DNA of 64,000 nt, from NCBI GenBank assembly GCA_017457105.1, contig JAFTIA010000086.1:1-64000 (forward strand), in the 5' to 3' direction. The notes under the pieces are model-generated. The model searched no databases. It had not been told where the DNA came from and was given only the letters and a program-made list of their open reading frames with translations. Shown piece by piece: positions 1 through 64,000 of this stretch. How positions within the stretch are numbered: position 1 is the stretch's first letter; each line of letters opens with the position of its first letter. The stretch comes from Lentisphaeria bacterium. Its GTDB lineage: Bacteria; Verrucomicrobiota; Lentisphaeria; Victivallales; Victivallaceae. The position numbers were made by a program, and so were the translations under genes.

Positions 1-2
1 CG

Positions 3-656
3 TATTCAACCAAAGATCTGCTCAAGGCCCACAAGGTGATGATGACCGCTTTGATCGATGAACCGGGCAAGTTCAGAAGCGGCGGTGTAGGCGTTTTTGA
101 CGGAAAGAAAGCTGTCCACATTGCTCCGCCTGCAGAATTTGTTCCCGGACAGATCAAAGACCTTTTTAAATGGCTGAAGTCGGCTCCCGATCATCTGCTG
201 ATAAAAAGTTGTGTATTCCATTATGAATTTGAATTCATCCATCCCTTTGCTGATGGTAACGGTCGCTTGGGGAGACTGTGGCAATCGCTGATTTTGACAA
301 AACTGCATCCCTTGTTTCAACATTTGCCCATAGAAACGATGGTGCATGATAGGCAAATGGAATATTACCGGGCGATCAATGCCAGCAGTGCAAAAAATGA
401 TTGCGGAATTTTCGTTGACTTTATGCTTAACGAAATCTTGAACGCCCTGAAACAACACACCTCTGAATCCTCGATTGAAACCGATAATCCGGTCTTGGAT
501 TTCATTCTCCATCACCCCGGCAGCCGTGCCAATCAAATTTCCACGGCATTGAACATCCCCTTGCGTACACTTCAACGTGAATTAAGCCGCCTCAAAGCCT
601 CCGGTCAAATTACATTCCGCGGTGCCCCAAAAAACGGCGGGTATTTTGTGAAGTAA
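3..656 (+). CDS. Fic-family protein, 5' truncated by the window edge
   Basis: The frame is open from the window start, so the N-terminus is missing. The core motif HPFADGNGRLGR matches the Fic signature HPFx(D/E)GNGRxxR, whose histidine is catalytic in AMP-transfer by this family. The C-terminal 60 residues (NQISTALNIPLRTLQRELSRL, then a GYFV ending) read as a winged helix, as in the common bacterial Fic proteins that combine a Fic core with a DNA-binding tail. Its target cannot be told from sequence. The convergent neighbour at 705-1400 ends 48 nt downstream. The family assignment is secure; the role (modifier, toxin or regulator) is open. Confidence 0.9.
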   Translation, partial: YSTKDLLKAHKVMMTALIDEPGKFRSGGVGVFDGKKAVHIAPPAEFVPGQIKDLFKWLKSAPDHLLIKSCVFHYEFEFIHPFADGNGRLGRLWQSLILTKLHPLFQHLPIETMVHDRQMEYYRAINASSAKNDCGIFVDFMLNEILNALKQHTSESSIETDNPVLDFILHHPGSRANQISTALNIPLRTLQRELSRLKASGQITFRGAPKNGGYFVK

Positions 657-704
657 GAAAAACAGAACTGAATCGTAATATCAATTTTACAAATTAACTT
701 GATC

Positions 705-1400
705 TTACTTGAAAGTAAGATCTTTTTCAAAAAAAGATTCAATATCTGCAAACGTCAAATTTTTTATATCATAGATTTTTGATCTTTTATGAACAAATAT
801 ATTTTTTACATAATCATCTGAATCTATAAGCTTTCCATCCTCAAAATAAATGACCTTGTTTTCACCCGTGATGGTAATGTAATTTATACGAATGTAATCT
901 TTTTTATCAATGCTATAAGAACAGCTTTTTTTATTTTTCAGCATTTCTATTGTGAGATCAAGCAAACATTTATTGTTATTTTTTCCAATAGCTGAGTATA
1001 TATTATTCTTCAGATTACTCGTTTTAAAATGAGAATCCCAATATCCAAAAATTGGAATACGAACCTTTGTAGTAGTGCCGGTACCATAAGAAAAACGTGA
1101 TATTTCAAGAATGGATTCGATACTTATATTGGGTTGTGATATCAATGAGGTGCCAATATTTGAAATATTAATTTGTTCTGTATTGTTATCTTTATCGATG
1201 AAAGAATATGAAATTTGAAAAATTGGAATAAAATCTTGTTTCCGTAAATTGTACAAGTTTTTTTCCAATATACAGGAATATATAGAAAGACAAATAGAGA
1301 TAAAACCGACGATTACTGCAGTTAATGCGGAAACGGCGTTCGCATTAGTTTGCAACCATGTCTCACCTTTTTTCATATTTTTCATATTTTTACATCTCAT
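705..1400 (-). CDS. Hypothetical protein with one N-terminal membrane helix
   Basis: A 231-residue protein with a hydrophobic helix at about residues 22-43 (ALTAVIVGFISICLSIYSCI) followed by a polar, Asn/Ile/Lys-rich domain with no motif I recognise. The layout (short cytoplasmic start, one helix, about 185-residue soluble part) suggests a membrane-anchored sensor or effector, but that is inference. The gene is very AT-rich compared with the chromosome to the right and stands alone between the Fic gene and the divergently oriented gene at 1593. No convincing Shine-Dalgarno precedes the ATG at 1400, so a slightly internal start (MKNMKKGE) is possible. Confidence 0.55.
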   Translation of the reverse strand: MRCKNMKNMKKGETWLQTNANAVSALTAVIVGFISICLSIYSCILEKNLYNLRKQDFIPIFQISYSFIDKDNNTEQINISNIGTSLISQPNISIESILEISRFSYGTGTTTKVRIPIFGYWDSHFKTSNLKNNIYSAIGKNNNKCLLDLTIEMLKNKKSCSYSIDKKDYIRINYITITGENKVIYFEDGKLIDSDDYVKNIFVHKRSKIYDIKNLTFADIESFFEKDLTFK

Positions 1401-1521
1401 TTTACATTATTGATAATCCTATCCGATATAAAATAGCATGTCTAAAATAATAATTCAAATTTTGTTCCCCAAATGTTTTTACTTATATATCACTATAGTG
1501 AGATAAGCTTACGATCAATAT

Positions 1522-1558
1522 AAGCCCTGTCGGTTCTTCGGAATCGGCGGGGCTTTTT
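1522..1558 (+). terminator. Strong intrinsic-terminator hairpin upstream of the 1593 gene
   Basis: A 13-bp stem with a UUCG loop (1524-1536 pairs with 1541-1553, with G-U wobbles) is followed by five T. It lies 35 nt before the ATG at 1593 and points toward it. Its position suggests a leader attenuator, but it could also stop an unseen upstream transcript. Confidence 0.75.
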
Positions 1559-1592
1559 GTCTTTAAACTCTAACAAACTCATGGAGGTAAAA

Positions 1593-2156
1593 ATGAGAAT
1601 TGAAAAACAAATATTGAATGATGCCCTGCGGGTGTTGGGCAAGGTGGTGTGCCAAACTTCACCGGTGGAGTTGTACCGCCCGGTACGGTTTGTTGGTGAT
1701 GAGAACGACATCTGGGCGATGGTTACGGACGGTGTGGAAACGGTTTCGGTGGCGGTGGATGCTTTCACTGATGCGGAAATCGATTTCTGCGTACCGTTCA
1801 AGGAGCTGAAAGATTTGGTCAGGATGGGGCGTTCTGAAACGATCGAATTGACTGGAAAGTTTATTGAGTTTCCAGGAGGTAAAGCTCATATCGTGACACA
1901 AACCCGTGGTACGACAACGCTTCTCGGTGCAGAAGCTGGCGGCTATGTTGCTGCGGCAACCGGAGGTAAAGCTGGAGCTGCTGTCGGATCATTGATTTGT
2001 CCTGGCTTCGGAACTGTCGTTGGAGGTGTTCTCGGAATTCTCGTGGGGGCAGCAAGCGGTGCTGTGGCAGGGAATACAGTTGGCAAACTCATTGATGAGA
2101 ATGTCATGCGACTGTATCAATGCGAAGACTGCAACTATCAGTGGAGGGCTGCATAA
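1593..2156 (+). CDS. Sliding-clamp-like domain fused to a glycine-zipper segment and a Cys pair
   Basis: The ATG at 1593 follows an ideal GGAGGTAAAA site. Residues 1-98 resemble domain I of the DNA polymerase III beta clamp: MRIEKQILNDALRVLGKVV, then alternating strands and a VPFKELKDLVR helix, the pattern of DnaN VEREKFLKALQRVNNIV...LPAKKLLALTG. From about residue 100 the sequence changes to a Gly/Ala-rich hydrophobic stretch (GGKAGAAVGS, GGVLGILVGAASGAVAG) typical of glycine-zipper membrane segments, then ends with CEDCNYQW, half a zinc ribbon. An AGGAGGT at 1874-1880 followed by an in-frame GTG at 1893 suggests the C-terminal part could be translated separately or was once its own gene. 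The clamp resemblance is my reading by eye; the junction is unusual. Confidence 0.6.
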   Translation: MRIEKQILNDALRVLGKVVCQTSPVELYRPVRFVGDENDIWAMVTDGVETVSVAVDAFTDAEIDFCVPFKELKDLVRMGRSETIELTGKFIEFPGGKAHIVTQTRGTTTLLGAEAGGYVAAATGGKAGAAVGSLICPGFGTVVGGVLGILVGAASGAVAGNTVGKLIDENVMRLYQCEDCNYQWRAA

Positions 2157-2281
2157 TGGATCGCGGTCCTGATTGCAATTCTGATAAGGTCATCCCTTGG
2201 GATGATGGTTATATTTGCTGCAGCTGCGGATGTGAGTTTGAGAAAATAAACAACAAAGAAACCCAAGAGGAAGAGTATTAA
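2156..2281 (+). CDS. Small zinc-ribbon-like protein (41 aa)
   Basis: The ATG overlaps the TAA of the preceding gene (TAATG), so translation is probably coupled. The 41 codons contain GYICCSCGCEF and an upstream DC, enough cysteines for a zinc knuckle, and end with an acidic tail (ETQEEEY). The previous protein also ends with CEDCNYQW, so the two may form one functional pair. An intrinsic terminator begins 9 nt after the stop, closing this two-gene unit. Function unknown. Confidence 0.55.
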   Translation: MDRGPDCNSDKVIPWDDGYICCSCGCEFEKINNKETQEEEY

Positions 2282-2289
2282 AATGATTG

Positions 2290-2320
2290 AAAAGAGAATC
2301 TGTAAAAGGTTCTCTTTTTT
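2290..2320 (+). terminator. Intrinsic terminator closing the 1593-2281 unit
   Basis: AAAAGAGAA (2290-2298) pairs with TTCTCTTTT (2310-2318) and runs into a T tract. It separates the clamp-like unit from the sigma/kinase operon. Confidence 0.8.
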
Positions 2321-2377
2321 ACTTGTTTTTAAACGATTGTGATGTATTTTATAAAAATAATAAGGAGATACGCCAAA

Positions 2378-2986
2378 ATGCTTTTAAAGTACCCTACTAC
2401 ATCCAAAACATTGCTTGATAAAATTGTCTCCGGCGATGAGATCAGCTGGGATGAATTTTATCTGAAGTATGCCCCCATAGTGAAAGCTCTTGCCAAATTC
2501 AAAGGTTTGGATGCCAATGCCGCAGATGATGTCTGTCAACAGGTTATGCTTCAGTTTTTCAAGCAAAGCAAAACTTTTAAGTTCGATCCCAATATCGCCA
2601 AGTTCAGAACCTACTTTGGCAGGATCGTCAACAGCAAGATCTGCAGTTATTTCCGTAACGCCCAGGATTTGCCGACAGAGGATTTGGAATGGATTCCTGT
2701 TGACACAGAAACTGAAAATCTCTTTATGGATGAATGGCGCAAAGTCATTTTGCAGGAGGCCGAACAGAAGTTGAAACAGCGGGTTGCTCCTGAAACTTTT
2801 CAGGCTTATGAATTATACGCAGTTCAGAATCGTCCTGTAAAGAAAGTCGCAGAATATCTGGATTGTACTGAAAATCAGGTCTATCAGGCAAAGAAACGCT
2901 GCTTTGCTATGATGCGGGAGATCCTGCTTGAAATGAATGAAGCAGATCCGGATTTGCAGATGGAGTTATCTTGCTATGGAATTTAA
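2378..2986 (+). CDS. ECF-like RNA polymerase sigma factor
   Basis: The start is set at 2378, after AAGGAGA at 2362-2368; an upstream ATG at 2339 lacks such a site. The 202-residue protein has the two-domain ECF plan: region 2 at about residues 15-90 (SWDEFYLKYAPIVKALA, then DDVCQQVMLQFF and FRTYFGRIVNSKICSYFR) and region 4 at about 130-180 (VKKVAEYLDCTENQVYQAKKRC, a helix-turn-helix). It should direct RNA polymerase to a small set of promoters. Its last codons overlap the kinase gene by 11 nt, so the two are translationally coupled. In PVC bacteria, sigma factors encoded beside Ser/Thr kinases are plausible phospho-controlled pairs; that link is inferred here from overlap only. Confidence 0.85.
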   Translation: MLLKYPTTSKTLLDKIVSGDEISWDEFYLKYAPIVKALAKFKGLDANAADDVCQQVMLQFFKQSKTFKFDPNIAKFRTYFGRIVNSKICSYFRNAQDLPTEDLEWIPVDTETENLFMDEWRKVILQEAEQKLKQRVAPETFQAYELYAVQNRPVKKVAEYLDCTENQVYQAKKRCFAMMREILLEMNEADPDLQMELSCYGI

Positions 2987-4601
2987 AGCTGGAGATAAAC
3001 TCTGCAACTGTACGCTTATTCAGAAGAGTGGCGACGGTGCTTATGGCGAAGTCTGGCTTGCTGAAGATATTATCGGCAGCCGTGTTGCTGTGAAAATCCT
3101 GCACGGCAAGTATTCCGACCGGGAAGTTGCCGGATTGAAGCGTTATAAGGATTGTAATCACCCCAATTTGCTGAAAATCCGTTATGTGGAAATCAATGAA
3201 AAAGGTGTTTGCTACACCATGGATGCCGCAGATGACCTCAATGAAGGTCCGGGCGATTATCAGCCGGACACCCTTGCCAATCGTCTGAATAAATTTGGCA
3301 GATTGGAGGGGGAAGAAATTGCGGCGCTGGTGGAAGATCTTCTTTCCGGTCTTGAAGAATTGCACAAACACGGTCTGGTCCACCGTGATATCAAGCCTGA
3401 CAATATTTTGTGGGTCAATGGGCGAGCTACCCTTGCTGATGTGGGATTGATTGCCAATGACGGTGCAAATTCTCTGGCAGGCACGCCGGGATTTCTTTCT
3501 CCGCAGGTGCTGGAGGGCAATCCAGCCGAAGCCTGCGACGACTTTTACGCTTTGGGTAAAGTGATCTACTGTGCTATGACGGGACTTGACGCAAAGGAAT
3601 ATCCCAGTTTGCCTGCCGACATGACCATCAGCGTGGATGCCAATCTGAACCGTGCCGTGCGGGAAAGTTGTTCACATCCGGTCAGCTCTGCGGCAGAGTT
3701 CCGCAAACTGCTGGCGGAGAAAAAAACGGGTTCAGAAAAAAAGCATTTTCCGAGGAAAATGTTGTTGAAAATAATACTTGTTGTTTCAGGATTTGCCGGG
3801 GTGCTTTGCTGGATTTCGGCAAGTAAGCAGAACGCCGTTCAATCAGCCATGCAGGAAGCCGGAAAACATTCAGCGAACCAACCTGTTCAAATTGATTCGG
3901 CGGCAGAAAAACGCTTTGACGGCTCGCAGAATGCCGAAGCGGATTTTCAGAATAAACAACATTCCATTGAACAGAGGCTGAATAAAATGGAAAAAATGCA
4001 CATTGTTCAGCCGGTCCCAATTGATCCCGAAGATGAAGAAAAGCTGAAACTGCTGCAAAATGTGGACAAAGATGCCGCTGAAGATTTGCAAAAAACGATT
4101 ACAAGTTTGTTTGAGCGACTCGGTTTTTTCACTGATAATGGAAAACTGCTGCCGGTTTTGCTCAATTATGAACTTTTGACAACGATTCAGATGAGAGATT
4201 TGCTTTGGTTCAGCGATCGCAATCCGCGAATCGTTCCCAGTGCCGGAGTGCCGCCGCGGACAAGCAAAAATTTATCGGCAGTGGAACAGCAATTGTTTAG
4301 CATATTGATAAATTATATTCCCGAATTTGATGCAAAAGCCGTCAAGGCCCGTCAGCTTTTGTGGCGTAAAAAAACAGGAAATCCGCAACAGCTGCAAAAA
4401 GCAATGCTCACTTCTGATTTGATAATGCAAGCCGTGGCATTGGACGCTGTTATTCGGAGCGGGCTGAATTCAATTCTGCGAAACAACAAATTATCAGATA
4501 ATGACAAAAAAGAATTGGAATATTTGCTCAAACTTCGTTATTATCTGCTTACTCCAGAAATGTATAAATTGGAATACTTAAGCAAAAAATTAAAGCATTA
4601 G
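2976..4601 (+). CDS. Transmembrane serine/threonine protein kinase
   Basis: The ATG at 2976 lies inside the end of the sigma gene, about 10 nt after GGAG. The kinase domain covers residues 8-250: glycine-rich loop GDGAYGEV, beta-3 lysine K40 in VAVKIL, catalytic HRDIKPDN at 136-143. Two landmarks are altered: DFG is DVG (155-157) and the APE position reads SPQ (175-177). One membrane helix (about 262-282) is followed by a roughly 260-residue presumably extracytoplasmic region with two similar QPVQIDSAAEKR / QPVPIDPEDEEK repeats and a helical tail. All ATP-binding and catalytic residues appear present, so activity is likely. The coupled sigma factor is the obvious candidate substrate or partner. 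Confidence 0.9.
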   Translation: MEFKAGDKLCNCTLIQKSGDGAYGEVWLAEDIIGSRVAVKILHGKYSDREVAGLKRYKDCNHPNLLKIRYVEINEKGVCYTMDAADDLNEGPGDYQPDTLANRLNKFGRLEGEEIAALVEDLLSGLEELHKHGLVHRDIKPDNILWVNGRATLADVGLIANDGANSLAGTPGFLSPQVLEGNPAEACDDFYALGKVIYCAMTGLDAKEYPSLPADMTISVDANLNRAVRESCSHPVSSAAEFRKLLAEKKTGSEKKHFPRKMLLKIILVVSGFAGVLCWISASKQNAVQSAMQEAGKHSANQPVQIDSAAEKRFDGSQNAEADFQNKQHSIEQRLNKMEKMHIVQPVPIDPEDEEKLKLLQNVDKDAAEDLQKTITSLFERLGFFTDNGKLLPVLLNYELLTTIQMRDLLWFSDRNPRIVPSAGVPPRTSKNLSAVEQQLFSILINYIPEFDAKAVKARQLLWRKKTGNPQQLQKAMLTSDLIMQAVALDAVIRSGLNSILRNNKLSDNDKKELEYLLKLRYYLLTPEMYKLEYLSKKLKH

Positions 4602-4633
4602 AGGATGGATTTTGTGAAAATCGCAACTTCTAC

Positions 4634-4661
4634 TTGAGATTTGCACAATTTGTGCTATGTT
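4634..4661 (+). promoter_or_regulatory. Candidate sigma-70 promoter for the DUF4143 ATPase
   Basis: TTGAGA (4634-4639) and TATGTT (4656-4661) are separated by 16 nt and lie 28 nt before the ATG at 4690. The match is moderate and read by eye. Confidence 0.4.
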
Positions 4662-4689
4662 ACTCCTGAAACAATATGGAGGCACCAAG

Positions 4690-5847
4690 ATGATACCGCG
4701 AAAAATTCAAGCAGAACTGGCGCAGTTGGCGCAGGAATATAAGGTCGTTACCATTACCGGGCCCAGGCAGTCCGGTAAAACCACCTTGGCAAAGATGCAG
4801 TTCCCGGATTATGATTATGTCAATCTGGAAGATCCTGAAGTTCGCAGTTTGGCGGAAAAGGATGCCAGAGAATTTCTGCATCGGCATGCGGCACCGATCA
4901 TTATTGATGAAATCCAGAGATTGCCGATGCTGCTGAGCCACATTCAAGTGGAGTGCGACAAAAGCAATAGAAAAGGTCAATATATCTTGACCGGCAGTCA
5001 CCAACCCGCTTTAAAAGCAGGGATTTCCCAATCCCTGGCAGGTCGTACTGCCGTACTGCAGCTGTTGCCGCTTTCTATTGATGAGCTGTCGGGTGCCGGA
5101 ATAAAACTTGATCGGGATGAATATATTTTTAAAGGGTTCATGCCGCAGCTTTATGAAGAAAATATCGATATCACCCGCTTTTACCGCAATTATTACATGA
5201 CCTATGTTGAACGGGATGCAAGGCAGTTGGTGAATATCCGTAACTTTACTGCGTTTGAAACTTTTATCAAACTGCTGGCAGGTAGAGTCGGGCAGTTGGT
5301 CAATATGCAAAGCCTTGCCAATGATGTGGGTGTCTCTTCGACAACTATTTCAGAATGGCTCTCCATATTGGAGGCAAGCTACATTATTTTCCGGTTGCCG
5401 CCCTATTTTGAAAACTTCGGCAAACGCCTGACCAAATCGGCAAAAATATATTTTACTGAAGTCGGTCTGGCGGCATACTTGCTGGAGTTGGAAAATCCGG
5501 GTATGGTGACACGCGACCCGTTGATGGGGAATTTATTTGAAAATATGGTCATCGTTGAAGCATTGAAAGCCCGATACAATGCCGGAAAGGATGCCGGATT
5601 GTATTTCTTCCGTGATTCGCATGGTATGGAAATCGATCTGCTGCAATCTTCCGGACGGAAACTTTATCCGTTTGAAATCAAAGCGGCCAGGACATACAGT
5701 AGCGAGTTTGCCAAAAATATCAAGACATTCAGTAAACTCAATGATAAAACTGCGGATGGGTGTGTGATCTACTCTGGAGAGCAGGAACAGAAGGTAAAAG
5801 AGGTTGAACTGTTGAATTTTGTATCAACAGCAAAGAAAATTCATTAA
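4690..5847 (+). CDS. ATP-binding protein with DUF4143 domain
   Basis: The ATG at 4690 follows TGGAGG. The N-terminal AAA half has Walker A GPRQSGKTT (about residues 24-32) and Walker B IIIDEIQ; the tail contains the DUF4143 features YVERDARQLVNIRNF, a helix-turn-helix-like SLANDVGVSSTTISEWL and KIYFTEVGLAAYLL, then a PD-(D/E)xK-like ending (GMEIDLL...FEIKAA). At 385 residues it is standard for the family. These genes are frequent solitary passengers in bacterial and archaeal genomes and their role is undefined. It has its own promoter-like sequence, so I do not place it in the kinase operon. Confidence 0.88.
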   Translation: MIPRKIQAELAQLAQEYKVVTITGPRQSGKTTLAKMQFPDYDYVNLEDPEVRSLAEKDAREFLHRHAAPIIIDEIQRLPMLLSHIQVECDKSNRKGQYILTGSHQPALKAGISQSLAGRTAVLQLLPLSIDELSGAGIKLDRDEYIFKGFMPQLYEENIDITRFYRNYYMTYVERDARQLVNIRNFTAFETFIKLLAGRVGQLVNMQSLANDVGVSSTTISEWLSILEASYIIFRLPPYFENFGKRLTKSAKIYFTEVGLAAYLLELENPGMVTRDPLMGNLFENMVIVEALKARYNAGKDAGLYFFRDSHGMEIDLLQSSGRKLYPFEIKAARTYSSEFAKNIKTFSKLNDKTADGCVIYSGEQEQKVKEVELLNFVSTAKKIH

Positions 5848-6060
5848 AAATCAAAAAAAATCACAATCCGGCGACAAAAAATCAAATTGCCAGCGAATAG
5901 TCTTTTGGAAGTGTTGAAAACTTCGGTTGATTGACCATGCAGGCAGAGTGCGATTTGATTTTGTTGTGATGTGATGATATGTTATTTGCTGGAAAACGAA
6001 AGGAAACAGGAAAAACAACATCGGAACAAAGCTGTAAAATCAAATAAATCGTGTCTTTCA

Positions 6061-6214
6061 AGACAGGTTGCTCCGGAAAACGCCAAAAATAAAGAGCAAA
6101 ACCTGACGGCTTGAAAGGGGCGTCTGTATATATGTATATATAGACGTACTCTGCTTGCATGGGTTTTGCGGGTATTGGCGTACCTCCGGAGCTTGCGGCA
6201 GGGTGCGTCTTTTT
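6061..6214 (+). promoter_or_regulatory. Structured leader RNA copy 1, with alternative P1 and terminator pairings
   Basis: The gap 5848-6239 has no gene but carries this element. P1 pairs GCTCCGGA (6070-6077) and ACGCCAA (6080-6086) with TTGGCGT (6175-6181) and TCCGGAGC (6185-6192). Inside is a long hairpin at 6121-6146 and an apparently unpaired conserved stretch GTACTCTG-TTGCATGG. The 3' P1 strand GGCGTACC (6177-6184) can instead pair with GGTGCGTC (6202-6209) followed by five T, a terminator. The two folds exclude each other, which is riboswitch-like. It ends 25 nt before the ATG at 6240. A second copy lies at 6781-6938. I do not recognise it as a known class. Confidence 0.7.
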
Positions 6215-6239
6215 ATTTGGTATCGAAAGGAGAAGCGGG

Positions 6240-6647
6240 ATGAAAAGGAAGTATTGGTGGAGTGTTGCAGTTTTGCTGATGACTGTTTGTTCGGTGTATG
6301 CAGGAGCGCCGTCGCACCGTTATGTTGGCGGCAGACATCACCACGGGCGGGTTTACCGCAGCCATCATCATAGTCGGCACGGTTACGGGCATTATCGCAA
6401 TGACGGGGTACGGCTTGCCGCAGAGATCATCCGGGTGACAGCCGCAGGACTTGCCGTGCTGCCGATGGTTGTCCCCTCGCAGACAGTGTATGCAGTTCCT
6501 GCTGAAGAAAAGTTTTTTGAAGAGCCTGTAGAAAGAAAGCAATCTGTGGCAATTGTTCCCGGCAGCAATAGAGTAGTGATTAAAGAAAAGGAGATACGGA
6601 TCCGCCGTCCGCTACCGGCGGTGCGGCAAGTGATATATCAGTGGTAA
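6240..6647 (+). CDS. Secreted His/Tyr-rich small protein
   Basis: The ATG at 6240 follows GAAAGGAGAA. The 135-residue product has a signal peptide (MKRKYWWSVAVLLMTVCSVYA, likely cleavage after YAG/A). The mature N-terminus is rich in His, Arg, Gly and Tyr (RHHHG, SHHHSRHGYGHYR), then comes a short hydrophobic stretch and a charged tail (VVIKEKEIRIRRP). The histidine clusters could bind metal, but that is only a suggestion. It is the sole gene behind leader copy 1; no other homology is apparent. Confidence 0.6.
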   Translation: MKRKYWWSVAVLLMTVCSVYAGAPSHRYVGGRHHHGRVYRSHHHSRHGYGHYRNDGVRLAAEIIRVTAAGLAVLPMVVPSQTVYAVPAEEKFFEEPVERKQSVAIVPGSNRVVIKEKEIRIRRPLPAVRQVIYQW

Positions 6648-6780
6648 AAGTAAATACCATGCAAGCGGAGCTGTGATTTGATTTTTCTGGTGAGTGTGCT
6701 ACATTATCTTCCGAAGTTTAACTTGAAAGGAAGAAAAAGCAGACATAAACCTATAAAGAAAAAATTAAATCATTCGCAGT

Positions 6781-6938
6781 CTTCAAGCGGATCGGACTCA
6801 GGAAAACGCCAAAGTACAGAGAAAAAGATCGGATTGCTTGGAGTGTGCTTGTGTATATACAGGCGTACTCTGTTTGCATGGTCTTTTTCGGGTATTGGCG
6901 TACCTCCTGAGTCATGAAAATGGGGTACGTCTTTTTTT
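6781..6938 (+). promoter_or_regulatory. Structured leader RNA copy 2, with alternative P1 and terminator pairings
   Basis: This is a diverged copy of the element at 6061-6214, in the gene-free gap 6648-6964. P1 pairs GACTCAGGA (6795-6803) and ACGCCAA (6806-6812) with TTGGCGT (6895-6901) and TCCTGAGTC (6905-6913). Compared with copy 1 both strands changed together (CTCCGG/CCGGAG to CTCAGG/CCTGAG), which is compensatory evidence for the stem. The inner hairpin is 6841-6870. GGCGTACC (6897-6904) can alternatively pair with GGTACGTC (6924-6931) before seven T. It ends 26 nt before the ATG at 6965, the first gene of the AAA+/Asp-box operon. Confidence 0.72.
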
Positions 6939-6964
6939 GTATTCAATTTTTTAGGAGAAAGAAA

Positions 6965-7411
6965 ATGAATATCAATCTCGAGAACATGTCTGAAGAACAA
7001 GAGGCATTGCTCAACGAATTTCAGAATTCTGGCTTGAGCGCAGATGAATTTATCAAGAAATATTTTGCTGCCAAAGGTATTAAAAATCCAGATCAGGTTA
7101 TAGCTGAAATTGATTCTACGTTATCTGATATTGATTACCACTATTCTGAAATAAAAAAGGCTAAAGAAAAAGGTATTGATCGCAAATCGTATTTGCGCGG
7201 CGTATGCGATTCTGTTTTTGCCAATGCAGATGCTCAAAAAGCAGGTATCGCATTGGATATTGTTACCAAAGGAATCGAGGGAAAAGAACAGGATAGCAGC
7301 ACTTTGGAGTATGACGGTTTTGAAGCAGCAAGTATGATTTCTGATCTTGACACTGCGATTGTCAACAGTACTCTCGAAATGTTGAGTGAAGGAGATGCAA
7401 AAAATGAGTAA
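6965..7411 (+). CDS. Small acidic helical protein, first gene of the AAA+ operon
   Basis: The ATG at 6965 follows AGGAGAAAGAAA. The 148-residue product is acidic and predicted helical (EEQEALLNEFQNSGLSADEF, then SDIDYHYSEIKKAKEKGIDR) with no membrane helix and no motif I know. It ends 5 nt inside the next gene (ATGAGTAA overlap), so both are coupled. Because it heads an operon with an AAA+ ATPase, an adaptor or substrate role is possible but not shown. Confidence 0.6.
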   Translation: MNINLENMSEEQEALLNEFQNSGLSADEFIKKYFAAKGIKNPDQVIAEIDSTLSDIDYHYSEIKKAKEKGIDRKSYLRGVCDSVFANADAQKAGIALDIVTKGIEGKEQDSSTLEYDGFEAASMISDLDTAIVNSTLEMLSEGDAKNE

Positions 7412-7919
7412 CGGGAATCTTGTTTCGCAAGCAATTGAAGGAAATGATGCTGGTGCATTTTCTAATTTGCGTAAAATTATGGCAGCTCAATTGGTTGGTG
7501 GTTGTGGAATGGCAGCTTCAGTTGCTGCGACAGTAGCTGACAGGGGGGTTTTTGAGGCTCAAAAGTCTTATGAAGCAGGAAATGATGGCGCTTCAACTCC
7601 GGATATCGTGGAAGACATGATCGATCGTAATGCTTCTCATGTGTCTGTATGGTTACAGAAAAATGGTGCAGAGCTGTGTGAAAAAGGTGGACTTGCAGTA
7701 GGGACGGCAGTAGGAACATATTTGGCTGCCTGGTGTCCTGCAGCATTGCCGGTGTGTCAAAAAATCGGAAAAGTCTGTGGAAGAGCATTGGGCAAAGTTG
7801 GCACTGTTTTGATTGACAAAGGAATCAAAAAGATTACAGCTTGTGCCAAGTCACTATGGCAAAAAGCCAAAGAAAAAGCAGGAAAGCTTAAAGAAAAAAT
7901 CTTCAGTTTCTTTTCATAA
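7404..7919 (+). CDS. Small Gly/Ala-rich, probably membrane-interacting protein
   Basis: The ATG at 7404 overlaps the previous stop and follows GGAG. The 171 residues include a Gly/Ala segment at about 28-45 (AAQLVGGCGMAASVAATVA) and a longer hydrophobic stretch at about 95-135 (GGLAVGTAVGTYLAAW...VGTVLI), then a basic amphipathic tail (LWQKAKEKAGKLKEKIFSFF). This resembles small pore-forming or membrane-associating proteins in composition only. It recalls the glycine-zipper half of the 1593 gene. The AAA+ gene starts 10 nt downstream. Confidence 0.55.
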   Translation: MSNGNLVSQAIEGNDAGAFSNLRKIMAAQLVGGCGMAASVAATVADRGVFEAQKSYEAGNDGASTPDIVEDMIDRNASHVSVWLQKNGAELCEKGGLAVGTAVGTYLAAWCPAALPVCQKIGKVCGRALGKVGTVLIDKGIKKITACAKSLWQKAKEKAGKLKEKIFSFFS

Positions 7920-7929
7920 GAGGTAAAAT

Positions 7930-9501
7930 ATGGACATTATCAGAACTCCAGATCAAATTCTCAGACAGTATATTACTGCAAAACGTCCCATTGTTTACAT
8001 TAACCATTTTGACTTTGAGGCAGTAGATAGGATCATACAAAATGCCGCAGGTGCTTTTGCGAAACGAGGTTTCAAGATTATCGAATTTACAGAGGCTGAC
8101 GGTTGGGTTGACTTTGAAACCAAGAACCCCAAGTCATCTTCTGATAATGACCTTGCCAACTTTTTGCAAAAGATAAATACAGATCAGTTTAAAAGTGAGA
8201 AAAAAGAACTGATTGTTGTCCTGAAGGAAGTACATGACAGTCTTCAGGATAAACGCGTTTATTCGGCGCTTCAAGCCATTGCCAGACGCAAAAGTATGGC
8301 AAACGATGTACCTGGCGATTATTATCGTGTAACTGTCATTATTGTTGACAGTCGTTTGATTATTCCAAGAGAAATTGAAAAGCTTATTACCATTGTTGAT
8401 ATACGGCCTCCCGCTCCGGAAGAAATTGAAAAAATTCTCCGTGATGTTGCAGAAGCTGATGATGGAGAAATTGAAGAATCTGCAATGAAAGAACTGGTTA
8501 TGGCATTGAACGGTCTTTCAGAGTTTGAAATAATACAAATCACCAAATTGGCTCTGGCAAACGATGGAGTCATCGACAAAGATGACTTGAATCTGATTTT
8601 TGAAGAAAAACGACAGGCAATTCAGAAATCTGGATTACTTGAACTTTATTATGTGCCTAAAGGTGGTTCTGAGCAGAAAAAAGATATTGGAGATTTTGAC
8701 AACCTGTTAGAGTATTTGGATGGGAAAGCCCGTATCTTCAAGGATCTTGCAGATGCTAAAGAACATGGCGTAGACAGTCCATCTGGGATCATGCTGGTTG
8801 GCATGCCGGGATGCGGTAAAAGTTTGAGTGTAAAAGCTGTTGCTGATAAGTTTGGTTGTCCTGCGTTGAAAATGGATATTGGCAGACTTTTGGGCAAGTA
8901 TGTCGGTGAAAGCGAAGAAAACTTGCGTCGTGCAATTCAAGTTGCAGAAGCAGCCTCTCCCTGCATTCTCTGGATTGATGAAATTGAAAAAGCATTTGCA
9001 GGTGCTTCGGGCGGAGAAGTTATGACCCGTATGTTCGGTTACTTCTTAACTTGGATGCAGGAAAAGACAGCTCCCGTGTATGTTCTTGCCACAGCCAATA
9101 ATATTTCGGGATTACCTCCGGAATTCACACGGCGTGGTCGTTTTGATGAAATTTTCAAGGTTGATCTTCCCAAAGGGAAGGGTATTGCTGATATTTTCAG
9201 AATCCATGTCAAAAAGCGCAGTGGTCAAGACTTGTCTGATGACATTGACTTTGATTATTTGGCAAAGAAATGCAATGGCAAACTGTATTCAGGAGCTGAC
9301 ATCGCCAGTATGGTCAAATCGGCTGCTGAAATCGCTTATCTGGATCCCCAAGGTCCCCGACAAATTGATCAGGATGACCTTGAGGATTTGATCAGAAGCA
9401 CCACATCCAGCTGTAAAGCCCAGGAAAACAACGAAAGTTACAGACGTATGGTGGATGCACTGGAAAAACTTGAATCCAAACCGGTTTCAAAAAATCAGTA
9501 A
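7930..9501 (+). CDS. Ycf46-like AAA+ ATPase
   Basis: The 523-residue protein has the two-part plan of the Ycf46 group. An N-terminal degenerate AAA-like region (about 1-235: [37 protein letters not shown]) is followed by an active AAA+ module: Walker A GMPGCGKS (291-298), Walker B ILWIDE (346-351), sensor-1 ATANN (about 387-391) and arginine fingers in FTRRGRFDE (399-407). It probably forms a hexameric remodelling or unfolding ring. The neighbouring small proteins (6965, 7404) and the two Asp-box proteins directly behind it (14 and 31-nt gaps) are the likely partners. Family call firm; substrate unknown. Confidence 0.88.
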
Positions 9502-9514
9502 GGAGAGGTTTATT

Positions 9515-11728
9515 ATGGCTCAATTCCCATTACTTATGAACGGTGTAGAAGTCTGCACACTCGAAGATTTGAAGAAAAACTTTAATCCTGAAGATCTTGT
9601 GGCATATCGCAAACGCTTTGCTGCTTGGCTCAAGGGCTGGGATTATGATGAAGAAGCTGTTGAAGTCAAGTCGCTTGATCCGGAATTGACTGACGAACAA
9701 TGGCTTGATGAAATATGTAAAATCGTAGATTGTGTAGATGTTTGGCAGGGAATGAAGCAGACATTTAATAACAAAAAGAAAAAAGCCCAAGCCGAAGAAT
9801 TTATAAATGAAGTAAAACAGTTGGACACACCAGAAAAACAAGAAAAACTTTTATCTGAAATATCAATAGAAATATCTCCAGAAAAACATACTCTTCCCAA
9901 AGGAGAAAAGCATTCTTTTTTTGCGACATCTTCAGCTTTTATTGTAAAAAGTGGTAATAAGTGCTTTTTAAGTAAAGATGGAAATGAGTACGATAATATA
10001 TCGTCTGATTTTGTGGCCTGCGAATGGATTTCATGCGTAAATAATCTCTTTGTAAAATGCACAAAAAAACAAATTCAATTTTCCAACAATGGCTTTGATT
10101 GGAAGCTTATTGAAATAAAACATATTCTTAATATCGTAAACCAAAGAGATATCATTATAGATAATATTTTTTATGCAAATAACAAATATATTGTTGTTTG
10201 GAGAAAAAAGAAAACAGATTATTATCGTTTTTCCATTAGCGATAATTTACAAGGAGGTTGGAAAGAGGCTGGGTACATCAAAGAGCCTGTTGAAAAGATT
10301 TCATTTTATAATGATTTTTATTTTGTTCAATCTGGGAATCAAACATTTTATTCAGATAATTTTGAAGATTGGGACGGTATATGGGATGATTATCGAAGAA
10401 TAGCTTCTTATCTTAAAAAAAATTTACCTCCCGGAGTTGAATTAAAAAAAATTGATGAACATTATTATCAACTTGTCGAAAATTATAATCAGTTAACAAT
10501 TCCTGTTTTAGAAAAAAACATTACCATATATTGGAATGGATCTGATATCTTTGTTAATAATACAGACAATTCCCAAAAAATTAACTTAGCTTCTGTTCCT
10601 TTCTCTATTCGTAATATATTTTATACAAACAGTAAACTTTGGATTACCAGCGAGAATGGAGAACTTTTTGCCTGCAATACAACTGTAATGGGAATACCTA
10701 TTGAAAAATTACAGGAAAAGCAAGAGGAAAAGAAGTTTGAGACTAAAAAGAAAAAGAAAATAGTTCCCACTCCGGAAAATATACAGGTAACGATCAATAA
10801 CAAAAAATCACCTTTCTGTGATCCTGTTACAGACGTATTTGTTTGTGAAAAAGGCGTAATGATAAATACGAAGTCTGATCAACTGTATCTCAGCAAGGAT
10901 GGCGAATACTTTACCCCAATTGTTCCTAATAACAGATCTTATCATTATTACAGAAAATTTTCTTACTTGAATGGATATTTTGTATTCCAAGATTCTGATA
11001 CGATTTATTTTTCCCAAGATGGCAGGGAATGGGATTCTTTTGAGTTGGATGATATTCTTCCGGCTGGATCAAAAGATTATGATTCCCCGAATTATAAAAG
11101 TTTGCCATCCATAGAAAATATTGTTTACAATAACAATCGCAAGTCTTTCACAATCTTTTATTCTTTTTACCGAGATGTTGGTGTCGGCAACGACATAACA
11201 AAAATTTATTGCATGAGTACAGCAAGTAAACTTGATGGTTCTTGGACTGACTGGGGCGAAATAAATTCATTCCCGTTTTTGGAGCCAAGAAAGTTCTATT
11301 GGACTCAAGGGAAATATTTTACCAGTGTGAGCTGGGGACAGGAAAAATATGGATATAATGCAAAATATGATAATGGAGTCTATTTTTCTGAAGACGGTTT
11401 AATATGGACACAGGCAGAAGAATCTGATAAAAACTGGCTTGATGGGTTGGAAGTTGAGGATTCAAACATATGGATGCACATAGACTATTGCAACTGTAAA
11501 GATGGACAAATGCGTTACTTCCTCGAAGAAGCAAAAATTATACCATGGGGAGAAATATATTTCTCTCACGGTGATGATACCATTAAAGCATGGAAAGAAG
11601 ATTTTGAACGTCAGCCGGTTTCCGAAGAGTGTGATTTTACAATTAAAACTGTAGTTTGCTTTAATGACAAGTTGTTGATTTTTGGTGAGAATAACGAATT
11701 TGCACTAGGAGAAATTCAGGTAAAATGA
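9515..11728 (+). CDS. Large Asp-box (BNR-like) repeat protein, module order A-B
   Basis: The ATG at 9515 follows AAGGAGAGG. Residues 1-70 form a head domain (LLMNGVEVCTLEDLKKNF, FAAWLKGWDYDEEAVEV) shared almost identically with the 11760 protein. A lysine-rich linker leads to module A (about 128-400) and, after a second linker KKKKKIVPTPEN, module B (about 430-737). Both carry Asp-box repeats S-x-D/N-G-x-x-W/F (FLSKDGNEY, YFSQDGREW, YFSEDGLIW), hallmarks of beta-propeller blades, and end with GENNEF/ENGELF closing strands. No signal peptide is seen, so it is cytosolic unless exported otherwise. Such propellers usually bind ligands or proteins; the operon suggests it works with the AAA+ ATPase. 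Confidence 0.75.
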   Translation: MAQFPLLMNGVEVCTLEDLKKNFNPEDLVAYRKRFAAWLKGWDYDEEAVEVKSLDPELTDEQWLDEICKIVDCVDVWQGMKQTFNNKKKKAQAEEFINEVKQLDTPEKQEKLLSEISIEISPEKHTLPKGEKHSFFATSSAFIVKSGNKCFLSKDGNEYDNISSDFVACEWISCVNNLFVKCTKKQIQFSNNGFDWKLIEIKHILNIVNQRDIIIDNIFYANNKYIVVWRKKKTDYYRFSISDNLQGGWKEAGYIKEPVEKISFYNDFYFVQSGNQTFYSDNFEDWDGIWDDYRRIASYLKKNLPPGVELKKIDEHYYQLVENYNQLTIPVLEKNITIYWNGSDIFVNNTDNSQKINLASVPFSIRNIFYTNSKLWITSENGELFACNTTVMGIPIEKLQEKQEEKKFETKKKKKIVPTPENIQVTINNKKSPFCDPVTDVFVCEKGVMINTKSDQLYLSKDGEYFTPIVPNNRSYHYYRKFSYLNGYFVFQDSDTIYFSQDGREWDSFELDDILPAGSKDYDSPNYKSLPSIENIVYNNNRKSFTIFYSFYRDVGVGNDITKIYCMSTASKLDGSWTDWGEINSFPFLEPRKFYWTQGKYFTSVSWGQEKYGYNAKYDNGVYFSEDGLIWTQAEESDKNWLDGLEVEDSNIWMHIDYCNCKDGQMRYFLEEAKIIPWGEIYFSHGDDTIKAWKEDFERQPVSEECDFTIKTVVCFNDKLLIFGENNEFALGEIQVK

Positions 11729-11759
11729 TTAAGAAGGGTATATGAAGGAGAAATAAACA

Positions 11760-13904
11760 ATGGCTCAATTCCCATTGCTAATGAACGGAACAGAAGTCTG
11801 TACGCTCGAAGACTTGAAGAAAAATTTTAATCCTGTGGAACTTGTTGTATATCGCAAACGCTTTGCTGCTTGGCTCAAGGGCTGGGATTATGATAATGAA
11901 GCTGTTGAAGTAAAGACTTTAGATCAAAATTTGACCGATGACCAATGGCTTAAAGCTATATGCGGAATAATCGGCATATCTGACCAGGAATTTGAAGCCG
12001 GTTTGAATAAAATTAATGAAATAAAAAAAGAAGAACAGGAAAAGGCTGAAAAAAAACTGGCAGAAGAACAACAACGCAAACTCAAAATTGAACAAAAAAA
12101 GAAATTTGATCCAACGCCGGAAAATATTAATATAACAAAAATTTGTTTTCAAAAATCGCCGTTTAGCGAGGCTGTTGAAACTATTTTTACCTGCGAAAAA
12201 GGCATATTGGTAAAAACAATATCTGACTTTCTTTACTTTAGCAGTGATGGGAAAAGTTTTTCTTCTGTTAAAGTGAATGCATGGTCAACCCATCATTATA
12301 CACATTTTTCCTGTTTGAACGGATATTTGCTTTTTCTAGATAGGAATGTTTTTTATTTTTCCGAAAACGGCAGTGATTGGCAATCCTTTAATTTTAAATC
12401 TGTTCTTCCTGCAGGAACAGAGATGCAAAATTTTACATATTTTACAATAGTTCCTTTTGATGGCATTGTTTATGATGATTGTCGGCAACACTTTGTTATT
12501 TTCTATCATTCCCGGGCTGGAAAACATTATCGTGCAACAGCAGAGTTTCTTTCTGGTCCTTGGCATGACCAGAAAGAAATCAGCTCTTTACCTCAATGCC
12601 AATATATAGATTTTGTTTTGGGGAAATATATTGGCGGATCTTATATGCACGATGGGTTGAGTATAGATTACTATTCTGATGATGGTCTGATTTGGAACCC
12701 AATAAATGAATCTGATCAAAAATGGTTAGATGATATTGAAGTAGAAGAAGGCAACAGGTTGATTCATGTTGATTATTGTGATCGCGAAGATGATACCAAA
12801 CGATTCCTTTTCAAATACTACCTGAATTCATGGCGAAAAAATGTTTTCTTTATCGCAGAAGGTATTTTCATTAAAGCATGGAGAAAAGGATATGAGAAAA
12901 AGAGTGTCTCTACTATATGTGATTTTCAATTAAAGAGAATTGCTTGTTTCAAAGATAAGTTATTGATTTTCGGCGAGAATAATGAATTTGCGACAAGTGA
13001 AATACATATGGGAGAAGCAAAAACTTCTGACTCTCAGGAAAGACTTTCGCCTGAAGTTCAAATCCAAATTTCATACGGCAATTACATAGATGTTCCAATA
13101 AAACTTGAAAAATATTCCATATTTTCAACAACATCTGCTTTTATTGTTAAAAGTGGATGCGATTGTTTTTTAAGTAAAGATGGAAAAGAATTTGAAAACA
13201 TTTCTTCGCTCTTTAATTGCTGTGAATGGATTTCTTGTATAAATGACTTTTTTGTTTTGTATGAAAAATCAAAGATTAAAATTTCGAAAGACGGCTTAAA
13301 ATGGAATATCGTAAATATAGAACTAATTACTAAACAAGCTTATCAATCTCATTTCTACTTATATGATATTTTTTATGTCGACAGTAAATATATTGCAATC
13401 TGGAGGAATGAAAACACAACTTGGTATTGTTTTTCAGTCAGTAATTCTTTTGACGGATATTGGGAAGAAATTGGAAGTGTTGAATCGTATACACCGATTG
13501 AAACAATTTCATATTATTCTGGAATATATTTTGCACAGTCTGAAAATGACACATTCTATTCAGAAGATTTAAAGAAATGGTCCAAAGTATGGGATTCTCC
13601 TCTCAATATAGTTTCTTCATTGCAACAACGTTTACCGCTTGGGGTGCAATTTAAAGAAAAGGGGGGACATTATACCATTTCAACTGCCGAAAATAAATTA
13701 ACTGTTTTTCTGTTTGGTCGAGAGTTTTCATTGTCTTGGGACAAAACACATATATTTACGAAAAATTATTCTGATCAAAGAAAGATTTATTTAGCTTCAA
13801 CTTCTTTTCCCATCCATAGTGTATTTTATTGTAATGAAACTCTGTGGATCTCTGGCAACAAAGGTGAACTCGCTTCTGGCAAGATAATATTCAAGGAGGA
13901 TTAA
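11760..13904 (+). CDS. Large Asp-box repeat protein, module order B-A (swapped paralogue)
   Basis: The ATG at 11760 follows GAAGGAGAAATAAACA. The head (1-70) is nearly identical to the 9515 protein, then a highly charged, probably coiled-coil linker (about 83-118, EEQEKAEKKLAEEQQRK) precedes module B (about 120-425, starting DPTPENINITK) and then module A (about 445-714, starting SIFSTTSAFIVKSG). The order of the two modules is therefore reversed relative to its neighbour. Asp-box motifs such as YFSSDGKSF, YFSENGSDW and YYSDDGLIW are visible. No signal peptide. Probably a ligand- or partner-binding double propeller; the linked pair may act together. Confidence 0.75.
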   Translation: MAQFPLLMNGTEVCTLEDLKKNFNPVELVVYRKRFAAWLKGWDYDNEAVEVKTLDQNLTDDQWLKAICGIIGISDQEFEAGLNKINEIKKEEQEKAEKKLAEEQQRKLKIEQKKKFDPTPENINITKICFQKSPFSEAVETIFTCEKGILVKTISDFLYFSSDGKSFSSVKVNAWSTHHYTHFSCLNGYLLFLDRNVFYFSENGSDWQSFNFKSVLPAGTEMQNFTYFTIVPFDGIVYDDCRQHFVIFYHSRAGKHYRATAEFLSGPWHDQKEISSLPQCQYIDFVLGKYIGGSYMHDGLSIDYYSDDGLIWNPINESDQKWLDDIEVEEGNRLIHVDYCDREDDTKRFLFKYYLNSWRKNVFFIAEGIFIKAWRKGYEKKSVSTICDFQLKRIACFKDKLLIFGENNEFATSEIHMGEAKTSDSQERLSPEVQIQISYGNYIDVPIKLEKYSIFSTTSAFIVKSGCDCFLSKDGKEFENISSLFNCCEWISCINDFFVLYEKSKIKISKDGLKWNIVNIELITKQAYQSHFYLYDIFYVDSKYIAIWRNENTTWYCFSVSNSFDGYWEEIGSVESYTPIETISYYSGIYFAQSENDTFYSEDLKKWSKVWDSPLNIVSSLQQRLPLGVQFKEKGGHYTISTAENKLTVFLFGREFSLSWDKTHIFTKNYSDQRKIYLASTSFPIHSVFYCNETLWISGNKGELASGKIIFKED

Positions 13905-13980
13905 TATGTTTAAATTTATTGATTTGCAGAAGAAGATGTGATGCTTTAGTGAATTGATAAAAAACAGAAAGGGTAAAAAA

Positions 13981-14361
13981 ATGAAAGCAAATGAAGCTGA
14001 ACAGGTAAAACAGCAATTTCAGAACGGCACCGATAACTTTTCCGAGAAAGATTTGGATAAAGTTATGGCTGATTCTGAAGTCGCAGAACGGAAAGGCGGT
14101 AAATTAGGCGAGCAGTTCGAAAATTTCAAATTACTGTGGGGGTTGCTCAAAGATTATTATAATAAAGACTATCCCCATGCCCCATGGAAATTGATTGCAG
14201 CTATCGGCTTTGCCGTAGGTTATCTGATATCTCCGGTTGATGTCATTCCGGATCTTATTCCTTTTGCCGGTTTTATTGATGATGCATCTGTTTTTGCATT
14301 GGTTGTCAAAAGTTTTGAATCCGAAATTACTGATTATAAAAGATGGCTCAAGAATAAGTAG
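13981..14361 (+). CDS. DUF1232 (YkvA-family) small membrane protein
   Basis: The ATG at 13981 follows AGAAAGGG. The C-terminal half shows the DUF1232 pattern: PWKLIAAIGFAVGYLISPVDVIPDLIPFAG followed by FIDDA, a helical hairpin with the conserved SPxDxIPD and GxxDD motifs (quoted here in spaced pieces: PWKLIAAIGFAVGYLI, SPVDVIPDLIPFAG). The N-terminal 60 residues are charged and helical. It lies 76 nt after the second Asp-box gene and probably ends that operon. DUF1232 proteins are membrane-associated and poorly characterised. Confidence 0.85.
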   Translation: MKANEAEQVKQQFQNGTDNFSEKDLDKVMADSEVAERKGGKLGEQFENFKLLWGLLKDYYNKDYPHAPWKLIAAIGFAVGYLISPVDVIPDLIPFAGFIDDASVFALVVKSFESEITDYKRWLKNK

Positions 14362-14445
14362 AATTGAAGTTTTTTTATAGACGGTAATATGAAAAAAACG
14401 TCTTAAAATTGAAAAGATAATTGTAAACAGAGGAGCATGTATCAA

Positions 14446-14610
14446 ATGGTTTATTGTGAGTTTGAATATCAATTGAATTGTGGTGGCAATTGGAACCGTA
14501 CCCGGCAGAGATTGCCTCAATGTACTGAAGCGGCAGCTAAAGCATGGGTCAAAAGCCACTATGGCAGCAACGCCGGTTGCGTTGCAATCAAAAATCTTAA
14601 ACAGATTTAA
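14446..14610 (+). CDS. Small hypothetical protein (54 aa)
   Basis: The ATG at 14446 is preceded by AGAGGAG at 14429-14435 (10-nt spacing); another in-frame ATG at 14437 lies too close to that site. The product starts MVYCEFEYQLNCGGNWNR and contains EAAAKAWVKSHYGSNAG. It is basic, with three cysteines and no recognised domain. It precedes the Cys-rich 14633 gene by 22 nt and probably forms a unit with it immediately upstream of the retron RNA. Confidence 0.45.
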   Translation: MVYCEFEYQLNCGGNWNRTRQRLPQCTEAAAKAWVKSHYGSNAGCVAIKNLKQI

Positions 14611-14632
14611 CTGCAGATAAAAGGACTTCGTG

Positions 14633-14860
14633 ATGACACAAAAAACACCTGTGCCGGAGTTTCAGTGGAAACAGGCGATTTGCTGTACCTGTGAGTATTG
14701 GGGCGGCGAACGGGATCTGGATTTCCAAAATGGGCGGTTGATGTATGTACGCGCCCAATATAATCCGCATCCTAAATGTGCCGGGGCTTTGATGAATACC
14801 GGACAAGGCCCGACAAATAGGGCGTGCTCCGGATACAAACGCTGGCATAAATTACCATAA
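14633..14860 (+). CDS. Small Cys-rich protein directly upstream of the retron RNA
   Basis: Start at 14633, after AAGGA with 7-nt spacing (a GTG at 14630 is in frame). The 75 residues contain ICCTCEYWGGERDLDF, a later C in HPKCAGAL and another in RACSGYKRW, so a zinc-binding Cys4 fold is plausible. The stop is only 13 nt before the retron a1 sequence, so it may be transcribed with the retron and is a candidate accessory component. Similar short CxxCxYW proteins are, in my experience, mobile-element passengers; not verified. Confidence 0.5.
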   Translation: MTQKTPVPEFQWKQAICCTCEYWGGERDLDFQNGRLMYVRAQYNPHPKCAGALMNTGQGPTNRACSGYKRWHKLP

Positions 14861-14873
14861 GTATAAAGATTTT

Positions 14874-15193
14874 CATAACTCTCTTTATCAGTTTTCATGC
14901 TGGATTGATCAACAATACAGCGGGAGCGGCGATGTCGCCGTTTTCAAAATGGGAAATCTGTCCCGGCGCGGAAAAATACAGATTTTTCCGCTGTACGCAT
15001 CCGCCCCTTGCGGCGGTTTGCACCGGTCATGCGGTTCGTCAGTACGGTCCAACGCTTTTCGTGTGTGAAACTACGCTTTGCGTAGCACAACACACTTCAA
15101 CGCATTGTCCGTTACTGACGATTCCGCAGCACCGGTACAACTCATCCGCAAAAGCTTTTGCGAAATGAGTTCTATGTGATAAAGAGAGTTATG
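14874..15193 (+). ncRNA. Retron msr-msd non-coding RNA
   Basis: The ends are a perfect 17-nt inverted repeat: a1 CATAACTCTCTTTATCA (14874-14890) and a2 at 15177-15193, which begins TGATAAAGAGAG, the a1/a2 pairing that defines retron RNAs. Between them are msr-type small hairpins (CGGCGA/TCGCCG near 14926-14941; GCGGAAAAA/TTTTTCCGC near 14968-14991; CCGCC/GCGG near 15001-15016), then a long interrupted msd hairpin at 15022-15136 with ACCGGT and TGCGG/CCGCA arms, CGTCAGTA/TACTGACG and a tip CTACGC-TTT-GCGTAG. A further hairpin lies at 15139-15171. The RT gene starts 15 nt downstream. The branching G is probably in the ATACAGCGGGAG region, not proven. At about 320 nt the RNA is on the long side. 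Confidence 0.88.
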
Positions 15194-15207
15194 TTTTTTT
15201 TGACAAT

Positions 15208-16152
15208 ATGACAGGTTTAGACATAAATTTTATGGAAACTTTGCCAATCATCCGTACCGTGGATGAATTGGCAGAGTTACTGTGTACGGATGCCAGACTG
15301 TTATATGCCATATCTAATGAAACTCCGGCTTGGTACAAATGCTTCCAGATTCCCAAAAATAACGGTTCTATGCGGAACATTGAGGCTCCTCGACCGTATT
15401 TGAAAACGATTCAACGCCGGATCCAAAAGAAAATATTGTCGTGTTTTACAGTGCACGATTGTGCAACCGCTTTTCTTCCCGGAAAAAACATTCGTCGCAA
15501 TGCTCTTTTTCATGTTAATAAATCTGTTGTGTTGAATTGTGATATAAAGAATTTTTTCCCTTCATTGAAAAGCCGTGCCGTTTTTGAATTTTTTCGGCGT
15601 AGAACCGGCTACGAGCCGGACGTTTGCATGATGCTTTCCAGATTATGTACATTGTATGGTCATCTGCCGCAGGGTGCTCCCTCCAGTCCGATGCTTTCCA
15701 ATCTTTTGATGTTTGAAATAGATGAAACGATTTGTCAATGGTGTGCAAAACATTATTTAAGTTATTCCAGATACGCTGATGATATGACTTTTTCCGGTGA
15801 AATTGATGTCCGGGTACAAGCAGATATTTTGCAAATGGTCAAGCGAAACTTAACGCTCTTGCATCTGAAACTCAATATTGCCAAAACCAAAGTCTATCGC
15901 AGCAACCGTCGTCAACTGGTTACCGGTCTGGTTGTTAATGAGTATGTCGGTGTTCCGCGAGAAAAAATCCGGGAATTCCGGACATGGTTGTATTACACGG
16001 AATTAGATATTATAAACGAAAATTTTTATTATGATTCGGATGAAATTGAATCCCGCTTGGGCTTGTTAAACTTTTATTACAGTATAAACTGCAATGAAAA
16101 TCTTTTGAGATGGCGTGATCGATTGTTGGAAATTAGAAGAATGTATTCCTGA
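15208..16152 (+). CDS. Retron-type reverse transcriptase
   Basis: A 314-residue RT with retron-specific motifs: motif X NAxxH as NALFH (98-102) and motif Y VTG in LVTGLVVN (238-240). General RT motifs are also present: metal-binding D112 in NCDIKNFFPSL, QGAPSSPMLSN (155-165) and YADD (189-192). It is fused to no other domain. It should reverse-transcribe the RNA at 14874-15193 into branched msDNA. No Shine-Dalgarno is clear before 15208; METLPIIRT at 15232 is an alternative start. Retrons act in anti-phage defence with an effector, but no canonical effector (deoxyribosyltransferase-like, HNH/Septu, TOPRIM, 2-TM) is recognisable nearby; the small genes upstream or the 16269-17559 genes are candidates. 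Confidence 0.93.
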   Translation: MTGLDINFMETLPIIRTVDELAELLCTDARLLYAISNETPAWYKCFQIPKNNGSMRNIEAPRPYLKTIQRRIQKKILSCFTVHDCATAFLPGKNIRRNALFHVNKSVVLNCDIKNFFPSLKSRAVFEFFRRRTGYEPDVCMMLSRLCTLYGHLPQGAPSSPMLSNLLMFEIDETICQWCAKHYLSYSRYADDMTFSGEIDVRVQADILQMVKRNLTLLHLKLNIAKTKVYRSNRRQLVTGLVVNEYVGVPREKIREFRTWLYYTELDIINENFYYDSDEIESRLGLLNFYYSINCNENLLRWRDRLLEIRRMYS

Positions 16153-16179
16153 TTTTTCAAATTCAGTGACAATTTTTCA

Positions 16180-16243
16180 AACCTTCTGCGAATAATAGGA
16201 TAGACAACCTTAAATTCGCAGGAGGTTTTTCTTTGCCTCCTGC
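16180..16243 (+). terminator. Terminator/attenuator with a competing hairpin
   Basis: AACCTTCTGCGAAT (16180-16193) pairs with ATTCGCAGGAGGTT (16214-16227) and is followed by TTT C, closing the retron unit. The same 3' arm GCAGGAGG (16218-16225) can also pair with CCTCCTGC (16236-16243). It ends 25 nt before the ATG at 16269, so it may regulate readthrough into that gene. Confidence 0.7.
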
Positions 16244-16268
16244 ACAAACAAAGAAAGGGATTTATCCT

Positions 16269-16700
16269 ATGAAAAAAGACATCACAGTGCAGGAGCTGAT
16301 CAATCAGCTGAACCAAATCGAAAACAAAAATATTCCGGTGGATATTGTTCTGCTGGATGACGGTATCGGGCCCCTGAAAAAAGGAGAGCATACCCGCTTT
16401 GAAAAATTGGTTTTCAATACTTCCAAACCCAGCGGAAAAGTCGTTTCTGTGTCGCTGGGCGTTGATGGTATGGAAAAATATGTCAGAGAAGAATTTGATG
16501 ATTTTGTGTCCGTTGCAGATAAGCCGGAATGTCAGGCGGAAATCGAAGAATGGACGCAACTCTTTCGCGGCGACCGGCAATTCGCCATTGATATGCTGGA
16601 CTATCACAACCGCTGTGCCTGGTCCCGTGCTTGTGCCAATGCCAAGCCTGAAGATTTTCTCGAACCCGATGAAAAAATGCCAAATAAGGAGGTTAAATAA
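16269..16700 (+). CDS. Hypothetical protein (143 aa)
   Basis: The ATG at 16269 follows AGAAAGGGA. The N-terminal third (MKKDITVQELINQLNQIENK, then VDIVLLDDGIGPL) suggests a small alpha/beta fold; the C-terminus has a helical ECQAEIEEWTQLF and HNRCAWSRACANA. I recognise no family. It ends 1 nt before the 16702 gene and an AAGGAGG within its tail serves that gene, so the two are an operon. No signal peptide or membrane helix. Confidence 0.55.
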   Translation: MKKDITVQELINQLNQIENKNIPVDIVLLDDGIGPLKKGEHTRFEKLVFNTSKPSGKVVSVSLGVDGMEKYVREEFDDFVSVADKPECQAEIEEWTQLFRGDRQFAIDMLDYHNRCAWSRACANAKPEDFLEPDEKMPNKEVK

Positions 16701-16701
16701 A

Positions 16702-17559
16702 ATGAGTGGAAATGAAATCGTGAATACTGTATTGAAAGTCGCTGAAAAAGTTGCAGCTGTCGATCTTGAACAGGCTGGGAAAACGGCTGCTGAAGCTGTT
16801 AAGAATTTTAACGGGGCAACGATTGCCAATGCAATCAATGTCAACACTCCTGAACGCATTGAACGCCGCACTATGGCAACACTGGATGTGGCGTATCTGC
16901 TTGCCAATATCAACGGTTGGTTCACTGAAAAGCAGGAGGCATGTTTTGAAAAGATCGCCGTATCCCTCGGTAAAAAGCCCTCTGATGTTTCTGCTCATGC
17001 TGTGGGCCTTAATGCCAAACTTGCCCATATCCGGAAACGGGTGACAGAAGATGAGCTGCTTGGTGCCTTCATTGCAGAGTGCCGTCCCTATTGCGAATCC
17101 TTTGACGGTATGCTCATCCCCAGCCGTCGTGCCTTTGCCCTCTGGATCACCCTTGGGCTTGCCGATGGCGAAATGAGTTCAACTTATCGCAAGGCGTTGG
17201 AACTTTTGCGAAAAGAATTCAAACACTCAGCTCTCCTTTACGGCGCAATGGGGGCATTGCCGGTCTATGGTATTGCTTCTGCTGTCGGTGGCGTTGGGAT
17301 GGGACTTGTAACTGCCATTGCAGGAGGTTTGCAATCTCTCAAACATAAACAGACTCTTGACAAATGTTCACCTCTGGTATCGGAAGATTTCATGTCACAA
17401 GCTGAACACATCATCGCTGAAGCCACACACCTTGAAGCTGAACTTGCCCAAATGCCTGACTCTGAAAAACAGAGCAAGTATGAAAATCTGATTCAGCAGT
17501 TGGAAGAACTTATCAATCCTCCCTCTGATGATGACGATGATGAGGACAACGAGGAATAA
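16702..17559 (+). CDS. Possible TerB-like helical protein with hydrophobic hairpin
   Basis: The ATG at 16702 follows AAGGAGG (16687-16693). Of 285 residues, about 55-185 are helical and contain LLANINGWFTEKQEACFEKI and, later, FALWITLGLADGEMSSTYRK, the latter resembling the (L/I)ADGxxxxxE repeat of TerB-type domains; this is a weak match. A Gly/Ala hydrophobic pair follows (ALLYGAMGALPVYGIASAVGG, VGMGLVTAIAGG read in parts) at about 172-205, then a charged helical tail ending in an Asp/Glu run. It is coupled to the 16269 gene. A membrane-acting effector is conceivable but unproven. Confidence 0.45.
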   Translation: MSGNEIVNTVLKVAEKVAAVDLEQAGKTAAEAVKNFNGATIANAINVNTPERIERRTMATLDVAYLLANINGWFTEKQEACFEKIAVSLGKKPSDVSAHAVGLNAKLAHIRKRVTEDELLGAFIAECRPYCESFDGMLIPSRRAFALWITLGLADGEMSSTYRKALELLRKEFKHSALLYGAMGALPVYGIASAVGGVGMGLVTAIAGGLQSLKHKQTLDKCSPLVSEDFMSQAEHIIAEATHLEAELAQMPDSEKQSKYENLIQQLEELINPPSDDDDDEDNEE

Positions 17560-17580
17560 TCTTTAACGGCAGAGGCAGAA

Positions 17581-17754
17581 ATGAAGAATTTATTTGGATG
17601 TTTACTGATATTGGCTGCTTTGCCTGTATTGGCTGTAATTGCCTATTTCTTGTTTCATATTTTCCTTTATTTTCTGCCTCTGCTGGTCGTGGGCGTAATT
17701 GTGTTGAGCTTGCCTTATTTAGCGTATCATTTTTTCAAAGGATTGAAAGAGTAA
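17581..17754 (+). CDS. Small hydrophobic two-helix membrane protein (57 aa)
   Basis: The ORF starts 21 nt after the 16702 gene, with a weak AGAGGCAGAA upstream. The 57 residues are almost entirely hydrophobic: MKNLFGCLLILAALPVLAVI, then LYFLPLLVVGVIVLSLPYLA, ending FFKGLKE, so two membrane helices are likely. Together with the hydrophobic hairpin of the 16702 protein it may form a membrane module. No homologue recognised. Confidence 0.5.
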   Translation: MKNLFGCLLILAALPVLAVIAYFLFHIFLYFLPLLVVGVIVLSLPYLAYHFFKGLKE

Positions 17755-17793
17755 AAGGTGTTTACAACCATTACTGGTATTTTTTTGACAATT

Positions 17794-18042
17794 TCAGAAA
17801 TGCCGTTTAGCGAATTCTCTGCCAGATCCGGATTTCAGGTAATCTTCAAAAGCAACGGCTTTTTCTTTGCTGTCAAAGGCGATTGCAGTTTGAATACGCC
17901 ACGGCTTGAATTTTGAGGTATGAGGCACTTCACCTGCATTGTGTTTGGCAAGGCGGGCTTGCAAATTTTGCGTTGAACCTACATAATGATGTGTTTCAGT
18001 GGTTGTATCTATCAGAATATAAACATAGTGGAAGTTCTGCAT
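17794..18042 (-). CDS. GIY-YIG domain protein
   Basis: An 82-residue stand-alone GIY-YIG domain of the UPF0213/YhbQ size: FHYVYILID supplies the first motif, HYVGSTQNLQARLAKHN the YIG strand and catalytic Arg, and AVAFEDYLKSGSGREFAK the conserved acidic residue and C-terminal helix. Nuclease activity is expected for the fold, but the role of these short proteins is uncertain. It is on the opposite strand to the island genes and just left of a pair of direct repeats and the tRNA gene. Confidence 0.9.
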   Translation of the reverse strand: MQNFHYVYILIDTTTETHHYVGSTQNLQARLAKHNAGEVPHTSKFKPWRIQTAIAFDSKEKAVAFEDYLKSGSGREFAKRHF

Positions 18043-18073
18043 ATTGACCTCTGCAGTTGTGCAATGCGTATTT

Positions 18074-18230
18074 GTCCGCCTTCGCCAAGGCTTCCACCTT
18101 TATTTCATTACGGCGGCACAAGCCGACGCGACAGCTTTCCTCGCCAGCTTCGCTGTCGTTTTACGCTTGCCAATCCTCCCGCTATTCGCGGAACTGGCTT
18201 GCCAAGACGTAAAAAAAGCCGTCAGATTTT
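18074..18230. repeat. Direct repeat, copy 1
   Basis: About 157 nt starting GTCCGCC and ending GCCGTCAGA, repeated with few changes at 18258-18412. It holds internal inverted repeats (CGACAGC/GCTGTCG, CCGC/GCGG). The gap 18043-18432 contains only these repeats and a terminator; no gene is supported. Confidence 0.85.
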
Positions 18231-18257
18231 CTGCAATATCAAATCCAGTACGATTTA

Positions 18258-18412
18258 GTCCGCCTCCGCCAAGGCTTCCACCTTTATTTCATTACGGCGG
18301 CACAAGCCAGCGCGACAGCCTTCCTCGCCAGCTTCGCTGTCGTTTTACGCTTGCCAATCCACCCGCTATTCGCGGGATGGCTTGCCCAGACGTAAAAAAA
18401 GCCGTCAGAAAA
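18258..18412. repeat. Direct repeat, copy 2
   Basis: Second copy of the 18074-18230 sequence, 28 nt further on, differing by scattered substitutions and small length changes in the GC-rich part. Its last bases form the tRNA terminator. Confidence 0.85.
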
Positions 18413-18425
18413 TCTGACGGCTTTT
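18394..18425 (-). terminator. Terminator of the tRNA-Ala gene
   Basis: GCCGTCAGA (18401-18409) pairs with TCTGACGGC (18413-18421). Read on the minus strand it ends in a run of T and lies 8 nt after the tRNA 3' end. Confidence 0.8.
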
Positions 18426-18432
18426 GGAAGTC

Positions 18433-18509
18433 TGGTGGAGCTGATGGGAGTCGAACCCACTACCTCAACGTTGCGAACGTCGCGCTCTAGCCAAATGAGC
18501 TACAGCCCC
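18433..18509 (-). tRNA. tRNA-Ala (anticodon CGC)
   Basis: Read on the minus strand, a complete cloverleaf with encoded CCA: acceptor GGGGCTG/CAGCTCC, D arm GCTC/GAGC, anticodon stem CGACG/CGTTG with loop TTCGCAA giving anticodon CGC (codon GCG, Ala), and T arm GTGGG/CCCAT with TTCGACT. Its 3' end faces the AT-rich island, the usual orientation for an integration target. Confidence 0.93.
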
Positions 18510-18583
18510 TTATTGTTCCTTTAATATAGCATCCATCCCCTTAAATGTCAAGTCTCTATTTGAAAATTTCATCCCCACTGTAT

Positions 18584-18617
18584 AAAAAAGAGGCCCCCCC
18601 ATTCGCAGGAGAGCCTC
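18584..18617 (-). terminator. Terminator of the Gfo/Idh gene
   Basis: GAGGC at 18613-18617 (minus-strand reading) pairs with GCCTC at 18590-18594 and is followed by six T, 20 nt after the stop codon. Confidence 0.65.
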
Positions 18618-18636
18618 CATTTTGGATCGTCGGATC

Positions 18637-19737
18637 TTACTTCTTCTTCGAAACTTTGTTCTTCGGAAGAGGATTCTGCTTGTGCGCTTCTTCCATAATG
18701 TAGATCTGTTTGCGGACTTCTTCGTGCTTGATGATCTGTTCTGCACCATTCACCAGAACATCGTACACATTGTTATACAAACGGTTCACCATAAAGCTGA
18801 AGCCCGTGGCGTTGCTGTTCGTATCATTGTACGTCCAGGTGTTTTCTTCCCAGGCAAGGTTTTCACTGCAATATTTCCGGTCCTGGCTCCACGGTTTCCA
18901 CATTTCGTGTTTCGGAGCATCTTCCGGACGGAAATATTTCCACTTCAATCCCTGCGGGCCGCCCGTCATGCCGCCGTAGGTCCCGCAGATGTTATACATT
19001 TCTCCCTGCGGATACGCCTGCAGACTGCTGATGACGATTTCGATATCCGGGTTGTTGTCCTTGCCGTGCAGATACACATTGCAGAAGTTTTCCGCATCAC
19101 CGCCCAGACCCCAATGTTCCGCGCGCATACGGGCAAAAACTTCCGGATAACCTTCCCCGAACAGAACCACCGCCTGATCCACCGGGTGCGGCCCGGTGTT
19201 ATACAAGTTCCCGGCACATTCGCTCTGCAGCGTCTGCCAGTCCCAACGGCGGCCAAAACCGCTCCAGTTGGAACGGATGTAGATGATCTTCCCCAGCACG
19301 CCGGAGGCGATCACTTCACGGATCTTGTCAAAGAACGGGTAAAAACGGGAGTTCTGGAAGGGATAGAACAGAACTTTCGCTTTCTTTGCCGCCGCAATGA
19401 TCTTGTCAAACTCCGCAACCGTGGGGGCGGAGGGCTTTTCGCTGATCACATTGAACCCGGCTTTGATGGCTGCCAGACTCGTTTCCACATGGAAACGGCT
19501 GGGGGTGGCGTTCACAAAAAGATCAACATCTTTGGTACTGATGTTTTTCAGCATTTCCTTGTAGTTTTTATACACGGGACAGCCGAATTCCTTTACGGCA
19601 TCTTCACGGCGTTCCGGCAATTCGTCCGCAACTGCCACGATTTTGAACTTGTCCTGCTTGTCACGCAGGCACTTGGTGTGGATCCCGTAACCGCTGCGGC
19701 CAAAACCGGCGATGGCTACACGAATGATCTTTCCCAT
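18637..19737 (-). CDS. Gfo/Idh/MocA-family NAD(P)-dependent oxidoreductase
   Basis: The start ATG at 19737 follows AAAGGAGACGG. The 366-residue protein opens with the Rossmann motif VAIAGFGRSGYGIH and has the family lysine motif EKPSAPT (about residue 100) and the histidine in YNTGPHPVDQ (about 185), the usual substrate-site region. Such enzymes oxidise or reduce sugars, inositols or amino-sugar derivatives; the exact substrate is not readable. The C-terminus is basic (KNKVSKKK). The gene is monocistronic, with its own terminator and a palindromic operator-like site upstream. Confidence 0.88.
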   Translation of the reverse strand: MGKIIRVAIAGFGRSGYGIHTKCLRDKQDKFKIVAVADELPERREDAVKEFGCPVYKNYKEMLKNISTKDVDLFVNATPSRFHVETSLAAIKAGFNVISEKPSAPTVAEFDKIIAAAKKAKVLFYPFQNSRFYPFFDKIREVIASGVLGKIIYIRSNWSGFGRRWDWQTLQSECAGNLYNTGPHPVDQAVVLFGEGYPEVFARMRAEHWGLGGDAENFCNVYLHGKDNNPDIEIVISSLQAYPQGEMYNICGTYGGMTGGPQGLKWKYFRPEDAPKHEMWKPWSQDRKYCSENLAWEENTWTYNDTNSNATGFSFMVNRLYNNVYDVLVNGAEQIIKHEEVRKQIYIMEEAHKQNPLPKNKVSKKK

Positions 19738-19768
19738 GATCCGTCTCCTTTGTTTGTTTGACGTTTTT

Positions 19769-19784
19769 CCGATCTATAAATCGG
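19769..19784. promoter_or_regulatory. Operator-like palindrome upstream of the Gfo/Idh gene
   Basis: CCGATCTATAAATCGG has 5-bp arms (CCGAT/ATCGG), and lies 32 nt before the start codon. It could bind a dimeric repressor; no regulator is adjacent. Confidence 0.3.
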
Positions 19785-19884
19785 TTTATATTTTTACATT
19801 GCAGAATATAGCACGGTAAAGAATCAAAATCAATATAAAAAAAAGATTTTTTTCTTTTTTATGGCTGATGACGGTGAAAAAAAA

Positions 19885-20175
19885 GGCTGTGTACTAAACA
19901 ATGACTGATTTTTCTATATAGCAATTTATTTGCTGTGCACTTGGTCTCTGCGAGGCTGGGTTCAGCGCACTTCGCACGCTGAACCGTAAGGCCCCGGAAA
20001 AAATCGCAAGCTGATTGCTTGCTGATTTTTTATTGGAGCGGGGGGCCGGGGCTTATCCTTTAAGGGCTGCTCGCCCTTAAAAATCCCCGCAAGGGGCGGT
20101 TGCCCCTTGACCCGTCGCTTGACGATTAAAAATCGTCTGCGCTCCATAATATCAGTCTATGTTTAGTACAGAGCC
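19885..20175. mobile_element. Non-autonomous MITE-like element with ISL3-like ends
   Basis: A 291-bp element bounded by 25-bp imperfect inverted repeats: the left end begins GGCTGTGTACTAAACA (19885-19909) and the right end finishes TGTTTAGTACAGAGCC (20151-20175). Eight A precede and follow it, a possible 8-bp target duplication. Ends starting GGCTSTGT and 8-bp duplications fit the ISL3 family. The inside has strong hairpins (GGCCCCGG/CCGGGGCC; AAGGGC/GCCCTT; GACGATT/AATCGTC) but no gene. The A-rich target makes the duplication less certain. Confidence 0.65.
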
Positions 20176-20262
20176 AAAAAAAATAACGCACGCGCATTTT
20201 CCCTGTCAGCGTGCGTTTATTTACAGTCGGCGGCAGGTACGTTCGCCGCCGCCGGATTCCGG

Positions 20263-21474
20263 TCATTCAACGGATGTCAGCGTTTCTGCCGCCAGTTTTT
20301 CGATCCAGTCAGTATAACCGGCGATTTTGGCTTCTTCCCGTTCCGCCACATGGATGGGTACCGAGGTGGCAGGTGAGGCCGGAGCAAATACCGTACAGCT
20401 GTCCGGAGCCGGAATGATGGAGATGGGATAGGTGCCGATTTTCTGCGCTACACGGATACACTCGTTTTTATCGTATCCGCAAAGGGGCCGCAGGATCAGC
20501 ATATCCACCGCTGAACCGATGGTCGCCATGTTTTTCAGGGTTTGTGAAGCCACCTGCCCCACGGCTTCACCCGTGACCAGTGCGCCGGATTTGGCTTTAT
20601 GCGCCACCTTTTCGGCAATGCGGAACATGGCTCGGCGGTACAGTACCGTTCTATCCCGTTCTTCACAAAGATCCCGGATCTCTTTCTGCAGCGGCGCAAG
20701 GTTGCAGAAATAAAGTTTGCCGGGATACTGGTAACGGTTCAGCTGTTCTGCCAGACGGCGCACTTTATCGGAACTTTCCGGCGGCGTGTACGGCGGACTG
20801 TGGAATGCCAGAAAATCCACCTGACAGCCCCGTTTCATCATTTCATAAGCCGCCGCAGGGGAATCGATCCCGCCGGAAAGCAGCACCAGCACCTTGCCGC
20901 TGCTTCCGACCGGCAGCCCGCCCGGAGCAGGATAAGATCCGGCAAAAACCGCCGCAAACTCTTCCCGCACTTCGCACCCGATGGTAATGGGGGCATGATC
21001 CAGATCGATCTTGAGATTTTCCCCGCCGAAAAGCGTTTCCACCAGTCCGGCAAGTTCGATTTCGATTTCTTTGGAACGCAGGGGGAACTCCTTGTTGCTC
21101 CGGCGCGCCCGGATGCGGAACACTGCTTTTTCCCCCTTTTCCAGATACGGGGCAAAAATGGGCGGCGCAACTTCTCTGACCGCCTGCATGATCGTTTCCA
21201 TATCCGGCTTCACCAGTTTGGCGGGAGAGTAACTTTCCAGCCCGAAAACCCGGCTCAAAACATCGCAGACCTTCTGCAGTTCCGGTCCGGTGAAATCCCG
21301 CCCCGGTTCCGCCGGTTCCACCCAGATCCTTCCCCGGATATGGTGGACCTTGCAGAACGCTTCCTGCTTTTTGAACATAAAACGCATATTGCCCACAAGC
21401 TGGCGTTCAAATTCCCGGCGGTTGTTGCCTTTGATGGCGATTTCGTGATACCGGCAGAGGACTGCATTAAACAT
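20263..21474 (-). CDS. thiI: tRNA 4-thiouridine synthase ThiI
   Basis: Start set at MFNAVLCRYHEIAIKGNNR (ATG at 21474), 4 nt after the hisC stop; an upstream in-frame extension has no site. The 403-residue protein has the ferredoxin-like and THUMP region (about 1-165) and the PP-loop ATP pyrophosphatase SGGIDSP (about 180), then LVTGEAVGQVASQT. ThiI adenylates U8 of tRNA and accepts sulfur. The C-terminal rhodanese domain of the E. coli enzyme is absent, as in many bacteria, so the sulfur carrier route differs. Last gene of an apparent esterase-hisC-thiI unit. Confidence 0.93.
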   Translation of the reverse strand: MFNAVLCRYHEIAIKGNNRREFERQLVGNMRFMFKKQEAFCKVHHIRGRIWVEPAEPGRDFTGPELQKVCDVLSRVFGLESYSPAKLVKPDMETIMQAVREVAPPIFAPYLEKGEKAVFRIRARRSNKEFPLRSKEIEIELAGLVETLFGGENLKIDLDHAPITIGCEVREEFAAVFAGSYPAPGGLPVGSSGKVLVLLSGGIDSPAAAYEMMKRGCQVDFLAFHSPPYTPPESSDKVRRLAEQLNRYQYPGKLYFCNLAPLQKEIRDLCEERDRTVLYRRAMFRIAEKVAHKAKSGALVTGEAVGQVASQTLKNMATIGSAVDMLILRPLCGYDKNECIRVAQKIGTYPISIIPAPDSCTVFAPASPATSVPIHVAEREEAKIAGYTDWIEKLAAETLTSVE

Positions 21475-21478
21475 GATC

Positions 21479-22543
21479 TTACGCCTTTTTGTAACGGGTT
21501 GCAGTAAGGGCAAGCAATTCGGCATTCTGCTCCGGCGTACCGATGGTGATGCGGACATAAGAACCTGTTACCGGGCCCGGAAAATAGCGCACGATCACCG
21601 CATTTTCCCGCAGGTAACGGAAATAGCCTTCGCCATCACCATCCGGCGGAGCCGCAAAGAGGAAGTTTGCTTCCGAGGGAACGATTTTGAACCCGAGTTC
21701 CTGCAATTTTTTCCGCAGATCCTCCCGGTCACGGCGGATGGCTTGCAAGGTCTGATGGAAATAGTCCACATCTTCAAATGCCGCCAGCCCCGCCGCCTGT
21801 GCCACAGCATCCACATTGTAGGAATCTTTCAGTTTCCCCAGCCCGTAGATCACTTCCGGCGAGGAAACGGCGTACCCCAGACGCATCCCTGCAAAAGCAT
21901 AACTCTTGGAGAATGTCCGGCTGACCACCAGATTGGGGAATTCTTTGACCAGATCCATGCAGTCGTCTGCGGCAAAGTCTGCATAGGCTTCGTCGATCAT
22001 CACCATGCCGTCAAATCCGGCACAGATCTTCCGCATATCCTCTTTGGGAAAAAGCGTTCCCGTAGGCGCATTGGGCCGCACGATGGCAAGAAAATTCGCC
22101 CCTTTCGCCTGTTCCAGAATATCTTCCGGCAGCGCAAAATCATCCCCCGCCAGCGGAATACGGATCACCGGTGCCCCCTGCATGGCTGCCAGAATGGGGT
22201 ACAGGGAATAACTGGGGTCCAGTACCGCCACCGGCCGGTCCGGTGCGGTAAAGGCACGGAAAACCATGGTCAGAATATCGTCCGACCCGTTTCCGGCAAT
22301 GACTTGATTTCTCCCCACGCCGTAACGCTCTGCAACGGCTTTGCAAAGGGCGTCTGCCGCCGGATCCGGATACCGCCGGAGCGATTCCCCGGAAAGGGCA
22401 CGGATCGCCTCCATGGCACGGGGAGAGGGCGGATAGGGGTTTTCGTTGGTATTGAGTTTCACCAGCCGCCGGAGTTTGGGCTGTTCCCCGGGGGTGTAGC
22501 CCGCCAGCGCATCGATTTCAGGTCGGAAATAGGATTTCATCAT
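21479..22543 (-). CDS. hisC: Histidinol-phosphate aminotransferase
   Basis: The ATG at 22543 overlaps the TGA of the esterase gene (ATGA) after GGAGGAG; the next ATG at 22540 is equally plausible. The product is a fold-type I PLP aminotransferase of HisC length (354-355 residues): LNTNENPYPPSP near the start, GNGSDDIL for cofactor phosphate, RPNAPTGTLF, VMIDEAYADF, and the Schiff-base lysine in SRTFSKSYAFAGMRLG. It transaminates imidazole-acetol phosphate in histidine synthesis. No other his genes are adjacent, so an aromatic aminotransferase side role is possible. Confidence 0.92.
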   Translation of the reverse strand: MMKSYFRPEIDALAGYTPGEQPKLRRLVKLNTNENPYPPSPRAMEAIRALSGESLRRYPDPAADALCKAVAERYGVGRNQVIAGNGSDDILTMVFRAFTAPDRPVAVLDPSYSLYPILAAMQGAPVIRIPLAGDDFALPEDILEQAKGANFLAIVRPNAPTGTLFPKEDMRKICAGFDGMVMIDEAYADFAADDCMDLVKEFPNLVVSRTFSKSYAFAGMRLGYAVSSPEVIYGLGKLKDSYNVDAVAQAAGLAAFEDVDYFHQTLQAIRRDREDLRKKLQELGFKIVPSEANFLFAAPPDGDGEGYFRYLRENAVIVRYFPGPVTGSYVRITIGTPEQNAELLALTATRYKKA

Positions 22544-23328
22544 TTCTCCTCCAGGGGCAGCCACTTCAAAATTTCCTGGATCCAGAAGTCCCAGAATTCC
22601 CAGCTGTGCACGCCCGGTGCTTCGTGATAAGTGTAATCCAGATCCAGCGTGGAAACCATATCCCGGAACCGGATATTCATGTTATAGAGCATATCTTCCG
22701 TGCCGCAGCACTGGAAAACTTTCGGCTTGACCGTGTTTTGCGCCGTTTTCTTTGCCAGTGCAAAAAGGTCTTCCGCCTCCGGAATCGTATCCAGAGAGCC
22801 GAAATAACGCAGGGCTTCAGCCTTGCCTTCCTCATTTTGAGCTGCCCGCATGTTCAGAAATTGCAGATAATCCGTTACAGAAGACATGCCGGCGACGGCG
22901 GCAAATTTTTCAGGACAGCGCAGTCCCAACTTCAACGCGCCGTAGCCTCCCATGGAAAGCCCGGCGGCAAAGGTGTCCTCTCTGCGGCGGCTTACCGGGA
23001 AAAGACTGCACACGATCTCCGGCAGTTCCTCCGAAAGAAAAGTCCAGTATCTGGCACCGTATTTCATATCCGTGTAAAAAGATCTTCCGCCGTCCGGCAT
23101 GACGATCGCCAGAGGATAAGACGCCGCATAACGCTCAATGGAGGTGCGGCGCATCCAGATGGAGTGATCGTCACTCAACCCGTGCAGGAGATACAATACC
23201 GGCAATGCAGGACGGCTGTCCGCACTGGTCATGCCGATTTGAGTAGTCACTTTCTGGGGAAGAAGGACATTCATGTTACAGGCTTTGCCCAGAACATCCG
23301 AGTGGAACGAACACTGAAGAAATGCCAT
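22540..23328 (-). CDS. Putative esterase (alpha/beta hydrolase, EstA/esterase D type)
   Basis: 262 residues with the plan of the small-acyl esterase group: oxyanion region YLLHGLSDDHSIWMRR, nucleophile elbow AGLSMGGYGALK (Ser near 125), acid CCGTEDMLY and the catalytic histidine in PGVHSWEFWDF near the end. Related proteins hydrolyse short acyl or feruloyl esters. No signal peptide, so it acts in the cytosol, perhaps on deacylated sugars from the nearby catabolic locus. It is coupled to hisC by the 4-nt overlap. Confidence 0.85.
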   Translation of the reverse strand: MAFLQCSFHSDVLGKACNMNVLLPQKVTTQIGMTSADSRPALPVLYLLHGLSDDHSIWMRRTSIERYAASYPLAIVMPDGGRSFYTDMKYGARYWTFLSEELPEIVCSLFPVSRRREDTFAAGLSMGGYGALKLGLRCPEKFAAVAGMSSVTDYLQFLNMRAAQNEEGKAEALRYFGSLDTIPEAEDLFALAKKTAQNTVKPKVFQCCGTEDMLYNMNIRFRDMVSTLDLDYTYHEAPGVHSWEFWDFWIQEILKWLPLEEK

Positions 23329-23364
23329 TTTTTTATGCTCCTGATTTCAATTCATTACATTTGA

Positions 23365-23397
23365 AAAACAACGCCCCGCACTTCCTGCGGGGCTGTT
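23365..23397 (-). terminator. Terminator after dnaN
   Basis: GCCCCGC (23373-23379) pairs with GCGGGGC (23387-23393), with an extra CAAC/GTTG base, followed on the minus strand by a T-rich run. It separates dnaN from the esterase gene. Confidence 0.75.
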
Positions 23398-23421
23398 GCG
23401 GTAAAATACCGATTCTGCAAA

Positions 23422-24522
23422 TCAGTGTTTGCGGATGGGCATGATCACATACAGGAAGCCCGGATCCCCTTCCAGTGCCACCGGATTCAGCGGTTCAGCG
23501 GCATTGAAGCTGATTTTCACCTTGTCCACGCTGGAAATTTTCAGCGGATCATCAAAGAATTTGGGGTTGAAGGTGACTTCAATGGGATCGCCGGTGTATT
23601 CGATATCCACCATATCGCTGCCTTCGCCGACTTCCGTGCTGGAAGCATTGAGCGTCAGTTTATTATCCGCAAAGGTCAATGTTACGCAGCCGGACATATC
23701 CGGCAGAGCCAGGCCCACCGTTTCGATCTTGGCGCGCAGCTGGGCAGAGTTGATTTCCACCGTGGCGGAGAAGTTCTGGGGAATGACCTTGCGGTAATTG
23801 GGATAGTTGCCGTCGATCAGCTTGGTGGTCATGGTGAAATTGGCACTTTCCATACGGCAGAGTTTTTCGCCGATCTTGATGGAGAGCGGGTTTTCACCTT
23901 CCAGCATACGTTTCAATTCATTGACCGCCTTGATGGGCACAATGGCATCTCCGGGAGTGCCGTCCAGAAATTCCAGATTGTTTTCCTGAATGGCAAGGCG
24001 TTTACTGTCCGTTGCCACAAAGGTTACAGAGCGTTCGGAAACCGCAAAAAGGACACCGGTCAGAGTCTTGCGGCTGTCTTCGATACTTACCGCATAGGAA
24101 ACCATATTCAGCATCCGGCGGCAGAGGGATTCCGCCAGCTTCACTTCCCGCAACGGTTCAAAAGCGATCATTTCCGGGAAGTCATCCGCAGGAAGACCCA
24201 GCAGTTTGAACCGGCTGCTGCCGCAGTTGATCTGGGCATGATGGTTTTCGTTGACCGTGATTTCCACTTCTTTGCCTGCAAAACAGCCGGTCAGTGCCAG
24301 CAGTTTTTTGGCAGGAAGAGTGGTCACGCCCGGTTCTGCCACAGCGGCTTCCACGGCGGTATCGATGCGGATCTCCAGATCTGTAGCCGTCAGTTTCAAC
24401 TGACCTTCTTCGGCGGTGATCAGGACATTACTCAAAATGGGAAGCATACTCCGGGTGCTTACAATGTTGTTCACCCGCTGAAGTGCCTTCAAAAATTTCT
24501 CGCGTTCGACCGTAAATTTCAT
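23422..24522 (-). CDS. dnaN: DNA polymerase III beta subunit (sliding clamp)
   Basis: Full-length clamp of 366 residues with three repeated domains: MKFTVEREKFLKALQRVNNI, the SMLPILSNVLI loop, domain junction FPEMIAFEPLREVKL, VATDSKRLAIQE and the C-terminal VIMPIRKH that closes the peptide-binding groove. It dimerises into the ring that tethers replicative polymerase. The start ATG at 24522 follows GGAGGTTACAA. dnaA is not in the window, so this is not an obvious origin arrangement. The island protein at 1593 resembles domain I of this protein. Confidence 0.96.
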   Translation of the reverse strand: MKFTVEREKFLKALQRVNNIVSTRSMLPILSNVLITAEEGQLKLTATDLEIRIDTAVEAAVAEPGVTTLPAKKLLALTGCFAGKEVEITVNENHHAQINCGSSRFKLLGLPADDFPEMIAFEPLREVKLAESLCRRMLNMVSYAVSIEDSRKTLTGVLFAVSERSVTFVATDSKRLAIQENNLEFLDGTPGDAIVPIKAVNELKRMLEGENPLSIKIGEKLCRMESANFTMTTKLIDGNYPNYRKVIPQNFSATVEINSAQLRAKIETVGLALPDMSGCVTLTFADNKLTLNASSTEVGEGSDMVDIEYTGDPIEVTFNPKFFDDPLKISSVDKVKISFNAAEPLNPVALEGDPGFLYVIMPIRKH

Positions 24523-24589
24523 TTGTAACCTCCATCTATGTTATCACAGATATAAGGTAACACATTTTTTGTAAAGTGCAAGTTCCCGG

Positions 24590-24859
24590 AACGGTTTTTT
24601 TGAACCGTGATACCGGAAGAAGGGACTGTTGGCCGGCGGGGAATATTGTGCAATGCACAGGGTGCGGGCAAAGAATGTCGGACTTGTCGGACTTGCCGGA
24701 CGATTGGCACAGGGTGCAGTGTGTGCCATGTTCCCCGGAATTTTTAAAGCACATGGCTCACACGCATCTTGTGCCCCAGTCCGTATTCGTCCGTATTCGT
24801 CCGTATTCCCCTGCCCCGGTATCGGCATTGCACAAAGTGCCCCGCAGGCCATCCGGCTT
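24590..24859. repeat. Interspersed repeat region with nested microrepeats
   Basis: The gap between dnaN and the 24860 gene has no gene. It carries the repeat core GTGTGTGCCATG...GGAATTT...AAAGCACATGGCT (24719-24758), a GTCGGACTT-like 9-bp array (24677-24702) and three tandem TCCGTATTCG units (24780-24809). The dnaN promoter must lie at its left edge. Confidence 0.7.
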
Positions 24860-25564
24860 TTACAGGAAAAGTTTCCGGAAATTCTCTTCGGCGACCACTT
24901 TCCGCAGTTCATCGCCGCAGGGATCGGTCAAAAGTTTGGTCAATGCCCCGGGCAGACGCAGAGGCATATTGCTTCCGTAAAGCATCCGGGCATGGTGCAT
25001 GGGATTGAAACGGTCATATTCCGCATAAACATTTTCCGGAGCCTGATCGTCAAACCCGCCGAACATCCAGACAAATGTGGCTTCCGGCACTGCCCGTGCC
25101 AGTTCCAGCATGGCATCATAAGAGAACGGTTCTTTCGGTTCCCAGAGGGTCTGCTGGCGGAAATCCACGATCTCCTGGGGGATCAATACCGGGATGCCCC
25201 GTTTGGCGGCGTGGCGCACCAGGTTTTCCGCCTCCATGATCCCGTACCGGTGGAACATGGGCAGAAGCCGCAACGCACGGAAATCATACTGATCCACAAA
25301 CTCATCCAATTCCTCTTCCGGTCTGGGCCAGGTGGGATTTACCGTGGCACAGCCGTAGAAAAAATCAGAATGGCCGGAAATCATCTCCGCCAGTTCCAGA
25401 TTGGCCTGACGGGTATCGGCATACAGCAAAGCACCGTTATGGACGGCAAGAGCCCCCATACAGCCCAGTTTTTCCAGATCCTCCCGGACCTCCGGAACGG
25501 AATGACGGGGCACATGCCGGAAGGGATAGCCTCCCAGCGAAACATTTACATCAAAAAACTTCAT
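24860..25564 (-). CDS. Amidohydrolase-like (TIM-barrel metal hydrolase) protein
   Basis: 234 residues, starting MKFFDVNVSLGGYPFRHVP, with LLYADTRQANLELAE, FRALRLLPMF and VWMFGGFDDQAPEN as barrel strands and a LYGSNMPLR near the end. This is the pattern of amidohydrolase-2-type proteins, but the usual N-terminal DxHxH is changed to DVNVSLG, so metal binding may be altered. It overlaps the next gene by 4 nt and probably forms a heteromeric pair with it. Substrate unknown. Confidence 0.7.
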   Translation of the reverse strand: MKFFDVNVSLGGYPFRHVPRHSVPEVREDLEKLGCMGALAVHNGALLYADTRQANLELAEMISGHSDFFYGCATVNPTWPRPEEELDEFVDQYDFRALRLLPMFHRYGIMEAENLVRHAAKRGIPVLIPQEIVDFRQQTLWEPKEPFSYDAMLELARAVPEATFVWMFGGFDDQAPENVYAEYDRFNPMHHARMLYGSNMPLRLPGALTKLLTDPCGDELRKVVAEENFRKLFL

Positions 25565-26385
25565 TTTCTCATGCCCTCGATCTTCATCCAGTTATCGTGC
25601 AGGATCTTCTGCAATTCCGTTCCGGAAAGTCCGGAATTCAACACTTTTGCCGTACTTTCTGCAAAGGACATATCCGTGGCAAAAAGAACACTTTCCAACC
25701 CCACTGCATCAATGGTGCGGCGGACGATCTCCGCATCGCAGACCGAACCTGAAATATCAATAAAATACCGGGGGTTCCGCAAGCCGGAAAGAACTCGCAG
25801 CGTCCACTCCCAGTCCCCGCCGCCGCCGATGTGGGCGTGGATAAAAATGGTTTCCGGGAACTTTTCCAGCGCATTCAGAAAGTGTTCTGCATGGCTGATA
25901 TTTTTCTGGGATTGAAAATTCTGCATATCCCGGACTTTGCCGGAGTGCATCAAAACCGGCAGCCCCAGACGGGCGGCACATTCCATGACCGGCCGCTGAA
26001 TTTCATCATCCAATGTATGCTGGTGATAGAGTTTGATCCCTTTCATCCCGGCGGCGGCACAGCGTTCGATCTCTGCCACGGATTCCGTTGCAAAAGCCGC
26101 ATCCACAAAACAGAACCCGAACAGCCGTTCAGGATAGCGCCGGACGGCTTCCAGCACAGCATCGTTGACATAACGCATTTTTTCCGGCGTAACATCCGGC
26201 AGTGTAATGGGGCAGGAAACCGCCAGTTTCTCAATGCCGTAACGGTCCGCATTGGCAATGACACCGTCGCAATACGCCGTATCCAGCCCTTCTGCACCGC
26301 TGGATTTTTCCAGAGCAGCCCCACTTAACCAGACATGGTTGTGCATGTCGATGGCGTGATATTCCTGCGGAATTCTGCAAAGCAT
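25561..26385 (-). CDS. Amidohydrolase-family (amidohydrolase-2) metal-dependent hydrolase
   Basis: Start at 26385 (MLCRIPQEYHAIDMHNHVW) after GCAAGGAGAAATAAA. Metal motif DMHNH near residue 13, GIKLYHQH near 125, HSGK near 160, FIHAHIGGGGDW near 195 and LFATDMSF near 250 are all in order, so a complete metal site is likely. Members decarboxylate or hydrolyse small cyclic substrates. At 274 residues it is normal. It is followed by the degenerate relative at 24860 and preceded by the tandem M14 genes, a probable catabolic operon. Confidence 0.85.
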   Translation of the reverse strand: MLCRIPQEYHAIDMHNHVWLSGAALEKSSGAEGLDTAYCDGVIANADRYGIEKLAVSCPITLPDVTPEKMRYVNDAVLEAVRRYPERLFGFCFVDAAFATESVAEIERCAAAGMKGIKLYHQHTLDDEIQRPVMECAARLGLPVLMHSGKVRDMQNFQSQKNISHAEHFLNALEKFPETIFIHAHIGGGGDWEWTLRVLSGLRNPRYFIDISGSVCDAEIVRRTIDAVGLESVLFATDMSFAESTAKVLNSGLSGTELQKILHDNWMKIEGMRK

Positions 26386-26386
26386 T

Positions 26387-27421
26387 TTATTTCTCCTTGC
26401 CTGCAATTTTCCGGCGGTCCGCCAGAATATGATCCTTCCCGTAACGGAACAGGGCTTCAAAAACAGAAAGCCCTTCTTCCAGAAGGCTGTCATGGGTGGC
26501 GCCTTCCGCCTTCAACCCGTGTTCGTAGGTCACAGCGGGGGCACCGGTGGCAAGTTCCACGGCGCAGTTGATATCTGTCTGGTGCGACACATAGACCCGG
26601 GGAGGATCGTGTTTGCGGATCTTCATCCACAAATCGTTGACGGCACGGTATGTTTCCTGATTCACCGGGAAATGGAAGGAATCGGAAATGCTGAAGTGCT
26701 CGCATCCATCCGAATGCATGTTCAAAAAGAAATCAATGCGTTCCTGATGGGCTTTTTTGAGGATGCCTTTGGCTTCTTCCGTACGCAGATTGCCCGGCGC
26801 GGCATCGTGCATGATGTTGTACCCTTCGGAATTGTAATAGGTCCCCAGTTCTTTGACCTGATCCATGGGCATGGGGAAATATTCCTTGAGGGCGGGATAA
26901 CGCAGTTCGGTACCGTCTTTCAGGAGCGTACTGACCACACGGCGGAATTCTTCTTCGGAAGTTCCCAGATAGCAGTCCGGCGAAATGGCACGGCCGTCCA
27001 TATTCACGCAGGGCATCAGCACCAGACGGAAGTTTTCCGCCAGTGCCAGCAGTTCCGGCTGGGGGAAGCCCCGAAGGTCGTTGCCGGTTTCCATGATGTG
27101 CATCAGATCCAGTACAGAAATGACGCCTTCAGCCTCCTCCCCGTGGATGCCAGCAACGATCATCAAACACTGTTTGCCGGACTGGGCATACAGTTCCGGG
27201 CGGGGGGACCCGGTGGCACTGGGCCAGTTGATGACCCGTGCGGCGGGGCGTTCTTCGCCGTAGGTCACCGCATAAACCGGAAACCCGCCGGGGGTATAGG
27301 CAACGATTTCCGCCTTGCCCTTTTTCACATTTTCACACTGGGCAATGATTTCATCGGGGCGCACGAGCCACCAGTCGGGCCGGGGCAGTGCCCCGGCGTA
27401 TTCACGACGCACAAATTCCAT
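26387..27421 (-). CDS. M14-family zinc carboxypeptidase-like protein, copy 1
   Basis: 344 residues with the M14 zinc motif HGEE (IVAGIHGEEAEGV, about 90) and a later ligand in FLNMHSDGCEH (about 230), plus MPCVNMDGR supplying substrate-binding residues. No signal peptide, so probably cytosolic, handling peptides or amide conjugates such as peptidoglycan fragments; that is inferred. It is a tandem duplicate of the 27441 gene, sharing nearly the whole first 60 residues. Confidence 0.85.
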   Translation of the reverse strand: MEFVRREYAGALPRPDWWLVRPDEIIAQCENVKKGKAEIVAYTPGGFPVYAVTYGEERPAARVINWPSATGSPRPELYAQSGKQCLMIVAGIHGEEAEGVISVLDLMHIMETGNDLRGFPQPELLALAENFRLVLMPCVNMDGRAISPDCYLGTSEEEFRRVVSTLLKDGTELRYPALKEYFPMPMDQVKELGTYYNSEGYNIMHDAAPGNLRTEEAKGILKKAHQERIDFFLNMHSDGCEHFSISDSFHFPVNQETYRAVNDLWMKIRKHDPPRVYVSHQTDINCAVELATGAPAVTYEHGLKAEGATHDSLLEEGLSVFEALFRYGKDHILADRRKIAGKEK

Positions 27422-27440
27422 TATTTACCTCACTTGAAGC

Positions 27441-28472
27441 TCATTCTTTGCCCGCGATCTTGCGGCGGTCGGCAAAGACATTGTCCACACCGTAGCGGAA
27501 AACCGCTTCCAGAATGCCGTACCCCTCATCCACCAGCCGTTCATGGCTGGGGGCACTGGTCAGGCCGAATTCAAAGGTGAAAGAGGGCGCACCGGTGGCC
27601 AGTTCCACCGCATTGTCGATATCCGTCTGGGTGGAGGGGCAATAATCGGTTTCCGGATCATAGCCGCGGACTTTCAGCCAGACCTTGCGGATCGCTTTGC
27701 AGGTTTCGATATTCACCGGATAGTGGAGAGATGCCGAAACAATGATGTGTTCACAGCCGTCGGAATGCAGGTTCACAAAGAGGTCAATGTGTTCCCGGGC
27801 GGCAACACGGAGAATGGCTTTGGCTTCTTCCGTGCAGATGTTGCCGGGAGCGGCATCCAGCTGGATATTGTAGCCTTCGGAATTGTAATAGGTCCCGAGG
27901 CGTTCCACCTGATCCATAGGCATGGGGTAATATTCTTTGAGCTGGGGCCAGCGGAGCTGGGTGCCGTCCTTCAACCGGGTGTAAACCAGATCGGCAAAAT
28001 CTTCAAACTTGCCGCCCACATAGCAGTCCGGCGAAATGGCACGGCCATCCATATTGATGCAGGGCATCAGAATCAGACGGTAATTTTCCGCCAGTTTCAC
28101 CAGTTCCGGATTGGGGTTGCCGGCAAGGTCCTTGCCGGTTTCCAGCAGGCTCATCAGATTCAAAACAGCCATCACGCCTTCCGGTTCTTCGCCGTGAACG
28201 CCGCCAATGATCATCAAACACTGGGGACCGGGCAGCGTGTACAGTTCCGGACGGGGGGACCCGGTGGCACTGGGCCAGTTGATTTCCCGTTCCACGGGGC
28301 GTTCCGGGCCGTAGGTAATGACATATACCGGGAAGCCGCCGGGAGTATAGGCGGCGATCTCTTTTTTGCCTTTCTTCACATTTTCGCACTGGGCAATGAT
28401 CTCATCCGGGCGGACGAGCCACCAATCCGGCCGGGGCAGTGCCCCCTTCAATTCACGACGCACAAATTCCAT
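27441..28472 (-). CDS. M14-family zinc carboxypeptidase-like protein, copy 2
   Basis: 343 residues, closely similar to the 26387 protein (both start MEFVRRE and share GALPRPDWWLVRPDEIIAQC). Zinc ligands IGGVHGEEPEG and FVNLHSDGCEH are conserved. It lies 19 nt from its duplicate and the start is preceded by GAAGGAGAATAAA. Differences fall mainly in the middle and C-terminal substrate region, so the two may differ in specificity. Confidence 0.85.
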   Translation of the reverse strand: MEFVRRELKGALPRPDWWLVRPDEIIAQCENVKKGKKEIAAYTPGGFPVYVITYGPERPVEREINWPSATGSPRPELYTLPGPQCLMIIGGVHGEEPEGVMAVLNLMSLLETGKDLAGNPNPELVKLAENYRLILMPCINMDGRAISPDCYVGGKFEDFADLVYTRLKDGTQLRWPQLKEYYPMPMDQVERLGTYYNSEGYNIQLDAAPGNICTEEAKAILRVAAREHIDLFVNLHSDGCEHIIVSASLHYPVNIETCKAIRKVWLKVRGYDPETDYCPSTQTDIDNAVELATGAPSFTFEFGLTSAPSHERLVDEGYGILEAVFRYGVDNVFADRRKIAGKE

Positions 28473-28591
28473 TTTATTCTCCTTCCATTCGGAAATGTTA
28501 TAATAATATACCGACCCCCAGCAGGGATCTTTTTTTTCTCCCGACTGTCCTGCCGCCGCTCAATACCGGGGCGGGACAGCTCCGTTATACC

Positions 28592-31273
28592 TTACTTCTT
28601 TTCCGGCGGATTACAAGTGGAAGGTACAGGAAAATGTGCCGTATCTCCCGGCCCGCATTCCCCGATCCACAGATCTTTTTCCGCAGAATACTTTGCCGGA
28701 TCCTTTGCCGGGTAGCGTTCCAGGAAGGTCTTGCCGTCCTCTGCATACAAAGACATGCCCGGCTTGGCAAGCACGGGAACCGGGACGGTCTTCTTTTCAA
28801 GATAACGGAAACGGCCACGGATCATGCTCTGGTCGTGGAGATGAACGGTTTTGCCGCTGATTTTGCCTGCGGTATAGGCGTGTTTCCCGATGCGGAAGAC
28901 GCTTCCGGTAAATTCTTCCGGAATTTCCCGGTCAAAAGTCACGGTTTCTTCGTGCAGATCCACCGAAACGACTTTGGCGGTCAATTCTTCGCCGCTGAAA
29001 GTGTACTGCGTAAGGATCTTCCCTGCGGCATCTGTGTGAAGAACACTGCTCTTGATGCCGTTTTCCGGCTTTTCCAGTTCTGTCAAAACCATTTTGGAAC
29101 CGTCGGCAAGGAGGAGCTCCGCCTCCACCTTGTCAAAGGTGCAGGAAAGGGTTTTGACGGATGTTACTGCCGGGAGGGCATCGGACCCCGTTTCGTACAC
29201 CGTGCCGAAAATGGATCCCAGCGGGGCGGTGCCGACTCTGCGGCGGTTGAAAAAGGTCACATATTTCTGGGTATTTTTCTGGGTGCGGGGCGGTTTGCCA
29301 TCCGCCAGAAAACGGCTTTCATCCGTTCCTGCCAGAGCAAAAACCCGCAAATACGCCCCCTTGTCCGGCGCATAGCCTCTGCCGGACTGGGCGGGGAATG
29401 TTACAGACGCATCGGCGGCAACTGCCAGACTCCGCACATTCTCCAAATATTGCAGACCGCTCCCCCGGTAAGTACCGTACTGCTTTCCTCTGCCCCGCAG
29501 TTCCGGCGCATCATAGAAATCGCCGTAAGGCACATTTTCCCCGGCAAGGGTTCCTTTTTGCGGCGTTTCCTGCGTACTGGAAACGGCTTTTTCCGTGGCA
29601 CTGTGGATCATCCAGTCATGCCGGGAACCGCCCCGGATGCGGAAAAGATCCAGCACAATGAGTTTCCCGGGAACAGGTTCGCAAACAAGCAGTGTACGCT
29701 TATACAGACCCACATGTTTATAGAGCCACGGCACATTTGCTTCGATCCGCTGGACTTTCTGCTGTCCCAGATCCGCATGAAGCAGTTCCGCAGGCAGAGC
29801 ATACTGCTGCATCTTTTCATCCACCATCACCGTATTGTGGCTGACGGTATTGATGTAAAAAGCCGCCCGTTCCGGATCATCCCCCGAGGCGGAATCCGGA
29901 TAGCCGAAATCCGGCATCATCGGCACATTCCCGGCAAAGATCTCCATGTGGAGAGCATCCCGGTGTTTATGACCGATATACGCCCCGAAACTGAACCAGA
30001 CCGCCGTTTCTTTTCCCGGACGGGCGTTCTGGAGAGAAGCCGTCCCGTAGGCGGGCAAAATCGCACTTTTCCGCCCCCAGAGAGGGTCCTTGCGCTCCTC
30101 TTTTGGCGGCAGAGCGGGCTGGTCGCACCGGATGGAGCCGGAGTCCCCGCTGGAGGGGGTGAACTTGCCGCAGACCCGCAATTTATCTTCATAACGCAAA
30201 ATGCGGGCGGCAAAAGGATGGCGTTTTTCCTCATCCACACCGAATGGCCGGAGGGCGGCGAATATCTTCTTCAAATCATTCAGCCAGTAGTGGTTGTACG
30301 CCGGGGATTCCGAGGGGGCGCCGTCCCCGAAAAAGTTGCAGTAAATGGCGTAATCCAGCGGCGTGGAAAACCAGCTCCGGGCTTTCCGGAAATCCGTGAC
30401 CCAACGCACCATGGCAGGATCCTGCAGAACAGAAGCGATTTCCAGAAGTGCCATCTGGTGCATCCCGAAATTCCCCCAGTTCTTGCCGTTTTCCGTCATA
30501 ATATCGTTTGCCATCACCCGGAACATATTGTTTTCGATATTCTGCATGATCTCTTTGCAGGTTTTTCCGGTGATCTTTTCCAGTTCCGCATCCCCTTTCT
30601 GCAAAAAGGGCTTCATTGCCAGATACGCGACGGCGAATTTGCGGGAAACGCCGGTTTCCCAGATGGCATTCAGGATGCGGCCATTGTAAGTGGGTGCGAC
30701 TTCTTCAGCATAACGGGACTGCTTGTTGTAGTCATAACGGGGATAATATTCCGCATAACGGTCCAGCCGTGCCAGCAGACGGCGGGCGAATTCCGGGTTC
30801 CCGGTGCGTTCATACGCCGCCTGCAAAGGAGCGATCATGTTATAGTTGTTGAAGCTCCAATGGTGATAGTAGGCTACAAACCAGTATTTGCCCTTTTCGC
30901 CGGGTTTCCGGTAACCCCGGCCGTCATCCACGATCTTACCGGTCAGTTTGGAGCGGTCGCCGGTTTTCAGGAATTCGGCAAAATCGTTGTCCGGGAAAAT
31001 ATTTTTGCACTCCGGACACTGGAGTTTGAAGGGCTTCTTCAAATCCACGATCCACGCATACATCCCGTGTTTTTTGATCCCGTCCCCGCAAACGGGACAC
31101 CCGTAACGGTTCACATCAAATGCCCGGGGAACTTCCGGCGGGATCACCGATTCCCGGTACTCCGCGGGGGTCATTTCCAACAGTTTTTTTTCTGCGGAAG
31201 TCAATACTGTTTCTCCGGCAAAAAGGCTCATCCCGTACAGGGCGGTCAGACAAAGTACAAATAATTTTTTCAT
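28592..31273 (-). CDS. Secreted heparinase II/III-like polysaccharide lyase
   Basis: Start MKKLFVLCLTALYGMSLFAG at 31273 after AAAGGAAAAAATAAA; a signal peptide ends near residue 20. The 893-residue protein has an N-terminal Cys cluster (CPVCG, CPECKNIF), a helical toroid region (about 100-400) and the C-terminal heparinase motif GHKHRDALHMEIFAG (about 440), where the histidine and aspartate are typical of the family. Such lyases cleave uronic-acid-containing polysaccharides. It is upstream of the carboxypeptidase genes on the minus strand. Confidence 0.85.
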   Translation of the reverse strand: MKKLFVLCLTALYGMSLFAGETVLTSAEKKLLEMTPAEYRESVIPPEVPRAFDVNRYGCPVCGDGIKKHGMYAWIVDLKKPFKLQCPECKNIFPDNDFAEFLKTGDRSKLTGKIVDDGRGYRKPGEKGKYWFVAYYHHWSFNNYNMIAPLQAAYERTGNPEFARRLLARLDRYAEYYPRYDYNKQSRYAEEVAPTYNGRILNAIWETGVSRKFAVAYLAMKPFLQKGDAELEKITGKTCKEIMQNIENNMFRVMANDIMTENGKNWGNFGMHQMALLEIASVLQDPAMVRWVTDFRKARSWFSTPLDYAIYCNFFGDGAPSESPAYNHYWLNDLKKIFAALRPFGVDEEKRHPFAARILRYEDKLRVCGKFTPSSGDSGSIRCDQPALPPKEERKDPLWGRKSAILPAYGTASLQNARPGKETAVWFSFGAYIGHKHRDALHMEIFAGNVPMMPDFGYPDSASGDDPERAAFYINTVSHNTVMVDEKMQQYALPAELLHADLGQQKVQRIEANVPWLYKHVGLYKRTLLVCEPVPGKLIVLDLFRIRGGSRHDWMIHSATEKAVSSTQETPQKGTLAGENVPYGDFYDAPELRGRGKQYGTYRGSGLQYLENVRSLAVAADASVTFPAQSGRGYAPDKGAYLRVFALAGTDESRFLADGKPPRTQKNTQKYVTFFNRRRVGTAPLGSIFGTVYETGSDALPAVTSVKTLSCTFDKVEAELLLADGSKMVLTELEKPENGIKSSVLHTDAAGKILTQYTFSGEELTAKVVSVDLHEETVTFDREIPEEFTGSVFRIGKHAYTAGKISGKTVHLHDQSMIRGRFRYLEKKTVPVPVLAKPGMSLYAEDGKTFLERYPAKDPAKYSAEKDLWIGECGPGDTAHFPVPSTCNPPEKK

Positions 31274-31274
31274 T

Positions 31275-33968
31275 TTATTTTTTCCTTTCGGGGATTTTAC
31301 AGGAATGGACCTCCCGGTCACTGCAGGCAAAATAGATCCTGCCGTCTGCAATGGCGCCGCCTGCTGTGATGGGGGCCAGCGGCGCAGCGAATTTTACCGG
31401 CCGGAAGGTGACAGGATCGATTTCAGATAAACAATGATCCTGAATCAGAAAAAGTCTGCCGTCCTCCGTTTTCCGGAACGCACGGCGCACAGGATAGCCA
31501 ATGGAGTATTCCCGGAGCACCTGCAAGGTGTCAGGCTCCAGTACCAGCATTTTGCGGCTGTTGGCGGCGGCAAGGAGTTTCCCCTGCCACAACACCACAT
31601 CAATAACTTTATTTGCTCCGGCACAGCGGTGCAGAGCAAGGATCTTTCCGGTCTGCCAATCCATGCGGAAAACGGCGGCGGCACTTGCATTGCTCTTATG
31701 ACCGCCGTGGGTATCAATGGCGGTACCGCCCAGCAGGTCGCCCGTTGGCGCAAACACGCCGGATTTACAGCTTTCGCCGGGGAGCCAGTCCGCAATCACC
31801 CGGGTTTTGCCCGTTTGCAGATCCAAAATCCCGAACATACCGCCATCCATGCCGTCATAGGAGTAGCCCGCCATCATGATCTCCCGCCCGTTGGGGTGGA
31901 CCTGAATGGTACGGGGGCGGCGGACTTCTCTGGGCCATTCGGCAATGATCCTGGGATTGGCGGTATTGCCCGCCTCTTTCCGTGGGGCGGGAGCGATTTC
32001 CAGCCCGGTAAGGCCGAACCATGGATACTTCCCTTCCGGACGGCGTTTCACACGCATTTCCACCGGGAATTCCCCCTTGGGGAGGTCAAAAGGCCCGAGA
32101 GTAATGATTTCCCCCATACGCGCCTTTTTGCTGCACAAATTGAACGTATGCTCTTTCCCCGCCACGGAAACCGTCACTTCGCCGTAGGTGGGGAAATAGT
32201 AGAAACGCATATTGACAAAATATTTCCCTGCCTTTTCCACCGGGAGCGGGAAATAAAAAGGTGTGCCGTTATCCTGCCCCTGACAGAGCAGGATTTCCCC
32301 TACAATGGAAAAATTTCTGTCCGGCAAGGCGGGATTCCGGGCAATAAGTTCACTCATGGAAACGCCGAAAAAACCCCGGGCGGCATAGCTGACCGGCTGG
32401 AAAGGATCCAGTTCCCACATACGGCCGTGAGCATACTGGCAGGCGTAAAGTTTGCCGTTGAAACTTGTCATATTGCAGAAATTGCCGCCGCCGATCAGGG
32501 GATTATAGCCGTGATCGGTGATTTTGCCGGTCGCCGGATCCAGAGAAGCAAGATGATGGGGGTGGGCACTGGATATATAAATTTTGCCATCGGGCCCTGC
32601 GGCAAGACTGGTGAGGGATACGCCGCCGGATTTGTAAGTAAAGGGAACGGTTTTGACGGTATTTCCGTCACGCCAGATGATGAATTTCCGGTTCATATCA
32701 TACATCAGCACCCGGCGGGTATCGTCGATCTGATGCAGTTTTGTTCCGTACTTCAAGTGCGGCACCGGTTCTTCCGGCAGCTTTTTTGTTACCGGGGTCT
32801 GCCAGATCTCACCGGCTTCACAAACTGCCGAAAAACCGGAGGGCGTGGAAATAAAGACCTGCCCATCAGGCAAACGGGCGGCATATCCGGAACCCAGTTT
32901 GCGGAATTGTTCCGGCACAAGTTCTTTTTTCTCCCCTGTTTTGAGATTATATGCCACCACGCCGGAACGCGCCATACCGTTTCCGCAATAGATCCAGCCC
33001 GCTTTATCACAGGCAATGGCATAAAGCTGGGTTTCCACCGGATCCATGCGGCCCAGTTTTTTCACTTCCGCCGTTTCCGGATCGACAGCCGCAAGCATAC
33101 AGGGAACCAGCCCCAGATAAACGGTTCCGTCATTCCCCAGAGCTGCAGACCAGCAGGGCATCCCCACATCGGGGCCTTTGCAGACGGTGAGTTTCCGGGT
33201 ATTCACATCCAGAATAATGACTTTCCCCGCAATGCTGGTAACATATTTCCCTTTGGGTGTCAGCACGGCGGCACTGAAATACCCCCCTTTCACCGGGACG
33301 AAGTATTGGAAGGTCTTCCCCGTATCCAATTCGGTATAAAGGAGATAATTATCCGGCCCGGCATCCAGCGCGGCGGCGATGACAAAAGGGCGGCCTGTGG
33401 CATCTTTCCCCGCAACAGAGTGGCGCAGTTCGCAGGATGCCACGCCCACGCCATGATTGATCATACCTGCCGAAGAAAGTTTCCGGGGGAGCAAAAGTGC
33501 CAGATCCCGAACTGCCACTTTCCCGGCACGCTTGCGGAAAGTTATTACAAAGACTGCCTTTTTCACCGGCCGTTCCGCCCGGTAGGTGCGAGTCAGGATC
33601 TCCCAGTCCTTTTTGGCGGGGGTGGGCCCCACCATCACACAGTGGATGACTTTGCCGTTATCCAGCACCAGATTGAGGTAAGCGGCATAACTGGCTTCTT
33701 TCCGGTAATATTCATTGCCTTCCAGAGTCCGGAAAGCGGCACGGAAGGTAATGGGCCGGACTTCCGTCTGACCGAGTTCCACCGTCTGGCGCATTTCAGC
33801 AAAGGCCTTGCCGTCGGGGCTGTTGAGTTCAAAACTGTTGTCCGGCAACCGGGTGATCCGGGCAGGATCGTTGAACTGCCACTTGGTGTTATCCAGCAAA
33901 TTCCCATCCTGCCCCCGGAGAGCAGTACAGCACAGGACAAAAACCGGCAAAATCCACTGTTTTATCAT
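31275..33968 (-). CDS. Large secreted beta-propeller protein, tandem copy 1
   Basis: 897 residues with a signal peptide (MIKQWILPVFVLCCTALRG). Blades of PQQ/SMP-30-like type recur: FVIAAALDAGPDNYLLYTEL, PKGKYVTSIAGKVIILDV, NDGTVYLGLVPCMLAAVDPE and AGPDGKIYISSAHPHHLASL, then a carbohydrate-binding-like part (about 560-640) and a second propeller with TIQVHPNGREIMMAGYSYDG. Probably extracellular or periplasmic, recognising or degrading sugars. Its closest relative is the adjacent 33981 gene. The stop abuts the heparinase start by 1 nt. Confidence 0.75.
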   Translation of the reverse strand: MIKQWILPVFVLCCTALRGQDGNLLDNTKWQFNDPARITRLPDNSFELNSPDGKAFAEMRQTVELGQTEVRPITFRAAFRTLEGNEYYRKEASYAAYLNLVLDNGKVIHCVMVGPTPAKKDWEILTRTYRAERPVKKAVFVITFRKRAGKVAVRDLALLLPRKLSSAGMINHGVGVASCELRHSVAGKDATGRPFVIAAALDAGPDNYLLYTELDTGKTFQYFVPVKGGYFSAAVLTPKGKYVTSIAGKVIILDVNTRKLTVCKGPDVGMPCWSAALGNDGTVYLGLVPCMLAAVDPETAEVKKLGRMDPVETQLYAIACDKAGWIYCGNGMARSGVVAYNLKTGEKKELVPEQFRKLGSGYAARLPDGQVFISTPSGFSAVCEAGEIWQTPVTKKLPEEPVPHLKYGTKLHQIDDTRRVLMYDMNRKFIIWRDGNTVKTVPFTYKSGGVSLTSLAAGPDGKIYISSAHPHHLASLDPATGKITDHGYNPLIGGGNFCNMTSFNGKLYACQYAHGRMWELDPFQPVSYAARGFFGVSMSELIARNPALPDRNFSIVGEILLCQGQDNGTPFYFPLPVEKAGKYFVNMRFYYFPTYGEVTVSVAGKEHTFNLCSKKARMGEIITLGPFDLPKGEFPVEMRVKRRPEGKYPWFGLTGLEIAPAPRKEAGNTANPRIIAEWPREVRRPRTIQVHPNGREIMMAGYSYDGMDGGMFGILDLQTGKTRVIADWLPGESCKSGVFAPTGDLLGGTAIDTHGGHKSNASAAAVFRMDWQTGKILALHRCAGANKVIDVVLWQGKLLAAANSRKMLVLEPDTLQVLREYSIGYPVRRAFRKTEDGRLFLIQDHCLSEIDPVTFRPVKFAAPLAPITAGGAIADGRIYFACSDREVHSCKIPERKK

Positions 33969-33980
33969 AATCTCACGCTG

Positions 33981-36665
33981 TTATTTCCGTTTTGCCGGGA
34001 TGGCGCAGGAAAATACTTTGCGGCCGTCGGCGGCGAAGATGATCCGGTTTCCGGCAATGGCTCCTCCGGCGGAGATCCCGGCAGGGGACTGGGCGAATGC
34101 GGTGGGCTTGAATGTCACCGGATCCAGTTCGGAGAGATTCCGGGACTGGATCAGGAACATGCGCCCGTCTGCCGTCTGCTGGAACGCCCGCCGCACAGGG
34201 TAACCGATGGAGAAACTGGCAACGGATTTGAATGTTGCCGGGTCGATAACATAGAGAATACTGTTATCGGTGGCGGCAAGGATCTTGCCCCGCCACAGCG
34301 CAATGGCATTCACATTGCCCGCCCGGGGACAGCGGAAAATGTTGACCACTTTCTTTGTTTTCCAATCCATGCGGAAAACGCAGGCTTCTTTGACCGTGCT
34401 GTGGCCGCCGATGGCGGCAATACTGGAGCCGCCGATAAGATCGCCGTTCTTTTCAAATTCTGCGGCAATACAGCTTTCGCCGGGGAGCCAATCGGCAATG
34501 GTGCTGTTTTTCCCGGTCTGCAAATCGTGGATACCGAACTGGCCGCCTTTCATGCCGTCGTAAGAAAATCCTGCCATCATCACTTCCCGCCCGTTGGGGT
34601 GGACCTGAATGGTACGGGGGCGCATCACTGCTTTCGGCCAACGGCCGAGGATGCGGGGATTATCCCGCCCCACATTGTCCTGGCGGGGTGCGGTTGCCGC
34701 TTCCAGCCCGGTAAGCCCGAACCAGGGATATTTGCCTTTGGGGCTTTTGCAAACGCTGATCTCCACGGGGACATCCCCTTTTTTGAAGTCAAAGGGGCCC
34801 ATGCTGACCATATCACTCAACCCGGCAATATCCCGGGCAAGATCCATGGACCAGGTTTTATCAAGCACTTTTACCGTAACGATGCCGTAGGTTTGGAAGT
34901 GATAAAACCGCATGTTGATATATCCCTTGCCATCCTCTTTTACAGGAACACGGAAACGGAAAGGCGCACCGTTTTCTTTCCCCATGCAAAGCAGAATTTC
35001 GCCGAGGATATTGAACTGGTGCTGTTCAGATGCAGGGATCTGCGCCACCAGCGTGGTCATGGGAACGCCGAAAAAGGAGCGTTCCGTATAGGTAACGGGT
35101 TTGGCGGTATCCAGTTCCCACATACGGCCGTGGGAATATTCGCAGGTATAGAGTTTGCCTTTGAAACTTGTCATGTTGCAGAAATTGCCGCCGCCAACGG
35201 TGGGATTGTAACCGTGATCGGTAATTTTGCCTGTTTGCGGATCCAGCGATGCCAGATGATGGGGGTGAGCAGTGGAAATATAAACTTTCCCGTCCGGCCC
35301 CGTTGCCAGACTGGTAATGCTTGCCCCGCCGGAACGGTAGGTATAGGGAACGCTTTTCAATACGCCTTTATCGTTCCAGACGATCTCGTTTTTGTGGTTG
35401 TTATAGGAAATGATCCGCTGATTTTCGCTGATACGGAATTTCCGGGAACCGTACTTCAAATGGGGGCGATCCGCCTCTTTCGGCCGGGAATGGACGGGGG
35501 TCTGCAAAAATTCCCCGCCTTCACAAATGGCGGAAAATCCGGAAGGTGTATTGATATACACCGTCCCGTCCGGCAGATCCGCCACATACCCGGAACCCAG
35601 TTTCCGGAACGCTTCCGGCACAAGTTCTTTCTTTTCCCCTGTCTTGAAATTGTACGCCGTCACACCGGAACGGGCCACGCCGGTACCGCAATAGACCCAG
35701 CCGGTTTTATCACTGGCGATCCAGTAAAGCTGGGTTTCCACAGGGTCCATGCGGCCGCAATTTTTCACTTCGCCGGTTTCAGGATTCACGGCAACCAGTG
35801 TGCAGGGCACGTTCCCCAGATACACCATGCCGTCCGTGCCGATGGCGGCGGACCAGCAGGTGGAACCGATGACAGATTTGGAAAGGGTGAGTTTGCGGGT
35901 ATTCACGTCAAAAATGACGACTTTCCCCGCCAGTCCTGTAACATATTTTCCGGAGGGCGTCAGCACGGCCCCGCTGAAAAATCCGCGCTGCCAGCCGGGA
36001 ACGACATGCTGAAACGTCTTTCCTGTATCCAGTTCGGTATAAAGGATGTAGCGATCCGGACCAGCATCCAGCATCGCCCCGATGACAAAGGGGCGGCCCG
36101 CCGCATCTTTTCCGGCAATGGCGTGGCGCAGTTCACAGGCTTCTGCGGCAATGCCGTGATCCGTCACCTCTGCAACGGGCGGCGGGACCAGCTCTTTCAG
36201 GAAAATATCTTTGACCTCCACCACGGCGGAGCGTTTGGCAAGACGGGCGTAAATTTCCGCCTTTGCCACGGGCCGTTTGGGAACGTATGTCCGGGCAATG
36301 GATTCCCAATCCTGTTTCCCCGGGGTCGCCCCGACAGAAATGTAATTGGTGGAAGTTCCATCGGTGTAACGGAGATTCATCAAAAGCCCGTACGTATCCT
36401 CCACCCGGGAATATCGATTTCCGGAAACCGTGCGGAAAGTTGCGCCGAACCGGATGGGAACGATTTCCTGCCGGTCCAGCGTAATGGTCTGCAAAAGCCG
36501 GAGATCGGTTTTATCATCCGGCGCAGTCATCCGGAAAACGCCATCCGCCTGACGGACGGTCTGTGCCGGACGATTGAACTTCCAGTTTTCACTTTTCACC
36601 AGATTTTCCCCGGCGGACAGGATCGCCAGAGAAAAAAACGCCGCAATGATAAAAATCTGTTTCAT
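33981..36665 (-). CDS. Large secreted beta-propeller protein, tandem copy 2
   Basis: 894 residues with signal peptide MKQIFIIAAFFSLAILSAG. It matches copy 1 through most of its length (LRHAIAGKDAAGRPFVIGA, PEAFRKLGSGYVADLPDG, HPHHLASLDP, GHSTVKEACVFRMDWK), so the two are tandem duplicates, separated by 12 nt. It is the first gene of the duplicated pair. Function as for copy 1. Confidence 0.75.
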   Translation of the reverse strand: MKQIFIIAAFFSLAILSAGENLVKSENWKFNRPAQTVRQADGVFRMTAPDDKTDLRLLQTITLDRQEIVPIRFGATFRTVSGNRYSRVEDTYGLLMNLRYTDGTSTNYISVGATPGKQDWESIARTYVPKRPVAKAEIYARLAKRSAVVEVKDIFLKELVPPPVAEVTDHGIAAEACELRHAIAGKDAAGRPFVIGAMLDAGPDRYILYTELDTGKTFQHVVPGWQRGFFSGAVLTPSGKYVTGLAGKVVIFDVNTRKLTLSKSVIGSTCWSAAIGTDGMVYLGNVPCTLVAVNPETGEVKNCGRMDPVETQLYWIASDKTGWVYCGTGVARSGVTAYNFKTGEKKELVPEAFRKLGSGYVADLPDGTVYINTPSGFSAICEGGEFLQTPVHSRPKEADRPHLKYGSRKFRISENQRIISYNNHKNEIVWNDKGVLKSVPYTYRSGGASITSLATGPDGKVYISTAHPHHLASLDPQTGKITDHGYNPTVGGGNFCNMTSFKGKLYTCEYSHGRMWELDTAKPVTYTERSFFGVPMTTLVAQIPASEQHQFNILGEILLCMGKENGAPFRFRVPVKEDGKGYINMRFYHFQTYGIVTVKVLDKTWSMDLARDIAGLSDMVSMGPFDFKKGDVPVEISVCKSPKGKYPWFGLTGLEAATAPRQDNVGRDNPRILGRWPKAVMRPRTIQVHPNGREVMMAGFSYDGMKGGQFGIHDLQTGKNSTIADWLPGESCIAAEFEKNGDLIGGSSIAAIGGHSTVKEACVFRMDWKTKKVVNIFRCPRAGNVNAIALWRGKILAATDNSILYVIDPATFKSVASFSIGYPVRRAFQQTADGRMFLIQSRNLSELDPVTFKPTAFAQSPAGISAGGAIAGNRIIFAADGRKVFSCAIPAKRK

Positions 36666-36682
36666 CTCAAACCTTTTGGATA

Positions 36683-37423
36683 CTATTGAAGATCCCAGTA
36701 ATTATTCACATCGCCGTTGATATTTCCGTTACGGAAAGGATCTTCTGTGAAAGGGTTGTACAAATTGACCTTTGTAAAACTCACATGCCCGTCAGCCCAA
36801 GCGATGTTCACGCCGCCATTGTGCCGCCCGTCCGGGAAACCGTCATAACCGGAGCGATCACTCCGGTAGGTAGTCATACAAACATACCCCCCAATGGTAT
36901 TACGCACAGGGCTGGCAATGATGTCCACCAGCATGATGGTGGAAGAAGGCGTCTTGACTTTCGTTGTTTTGGTACTCATTTGCATCCGGTTGGAATTGGA
37001 ACTGGTCCGGTAGGAACTGCCGAGATACTCATAATTGTAGCCGTAACTCAAATTGGACGGCGTTTTGTAGTCCAGAGGCGTGGCAATAAACTGTTCAGGC
37101 CGGAACCCGTTGGTGCCGGTGATTTTGTGGGATTTGCAGAAGAAAACAGCACCGCTGGTGGCATATTTCCCCAAAAAGAGTTTATAGACCCAGTTTTCCG
37201 GAACAGTGCCGTAATCATAGAACTGCGGATAATAATCAGCATTATCATCCACATAAAACATAATGCTCTGGGCGACCTGTTTCTGATTGCCGAAGCAGTG
37301 GGAACTGTTCGCCTTTTCCCGTGCCGTGTTCAACGCAGGAAGCAGCATGGCGGCCAGAATAGCTATAATGGCAATTACGACCAGAAGCTCGATCAGTGTA
37401 AAACTATTTCTTTTCATTTTCAA
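36683..37423 (-). CDS. Prepilin-like protein with type II leader
   Basis: 246 residues starting [16 protein letters not shown]; the leader FTLIELL is the prepilin peptidase site with E5 and continues into a hydrophobic N-terminal helix to about residue 35. The C-terminal part has [18 protein letters not shown], the H-x9-DG signature of the DUF1559-like group abundant in PVC bacteria. It should be processed and exported as a pseudopilin-like surface protein. It is nearly the twin of the 37438 gene. Confidence 0.9.
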
Positions 37424-37437
37424 ATTCCCTTATATAA

Positions 37438-38316
37438 TCAGCGGTCCCAATAGTTATCTTTATCTCCGGCAGTCGTTCCGTTACGGAAGGGATCTTCGGT
37501 GTAGGGATCCAGCTTATTGACTTTCGTAAAACTCACATGCCCGTCAGCCCAGGCGATGTTCACGCCGCCATTGTGCCGCCCGTCCGGGAAGCCATCAAAA
37601 CCGGTTTCTCTATAGTAATCCGTACAAACATAGCCGCCCTGCAGATTATTTTGGGGGCTGGCAACAATATCCACCAGCAGGATCGTTTGAGAAGGTGTTT
37701 TGAGCTGCGTGGTTTTGGCCGGAGTTCTAGCTCCGCCGTTGCGGAACGAGGAGCCGATATGCTGATAGTTGTAGCCATAACTGAAATTGTTGGGCGTTTT
37801 ATACGCCAGAGGATCGGCAATAAATTCCGGTGGCATAAAGCCGCTTGCCTTTTGGATCTTATGGGATCTACAGAAGAAAACCGCCCCGCTGGTGGTATAT
37901 TTCCCCTCAAAAAGTTTATAAACCCAGTTTGCAGGATCAGCGGCGTAATCGTAGAACGGCGGATAAAAATCATCGTTTCCATCCACATAAAACATAATGC
38001 TCTGGGCGATTTGTTTCTGATTGCCGAAACAGTGGGAGCTGTTCGCCTTTTCCCGTGCCGTATTCAACGCAGGAAGCAGCATGGCCGCCAGAATGGCAAT
38101 AATGGCAATTACAACCAGAAGTTCAATCAGCGTGAACGCTGATTGAGTGAAGATGTGAAGGTGTGAAGAGTTTGCCTGCGGCAAACGTGAAGTGCGCCCT
38201 GTCGGGCGTAAGGATGTGTTGCTTTTATAAAATTTTTTAAGGTAATACAACGGCAAAATACCTATTTGACAAGTTTTACTGACCAATAGTTCGATCAATG
38301 TAAATGTTTTTTTCAT
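37438..38316 (-). CDS. Prepilin-like protein with a duplicated leader around an insertion
   Basis: 292 residues. It begins [12 protein letters not shown], then about 45 residues of unrelated sequence ([32 protein letters not shown]), and then a second [17 protein letters not shown] leader and the same mature protein as the 36683 gene ([14 protein letters not shown] near the end). The inserted DNA is hairpin-rich (see repeat at 38123-38280). Which leader the prepilin peptidase recognises is unclear; only the second is followed by the full hydrophobic helix. Reading frame is intact. Confidence 0.85.
38123..38280. repeat. Hairpin-rich insertion in a prepilin leader
   Basis: Three perfect hairpins follow one another: TCAATCAGCG/CGCTGATTGA (38123-38146), GTTTGCC/GGCAAAC (38170-38186) and CGCCC/GGGCG (38195-38208). 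The first has an arm that is the gene's own leader codons for T-L-I-E. The remainder to 38280 is AT-rich. The segment is absent from the twin gene at 36683 and keeps the frame open. Confidence 0.65.
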
Positions 38317-38337
38317 GATGAGAACCCTTTTGAATTA

Positions 38338-39141
38338 TCAGAGAATATCCAGTTTTAAATCACGAATCTCGATCTTGCTTTCTTTTTCGATCCAGTTGGC
38401 AAGTACCTGCACACGGCAATGGGTCACATTCACGGGCCAGATACGGTAATTCCAGCCGTTGATGCGGCCGGTGACCGTCCCGGCAAAGGGCATAAGCTGA
38501 TCCGTGTATTTGGCACTGCGGAACGCCGCGTGCATGGAGTCCCCGCCCCCTCTGTGCAGACGGACCACCGTCCCCGCAGGAGAAGCAAAGGTGACTTGGC
38601 GCGCCATGGTCAGGTGCAGGACGCCGTCAATCATTTCACTCTTGCTGATAAACATATACAGCCGGTGGTTGGGCAGGTCGCTCAAATCCTTTTTGGCACC
38701 CACTGCCAGATGAAAGTTTTTCACGGATTTGCTCCAGGCGGTACTGTCTGCATCCGGACGGACTTTGATAACAGTATCCCCGGCTTTCACCGCTTCCGCC
38801 AGCGTGCCGTAGCCCTTGGCTTCATGCCACACATGCATCCCGGAAACATCCTGCCCCTGGGCTGAAAGCGGGATAAAACCAATGCAGAGGGTAGATTTTT
38901 TGGAACCGTCCAAAGCTCTCACACTGCCGCTCAACCGGTACTTTTTCGCATCGTCCACGGCAAATTTTTCTTTGGAAAGGATACGGACGGGGCCGTTGAT
39001 GATCCACGCCCCATCCTTGTATTCCGCCGTGCCGCTGTTTTTATACGGTTTGATCACGCAGTTTTCCGGCGTCAGGATCACGCTTTCTGCAGAAAGATAA
39101 GCCCCGCACAGGCAGGCCGCCAACAAAAGCAACTTTTTCAT
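38338..39141 (-). CDS. Secreted hypothetical protein
   Basis: Start MKKLLLLAACLCGAYLSAES (ATG at 39141, after AAAGGATCAAAAT) gives a signal peptide and a 267-residue precursor. The mature part is beta-rich (YRLSGSVRALDG, LCIGFIPLSAQG, HLTMARQVTFASPAG, IEIRDLKLDIL), like a carbohydrate-binding sandwich, but I recognise no named family. It is 19 nt from the DegT gene and 21 nt from the prepilin gene, so it is part of that unit. Confidence 0.6.
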   Translation of the reverse strand: MKKLLLLAACLCGAYLSAESVILTPENCVIKPYKNSGTAEYKDGAWIINGPVRILSKEKFAVDDAKKYRLSGSVRALDGSKKSTLCIGFIPLSAQGQDVSGMHVWHEAKGYGTLAEAVKAGDTVIKVRPDADSTAWSKSVKNFHLAVGAKKDLSDLPNHRLYMFISKSEMIDGVLHLTMARQVTFASPAGTVVRLHRGGGDSMHAAFRSAKYTDQLMPFAGTVTGRINGWNYRIWPVNVTHCRVQVLANWIEKESKIEIRDLKLDIL

Positions 39142-39160
39142 ATTTTGATCCTTTCTCTGG

Positions 39161-40315
39161 TTAATCCTGCCGGTACATGGCAGCATATTCTTCAATGAAT
39201 TCTTTATCAAAATGCTTGAACCACGGAATGCGGAACGCATTTTTGGCGATATTTTCGGAGTGGGGCAGACTTTCGGGTTTGCGCCGTTCCGCAAAGAAGG
39301 GGTGGATGTGCAGAGGCATATTCGCCCCGGGCCAGCAGCTTTCAAAACCGGCGTTCCGGACCTTTTCGCAATAAGCATCTATATCTCCACCACGGTACAG
39401 CCCTGCCGGACTGTACCAGCCGCCCATGGTGGAGCCGGAATCTGCCGCCGGACGGTGCGCCCGGATGGATTTGCAGTCCGCCAGCAGATCCCAGAAGTAA
39501 TTCATGGCTTTCCGGATCTCCTCCGTCCGTTCATCATAGTATTTGAGCTGGACACGGCCCATGGCGGAGCAGGTCTGATTCATACGGTGCTTTACGCCGC
39601 CCAGAGGGCATCCGGCATATTTTTCCAGTTCCGGAGCCACTTTTTCGGAGGGAGAGGAATAGCGAGACGCGGCAATGCGTTCATAGTGGCCGAAAGACAT
39701 GGCCTTTTCAAAAATCTCCCGGTCATTGGTGGCAAGCATCCCGCCTTCACCAATGGCAAAACTTTTGCCGCCCATCATGCTGATGGCTGCCACATCCCCC
39801 AATGTCCCGCATTTACGGCCCTTGTAGAGAGAACCCTGTGCATGGGAAACATCTTCAATAACTTTTACGCCGTGCTTGCGGCAAATGGCACAAATCTCAT
39901 CCATTTCCGCAGGATGACCGGCGTAATGCACCACGATCAACGCCCGGGTGCGGGAGGTGATACGGTGTTCAATATCTTCCGGATCGATGCAGAGAGTATC
40001 CGGATCGATATCCGCAAACACCACATCCGCCCCCAGCGATACTGCCGGAGCGGCACTTGCCCAGTAGGTCATGGAGGGGCAGATCACTTCCGTCCCCGGC
40101 CCTACGCCGCAAGCGTAAAACGCCTCCTGGATCGCCGCGGTACCATTGCAGGTCCCCAGAGCATAGGTGGTTCCCAGCCATGCGGCAAATTCTTTTTCAA
40201 ACTTGCGGGTCACATCCGTCCCGCTCATGATCCCGGCGCGCATGATCGCAACGACGGCTTCTTCATCTTCAGCCGTAACGATCGGCCAATGAAACATTTC
40301 TTCTGCACTGATCAT
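39161..40315 (-). CDS. DegT/DnrJ/EryC1/StrS-family aminotransferase
   Basis: Start MISAEEMFHWPIVTAEDEE at 40315. The 384-residue PLP enzyme has GTCNGTAAIQEAFYACG for the cofactor phosphate, VIEDVSHAQGSLY, and the Schiff-base lysine in MMGGKSFAIGEGG (about 180), with MLATND behind it. Members transaminate keto sugars for surface polysaccharides. It is the first gene of the minus-strand unit leading into the secreted protein and prepilin genes. A weak GGGTGAG precedes the ATG. Confidence 0.88.
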   Translation of the reverse strand: MISAEEMFHWPIVTAEDEEAVVAIMRAGIMSGTDVTRKFEKEFAAWLGTTYALGTCNGTAAIQEAFYACGVGPGTEVICPSMTYWASAAPAVSLGADVVFADIDPDTLCIDPEDIEHRITSRTRALIVVHYAGHPAEMDEICAICRKHGVKVIEDVSHAQGSLYKGRKCGTLGDVAAISMMGGKSFAIGEGGMLATNDREIFEKAMSFGHYERIAASRYSSPSEKVAPELEKYAGCPLGGVKHRMNQTCSAMGRVQLKYYDERTEEIRKAMNYFWDLLADCKSIRAHRPAADSGSTMGGWYSPAGLYRGGDIDAYCEKVRNAGFESCWPGANMPLHIHPFFAERRKPESLPHSENIAKNAFRIPWFKHFDKEFIEEYAAMYRQD

Positions 40316-40399
40316 TTTACTCACCCGTGTGTAGTTTGGTTTTAGTAACAATTATAGCACAGAAAAAAAGAAAAGGCAAGTCATTTCCGGAAAAAAAGG

Positions 40400-40540
40400 A
40401 AAAATAAGTCTGTCGGCCGGCGGGGCGCATGGTACTCTCGCATCCTGTGCTATGTCCTGTTATGTCCCTGGTGTCCTTGGTCGTCCTTTTCCCTTACCTG
40501 CAGTATCGGCATTGCCGATGTGTGCTTTGCCAGCCGCCCC
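40400..40540. repeat. Interspersed repeat region with GTCC microrepeat
   Basis: The gap 40316-40599 has no gene. It carries a run of GTCC-spaced units at about 9-10 bp (40449-40486) and a TGCAGTATCGGCATTGC inverted part, like the other repeat regions in this window. Confidence 0.5.
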
Positions 40541-40544
40541 CGCT

Positions 40545-40572
40545 AAAAAAAAAGAGCGGCGCCATGCCGCTC
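40545..40572 (-). terminator. Terminator after the MarR gene
   Basis: GAGCGGC (40554-40560) pairs with GCCGCTC (40566-40572) and on the minus strand runs into nine T. Confidence 0.8.
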
Positions 40573-40599
40573 CCTTGAATCATCCTGCCAACCGGTGAT

Positions 40600-41046
40600 T
40601 CAGCTGAGTTTGCGATAGATGACCTGCATCCCTTTTTCCAAATCAGAAAATTCTTCTGCGGAACAGGTGGCAAAATAGGAAGCAATGTACCCATTCAGCC
40701 GGTCTTCCACGCCAGACAGAAGTTCCCGGCCCTTGGCGGAAACATCGATCAAAACATTCCGGCGGTCAGCCGGATCATCGGTCCGGGTCAAATAACCCTG
40801 CTGAACCAGCTTGTCCACAAAGAGCGATGCCCCTGCGGAAGTCAAGCCGGTCAATTCCATGATTTTGCTCAGGTTGCAGGGCAGGATGAAACGGATCAGC
40901 ATCAAATTGAAGAACTGGCCCCGCGGCATGATGTCCGCATGACGCTTCCACTCTGCCGCCAGAAAAGTCCGGCGGCGAAGTTCCAGCATGCGGCAGCAAA
41001 GCTTGAAGATATCCAGTTCGGATTGTGCTGTTTCATTCCTGCTCAT
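40600..41046 (-). CDS. MarR-family transcriptional regulator
   Basis: Start at 41046 (MSRNETAQSELDIFKLCCRM) after AGGAG; 148 residues. The winged helix is visible: LSKIMELTGLTSAGASLFVD (recognition helix) then LVQQGYLTRTDDPADRRNVL, the MarR wing with DxRxxxL, and dimerisation helices at both ends. It lies 22 nt downstream of the two secretin genes, so it probably shares their transcript and could autoregulate them. Ligand unknown. Confidence 0.9.
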   Translation of the reverse strand: MSRNETAQSELDIFKLCCRMLELRRRTFLAAEWKRHADIMPRGQFFNLMLIRFILPCNLSKIMELTGLTSAGASLFVDKLVQQGYLTRTDDPADRRNVLIDVSAKGRELLSGVEDRLNGYIASYFATCSAEEFSDLEKGMQVIYRKLS

Positions 41047-41068
41047 GATAAACTCCTGCAATTCCTGA

Positions 41069-43225
41069 TCAACGATAGCCTTCGGCTTCGTCGGTGATTT
41101 TGTTACTGATGTCGTTCAACCGGTCTTCGCGGTCAGCACGGTCGCTGTCCAGACCATACTGCTGGAAGAACATGTTGCCCACGCGGCTGGTCATACCGCT
41201 GTTGACATTCTTGATGATCTTGCCCATGTGGTCGCGGACATCGGCACCGGCAGCGGCGTCGGCATTCACATATTCCACATTGGCGATCAGCACCAGCTGG
41301 GACTGCTTGATGGATTCAGATTCGGTGGAGAGCGCACGGCCGATCACCGGAAGATCCTTGAAGAAGGGCAGCCCGGCAGTACCGCGGACAGATTCGGACT
41401 TCTTGAGGCCGCCGATCACAAAAGTCTTGGCATCATATCCAATCTGGACGGTGGTACTGACATTGGAGTTGCTCACACGGGGGGACCCGTCGGAGTTCCA
41501 GCCCAGAAGAGAGGTGCTGTTCAGCACGATATCCAGCTTGGCGGCGTTGCCGGTGACAACAGGCGTTGCCAGCAGATTGAACTTGAAGCCGTCCTTGACC
41601 ATGGGGTACTGCAGACCGCCGTGGATGATACCGGGCAGAGCATCACGGGTATCCCATTTGGTGTTATACCAGGTGGCAGGCACCGGGGTGGTGATCGTAT
41701 TGCCGTCCTTGTCCTTTTCGACCTTCACATAACCGGTCAGGAACTTGGAAAGGTCGCCGGAAGTATTGAGGGAGTTCATATAATCCAGCTGCGCCTTGAG
41801 ATAGGCTGCCGTCTGCTGATCCCCTTGGGCCTGGGCGGCCTGCAAAGCGGCCTGCAGCTGGGCTTTCTGCGCTTCCAGCTGGGGCAGAGCGACCTGGGTG
41901 GCATCGCCATAGGTAAAGCTGCCGGTCTGGGTATTCATCATACGCATGGTGTAACCGATGGGGGTCCAGGCAAGGACCGTGGCACCGGCTTCGCCGTAGA
42001 AGTCTTCCAGTTCCTTCAGGGTCATGATCTTGGTGACCGCTTCACGCTGGATGGCATCCGGATTCACGTCCGCATAGACGAATTCCGTGCAGCCTTCCGC
42101 AATGGTGGTGGCACCGGCGGCATAGCTGGTACGGTCATAGAAGAACCCGGTCCCCACCTGAACCTGGGAAGGCATACGGTTGCGGGCAACCAGAACACCG
42201 CTGGCAACGCACTTGGCTTTGCCGATGCTGGTCATAAAGTCCAGATACCGGGTGTTCCATTTGGGATTGAAGTTCCAGTAGGAAACTTTGTTGTTACCGG
42301 TATTCTGCACGCCGCTGGCAAAGAAGGTGCCCCAGTTGCGGCTGGTGAAGGTCCCGGCGGAGAAGAAGTCCACACCTTCGTTGTTCTTCCAGGTCTGGAA
42401 GTCCACACCGATACGGTCATCGTTTTCAGCATAGATTTCCAGCACACGGTAGGAGATCTTCACTTCGGGGATCTGACGGTCATACTTGACCAGCATTGCC
42501 CGCATTTCATCCCAGTTCCAGGAGGGGGCCTTCACGATGAGGGCGTTCAGTTCTGCATCCACCATAAGTTCGCCGGGTTTCACAGAGAACTGGGGATCCA
42601 GATTGGAGGACCCGACCTTGAGCAGCATATCCCGCAGATTGGCGGCACGGCTGATTTTGGGGAAATAGATACGGGTTTCGGCATCCGGCAGGTAGGTAAG
42701 ACCTTTCCGGTCCAGAGAAGCCACGATGGCATCAATGCCTTTGCCTTCAGCAGAGTTGTTGAAACGGTAGGCTTCGGCGGAAACCAGAACCACACCGGTG
42801 CCGTCCTGATATTTTGCCGCAGTGACTTCCGCCGGGCTGGCGTTCACGCTCTTGGCACCCACAGCCGCATTCAGATAGCTGCGGACGGCGTAGGGATCGG
42901 CATTCTTGATAACATAGGTCTTGGTAATGACATAGGGATCGCTGTTGTCACGGATGACATTGACTTCTTTGGTGCCTTCCTTGACATCGATCTTCAGCTG
43001 CGCCTGCACATTAGAGGGGGCGTAACCGCCGGTAACATTGTCATTCTGATACCGGGGAGTGCCGGGGATGGACTGGGGGGTGAGGCTCAGTTCCCGGGGC
43101 CCCTGCTGCATCTGGGGCCGCTGGGCCTGCAGACGGCCGATACCGGCATTGTCCTGCATACTGCTGCAACCGGTCAAAAGAAGAGCCGCCGGAAGCATGT
43201 AAAAGCAAACTTTATTCAATTTCAT
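41069..43225 (-). CDS. Secretin-family outer-membrane lipoprotein
   Basis: 718 residues with a lipobox signal (ALLLTGCSS, Cys near 20). N-domain-like region at about 90-260 (VIRDNSDPYVITKTYVIKNA, LNALIVKAPSWNWDEM) and C-terminal secretin part with VQIGYDAKTFVIGGL and GLPFFKDLPVIGRALS, QSQLVLIANVEYV, the typical secretin closing motif. It probably forms an outer-membrane gate with its 43232 partner in pseudopilin-type secretion. An Ala/Gln-rich coiled insert (QAALQAAQAQGDQQ) is unusual. Confidence 0.8.
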   Translation of the reverse strand: MKLNKVCFYMLPAALLLTGCSSMQDNAGIGRLQAQRPQMQQGPRELSLTPQSIPGTPRYQNDNVTGGYAPSNVQAQLKIDVKEGTKEVNVIRDNSDPYVITKTYVIKNADPYAVRSYLNAAVGAKSVNASPAEVTAAKYQDGTGVVLVSAEAYRFNNSAEGKGIDAIVASLDRKGLTYLPDAETRIYFPKISRAANLRDMLLKVGSSNLDPQFSVKPGELMVDAELNALIVKAPSWNWDEMRAMLVKYDRQIPEVKISYRVLEIYAENDDRIGVDFQTWKNNEGVDFFSAGTFTSRNWGTFFASGVQNTGNNKVSYWNFNPKWNTRYLDFMTSIGKAKCVASGVLVARNRMPSQVQVGTGFFYDRTSYAAGATTIAEGCTEFVYADVNPDAIQREAVTKIMTLKELEDFYGEAGATVLAWTPIGYTMRMMNTQTGSFTYGDATQVALPQLEAQKAQLQAALQAAQAQGDQQTAAYLKAQLDYMNSLNTSGDLSKFLTGYVKVEKDKDGNTITTPVPATWYNTKWDTRDALPGIIHGGLQYPMVKDGFKFNLLATPVVTGNAAKLDIVLNSTSLLGWNSDGSPRVSNSNVSTTVQIGYDAKTFVIGGLKKSESVRGTAGLPFFKDLPVIGRALSTESESIKQSQLVLIANVEYVNADAAAGADVRDHMGKIIKNVNSGMTSRVGNMFFQQYGLDSDRADREDRLNDISNKITDEAEGYR

Positions 43226-43231
43226 CGGAAA

Positions 43232-44683
43232 TTACTCCTCATTTTTGCGGAAGGGGTTTTCAATACGGCGTTTCACACCGGAAGACATGCTGACTGGGTT
43301 CAGCTCCCGGGCGTTATTGGCATCCACAGCGGCGGCTTCTGCCGTCAGCACGATGTACGTCCGTTCACGGATGGTGGTAACAGTGCTGAAGAGATACTTG
43401 ATGACCGGGATACGGCTGAGGATCGGAAGACCGATGGTCTGTTCCACATCATTTTCCTTTTCATACACAGCCAGCACTTTTTCCACGCCGAAAGCCAGCG
43501 TAGCGGCACCGGAGAGAACAGCAGAGTTACTCAATTCAGAACCGGTATTGCCCCGTTCCACCACGCTCTTGAAATTCAGAGCATACTGGAAAAGCAGATT
43601 GCCCTTGCCGTTTTCGCCCAGGCAGACAAAGGGGTTCATAATGGTGGCATCCAGCGTCGGGGGATTGGTGTGACGGTTGCCGTCTTCATCTTCATAGAAG
43701 CTCTTGCCGATAAAGGAGCGGCCCAGAGTGTTCTTGGCAATGTTCTGATATTCCGGCTGCATGGAAACACGGTACACATAGGGGGCCGTGGTGATGTCTT
43801 TGCCCTGCGCCATGCGGATACGGAAATATTCCTGATTGTTCTTCACAGGAGTGTTCAGCATGGTCAGACCGGCATGGGCGGCAATGGCGGCACTGCCGGA
43901 CTGCTGCAGACAGCGGATAAAGCTCATATCGATCTGCGGAGCGGTGAAGAACCCGCCGTAAGACCAGACGTTGGAAGCGGCATAAACAATGTTGTTGAGG
44001 GTCTGATCCATGGAAAGACCACCGGCATTGTAAGCAAGGTTCAGCAAATTCACACCGGGACCGTTCTTCCACGCCAGATAGTCAAAACCCCAGTCTTTCA
44101 GGTCGCTGTCCCGCAGTTCATAGTAGTTGATGCGGACATTCACCTGGGGGATGGGGCGGTCCAGTTTGCCGATAAAGTCCAGCGTGCGCTGGGCGGCAGT
44201 CTGCTGGTCGCGCCAGAAAATGGTGTTGGTTTCGCCGTTCACATAAGCCGCACCGGCGGAAGAGCCGGAGGTCTTGTTGATGATGTCAGCGAACTGCATG
44301 GCGGCACGGTACTTGGGGGAATACGCCACATGGGCGATGCCGGTACCTTTCAGGCCGGGACGGTCCATGGTGGCAATGATGTCTGCAACCATGGGCAGGA
44401 AATCACGACCGGTGGAAACCAGAAGAGCATTCCCGCTTTTGCCGTCAAGAGTGGTGACGCGCCGCACGCTGGAGTTGCGGCTGTAACGCTTGATGGCGGA
44501 GTTCACAAACGGCAGGATCTCCTGCGCATCTGCGTGCTTGAGTTCGAAGACGCGGCTGGCGTAACGCACCTGCGCATCATCCTGCCGGAGCCGGATGGTA
44601 CGGATGCCGGCAGCACCGGCTTCGGCACCGGACAGCACCGTTGAGGCTGCAAGAAAGAGCCCCAGTAAACAAAGTCGCTTCAT
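43232..44683 (-). CDS. Secretin-like partner protein
   Basis: 483 residues with signal peptide (MKRLCLLGLFLAASTVLSGA). It shows the secretin N-domain pattern YASRVFELKHADAQEILPFV, GNALLVSTGRDFLP and the C-terminal GLPILSRIPVIKYLFSTVTT followed by RTYIVLTAEA. It is shorter than the 41069 gene and not a lipoprotein; with 6 nt between stop and start they are one operon. Probably an outer-membrane secretin or pilotin-like subunit; which of the two is the gate is unclear. Confidence 0.75.
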   Translation of the reverse strand: MKRLCLLGLFLAASTVLSGAEAGAAGIRTIRLRQDDAQVRYASRVFELKHADAQEILPFVNSAIKRYSRNSSVRRVTTLDGKSGNALLVSTGRDFLPMVADIIATMDRPGLKGTGIAHVAYSPKYRAAMQFADIINKTSGSSAGAAYVNGETNTIFWRDQQTAAQRTLDFIGKLDRPIPQVNVRINYYELRDSDLKDWGFDYLAWKNGPGVNLLNLAYNAGGLSMDQTLNNIVYAASNVWSYGGFFTAPQIDMSFIRCLQQSGSAAIAAHAGLTMLNTPVKNNQEYFRIRMAQGKDITTAPYVYRVSMQPEYQNIAKNTLGRSFIGKSFYEDEDGNRHTNPPTLDATIMNPFVCLGENGKGNLLFQYALNFKSVVERGNTGSELSNSAVLSGAATLAFGVEKVLAVYEKENDVEQTIGLPILSRIPVIKYLFSTVTTIRERTYIVLTAEAAAVDANNARELNPVSMSSGVKRRIENPFRKNEE

Positions 44684-44729
44684 AAATTCTCCTTAATTGT
44701 TTTTTAGGTTATTTGCGACAAACAAAAAA

Positions 44730-44773
44730 AATCCCGCCCCCTCCATGCAGGGAAAGCCGGCTCCTCTGCCGGC
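44730..44773 (-). terminator. Terminator between the lipoprotein and secretin genes
   Basis: GCCGGC (44756-44761) pairs with GCCGGC (44768-44773); on the minus strand a T run follows after about 30 nt. Moderate, since the T run is distant. Confidence 0.4.
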
Positions 44774-44791
44774 GATACTACAAGAAAAATA

Positions 44792-45253
44792 TCAGAGAAA
44801 GTTGAATCCGATCACGGATACGTCTTTTTTCTCCGGACCGGTCTGCCCGGTGATGATCCGGAACAGTGCTTCGCTGTGGATGATTTCGCCCTTGCGGTCC
44901 TTGCGTTCGAACCGGATCTTCCAGATATGCGGCGCAAGAGTCACGAATTCCAGCGTGGTAAGATATTGAAACGCCACCGGCTGTCCCAGCGTGGTGGTGA
45001 TATATTTCCGGGTATCCTCAAATTTTTTCATATCAAAACCATTCCGGGTCTCTTCCGGAAGGTGATTCACAAAACTTTTGGCATCATTCTTCAAAAACGC
45101 TTCCAGCATCATCCGGCACAACTGCAATTCCGGGGTTGCCGCCTCCGGCAAAGCCTGTTCCATGGGAACTTCACGGATCACCGTACAACCGGCAGCCAGC
45201 AACATGGCACATACAGCTGCAGCACAAAGCATGAATCGTTTCATCAAAAGCAT
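44792..45253 (-). CDS. Small lipoprotein
   Basis: 153 residues from the ATG at 45253; the in-frame ATG at 45244 (MKRFMLCAAAVCAMLL) is equally good. The lipobox AAGC is clear near residue 23. The mature part is short, with a helix pair (LQLCRMMLEAFLKNDAKSFV) and a beta-rich end (FVTLAPHIWKIRFERKDRK), a DUF4878/NTF2-like size range, but no family is certain. It sits upstream of the secretin operon in the same direction. Confidence 0.65.
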   Translation of the reverse strand: MLLMKRFMLCAAAVCAMLLAAGCTVIREVPMEQALPEAATPELQLCRMMLEAFLKNDAKSFVNHLPEETRNGFDMKKFEDTRKYITTTLGQPVAFQYLTTLEFVTLAPHIWKIRFERKDRKGEIIHSEALFRIITGQTGPEKKDVSVIGFNFL

Positions 45254-45379
45254 CTTTCCTGTTAAATGGCTTTTAGCATAAATATTTTTATGTTAAAGAT
45301 AATATAGCACTCTTCATAACTTTTTCAAGGTAATTTTTATATTTTTTTGAAAATCAAGGGATTTTAAGGCAAAAAATGA

Positions 45380-45550
45380 ACATGGATGAGGCGGCAGATA
45401 TGCCGCTCCGGTGTGGTCGGGCGGGCAGCGCCCGCCTGCGCTGCGCCGTGTGAGCCATGTACTTTGGAATTTCCGGAGCGCAGGGCCGGGTGGTCTGTTG
45501 GCAGGCAGGGCACAGGACGCAATGCCAGCCAACTATGATGCACTGTATTA
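45380..45550. repeat. Interspersed repeat region
   Basis: The gap 45254-45556 has no gene. It holds a GGGCGGGCAGCGCCCGCC-type inverted stretch and a copy of the repeat core, GAGCCATGTACTTTGGAATTTCC (45452-45474, written here in part), shared with 24719, 54029, 54184 and 54327. Confidence 0.5.
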
Positions 45551-45556
45551 CCGGAG

Positions 45557-45790
45557 TTATCTTCTCCGGCGGATACAGATGGCGTTGCAGCGGGGACAGC
45601 GGACCAGATTGACCTGATCTTTATTAAGGAAAGTATAGTGACACTGGTCGCAGGAAAAAAGGTGCAGACTGTCTTTCAGCCGGTGGTGCTGATAACGCCG
45701 TCTGGAACTGCGCCAGTAAAGATACATCAAAATCAGAAGCCAGAAAACCAGATACAGAAACAAGCCTTGAGCGTAAGTTACCCCGATCAT
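45557..45790 (-). CDS. Small membrane protein with zinc ribbon
   Basis: Start MIGVTYAQGLFLYLVFWLLI (ATG at 45790, overlapping the upstream stop by ATGA). One membrane helix (about 8-26), then a Cys4 ribbon CDQCHYTF...CPRCNAIC and an Arg tail. 77 residues. It is last in the ExbB/ExbD/TonB-like operon, so an accessory role is possible. Confidence 0.7.
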   Translation of the reverse strand: MIGVTYAQGLFLYLVFWLLILMYLYWRSSRRRYQHHRLKDSLHLFSCDQCHYTFLNKDQVNLVRCPRCNAICIRRRR

Positions 45791-46479
45791 TTTTTCACCT
45801 CCCCTGCGGCATCCCAAACAATACGGATCACTGCAGGCAGTTCCGGAAAATCTTTGCTGCTGAAATATTTTGCCAATGCCAGATCCAGCCGGACATTGCC
45901 GCTGGAACGGTTTACCAGAACCCGGCGTTCCTTCTCCATTACACCCCGGGTAAAACGCAATTCCACAGTTCCGGCATTGACCGATGCCGCCTGTTTCAAC
46001 AAAGATTCCGTCAAATTTCCGTCATATTTTGCGCCGTTCACCGTCACTTTCGGGTAGGATTCCGGCGTCAATTTCTGAAAGGCGAGTTTACCGTTCTGCT
46101 TCTGCGCCACGGGGGGCAGGGAAACGGGGATGCGTTCCCGGTTAATGGGTTCCGGGGAAACGGCTGTGGGCAATTCGGCCTTCACAACGGGTTCCGGGGC
46201 AGGGACGTTGCCGGGTTCCGGACGGGTTTCCGGCTCCGGGAAATCGACGCCCCGGGCAATACGGGCGGGATCATGAACTTCCAGCCAACGGGCTTCCGCA
46301 CTGGAAGGCCGCACAGGATAAAGAGCGATCCTGCCGGTTTTATGTTCCCTGGCATTCACCGCGGGGAGTTCATACCGGAAGAGAACGCTGAAAAGTGCAT
46401 AACCGCCCACCAGCAGCAGAAGAGCTGTTGCCGGAGTTGCGTGAAATAAGCGGCTCTTTTTTTTCCGACGGGATGGCAT
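45787..46479 (-). CDS. TonB-like energy transducer
   Basis: 230 residues with a short basic start (MPSRRKKKSRLF), one membrane helix (about 17-35), a Pro/Glu-rich spacer (PEPETRPEPGNVPAPEPVVK) typical of TonB, and a C-terminal alpha/beta part (VNAGTVELRFTRGVMEKERR). The order ExbB-ExbD-TonB supports the call. The C-terminal domain does not show the TonB YP motif clearly, so the match is by layout. Confidence 0.65.
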   Translation of the reverse strand: MPSRRKKKSRLFHATPATALLLLVGGYALFSVLFRYELPAVNAREHKTGRIALYPVRPSSAEARWLEVHDPARIARGVDFPEPETRPEPGNVPAPEPVVKAELPTAVSPEPINRERIPVSLPPVAQKQNGKLAFQKLTPESYPKVTVNGAKYDGNLTESLLKQAASVNAGTVELRFTRGVMEKERRVLVNRSSGNVRLDLALAKYFSSKDFPELPAVIRIVWDAAGEVKK

Positions 46480-46485
46480 GGAATG

Positions 46486-46977
46486 TTACTTTTCCTTGTT
46501 GAAAACCGCTTCCCGGTCCTTCCGCTGGGGCATGACGGCGATAAAACTTGCAAGCTGCGCTTTTTCTGCCATGGTCATGATTTCGGATACCGGTTCAAAG
46601 GGGATCCGGCGGTCTGCCCGGATCACGATCATGGCAGAACGGGAAATACCGCTGATTTTCGCCAGATCCTCTTTCAATTCCTCATGTGTCACGGGGCGGT
46701 CGTTAAAAAATAATTTAGGCCCTTCGGCACTCCAGGCAATGGTGACGATGAATTTTTCAATATCCGCCGACACCGTGGTTTCCGCCCGGGGGAGATCCAC
46801 TTTGATCCCCGATACCTGCACAAAAGAACTGGACAGCATAAAGAAAAAAAGCGTCAAAAAGAAAATATCGATCACCGCAATCATGGGCGGCATACCCGAT
46901 AACGGCTTGCATTTTAAAGGGATCCGGCGCATGACAGGCGTTTTGTCATTGCCGTTCTGCCTGCGGGCTCCGATCAT
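46486..46977 (-). CDS. Biopolymer transport protein ExbD/TolR
   Basis: 163 residues. After a basic start, one membrane helix (LSGMPPMIAVIDIFFLTLFF, with the conserved D in the helix) and a C-terminal periplasmic domain (VDLPRAETTVSADIEKFIVT, IVIRADRRIPFEPVSEIM). ExbD with ExbB forms a proton-driven motor. Overlaps ExbB by 4 nt. Confidence 0.88.
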   Translation of the reverse strand: MIGARRQNGNDKTPVMRRIPLKCKPLSGMPPMIAVIDIFFLTLFFFMLSSSFVQVSGIKVDLPRAETTVSADIEKFIVTIAWSAEGPKLFFNDRPVTHEELKEDLAKISGISRSAMIVIRADRRIPFEPVSEIMTMAEKAQLASFIAVMPQRKDREAVFNKEK

Positions 46978-47612
46978 TGCGCGTCCCCCTTTTCGGCACG
47001 GCGGCGTTCAAAAAAGCCCAACATTTCTGTGGACGCAAGTTCAATATCCAGAGCCAGCGTATGGATGCGGCTGGCAAGATAATTATACGCCACATAGCAG
47101 GGAATCGCCACCGCCAGTCCTGCCGCCGTGGTGATCAATGCCATGTGGACCGCTCCGGAAAGCTGTCCGGCGGAAAGATATACACTCTGGGTCTGGTGGA
47201 TGGTTTGAAATGCTTCCATCAAGCCCAGGATCGTCCCGAAAAATCCCAAAAGCGGAGCAATGTACCCCACCGTGCCGATCAATCCTACATACCGTTCCAG
47301 CCGGGGGACTTCTTCCAGACAGGCGGCATCCACGGCCTGCTGGAGGTCTTTATCGCCCCGCTGAAAAGCGAGAATGGCGGCACCGACCACCCGGGCAACG
47401 GGTCCCGGTGTATTGTCGCACAAACTGATGGCCTCCACAAAACCATCCCGTTTCAGTACATTTTCCAAACCATTGATCAATTCGTGAGCGTTGATTTCCT
47501 CCCGGTGAAACTGGAAGGTTTTGATCACAAACACCACCGAGGCGATCACTGCGGCAATGGCAATGATCCACATCACAGCCCCGCCATCCAAAAGCAACTG
47601 GTAAAAAAACAT
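46974..47612 (-). CDS. MotA/TolQ/ExbB proton channel protein
   Basis: 212 residues with three membrane helices (about 12-32, 115-137, 155-180). GYIAPLLGFFGTILGLMEAF and GAVHMALITTAAGLAVAIPC match the ExbB/TolQ core. It pairs with the ExbD gene downstream and couples proton flow to a TonB-like protein. Next to a giant TPR gene (47630), 17 nt upstream. Confidence 0.92.
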   Translation of the reverse strand: MFFYQLLLDGGAVMWIIAIAAVIASVVFVIKTFQFHREEINAHELINGLENVLKRDGFVEAISLCDNTPGPVARVVGAAILAFQRGDKDLQQAVDAACLEEVPRLERYVGLIGTVGYIAPLLGFFGTILGLMEAFQTIHQTQSVYLSAGQLSGAVHMALITTAAGLAVAIPCYVAYNYLASRIHTLALDIELASTEMLGFFERRRAEKGDAQ

Positions 47613-47629
47613 CTGAAAAGCTCCGTTCT

Positions 47630-50185
47630 TTAGAGTTGGTATTTTGCTTGCAATTCCTGTTCAATGGTTTCCATACCGCTATCCACCGGCAGTCCGATCT
47701 GCCGGGCAAGGGCAATCAGTCGCAAGGTACTGCGCGCTCCTTCCAGACTGCGCTTGGCACGGTTCAGGCGAATGGCGGCATAAAGGGTTTTGGGCCCCCA
47801 CACCGGATCAGGATGGATACCGGCACTGCGTTCAGCGGCCTGCCGGTAAAGGGATTCCGTATAGATCCGGAGAGCATTCTGCACATCTCCTGCGGCTTCC
47901 CGGCAGCGGCCCATTTTAAAGAGAAGCGGAGCGTAGGCACGGCCTTTATCCAGAAGTGCCTTGTATTCCGCTTCGGCCTGCTTTAAATCTTCCGCAGACC
48001 CGCCGGAACCGGAGGCCGCCGAATAAAGACAATCAGCCCGCCGTTCCAGACAGCCGAAGGCAAAGACCCCGCCGGGGCGCAACTGTGCCGCCCGGGCGTA
48101 ATATGCTGCGCCCTGAACATATTCTCCCAGCCGGGCACTTAAAAAACCGGCTAACTCCGCCGCATCTGCGGCAGTGGTATCTGCGGCATGGGCCGCCAGC
48201 AGTTTTTCCAGAAGTTCCAGTGCCTTGCGGGGATTGTCCAGTCTGGCGTGAATGGAGGCACGGTCAAAAAGCACTCTGGCCCGAAGACCGCTGTGCTGAA
48301 GCGGCAAAGCCTCGATCCGGGTGAGGTATTCCAGTGCGGTGCCGTGATGGTTTTCTGCAACAGCGCGGTCCACCAGCCGGAACAATGCTGCGGCGGCAAA
48401 AAGGGAATCCGGAAAATCCCGCACCAGCTGTTCTGCCGTGCCGGTCGCCTCTTCCATTTTGCCGGTATCCTGCAAAGTCACCATCAATTTATACAGCGCA
48501 TTGGGGGTAAGTTCATGTTTGGGGGCAAATTGAATAAATGCCTGCAAACGGCGGACCGTTTCCGCAATATCTCCGGATTCTTCGGCGATCAAAGCCGCAT
48601 GATACAGAGCCGGAGCTGCAAATTCCGATTCAGGGAACTCTTTGGCAAATGCCTGATACTCTTTTGCCGCCCGGGTTTTATCTCCGGTTTTTTCGTACAG
48701 CGAAGCCAAATGATAACGGGCCGCCGCCCGCAGATCCGGTGCCTGTGCTTTGCACAGGTCTGCCGCAACGGTCATGGCTTCCGCAAAATCCCTGCTGCGG
48801 ATCAAAGACTGCAAACGGAAAAGACGGGCCTTTTCCTGCAAGGGTCCTTTCATAGCGGCAGCGTTTTGGAAGGCCTCCTGTGCCGGTTTGTGTTCTCCGG
48901 CACGGTCATAATAGGTCCCCAGCCGGAAGGAGGCCTCCTGCCGGGATTCCGGAGTCGGTGCATAACGCACGGCACTCTGCAAATAGTTCAACTCTTCTGC
49001 GGCCATTTTCCGCGCGCCGCACTGTTCAGCGGCCTCCATGGCGGCCGCAAAACGCTCTGCATCTGCAATCTTTCCGGAACCGATCACCGCATCGTACAAC
49101 TTTAATGCCGCCGGGATCTCCCCGGCTTTTACCAGATAACGGGCGGCCTGACATTGGAGTTTTTGCCGGTCCGGGGTTTCCGGATACCAGGTCAGATACA
49201 GTTCCAGTGTTTGCGCCATTTCCTTCCATGCCTGTGCCCTGTCCAGTGCGCCGAGGAGCTGCAAAACGGTGACTTTCCGGTCTTCATCCTCCTCCGCCGC
49301 CAGCAAAGCGGCACGGCGCATTTTAATGGCCTCCTGCCAGTCCGAACTTTTTTCCGCATGTTCCGCCGCGGCCTGACAGGCGGCAAGATACCAGAAGGAA
49401 CCTTTGGCATTGCCACGGGAGTCCAAACGGACGGCAAAATCTTTCCAATCCCCCCGTTTGGCAGTCAGAAGCATTTGCAAATCAGACAGTTCTGCAGCAT
49501 ACGCCGGATAAGCGGCAGTAAGAGAATTCAGTAAGGTCTGCGCCGCCTCCGGATCCTGCTCCGCCAGAGCATACACCCGGTAACATGCCGATTGCAGCCG
49601 TTCCCCTTCATTGGCGGCAAGAACCATGCGCCGTTCTGCGTGAGTGGCGGCAGTGGCGTAATCTTTTGCGCCCAGTTTTGCCAGTGTCAGCAGATGCGCG
49701 ATGCCGGATTGTTCTTTTCTGTCCAGCCGGGGATCGGCGGCAAGTTTTTCCAGCAGTTGGGATGCCCGTGCATAGTCCCGCTTTTTCAACGCCACCCGTG
49801 CCTGATAAAGCTGAAGCTCCGACGGAGCAAGCCCTGCTTCTGCCGCCATGGCCAGGAGTTTGTCCGGATCGGCATCACTGCGGTGAAACGAAAGTTCCAG
49901 AAGTTTGCGGACTCCGCTTTTCCGGGTTTCCGCATTGCCGGATGCCGCCCATTTTTCCGCAAAACCCCAGGCGGCGACCCAGTCCCGGTGAAGCTCTGCC
50001 ATCTGGCAGAGCGATTGGTAATTGACGGGCAAAGATTCGTCTTCAGACGGTGTATTTTGAGCTTGAACCGTCGTTTTTTCCGTCATTTCACCGTCAGTTC
50101 CGGCGGCAAAAAGCATCGCCGGAAAGAAAAATCCGGCGACAAAGATCCCTTGTAAAACAGGGTATATGATCCGGGAGATACCCAA
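47630..50185 (-). CDS. Giant TPR-repeat envelope protein
   Basis: 851 residues with a signal-like N-terminus (GIFVAGFFFPAMLFAAG) and many TPR/Sel1-like helical pairs, for example ARASQLLEKLAADPRLDRKE, AALKLYDAVIGSGKIADAER, FRLGTYYDRAGEHKPAQEAF, YHLASLYEKTGDKTRAAKEY, ALRIYTESLYRQAAERSAG. Such proteins scaffold envelope assemblies; with the ExbB/ExbD/TonB genes directly downstream it may support that system, as in gliding- or adventurous-motility-like clusters, though that is inference. Confidence 0.8.
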   Translation of the reverse strand: MGISRIIYPVLQGIFVAGFFFPAMLFAAGTDGEMTEKTTVQAQNTPSEDESLPVNYQSLCQMAELHRDWVAAWGFAEKWAASGNAETRKSGVRKLLELSFHRSDADPDKLLAMAAEAGLAPSELQLYQARVALKKRDYARASQLLEKLAADPRLDRKEQSGIAHLLTLAKLGAKDYATAATHAERRMVLAANEGERLQSACYRVYALAEQDPEAAQTLLNSLTAAYPAYAAELSDLQMLLTAKRGDWKDFAVRLDSRGNAKGSFWYLAACQAAAEHAEKSSDWQEAIKMRRAALLAAEEDEDRKVTVLQLLGALDRAQAWKEMAQTLELYLTWYPETPDRQKLQCQAARYLVKAGEIPAALKLYDAVIGSGKIADAERFAAAMEAAEQCGARKMAAEELNYLQSAVRYAPTPESRQEASFRLGTYYDRAGEHKPAQEAFQNAAAMKGPLQEKARLFRLQSLIRSRDFAEAMTVAADLCKAQAPDLRAAARYHLASLYEKTGDKTRAAKEYQAFAKEFPESEFAAPALYHAALIAEESGDIAETVRRLQAFIQFAPKHELTPNALYKLMVTLQDTGKMEEATGTAEQLVRDFPDSLFAAAALFRLVDRAVAENHHGTALEYLTRIEALPLQHSGLRARVLFDRASIHARLDNPRKALELLEKLLAAHAADTTAADAAELAGFLSARLGEYVQGAAYYARAAQLRPGGVFAFGCLERRADCLYSAASGSGGSAEDLKQAEAEYKALLDKGRAYAPLLFKMGRCREAAGDVQNALRIYTESLYRQAAERSAGIHPDPVWGPKTLYAAIRLNRAKRSLEGARSTLRLIALARQIGLPVDSGMETIEQELQAKYQL

Positions 50186-50187
50186 GA

Positions 50188-51267
50188 TCAGACTCCGGGG
50201 GCAGGTTCTGCGGCGGGTGCATCTGCCGCAGGGGCATCTGCTTCGCCGGTACCGAACGCCTTTTCCCGGATCCGGGTTTCCAGTTTCTGCTGGAGTTCCA
50301 GATCCCGTTCCAGAAGAGCCTTGGTCTGGTCCCGCCCCTGACCGAGCTGTTCGCCTTCAAAGCTGAACCAGGAACCACGCTTTTCCAGAATCCCCATATC
50401 CGTTGCCACATCCAGAATGGAACCGACTTTGGAGATCCCTTCGTTGTAGCAGATATCAAATTCCGCCACTTTGAAGGGCGGCGCCATTTTGTTTTTCACC
50501 ACTTTCACCCGGGCGCGATTGCCGTAAATTTCCCCGGCGGGGTCTTTCAAAACCGTGGTCTTGCGGATATCCATACGGATGGAGGCGTAAAATTTCAGAG
50601 CATTCCCCCCCGTAGTGGTTTCCGGGTTGCCGAACATGACGCCGATCTTTTCCCGGATCTGGTTGGTAAAGATCACGCAGGTACGGCTGCGGCTGGCGGC
50701 GCCGGTGATCTTCCGCAATGCCTGGGACATCAACCGGGCCTGCAACCCCACATGGGAATCCCCCATCTGCCCTTCGATTTCCGCTTTCGGCACCAGAGCC
50801 GCCACGGAGTCGATGACCAGAACATCAATGGAGTTGCTGCGCACCAGCGTATCGGCAATGTTCAACGCATCTTCCCCGCAGTCCGGCTGGGAAATAAGCA
50901 ACTCATCCACCTTCACGCCGATGGATGCCGCATAACCGGGATCAATGGCGTGTTCTGCATCAATAATGGCGCAGTTGCCGCCCTTTGCCTGGGCGTTGGC
51001 GATCACATGCAGACAAAGAGTCGTTTTCCCGGAGGATTCCGGCCCGTAAATTTCCACGATACGCCCGGCGGGAAGTCCGCCGATCCCCAATGCAATATCC
51101 AGACCAAGACTGCCGGTACTCACCACCGGAACATCGCCCAGAGCCGTTTTGCTGTCCCCCATCCGCATGATGGAGCCTTTGCCGAACTGCTTTTCGATCT
51201 GACTGATCGCGATTTCCAGATTTTTGTCCCGCCCTGCAGTCAGGGTATCCACTTTCTTTTCTGCCAT
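50188..51267 (-). CDS. recA: Recombinase A
   Basis: 359 residues with Walker [10 protein letters not shown] (about 70-78), the L2 region [17 protein letters not shown] and [20 protein letters not shown], all highly conserved RecA signatures. It coats ssDNA and catalyses strand exchange and LexA cleavage. It sits 31 nt after gyrB; the C-terminal tail is Ala/Pro-rich ([19 protein letters not shown]), longer in those residues than usual. Confidence 0.97.
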
Positions 51268-51298
51268 GATGTTGTGTCTCCTCTTTTTGTGTTATGTC

Positions 51299-53803
<2,505 letters not shown>

Positions 53804-53904
53804 TCAAGTAGTTAGAGGCGAATCAAACCGCCCCCGTCCCCCAGTGACTATTTTATAGGGATAATATACTGCAAAACCCGTTTTTTTCAACCTTTTTTTG
53901 CAAT

Positions 53905-54490
53905 TTTTTTAGGCGGGCAAAGCACTTTGCGCAGGGCACAGGGTGCGGGCAAGGGAATACGGACTTGTACGGACTTGTACGGACCCTCCTTCGCCGGAGG
54001 CTTCGGAGGGCAGGCGGCACAGGGTGCAGTGAGAGCCATGTGCTTTGGAATTTCGATAGCACAGGGCTGTGTGTTCTGTTGGCTGGCAAAGCACATTGCG
54101 CAATGCACAGGGTGGGAGCAAACCCGACTGGGAATACTATGAATACTGGGAATACTATGGATGGTCTGTGGCATACTGCGGGCTATACGCTTTGGAATTT
54201 CGATAGCACAGGGCTGTGTGTTCTGTTGGCTGGAAAAGCGCATTGCGCAAAGCCGATACTGTGGGCAATGCAGTACGGATAAGTACGGAGGTGTACGGAT
54301 GTGTACGGAGGAGGGGCACAGGGTGCAGTGTGTGCCATGTGCTGTGGAATTTCAAAAGCACATGGCTGCCAGAGAGCCATGTGCCAACTGTCCATTATGT
54401 CCATTATGTCCATCATGTCCATTTTCACTGCCCCCACCCTGTGCATTGCACAATGTGCCCTGCCAGCCCACAGTACCCCTGCCCGGAGCA
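53905..54490. repeat. Long interspersed repeat region with nested microrepeats
   Basis: The gap 53789-54591 has no gene. It carries three copies of the repeat core (54029-54115, 54184-54255, 54327-54370), the first two sharing GCTTTGGAATTTCGATAGC and GGGCTGTGTGTTCTGTTGGC; a TACGGACTTG array (53959-53985); and a GTCCATTAT array (54390-54425). Small open frames here are not supported as genes. Confidence 0.75.
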
Positions 54491-54491
54491 C

Positions 54492-54520
54492 AAAAAAGCC
54501 CGATCTTTCGATCGGGCTTT
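54492..54520 (-). terminator. Terminator of the prepilin gene
   Basis: AAAGCCCGATC and GATCGGGCTTT pair around a TTTC loop; on the minus strand a T run follows. About 70 nt after the stop at 54592. Confidence 0.85.
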
Positions 54521-54591
54521 GAATCCGTTGTCCAACTTACGCCGCCGCATATCGCAACGGCATCAAGCTGAATATGTTCCGGTTGGCAGGA

Positions 54592-55179
54592 TTAGTTGCC
54601 AGCGTTCGGATACATATAGGAGGAACCACGGTTTTCCTTGCTGTACCAGTTGGCACCGGAGAAACCGGAGGCATGGCCGTCGTGGAACAGCATGTTGCCG
54701 TATTCGCTGTGGTTCGGGGCAGAGCCGCCGTTGGTCTTGGAAACGTTGGTGTCGTAGATGTCAGCAGCCATGGCGGATTCGGCGTTACCGAACATGGTGG
54801 AGTTACCTTCCATCAGACCGCCGGCAAAGGCATAGTCCACACCGGCATCGGTGCTGTTAGCCCAGGTCAGAGCGGTGGTACCGGTACCACGCTTGGTGGT
54901 GGTGGAGGGGCAGCAGAAAACGCTGTAATCCTGCAGATAGGCATTCTTGCGGAGCAGTTCCAGACCGTCAGCACCACAGGCATGCGGGAAACGGTCGGAG
55001 TAGTCCATGGCATACTGACGCAGGGACAGACCGATCTGCTTCATGTTGCTGGTGCAGGAAATACGGCGGGCCTTTTCACGCGCACTGTTCAGGGCGGGGA
55101 GCAGCATGCCGGCGAGGATCGCGATGATGGCGATCACGACGAGCAACTCGATCAGAGTAAACTCACGATTCTTTTTCAT
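54592..55179 (-). CDS. Prepilin-like protein with type II leader
   Basis: Start [20 protein letters not shown] at 55179 after CAAGGAGAAAAAAA, 195 residues. The leader and N-terminal helix are standard; the C-terminal part has [20 protein letters not shown], the H-x-DG-type motif, with Cys pairs ([11 protein letters not shown]). Same family as 36683 and 37438 but only moderately similar. It stands alone with its own terminator, suggesting high expression. Confidence 0.9.
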
Positions 55180-55347
55180 TTTTTTTCTCCTTGTTGTAGG
55201 CATTTTGTTTTGGATCCTGTCAAAAAAAATAGACAGATTCCGGTTACTGGCAGTAAGTATAGCAAAAAAATTGGCAAAAGGCAAGTGTTTTTTTCTCTTT
55301 TTTTTAATTTTTTTGCATTTTTTTGTTTTTCCGGCAGATTTTTCGCC

Positions 55348-55377
55348 ATTCTGCCCCCGCATCGGCGGGGGCAGAAT
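55348..55377. terminator. Bidirectional terminator after the dehydrogenase gene
   Basis: ATTCTGCCCCCGC (55348-55360) pairs with GCGGGGGCAGAAT (55365-55377), a perfect 13-bp stem with a 4-nt loop, directly after the stop at 55386. T runs are weak on both sides. Confidence 0.7.
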
Positions 55378-55385
55378 GCTTAAAA

Positions 55386-56420
55386 TTACGGATGCAGAAT
55401 CACTTTCAATGCTCTGCAGGCGGCGATTTCTTCAAAAGCCGTTTCCCATTCCGTAAGCGGCATCCGGTGAGAGATCACTTCACCTGCGGGCAGCAGACCC
55501 TTTGCCACAAGAGCAATGGCACGATTCCAGCTGGTGTAGCTGGTGGACATGCCGAAAGAAATATCCAGAGACTTGGTGGAACAGGTGTTCCAGGGGAAGT
55601 CCACATTGCGGCCGCCGGTCAGACCCACTGCCTGCAATTTGCCCTTCTTGCGTGCCATGGCGGGCATCCCGGCAATGGCACGGGGAGCCCCGGAGCAATC
55701 GATCACCAGATCCGCACCCACGCCGTTGGTAAGATCCATCACCATTTCCGTCAGATCGACTTTCGCCACATTGACCACAGATTCAAACCCGAGAGCCTTC
55801 GCCTTTTCCAGACGCATCCCTTCATCCGGGGGCGCACCGGCCATGACCACATGACGGGCACCGGCGGCTTCCGCCGTCAACCCGCAAAGAAGCCCGATGG
55901 GGCCGGGACCGATCACCACCACAAAGTCACCGGCAACGATCCCGGCGCGTTCAATGACGTTATGCACGGCATTGGCGGTGGGTTCCAGCACGGCGGCGGT
56001 GTCAAAATCCATATTGTCCGGAATCTTATGGAGCAGATGTTCGGGCATCACCAGATATTTGCAGAAACTGCCGTGGATCCCCCAGCCGGGACTGCGCTTA
56101 TCCATACAGATCTGCGGATTGCCGGTACGGCAGAGATAGCACTGGCCGCAAGCCTTGGTATGGGGTTCCCCCACCACACGGTCGCCAAGTTTGTAATATT
56201 TGCAGTCCGGACCCAGTTCCACGATTTCCCCGGCAAATTCGTGACCGAGGATCACGGGAGGCCAGTAGGGGAACTGGTCTTCACGGACATGGAGGTCGGT
56301 CCCGCAAATACCGGTGGCCTTGATCTCCAGCAAAACTTCGCCCTTGCCGGGCTTGGGTTCCGGCATATCCATGAGTTCAAGGAAGCCTTTACCTTTCTGG
56401 GTCTTTACCAATGCAAGCAT
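55386..56420 (-). CDS. Zinc-dependent alcohol dehydrogenase (MDR family)
   Basis: Start [20 protein letters not shown] at 56420, 344 residues. Catalytic zinc motif [12 protein letters not shown] (His near 60), structural-zinc cysteines in [16 protein letters not shown], and the Rossmann motif [13 protein letters not shown]. This is the tdh/sorbitol-dehydrogenase type of MDR enzyme, oxidising a sugar alcohol or similar. It is downstream of a lipoprotein gene by 41 nt, own promoter possible. Confidence 0.9.
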
Positions 56421-56461
56421 TTTCCAATCCTTTCTATTACGGGAATCATTCCCGGGTTGCA

Positions 56462-57004
56462 TTATTTTTCTTCAGCAGCCGCGCGGCGGAGTTCCACTGC
56501 GCGGGCATGATCTTTTACAGGCATCAGGAGCTGCACTTTCACCACATGCATGTAACGCTCACGGTAAGTACGGTTCGGTTCCACGACTTCACCGAAACTG
56601 TTGATCTTTGTGGGACTGCCGTCCGGCTGTGCGGCACGGACGCCGACTGTGCTGCGACCGGCCAGCATGGGGCTGACGGATTCCTGCCGGGAGGCGCCGT
56701 AATAACGGTTGACCAGCTTTTTCTCCATGGAAACGATCCGTGCAGCAGAAGCACCGTGTTCCCGGGCTTCCCCGGAAATTTTTTCCCGGACTTCCACCAT
56801 GTCGATCCCCGGAGGAACACTCATCTTCAGCTTGCCGATGACCTGAAATTCCCCTGGAGGAACCTCATCATCTGCCGAAAAGATCAAAACAGGACTGGTT
56901 TCCGGCAGTGGCGGAAAATCCTGTCCGATATATTCCACATCGATACACCCTGCCGCAAATACCATACAGCATATCGCCGCAAAATATTTTCCCAGATTTC
57001 TCAT
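56462..57004 (-). CDS. Lipoprotein
   Basis: Start MRNLGKYFAAICCMVFAAGC at 57004; the lipobox FAAGC is clear near residue 20. The 180-residue mature part has FQVIGKLKMSVPPGIDMVEV and helical KISGEAREHGASAARIVSME, no family recognised. It is 14 nt downstream of the CNNM-type gene in the same direction. Confidence 0.7.
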   Translation of the reverse strand: MRNLGKYFAAICCMVFAAGCIDVEYIGQDFPPLPETSPVLIFSADDEVPPGEFQVIGKLKMSVPPGIDMVEVREKISGEAREHGASAARIVSMEKKLVNRYYGASRQESVSPMLAGRSTVGVRAAQPDGSPTKINSFGEVVEPNRTYRERYMHVVKVQLLMPVKDHARAVELRRAAAEEK

Positions 57005-57018
57005 AAATTTTCGCCTTT

Positions 57019-58263
57019 TCAATCCAAAGCCAGACGCTTCAGCGTAAACTCCAATACCCTGCTCCGACGCACCTTGCGGACCAGAAATTCCGCCTGTTCC
57101 GTGCGGTACACATCCCCCACTCTGGGCGGCCGCTGCAGTTTTTTGGCAAACCACACAGATACCGGCTCCGTGCGCTTGGGCAGCGGCAGATGGGTATCCC
57201 GCCCCAGGATGGTCATGGCAATGCCGCCGCCGACCACCCAAACCCCCTCACTGGGTGAATAAAAAGTCCGGGGCAAAGGATCAAATTCATCATCCAGATC
57301 CCCCAGCAGTTCTTCCACAATATCTTCCAGCGTGACCATCCCCACGGTACGGCCCCGCTTGTCCTGCACGATCGCCATGTGGCAATGCTGTGTTACAAAC
57401 CTTTCCAGCAATGCAGAAGCCGATTCCGTGACATCCGCAAAGTCAATGGGCCGGATAATGTCGCTCAACCGGGCATTTTCCTTGCCGGAACGGAAACTGG
57501 AAACAACTTCCTTAAAGTTCACATAACCAAGCACTTTATCCGGATCGCCGCCATCACACACCGGGTAACGGGTATGGAAATCCCGCCCCGTCCAGTTGAT
57601 GGCATCCGACAATGTCTGCCTGTCCGACATGAACGAAATACTTTCCACCGGCAGCATCACATCCCGGGCCGTTTCCCGGGAGAGAAGCGGCGCCGCATTG
57701 ATGATCCGTTCCTGACGGCTGGAGATCTGCTGGGAACTGCGCGCCAGTGCCGCCAGTGCCGAAATTTCTTCCGCCGCAGACGGTGCCGGGTCCTTTTTCC
57801 GCCGTTCAAACGGACGGTTGATAAAGTACACCAGCCAGATAAGCGGCGTCATCACCAGTACCGTCACCGCCAGCGGCTTGGCGGCAATGATCAATACCTG
57901 CTCATTGAACCGGACACCCAGTGTCTTGGGCAGGATCTCCGTATATTGCACCATCACCAGCGTAAACGCCAGCGAAAAGACCCACAGCCAGCTTTCTCCA
58001 AACAACTTGTCAAACTGCGCCCCCGCCACGGACGCACCGATGGTGTGAGCGGCAGTATTGACGATCAGGATCACCGCAATGGGCTTTTCTATATCCCGTT
58101 TGAGTTTCTGGCAAATCTCCCCGACTTTGCCGTGATCCTGCCGCAAACTTGCCAGCTGACTGGGAGTCAGACTCAAAAGAGCCGCTTCCAACAGCGAACA
58201 CATACATGAGAAAAAGATCGCACCTGCCAGACTGCCAATCAACAAGATCCATGTCATCATCAT
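57019..58263 (-). CDS. CNNM/CorC-type transporter-associated protein (DUF21, two CBS)
   Basis: 414 residues. DUF21 membrane part with three to four helices (SLAGAIFFSCMCSLLEAALL, AVILIVNTAAHTIGASVAGA, LPKTLGVRFNEQVLIIAAKP), then two CBS domains (about 200-320: DVMLPVESISFMSDRQTLSD, CHMAIVQDKRGRTVGMVTLE) and a CorC_HlyC-like end (VWVVGGGIAMTILGRDTHLP). Linked to Mg2+/Co2+ efflux or toxin-like hemolysin annotation in databases; function here likely cation homeostasis. Confidence 0.88.
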   Translation of the reverse strand: MMMTWILLIGSLAGAIFFSCMCSLLEAALLSLTPSQLASLRQDHGKVGEICQKLKRDIEKPIAVILIVNTAAHTIGASVAGAQFDKLFGESWLWVFSLAFTLVMVQYTEILPKTLGVRFNEQVLIIAAKPLAVTVLVMTPLIWLVYFINRPFERRKKDPAPSAAEEISALAALARSSQQISSRQERIINAAPLLSRETARDVMLPVESISFMSDRQTLSDAINWTGRDFHTRYPVCDGGDPDKVLGYVNFKEVVSSFRSGKENARLSDIIRPIDFADVTESASALLERFVTQHCHMAIVQDKRGRTVGMVTLEDIVEELLGDLDDEFDPLPRTFYSPSEGVWVVGGGIAMTILGRDTHLPLPKRTEPVSVWFAKKLQRPPRVGDVYRTEQAEFLVRKVRRSRVLEFTLKRLALD

Positions 58264-58345
58264 TTTCCGCCCCCCGTCTGCTGACAGTCAAAACTGGGGG
58301 CGTTACCCGGGTGCGGGTCCTCTGAATCACTGATTTCCATATTCC

Positions 58346-59947
58346 CTACTTTTGTTTATCCCCGGCCGCTTCTGCGGCCTGCTCTTCTGCGATCTTCGCC
58401 TTCAAAATCCGGCTCATAGCCGGCGGGAAGAACTTCAAACAATTTTCCACAACACCTTTTTTGATGTCGTCATAAGGCGGCAGCCCCACACGGGTCTCCT
58501 GCCCCTTGGCGGTGCCGCTCATGTACGACTTGTAAACAAAACGCGCCAAACGCTCGTTCGCCACAGCCGCATCATGCTCGTTATACACCAGAAAATACAA
58601 ACTGCGCCAGATCAGACTTGCCACCAGTTCCCCGGCTTTTTTTACGCTGGCATCCCGGACTTCCTCCGTAAAACGGTGCATGACAAAGGCTTCCATTGTA
58701 CGGTATTTTTTCGGGTCCCCATCGATTTTGGCAAGTTCCTTGAAATATTCCTCGGCCTTTTTGAATTTGCCGTAGCGAAACATCATCACAATGGCTTCTT
58801 TCATAAAGTTGATCTTTACCGAAAAGAAGGTACTCTGGCGATCATTGTTTTCGTACGCTTCTTCAAAAGTGCGCTTGACCGCATCCGCCAGTTCCAGATT
58901 CGGTGCCATCTGCGCCGTGGAGAAGTCTTTGGTATCCGCCAGCATCAGCCGCCCGCTCCGGAAGGCTTCGTACAAAGACTGGCTCACCACACGCTCGCAG
59001 TTGATATCTTTCCCGCCGGGAGTCTTCAACAACCCCATGCGCGCCCAGTAAATAGCCTGCGCCTCCGGCAGACGCCAGTCCAGCTTGCCGTATTTCTGAT
59101 TGATCTCATGGACCAGTTTGGCATCCAGCTTGAACCGCTGTTTCAAAAGACGGACACGGAAGGCAAGGTCGATTTTCTTTGCCAGTTCCGCATTCCGCAG
59201 AGCGGCGGTAAAGGCTTCCGGGAGTTTGGCTTTGTTTTCCACAAAGGCGGCGTACAGAGCCGCTTCATCCGGATAACCGGCTTTCATGGCCGCCTCCCAG
59301 AGTTTTTCATTGCCGCCGAAACTTGCCATGAATTCTTTGGCATCCGCCGGAGCCGCCGCCCAGTCCGTGAAATCATCCGTATTGCCGATGACTTCCGTCA
59401 TGGCCTGGGCAAGCTGGACTTTGTAATACTGGTTGGCATCGTCCATGTAATTGCCCATTTTGTGCTGGAAGATCCATGCAAGATCTTTATACAGCACCGG
59501 ATCTTCCGGATTATAAAGCAAAGCACGGTCACGGATCAGCCGAATCCCTTCGTTGACCCAGCGCCAGCGGTCGGCGAAGTCGGAACATGTTACAGAAATA
59601 TTGTACGCCATGTTCCACGCCAGATACGCCGTGGCTCCGGAAAAGGTGGGCTGCAAATCTGTCAGCCAGCGTGCCAGCTGCGCCATTTCGTAATAATTGC
59701 CTTTTTCCTGCAGTGCCCCGGCACGGAGCCACAGCAAGTCCGCAATCAACCCCCGGAAACTCCCCAGGGCCACGGTGGTGAATGCTACCAAGGGCGGCGC
59801 ATTTTCGATCTGCCCGGTAAAACGCAGATGGTGTTCTTTGATCTGGCTTTCCAGACGGTTTTCCACACGGCTCAGGCCGAAAAGCAGCACCAGTGTGACC
59901 ACTCCCAGCAAGCCGTAAAGACTCAATGTACGGAATTTACTGTTCAT
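58346..59947 (-). CDS. Membrane-anchored TPR-like protein of the ABC exporter operon
   Basis: 533 residues with one N-terminal helix (LYGLLGVVTLVLLFGLSRVE) and a long helical, TPR-like soluble part (LAWNMAYNISVTCSDFADRW, AWIFQHKMGNYMDDANQYYK, MFRYGKFKKAEEYFKELAKI). It overlaps the permease by 4 nt, so it is the last gene of the ABC operon and likely an envelope partner. Its role is unknown. Confidence 0.65.
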   Translation of the reverse strand: MNSKFRTLSLYGLLGVVTLVLLFGLSRVENRLESQIKEHHLRFTGQIENAPPLVAFTTVALGSFRGLIADLLWLRAGALQEKGNYYEMAQLARWLTDLQPTFSGATAYLAWNMAYNISVTCSDFADRWRWVNEGIRLIRDRALLYNPEDPVLYKDLAWIFQHKMGNYMDDANQYYKVQLAQAMTEVIGNTDDFTDWAAAPADAKEFMASFGGNEKLWEAAMKAGYPDEAALYAAFVENKAKLPEAFTAALRNAELAKKIDLAFRVRLLKQRFKLDAKLVHEINQKYGKLDWRLPEAQAIYWARMGLLKTPGGKDINCERVVSQSLYEAFRSGRLMLADTKDFSTAQMAPNLELADAVKRTFEEAYENNDRQSTFFSVKINFMKEAIVMMFRYGKFKKAEEYFKELAKIDGDPKKYRTMEAFVMHRFTEEVRDASVKKAGELVASLIWRSLYFLVYNEHDAAVANERLARFVYKSYMSGTAKGQETRVGLPPYDDIKKGVVENCLKFFPPAMSRILKAKIAEEQAAEAAGDKQK

Positions 59948-61371
59948 TTTCGGATCACCAATCCCATTTCACGCCGCCGGTACATCCAGATACCGAAGAG
60001 GAAGAGCGGCAATGCCCGCACTACCAGATAAGAAAGGATCAAGCCGCCGATAAAGCTCATCTCGATCAATTCCCCCTGGGACACCATCTCCGTAACGGCA
60101 AATTTCTGAATGGGGATCACCACGATCAGCACCAGTTTCCCCACATAATACCCCACATAATCCGCCGCTCCGCCGAAGAAACTGGTTTCCGCCATGTAAG
60201 AGGCGAAACTGCCGAACAGCAGATAAGAGATCACTACAAAAATCGCCGTGGGCATGGTCAGAAATGCCGCCGCCGCACAGGCAAGCCCGGTCAAAATCAC
60301 CAGTTCCAAAAACATCACCAGCACACAACGGGCGTAGTTTTCCCCGAAACTTGCCACTTTCAGCAAAAGTTTCGGACCGTCAGCCGGCTGGAAAAAGAGC
60401 TTCTGACCACGGGGATCCGCATTCTGGAAACCCACTTCCAACGTGCCGTCCGGCGCAACCAGCCGCCACTCGCCGCGGAGAGTCTTTTCGTTGAATACCC
60501 CTGTACGGATACTTTCCGGCTGGGGAGTAAGAGTCGTCCAGAAAGTCTGGAAACCCAGCGTTTTCCCCGCCTGGAACTCCGTGCCTTTTTCCTCCTTGCG
60601 GATGGGGACGCGCACCGCCCAGGTACCGAGAGTCATCCGCTGGCCCTCGTGATGGATGCGCCCCACATAACTGCGGTAACGCAAGTACAACGGTGCCTGA
60701 AGATCGGCGGGCAGTCCGGTAAAACGCCATATTTTGGAATTGCCAAAACTGATTTCCCCCTGCAGTGCTTCCGCCTGACGGCGGACTTCCTGATATTCTT
60801 TTTCCTTTGCCTGCGGAGAATCGTCCGGCAATTCCCGGCCTGCGGCACGCATACGGGCGTGTTTTTCGTTGATGGAAAGCCGGGTGATGTGGTCGATATC
60901 CGCCGCTTCCGGGAGAAAAACCCGGCGTCCCACCAGAACTTCATTTTCCGCACGGGTACGGTCTTCCGGATCAAATTCCGTTGCGTTGAATTTCCACATC
61001 ACAATGGCAAACACCGTCATGGTACTGATCAGCAGAAGCACCGTATTGATCGCCAGAATACCGGAAAATTTCCCCAGCCAGATCGTGACTCTGGATACCG
61101 GTTTGGTAATGACCATGTGCAGCTGATAACTGTCCACATCGTGGCACATGACAAAACATCCGAGCCAGATGGAGGATAACGCCAGGATCAGCAATACTGT
61201 GGAAAGACTGTAAAGAAGCGAAACCTGAATAAATCCCGCCGCGGTACTGTCCCCCGCCGTGCCGGGGATCAGCAGTACACATAAAAGCAACACCCCCAGC
61301 AGAAGCTGGAAGATGTGAGAGCGCACTGCATGACGGACCGTCAATGCGGCTATGGCAAAAAATGCCTTCAT
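59944..61371 (-). CDS. ABC transporter permease
   Basis: 475 residues of the ABC-2 / gliding-motility-exporter type: helix near the start (HIFQLLLGVLLLCVLLIPGT), SLLYSLSTVLLILALSSIWL, MCHDVDSYQLHMVITKPVSR, then a long extracytoplasmic loop (about 130-310) and four to five C-terminal helices (MFLELVILTGLACAAAAFLT, IFVVISYLLFGSFASYMAET). Overlaps the ATPase gene by 4 nt. Substrate unknown. Confidence 0.82.
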   Translation of the reverse strand: MKAFFAIAALTVRHAVRSHIFQLLLGVLLLCVLLIPGTAGDSTAAGFIQVSLLYSLSTVLLILALSSIWLGCFVMCHDVDSYQLHMVITKPVSRVTIWLGKFSGILAINTVLLLISTMTVFAIVMWKFNATEFDPEDRTRAENEVLVGRRVFLPEAADIDHITRLSINEKHARMRAAGRELPDDSPQAKEKEYQEVRRQAEALQGEISFGNSKIWRFTGLPADLQAPLYLRYRSYVGRIHHEGQRMTLGTWAVRVPIRKEEKGTEFQAGKTLGFQTFWTTLTPQPESIRTGVFNEKTLRGEWRLVAPDGTLEVGFQNADPRGQKLFFQPADGPKLLLKVASFGENYARCVLVMFLELVILTGLACAAAAFLTMPTAIFVVISYLLFGSFASYMAETSFFGGAADYVGYYVGKLVLIVVIPIQKFAVTEMVSQGELIEMSFIGGLILSYLVVRALPLFLFGIWMYRRREMGLVIRK

Positions 61372-62537
61372 TTGTTTTTCCCCAGAAGATCGGCAAGTTT
61401 TTCGTCAGCGGCTTCCAGATTGCGGCGGGTTTCCTCATCCGCCCCCGGAACTGCTGCGGCAACTTCCTGTTTCGGTTCATCTTCCGCCAGTGCGCCGATC
61501 TTGTTTTCCAGCACTTCGGCTTCTTCCGGAGCTGCGGCGGCAGACTCTTTTTCCGCCGGAGCAGCAGGTTTAGCCTCATCCAGCAGCGACTGCAATGCCG
61601 CACCGGCCGGATCGTCGGCAGAAAGATATTCGGCGATCTGGCCGCTGCTGACCGCACCGGCCGTTTCCACGCTTTCGGCCTTCGCCTGTTCGATCACATC
61701 CAGGAAGAACGATTCCAGACTCCGGTGCGGGTGATCCACAGAAAATTCCCCGTCTTTGAAATTCGCCCGCAGGATCTCCAGCATTTTCTTCATGGCTTCC
61801 GGCGGCAGTTCCGGCGTAACGATACGGGTTTCCTGCTTCATGGTCAGAAGTTCATTCAAGGTCCCGGTGGCACGGATCTTGCCGCCGTACAGAATGATCA
61901 CCCGGTCGCAAATATCTTCGATGTCGCTTAAAAGATGACTTGTTACCACCACGGTCTTGCCGCGGCGTTTCAGGTTCATGATAAGATCTTTCACTTCCCG
62001 GCACCCCAGCGGGTCCAGACCGCTGGTGGGCTCGTCCAGAATCAGGAATTCCGGGTCGTTGATCATGGCCTGCGCCAGACCGATACGGCGCGCCATCCCC
62101 TTGGAAAACTCCCCGACACGGCGGCGGCGCGCATGCGCCATCCCCACCATGTCCAACAGCTGATCGATCCGGCGGCGCCGTTCTTCTTTGGAAAGATTGA
62201 ACAAGGCACCGAAAAAGTCCAGCGTTTCCTCTGCGGTCAGATACTTATACAAATAAGATTCTTCCGGCAGATACCCGATCTCCCGCTTGGTTTCCACCGC
62301 CCGGGGGGAACGCCCCAGCACCGACAGCTGCCCGCCGGTGGGATACAGGAGCCCCAGGATCATTTTGACCGTCGTGGATTTGCCGGAACCGTTGGGTCCC
62401 AGAAGCCCCACCACTTCGCCCTCGTGGATCTCAAAATCAATATCGTTGACCGCCCGTGCTTTGGGTCTGCCCCAGAAGTCCCGGAAGACCTTGGTAAGGC
62501 CCACTGCCCGGACTACCGGATTGTTTGTTGTGGCCAT
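61368..62537 (-). CDS. ABC transporter ATP-binding protein
   Basis: 389 residues with Walker A GLLGPNGSGKST, signature FSKGMARRIGLAQAM, Walker B FLILDEPTSGLDP and the H-loop VVTSHLL. The CcmA/NatA-like ATPase is extended by about 150 residues rich in Ala and Glu (AAAAPEEAEVLENKIGALAE) with no known domain. It drives the 59944 permease. Confidence 0.92.
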   Translation of the reverse strand: MATTNNPVVRAVGLTKVFRDFWGRPKARAVNDIDFEIHEGEVVGLLGPNGSGKSTTVKMILGLLYPTGGQLSVLGRSPRAVETKREIGYLPEESYLYKYLTAEETLDFFGALFNLSKEERRRRIDQLLDMVGMAHARRRRVGEFSKGMARRIGLAQAMINDPEFLILDEPTSGLDPLGCREVKDLIMNLKRRGKTVVVTSHLLSDIEDICDRVIILYGGKIRATGTLNELLTMKQETRIVTPELPPEAMKKMLEILRANFKDGEFSVDHPHRSLESFFLDVIEQAKAESVETAGAVSSGQIAEYLSADDPAGAALQSLLDEAKPAAPAEKESAAAAPEEAEVLENKIGALAEDEPKQEVAAAVPGADEETRRNLEAADEKLADLLGKNK

Positions 62538-62555
62538 AACTTGCGCCCCTCCTGC

Positions 62556-64000
62556 TTACTGAACCTGCCGGTTCTCCTCAAATGTCAATTCTTCGCCGGT
62601 ACGCACCAACCGAGCACTGTTGAAAATAATGACCAGTGTACTGCCCGTATGCAGGATCGCCGCCGCAATAGGCGTCATCCACCCGAAGACGGATAAGGCC
62701 ATGCCGCCGATCACAAACACCATGCCGAACACCAGATTCTGATTGATGATCATCCGGGATTTCCGGGAGAGCACCAGCAGCATGGGAATGCGCCGCAGAT
62801 CGTTGGTCATCAACGCAATAGAGGCACTGTTGATCGCCACATCGCTGCCGATGGCCCCCATGGCGATACCCAGATCCCCGGCGGCAAGGGCGGGAGCGTC
62901 GTTCACACCGTCCCCCACCACAGCAACACGGTTGGAGCGTTTCAGATTCTCCACAAATTCCACCTTGCCTTCCGGCAGACATTCACTGCGGAAATCATCC
63001 AACTGCAAAGTTTCCGCCACGGTTTCCGCCACAGAGGCACGGTCACCGGTGACCATGGAAACATAACGCACCCCGTTGTTCCGCAGGGTTTTGACCATAT
63101 CCAGAGATTCCCGGCGGAGTTTATCCTTGAACCCGATCCAGCCCAGCACCGTATTGCCGCTGGCCACATAGACCACGCTCATGCCGGCCTGTTCTTCCGC
63201 CGCATGATCCGGCAGGGTCAAGCCCTGTTCCAGCATCCAGTTGGCGCGGCCGATGCGGCAGAGAGCACCATTGATGCTGGCGATGACGCCTTTCCCGTGT
63301 TCTTCACGGAAATCTGCGGCTTCATCCAGCTGCAGTCCGGCATCGGAAGCGATCTTCTGGATGGCAAGAGCCGTGGGGTGATTGCTGTAACGCTCTGCCG
63401 AAGCCGCCGTTTTCAGCAATTCCGCCTGTTTGATCTCGCCGAAAGGCTGGATCTTCACCACAGAAAGAATGCCGTCCGTCAGGGTCCCGGTTTTGTCAAA
63501 TACAAAGGCGGAAATATGCGCCGCCAGTTCCAGATGGCTCATATTTTTGATCAGGATCCCCAGACGGGCCGCCGCCGCCACCGCCGCAACCACCGCCGTC
63601 GGCGTGGCAAGCACCACCGCACAGGGGCAGGCAATGACCATCAGCGTGATCACACGGGACATATCCCCCGTGAACGCCCATGTTACATAAGCCAGCATCA
63701 GCACCGTGGGGGTGTAATACCCGGCATAACGGTCAATGATACGCACCACCGGCGGACGGCTGCCTTCGGCGGCAAGGATCATGTCTTTGACCTTGCCCAG
63801 CGTGGTATCACTGCCGACTTTGGTGACTTCCAGATCCACCAGACCGGTCAGGTTCTGGGTCCCGGCATACACTTCATCGCCCGCAGACTTGTCCACCGGC
63901 ACAGATTCCCCGGTGATGGATGCCTGATTGACCGTACTTTCCCCCTGAATGATTTTGGCATCCACCGGGAAGTTTTCGCCGGGACGCACCCGGATGATGT
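62556..64000 (-). CDS. Heavy-metal P-type ATPase, C-terminal part (cut by the window end)
   Basis: The start lies beyond the window. Visible are the TGES actuator motif (ASITGESVPVDKS), the metal-binding CPC in MVIACPCAVVLATPTAV, the phosphorylation site VFDKTGTLTDG, the P-domain MVTGDRASVAETV and VVGDGVNDAPALAAGDLGIA. The terminal helix has ILHTGSTLVIIFNSARLV, with HTG where Zn/Cd pumps often have DxG, so the ion (Cu or Zn/Cd/Co) is unclear. It ends 18 nt before the ABC ATPase gene. Confidence 0.92.
   Translation of the reverse strand, partial: IIRVRPGENFPVDAKIIQGESTVNQASITGESVPVDKSAGDEVYAGTQNLTGLVDLEVTKVGSDTTLGKVKDMILAAEGSRPPVVRIIDRYAGYYTPTVLMLAYVTWAFTGDMSRVITLMVIACPCAVVLATPTAVVAAVAAAARLGILIKNMSHLELAAHISAFVFDKTGTLTDGILSVVKIQPFGEIKQAELLKTAASAERYSNHPTALAIQKIASDAGLQLDEAADFREEHGKGVIASINGALCRIGRANWMLEQGLTLPDHAAEEQAGMSVVYVASGNTVLGWIGFKDKLRRESLDMVKTLRNNGVRYVSMVTGDRASVAETVAETLQLDDFRSECLPEGKVEFVENLKRSNRVAVVGDGVNDAPALAAGDLGIAMGAIGSDVAINSASIALMTNDLRRIPMLLVLSRKSRMIINQNLVFGMVFVIGGMALSVFGWMTPIAAAILHTGSTLVIIFNSARLVRTGEELTFEENRQVQ

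Follow-up and report, generated by a model that had tools for sequence, protein, structure and literature searches.

A candidate transcription attenuator RNA class with two covarying folds, linked to an ECF-type sigma factor and Ser/Thr kinase module in Lentisphaeria

The window analysed here is a stretch of 64,000 nucleotides from a Lentisphaeria bacterium (assembly GCA_017457105.1, contig JAFTIA010000086.1, positions 1 to 64,000). It encodes a sigma-70 region 2 protein and, beside it, a Ser/Thr kinase; an ATPase gene follows, and then two genes that are each preceded by a leader RNA:

2339-2986, + strand: ECF-type sigma factor (PF04542, 1.6e-8; TIGR02937, 60.1 bits, above the cut-off), with the RNA as a neighbour in relatives
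2937-4601, + strand: Ser/Thr protein kinase (PF00069, 8.5e-24)
4657-5847, + strand: AAA_14/DUF4143 ATPase, between the kinase and leader 1 (PF13635, 9.4e-48)
6240-6647, + strand: gene under leader 1, a small His-rich protein with a signal-like N-terminus and no family match
6965-7411, + strand: gene under leader 2, a recurrent unnamed family found in 7 leader loci among those examined

A sequence-only reading of this region had proposed a structured leader RNA in two copies, and this holds: the copies, at 6055-6214 and 6781-6938, belong to a family that a covariance model detects in about half the genomes of the order. The U-runs of both end 25-35 nt 5' of the start codons (ATG 6240 for copy 1 and ATG 6965 for copy 2).

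Further along, the operon after leader 2 includes an AAA ATPase (7930-9501) weakly similar to the anti-phage ATPase IetA. Two tandem paralogues (9515-13904) have in common an N-terminal module, FPLLMNGxEVCTLEDLKKNFNP, and a gene behind the leader of another locus (L122) encodes a similar module. A type III-A-like retron occupies 14874-16152; its reverse transcriptase (15208-16152) is preceded by a perfect 17-nt inverted repeat (14874-14890 / 15177-15193). Such inverted repeats are typical of the ends of retron ncRNAs.

Judged by sequence and covariation, the two leaders belong to a single structured RNA class that had not been listed before and is absent from Rfam. At gathering scores, neither leader has a match in Rfam 15, the sole match in the window being a tRNA, which bears out the earlier suggestion that the leaders fall outside the known classes. 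At a relaxed threshold, Rfam yields only chance matches for the leaders (e.g., Pedo-repair at 15.4 bits, with a gathering score of 150), an Rfam scan of ten members from other classes of the phylum gave no match, and the T-box covariance model does not match the leaders, in which no T-box sequence is seen. No description of this leader RNA was found in a literature search whose coverage stops short of subscription papers and preprints, and the RNA is absent from all the viral contigs, phages and plasmids that were searched.

The source genome assembly holds these two copies only; BLAST detects relatives of copy 2 in other genera. An exact-pattern scan of public genomes returned 43 loci, nearly all in Lentisphaerae/Victivallaceae MAGs and the cultured Lentisphaerota isolate zth2 (CP071032; PMC11361711), in which the number of copies per genome reaches its maximum of 6. 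The wider search for relatives, which the sequence-only reading had set as a check, recovered the leader RNA in 69 of the 137 genomes of the order (Victivallales-type Lentisphaerae) and, with a per-genome cut-off of E <= 1e-4, additional members elsewhere in the phylum, in other classes; covariation grew markedly as copies were added. The covariance-model set used for the sigma linkage counts below comprises 145 places in the order at E<=2.1e-4. A match in a Rickettsiaceae MAG (L119) was excluded as lacking the structure and resembling coding sequence, and a motif search with GTACTCTGNNTGCATGG, allowing 2 mismatches, gave matches that were almost entirely noise. The leaders at five loci (L084, L085, L086, L093 and L094) are near-identical across genomes of two families, which suggests recent horizontal transfer of the leader.

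The two copies have the same order of elements. P1 of copy 1 pairs GCTCCGGA at 6070-6077 with TCCGGAGC at 6185-6192, and P1 of copy 2 pairs GACTCAGGA at 6795-6803 with TCCTGAGTC at 6905-6913. The parts of copy 1, with swap-test z values for the order set and the other classes, respectively, are:

6055-6062, + strand: H1a 5' strand (partner 6110-6117; z -14.1 and -5.9)
6064-6073, + strand: H1b 5' strand (partner 6094-6105; excludes P1 and P2; z -14.5 and -6.7)
6070-6077, + strand: P1 5' strand (partner 6185-6192; covariation)
6081-6086, + strand: P1b 5' strand, CGCCAA (partner 6175-6180; two-sided changes at every pair)
6096-6103, + strand: P2 5' strand (partner 6162-6169; covariation)
6110-6117, + strand: H1a 3' strand (swap test)
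6118-6153, + strand: P3 hairpin (z -14.1 and -6.4)
6143-6154, + strand: 5' strand of terminator T, which is also the P3 3' strand (partner 6198-6209; z -15.6 and -7.9; predicted fold)
6162-6169, + strand: P2 3' strand (covariation)
6171-6184, + strand: hairpin H3, GGTA[TTGGCG]TACC, whose loop is the P1b 3' strand (6175-6180)
6185-6192, + strand: P1 3' strand (covariation)
6198-6214, + strand: T 3' strand and U-run

Those of copy 2 are:

6781-6788, + strand: H1a 5' strand (partner 6836-6843; swap test and predicted fold)
6795-6803, + strand: P1 5' strand (partner 6905-6913; covariation)
6807-6812, + strand: P1b 5' strand (partner 6895-6900; covariation)
6821-6830, + strand: P2 5' strand (partner 6880-6889; covariation and predicted fold)
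6840-6872, + strand: P3 hairpin, of which 6862-6870 doubles as the T 5' strand
6880-6889, + strand: P2 3' strand (covariation and predicted fold)
6891-6904, + strand: hairpin H3 (U-A and C-G alternate in the family)
6905-6913, + strand: P1 3' strand (covariation)
6922-6938, + strand: T 3' strand and U-run (swap test and predicted fold)

The P1 changes that had been read as compensatory from the two copies are not due to chance: the 21 modelled pairs in P1, P1b and P2 each show changes on both sides among 63 divergent members. In alignments that had been fitted to the structure of the model, 94.6% of the P1/P1b/P2 cells are paired in these 63 members, compared to 63.6% after shuffling and 29-46% in slid controls, and 20 members from other classes repeat this covariation independently (97.5% vs 64.7%). 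The swap tests set a strand against partners from other sequences; for P1, P2, H1 and T, they use unaligned sequences and are free of that fitting. They give z of -12.8 for P1 and -11.3 for P2, and the values for P1, P2, P3, H1a, H1b and T range from about -6 to -16, with matched controls near zero throughout. Four helices beyond P1, P1b and P2 co-vary as well, namely H1a/H1b, P3, H3 and the terminator T. The P1b block CGCCAA/UUGGCG is replaced as a whole in relatives, by CACCAC/GUGGUG, CUGGUA/UACCAG or UUACCA/UGGUAA, and H3, with the consensus GGYA..URCC, alternates between U-A (33 of the 63 members) and C-G (25 of 63). A GC-rich hairpin with a U-run would by itself terminate transcription, and one could accordingly picture ordinary intrinsic terminators that were recently duplicated, with no regulatory switch; this is highly improbable, since a bare terminator would not call for the covariation that P1, P2, P1b and H1 show from class to class within the phylum.

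Because H1b competes with P1 and P2, and T competes with P3, the helices fall into two mutually exclusive folds. As drawn from the covariation, fold A has a junction of P1b/H3 and P2 that P1 closes, with P3 on top, and fold B consists of the long hairpin T and a hairpin at the 5' end, H1, that uses up the 5' strands of both P1 and P2. We infer that a single drawing, a junction with a pseudoknot, can accommodate P1, P2, P1b and H3. The stretch GTACTCTG-TTGCATGG, previously described as conserved and unpaired, is not single-stranded in either fold as far as GTACTCTG is concerned, which is the P3 3' strand in one and the T 5' strand in the other; 5' of the promoter, moreover, lies a partial reverse complement of the stretch (5935-5952 and 6657-6670). 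A competing terminator was likewise predicted, and it exists in both copies, but the proposed arm GGCGTACC is not its main partner: T is formed mainly by the P3 3' strand (GACGTACTCTGC/GGCGTACTC) and the strand directly 5' of the U-run (z -15.6 in the order set, -7.9 in the other classes), whereas pairing of the H3/GGCGTACC region with the terminator strand is weak (z -4.4 and -1.1). The second state also needs the 5' hairpin H1, which is absent from the sequence-only reading.

A U-run is present at the expected site in 61 of 63 members and in 19 of 20 from the other classes, the corresponding numbers in an interval further on being 19 and 3. The leaders combine a hairpin, a U-run and a competing helix, as attenuators do, and at nearly all loci a gene on the same strand starts shortly 3' of the U-run, as is the case for cis-acting leaders. 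By its anatomy, the class appears to be an attenuator, riboswitch-like; with T and then the U-run lying just 5' of a same-strand gene, fold B looks terminated and fold A looks like the read-through state. Fold B would end in an intrinsic terminator that stops transcription 5' of the gene, fold A would tie up the P3 3' strand and let RNA polymerase read through, and the two exclusive, covarying helix sets would thereby decide the expression of the gene, with some trigger shifting the balance.

The predicted energies of the two folds are about equal in copy 1 (-65.4 vs -66.1 kcal/mol) and differ in copy 2 (-64.5 kcal/mol for fold A vs -53.4 for fold B); across 53 members, folded without pseudoknots, the median advantage of fold A is 10 kcal/mol. 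In equilibrium folding, T is absent in most short transcripts and appears once fold A is excluded, forming unaided in copy 1. Since fold A is predicted to be stable in most members, termination would require kinetic control or a trigger, and a trigger that promotes fold B is as conceivable as the ON switch by P1 stabilisation that the sequence-only reading had predicted. Either a ligand that stabilises fold A or a factor that promotes fold B could serve.

If the trigger were a ligand, the leaders would represent a new class of small-molecule riboswitches, in which the ligand, perhaps a signalling nucleotide or ion common to many functions, recognises the junction and P1b/H3 pseudoknot of fold A and thereby controls terminator formation. 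The two covarying exclusive folds with a terminator, the unpaired AAA, A and GG..CC conserved around the covarying core, and the presence of up to 6 copies per genome before unrelated genes, as with second-messenger riboswitches, are all consistent with this scheme. However, fold A is predicted to be stable without a ligand, few unpaired bases are invariant, given that P1b covaries, and the genes 3' of the leaders are varied (zinc-ribbon, DUF1232, DUF3944-like, patatin, dynamin-like, EcoRI-type methylase, GmrSD-like and many unnamed). No shared metabolic theme that would point to a ligand was found among these genes. A riboswitch in this sense is quite possible, if short of probable.

The leader is linked to the ECF-type sigma/kinase module, a linkage newly found here. 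Within the order, the RNA lies <=5 kb from 18 of the 21 closest homologues of the sigma factor and from 38 of the 54 close ones, and it is 3' of the sigma gene on the same strand in 39 of 50 linked cases. Such a tightly linked module could supply the regulator of an antitermination RNA, in which fold A or H1 is recognised by an RNA-binding protein or by the polymerase itself, with no small ligand involved; the diversity of the genes downstream and the low sequence conservation outside the helices would suit this mechanism. We nevertheless hold it to be rather unlikely, considering that 94 of the 145 RNA matches, about two thirds, have no such sigma within 5 kb, that the module is mostly missing beside the phylum-level copies, and that no RNA-binding protein is consistently adjacent.

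Upstream of each leader lie a promoter and an element, U, that is complementary to the 3' half of the leader:

5873-5899, + strand: promoter-like motif GACAA-N-GCGAATA, seen at kinase-linked loci
5935-5952, + strand: element U of copy 1 (CCATGCAGGCAGAGTGCG), pairing in full (2 G-U) with leader positions 6146-6163 (family z -7.9)
5955-5983, + strand: sigma-70-type promoter of copy 1 (TTGATT 5955-5960, TATGTT 5978-5983, spacing 17)
6657-6670, + strand: element U of copy 2 (CCATGCAAGCGGAG)
6678-6705, + strand: sigma-70-type promoter of copy 2 (TTGATT 6678-6683, TACATT 6700-6705, spacing 16)

The GACAA-N-GCGAATA motif occurs 3 times in the 2.68 Mb genome; two of the matches lie in this cluster and the third in a repeat-rich stretch. 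A motif of this kind accompanies 12 of 19 kinase-linked leaders and 0 of 23 unlinked ones (p 5e-6), preceding U in many loci, and is probably read by the sigma factor of the cluster. The second copy in the cluster, GACAA-N15-GCGAATA at 16168-16194, lies 5' of genes at 16269 and 16702 and has no leader RNA. Between promoter and leader, an SD-like GAAAGG (5999-6004 and relatives) is conserved with no consistent start codon after it, and inspection by eye found no conserved reading frame 3' of it.

U occurs in 28 of the 43 loci, 5' of the sigma-70-type promoter and complementary to the P3 3' strand (under a stricter shuffle threshold it passes in 20 of 42, with copy 1 just below), and in some lineages the complementarity reaches as far as P1. 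In most loci, the sigma-70-type promoter is located between U and the leader, and U lies outside the sigma-70 transcript. Among relatives, U pairs better with its own leader than with swapped ones (-49.8 vs -40.4, z -7.9); it is modestly associated with the kinase module (p 0.03), and many loci are devoid of U. When U is added in folding, the terminator strand is sequestered, and P1 and P2 are lost in about ten loci including copy 1, shuffled U having no effect; a short U (14-18 bp) leaves the equilibrium fold unchanged in most loci. In one locus (L069), about 174-216 nt 5' of CGCCAA, the 3' half of the leader recurs as a long inverted copy that includes GGTACGCCAATACC.

The promoter does sit between two inverted sequences, and gut bacteria are known to have invertible promoters. 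The complementarity could thus be a feature of the DNA, with U and the leader segment being the ends of an invertible promoter or operator half-sites flanking the sigma-70 promoter. Such an origin is improbable: most loci have imperfect repeats with gaps, unlike the near-perfect repeats of an invertible promoter, inversion would split the leader in two, and no copy in the inverted orientation was seen. The changes, moreover, lean toward those that tolerate G-U (G-U vs A-C mismatches 52:16, with ~45:23 expected), which weakly favours pairing at the RNA level.

The likely explanation for the locus as a whole is a cis-acting transcription attenuator that alternates between folds A and B, with a balance shifted by some trigger and with a U-dependent bypass for transcripts started by the sigma factor. 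Where a sigma/kinase module precedes the leader, its sigma would use a second promoter further upstream and so yield a longer RNA that includes U; U would pair with the leader 3' half, T could not form, and such transcripts would bypass the switch. Under this attenuator model, we tentatively suggest that one leader may serve two inputs, acting as a switch for transcripts from the housekeeping promoter and being bypassed through U in those from the kinase-controlled sigma, such that the choice of promoter would decide whether the RNA switch is obeyed. The bypass, if true, would be a way to decide which transcripts an RNA switch controls. The leaders add a class of structured regulatory RNA that is present in roughly half of one order's genomes and extends to other classes of the phylum, which consists of poorly studied gut and environmental bacteria, and they offer well over 100 natural variants for structural work. 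As the RNA is tied to sigma-kinase modules and accessory genes, its trigger could reveal what these bacteria sense.

Parts of this arrangement resemble known systems. Invertible promoters are similarly flanked by inverted sequences, whereas the repeats here are imperfect, gapped and run into covarying RNA structure. T-box leaders also contain alternative terminator and antiterminator helices, but the present leader has no T-box match, and the loop of its H3 finds a pairing partner, CGCCAA, in cis. Orphan riboswitch candidates with expression-platform terminators share with it the 5' leader position, the conserved multi-helix core, the competing antiterminated and terminated folds, and the several copies per genome; the leader differs from them in having neither an Rfam match nor a common metabolic theme and in its location beside a sigma/kinase module. 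ECF sigma factors activated by an adjacent Hanks-type kinase are known from the ECF43 type, e.g., EcfK/PknS (PMC13147305), in which a sigma-70 region 2/4 protein is directly followed by a Ser/Thr kinase gene; the likeness is one of gene arrangement, in a different lineage, and the locus described here includes, in addition, a structured leader RNA.
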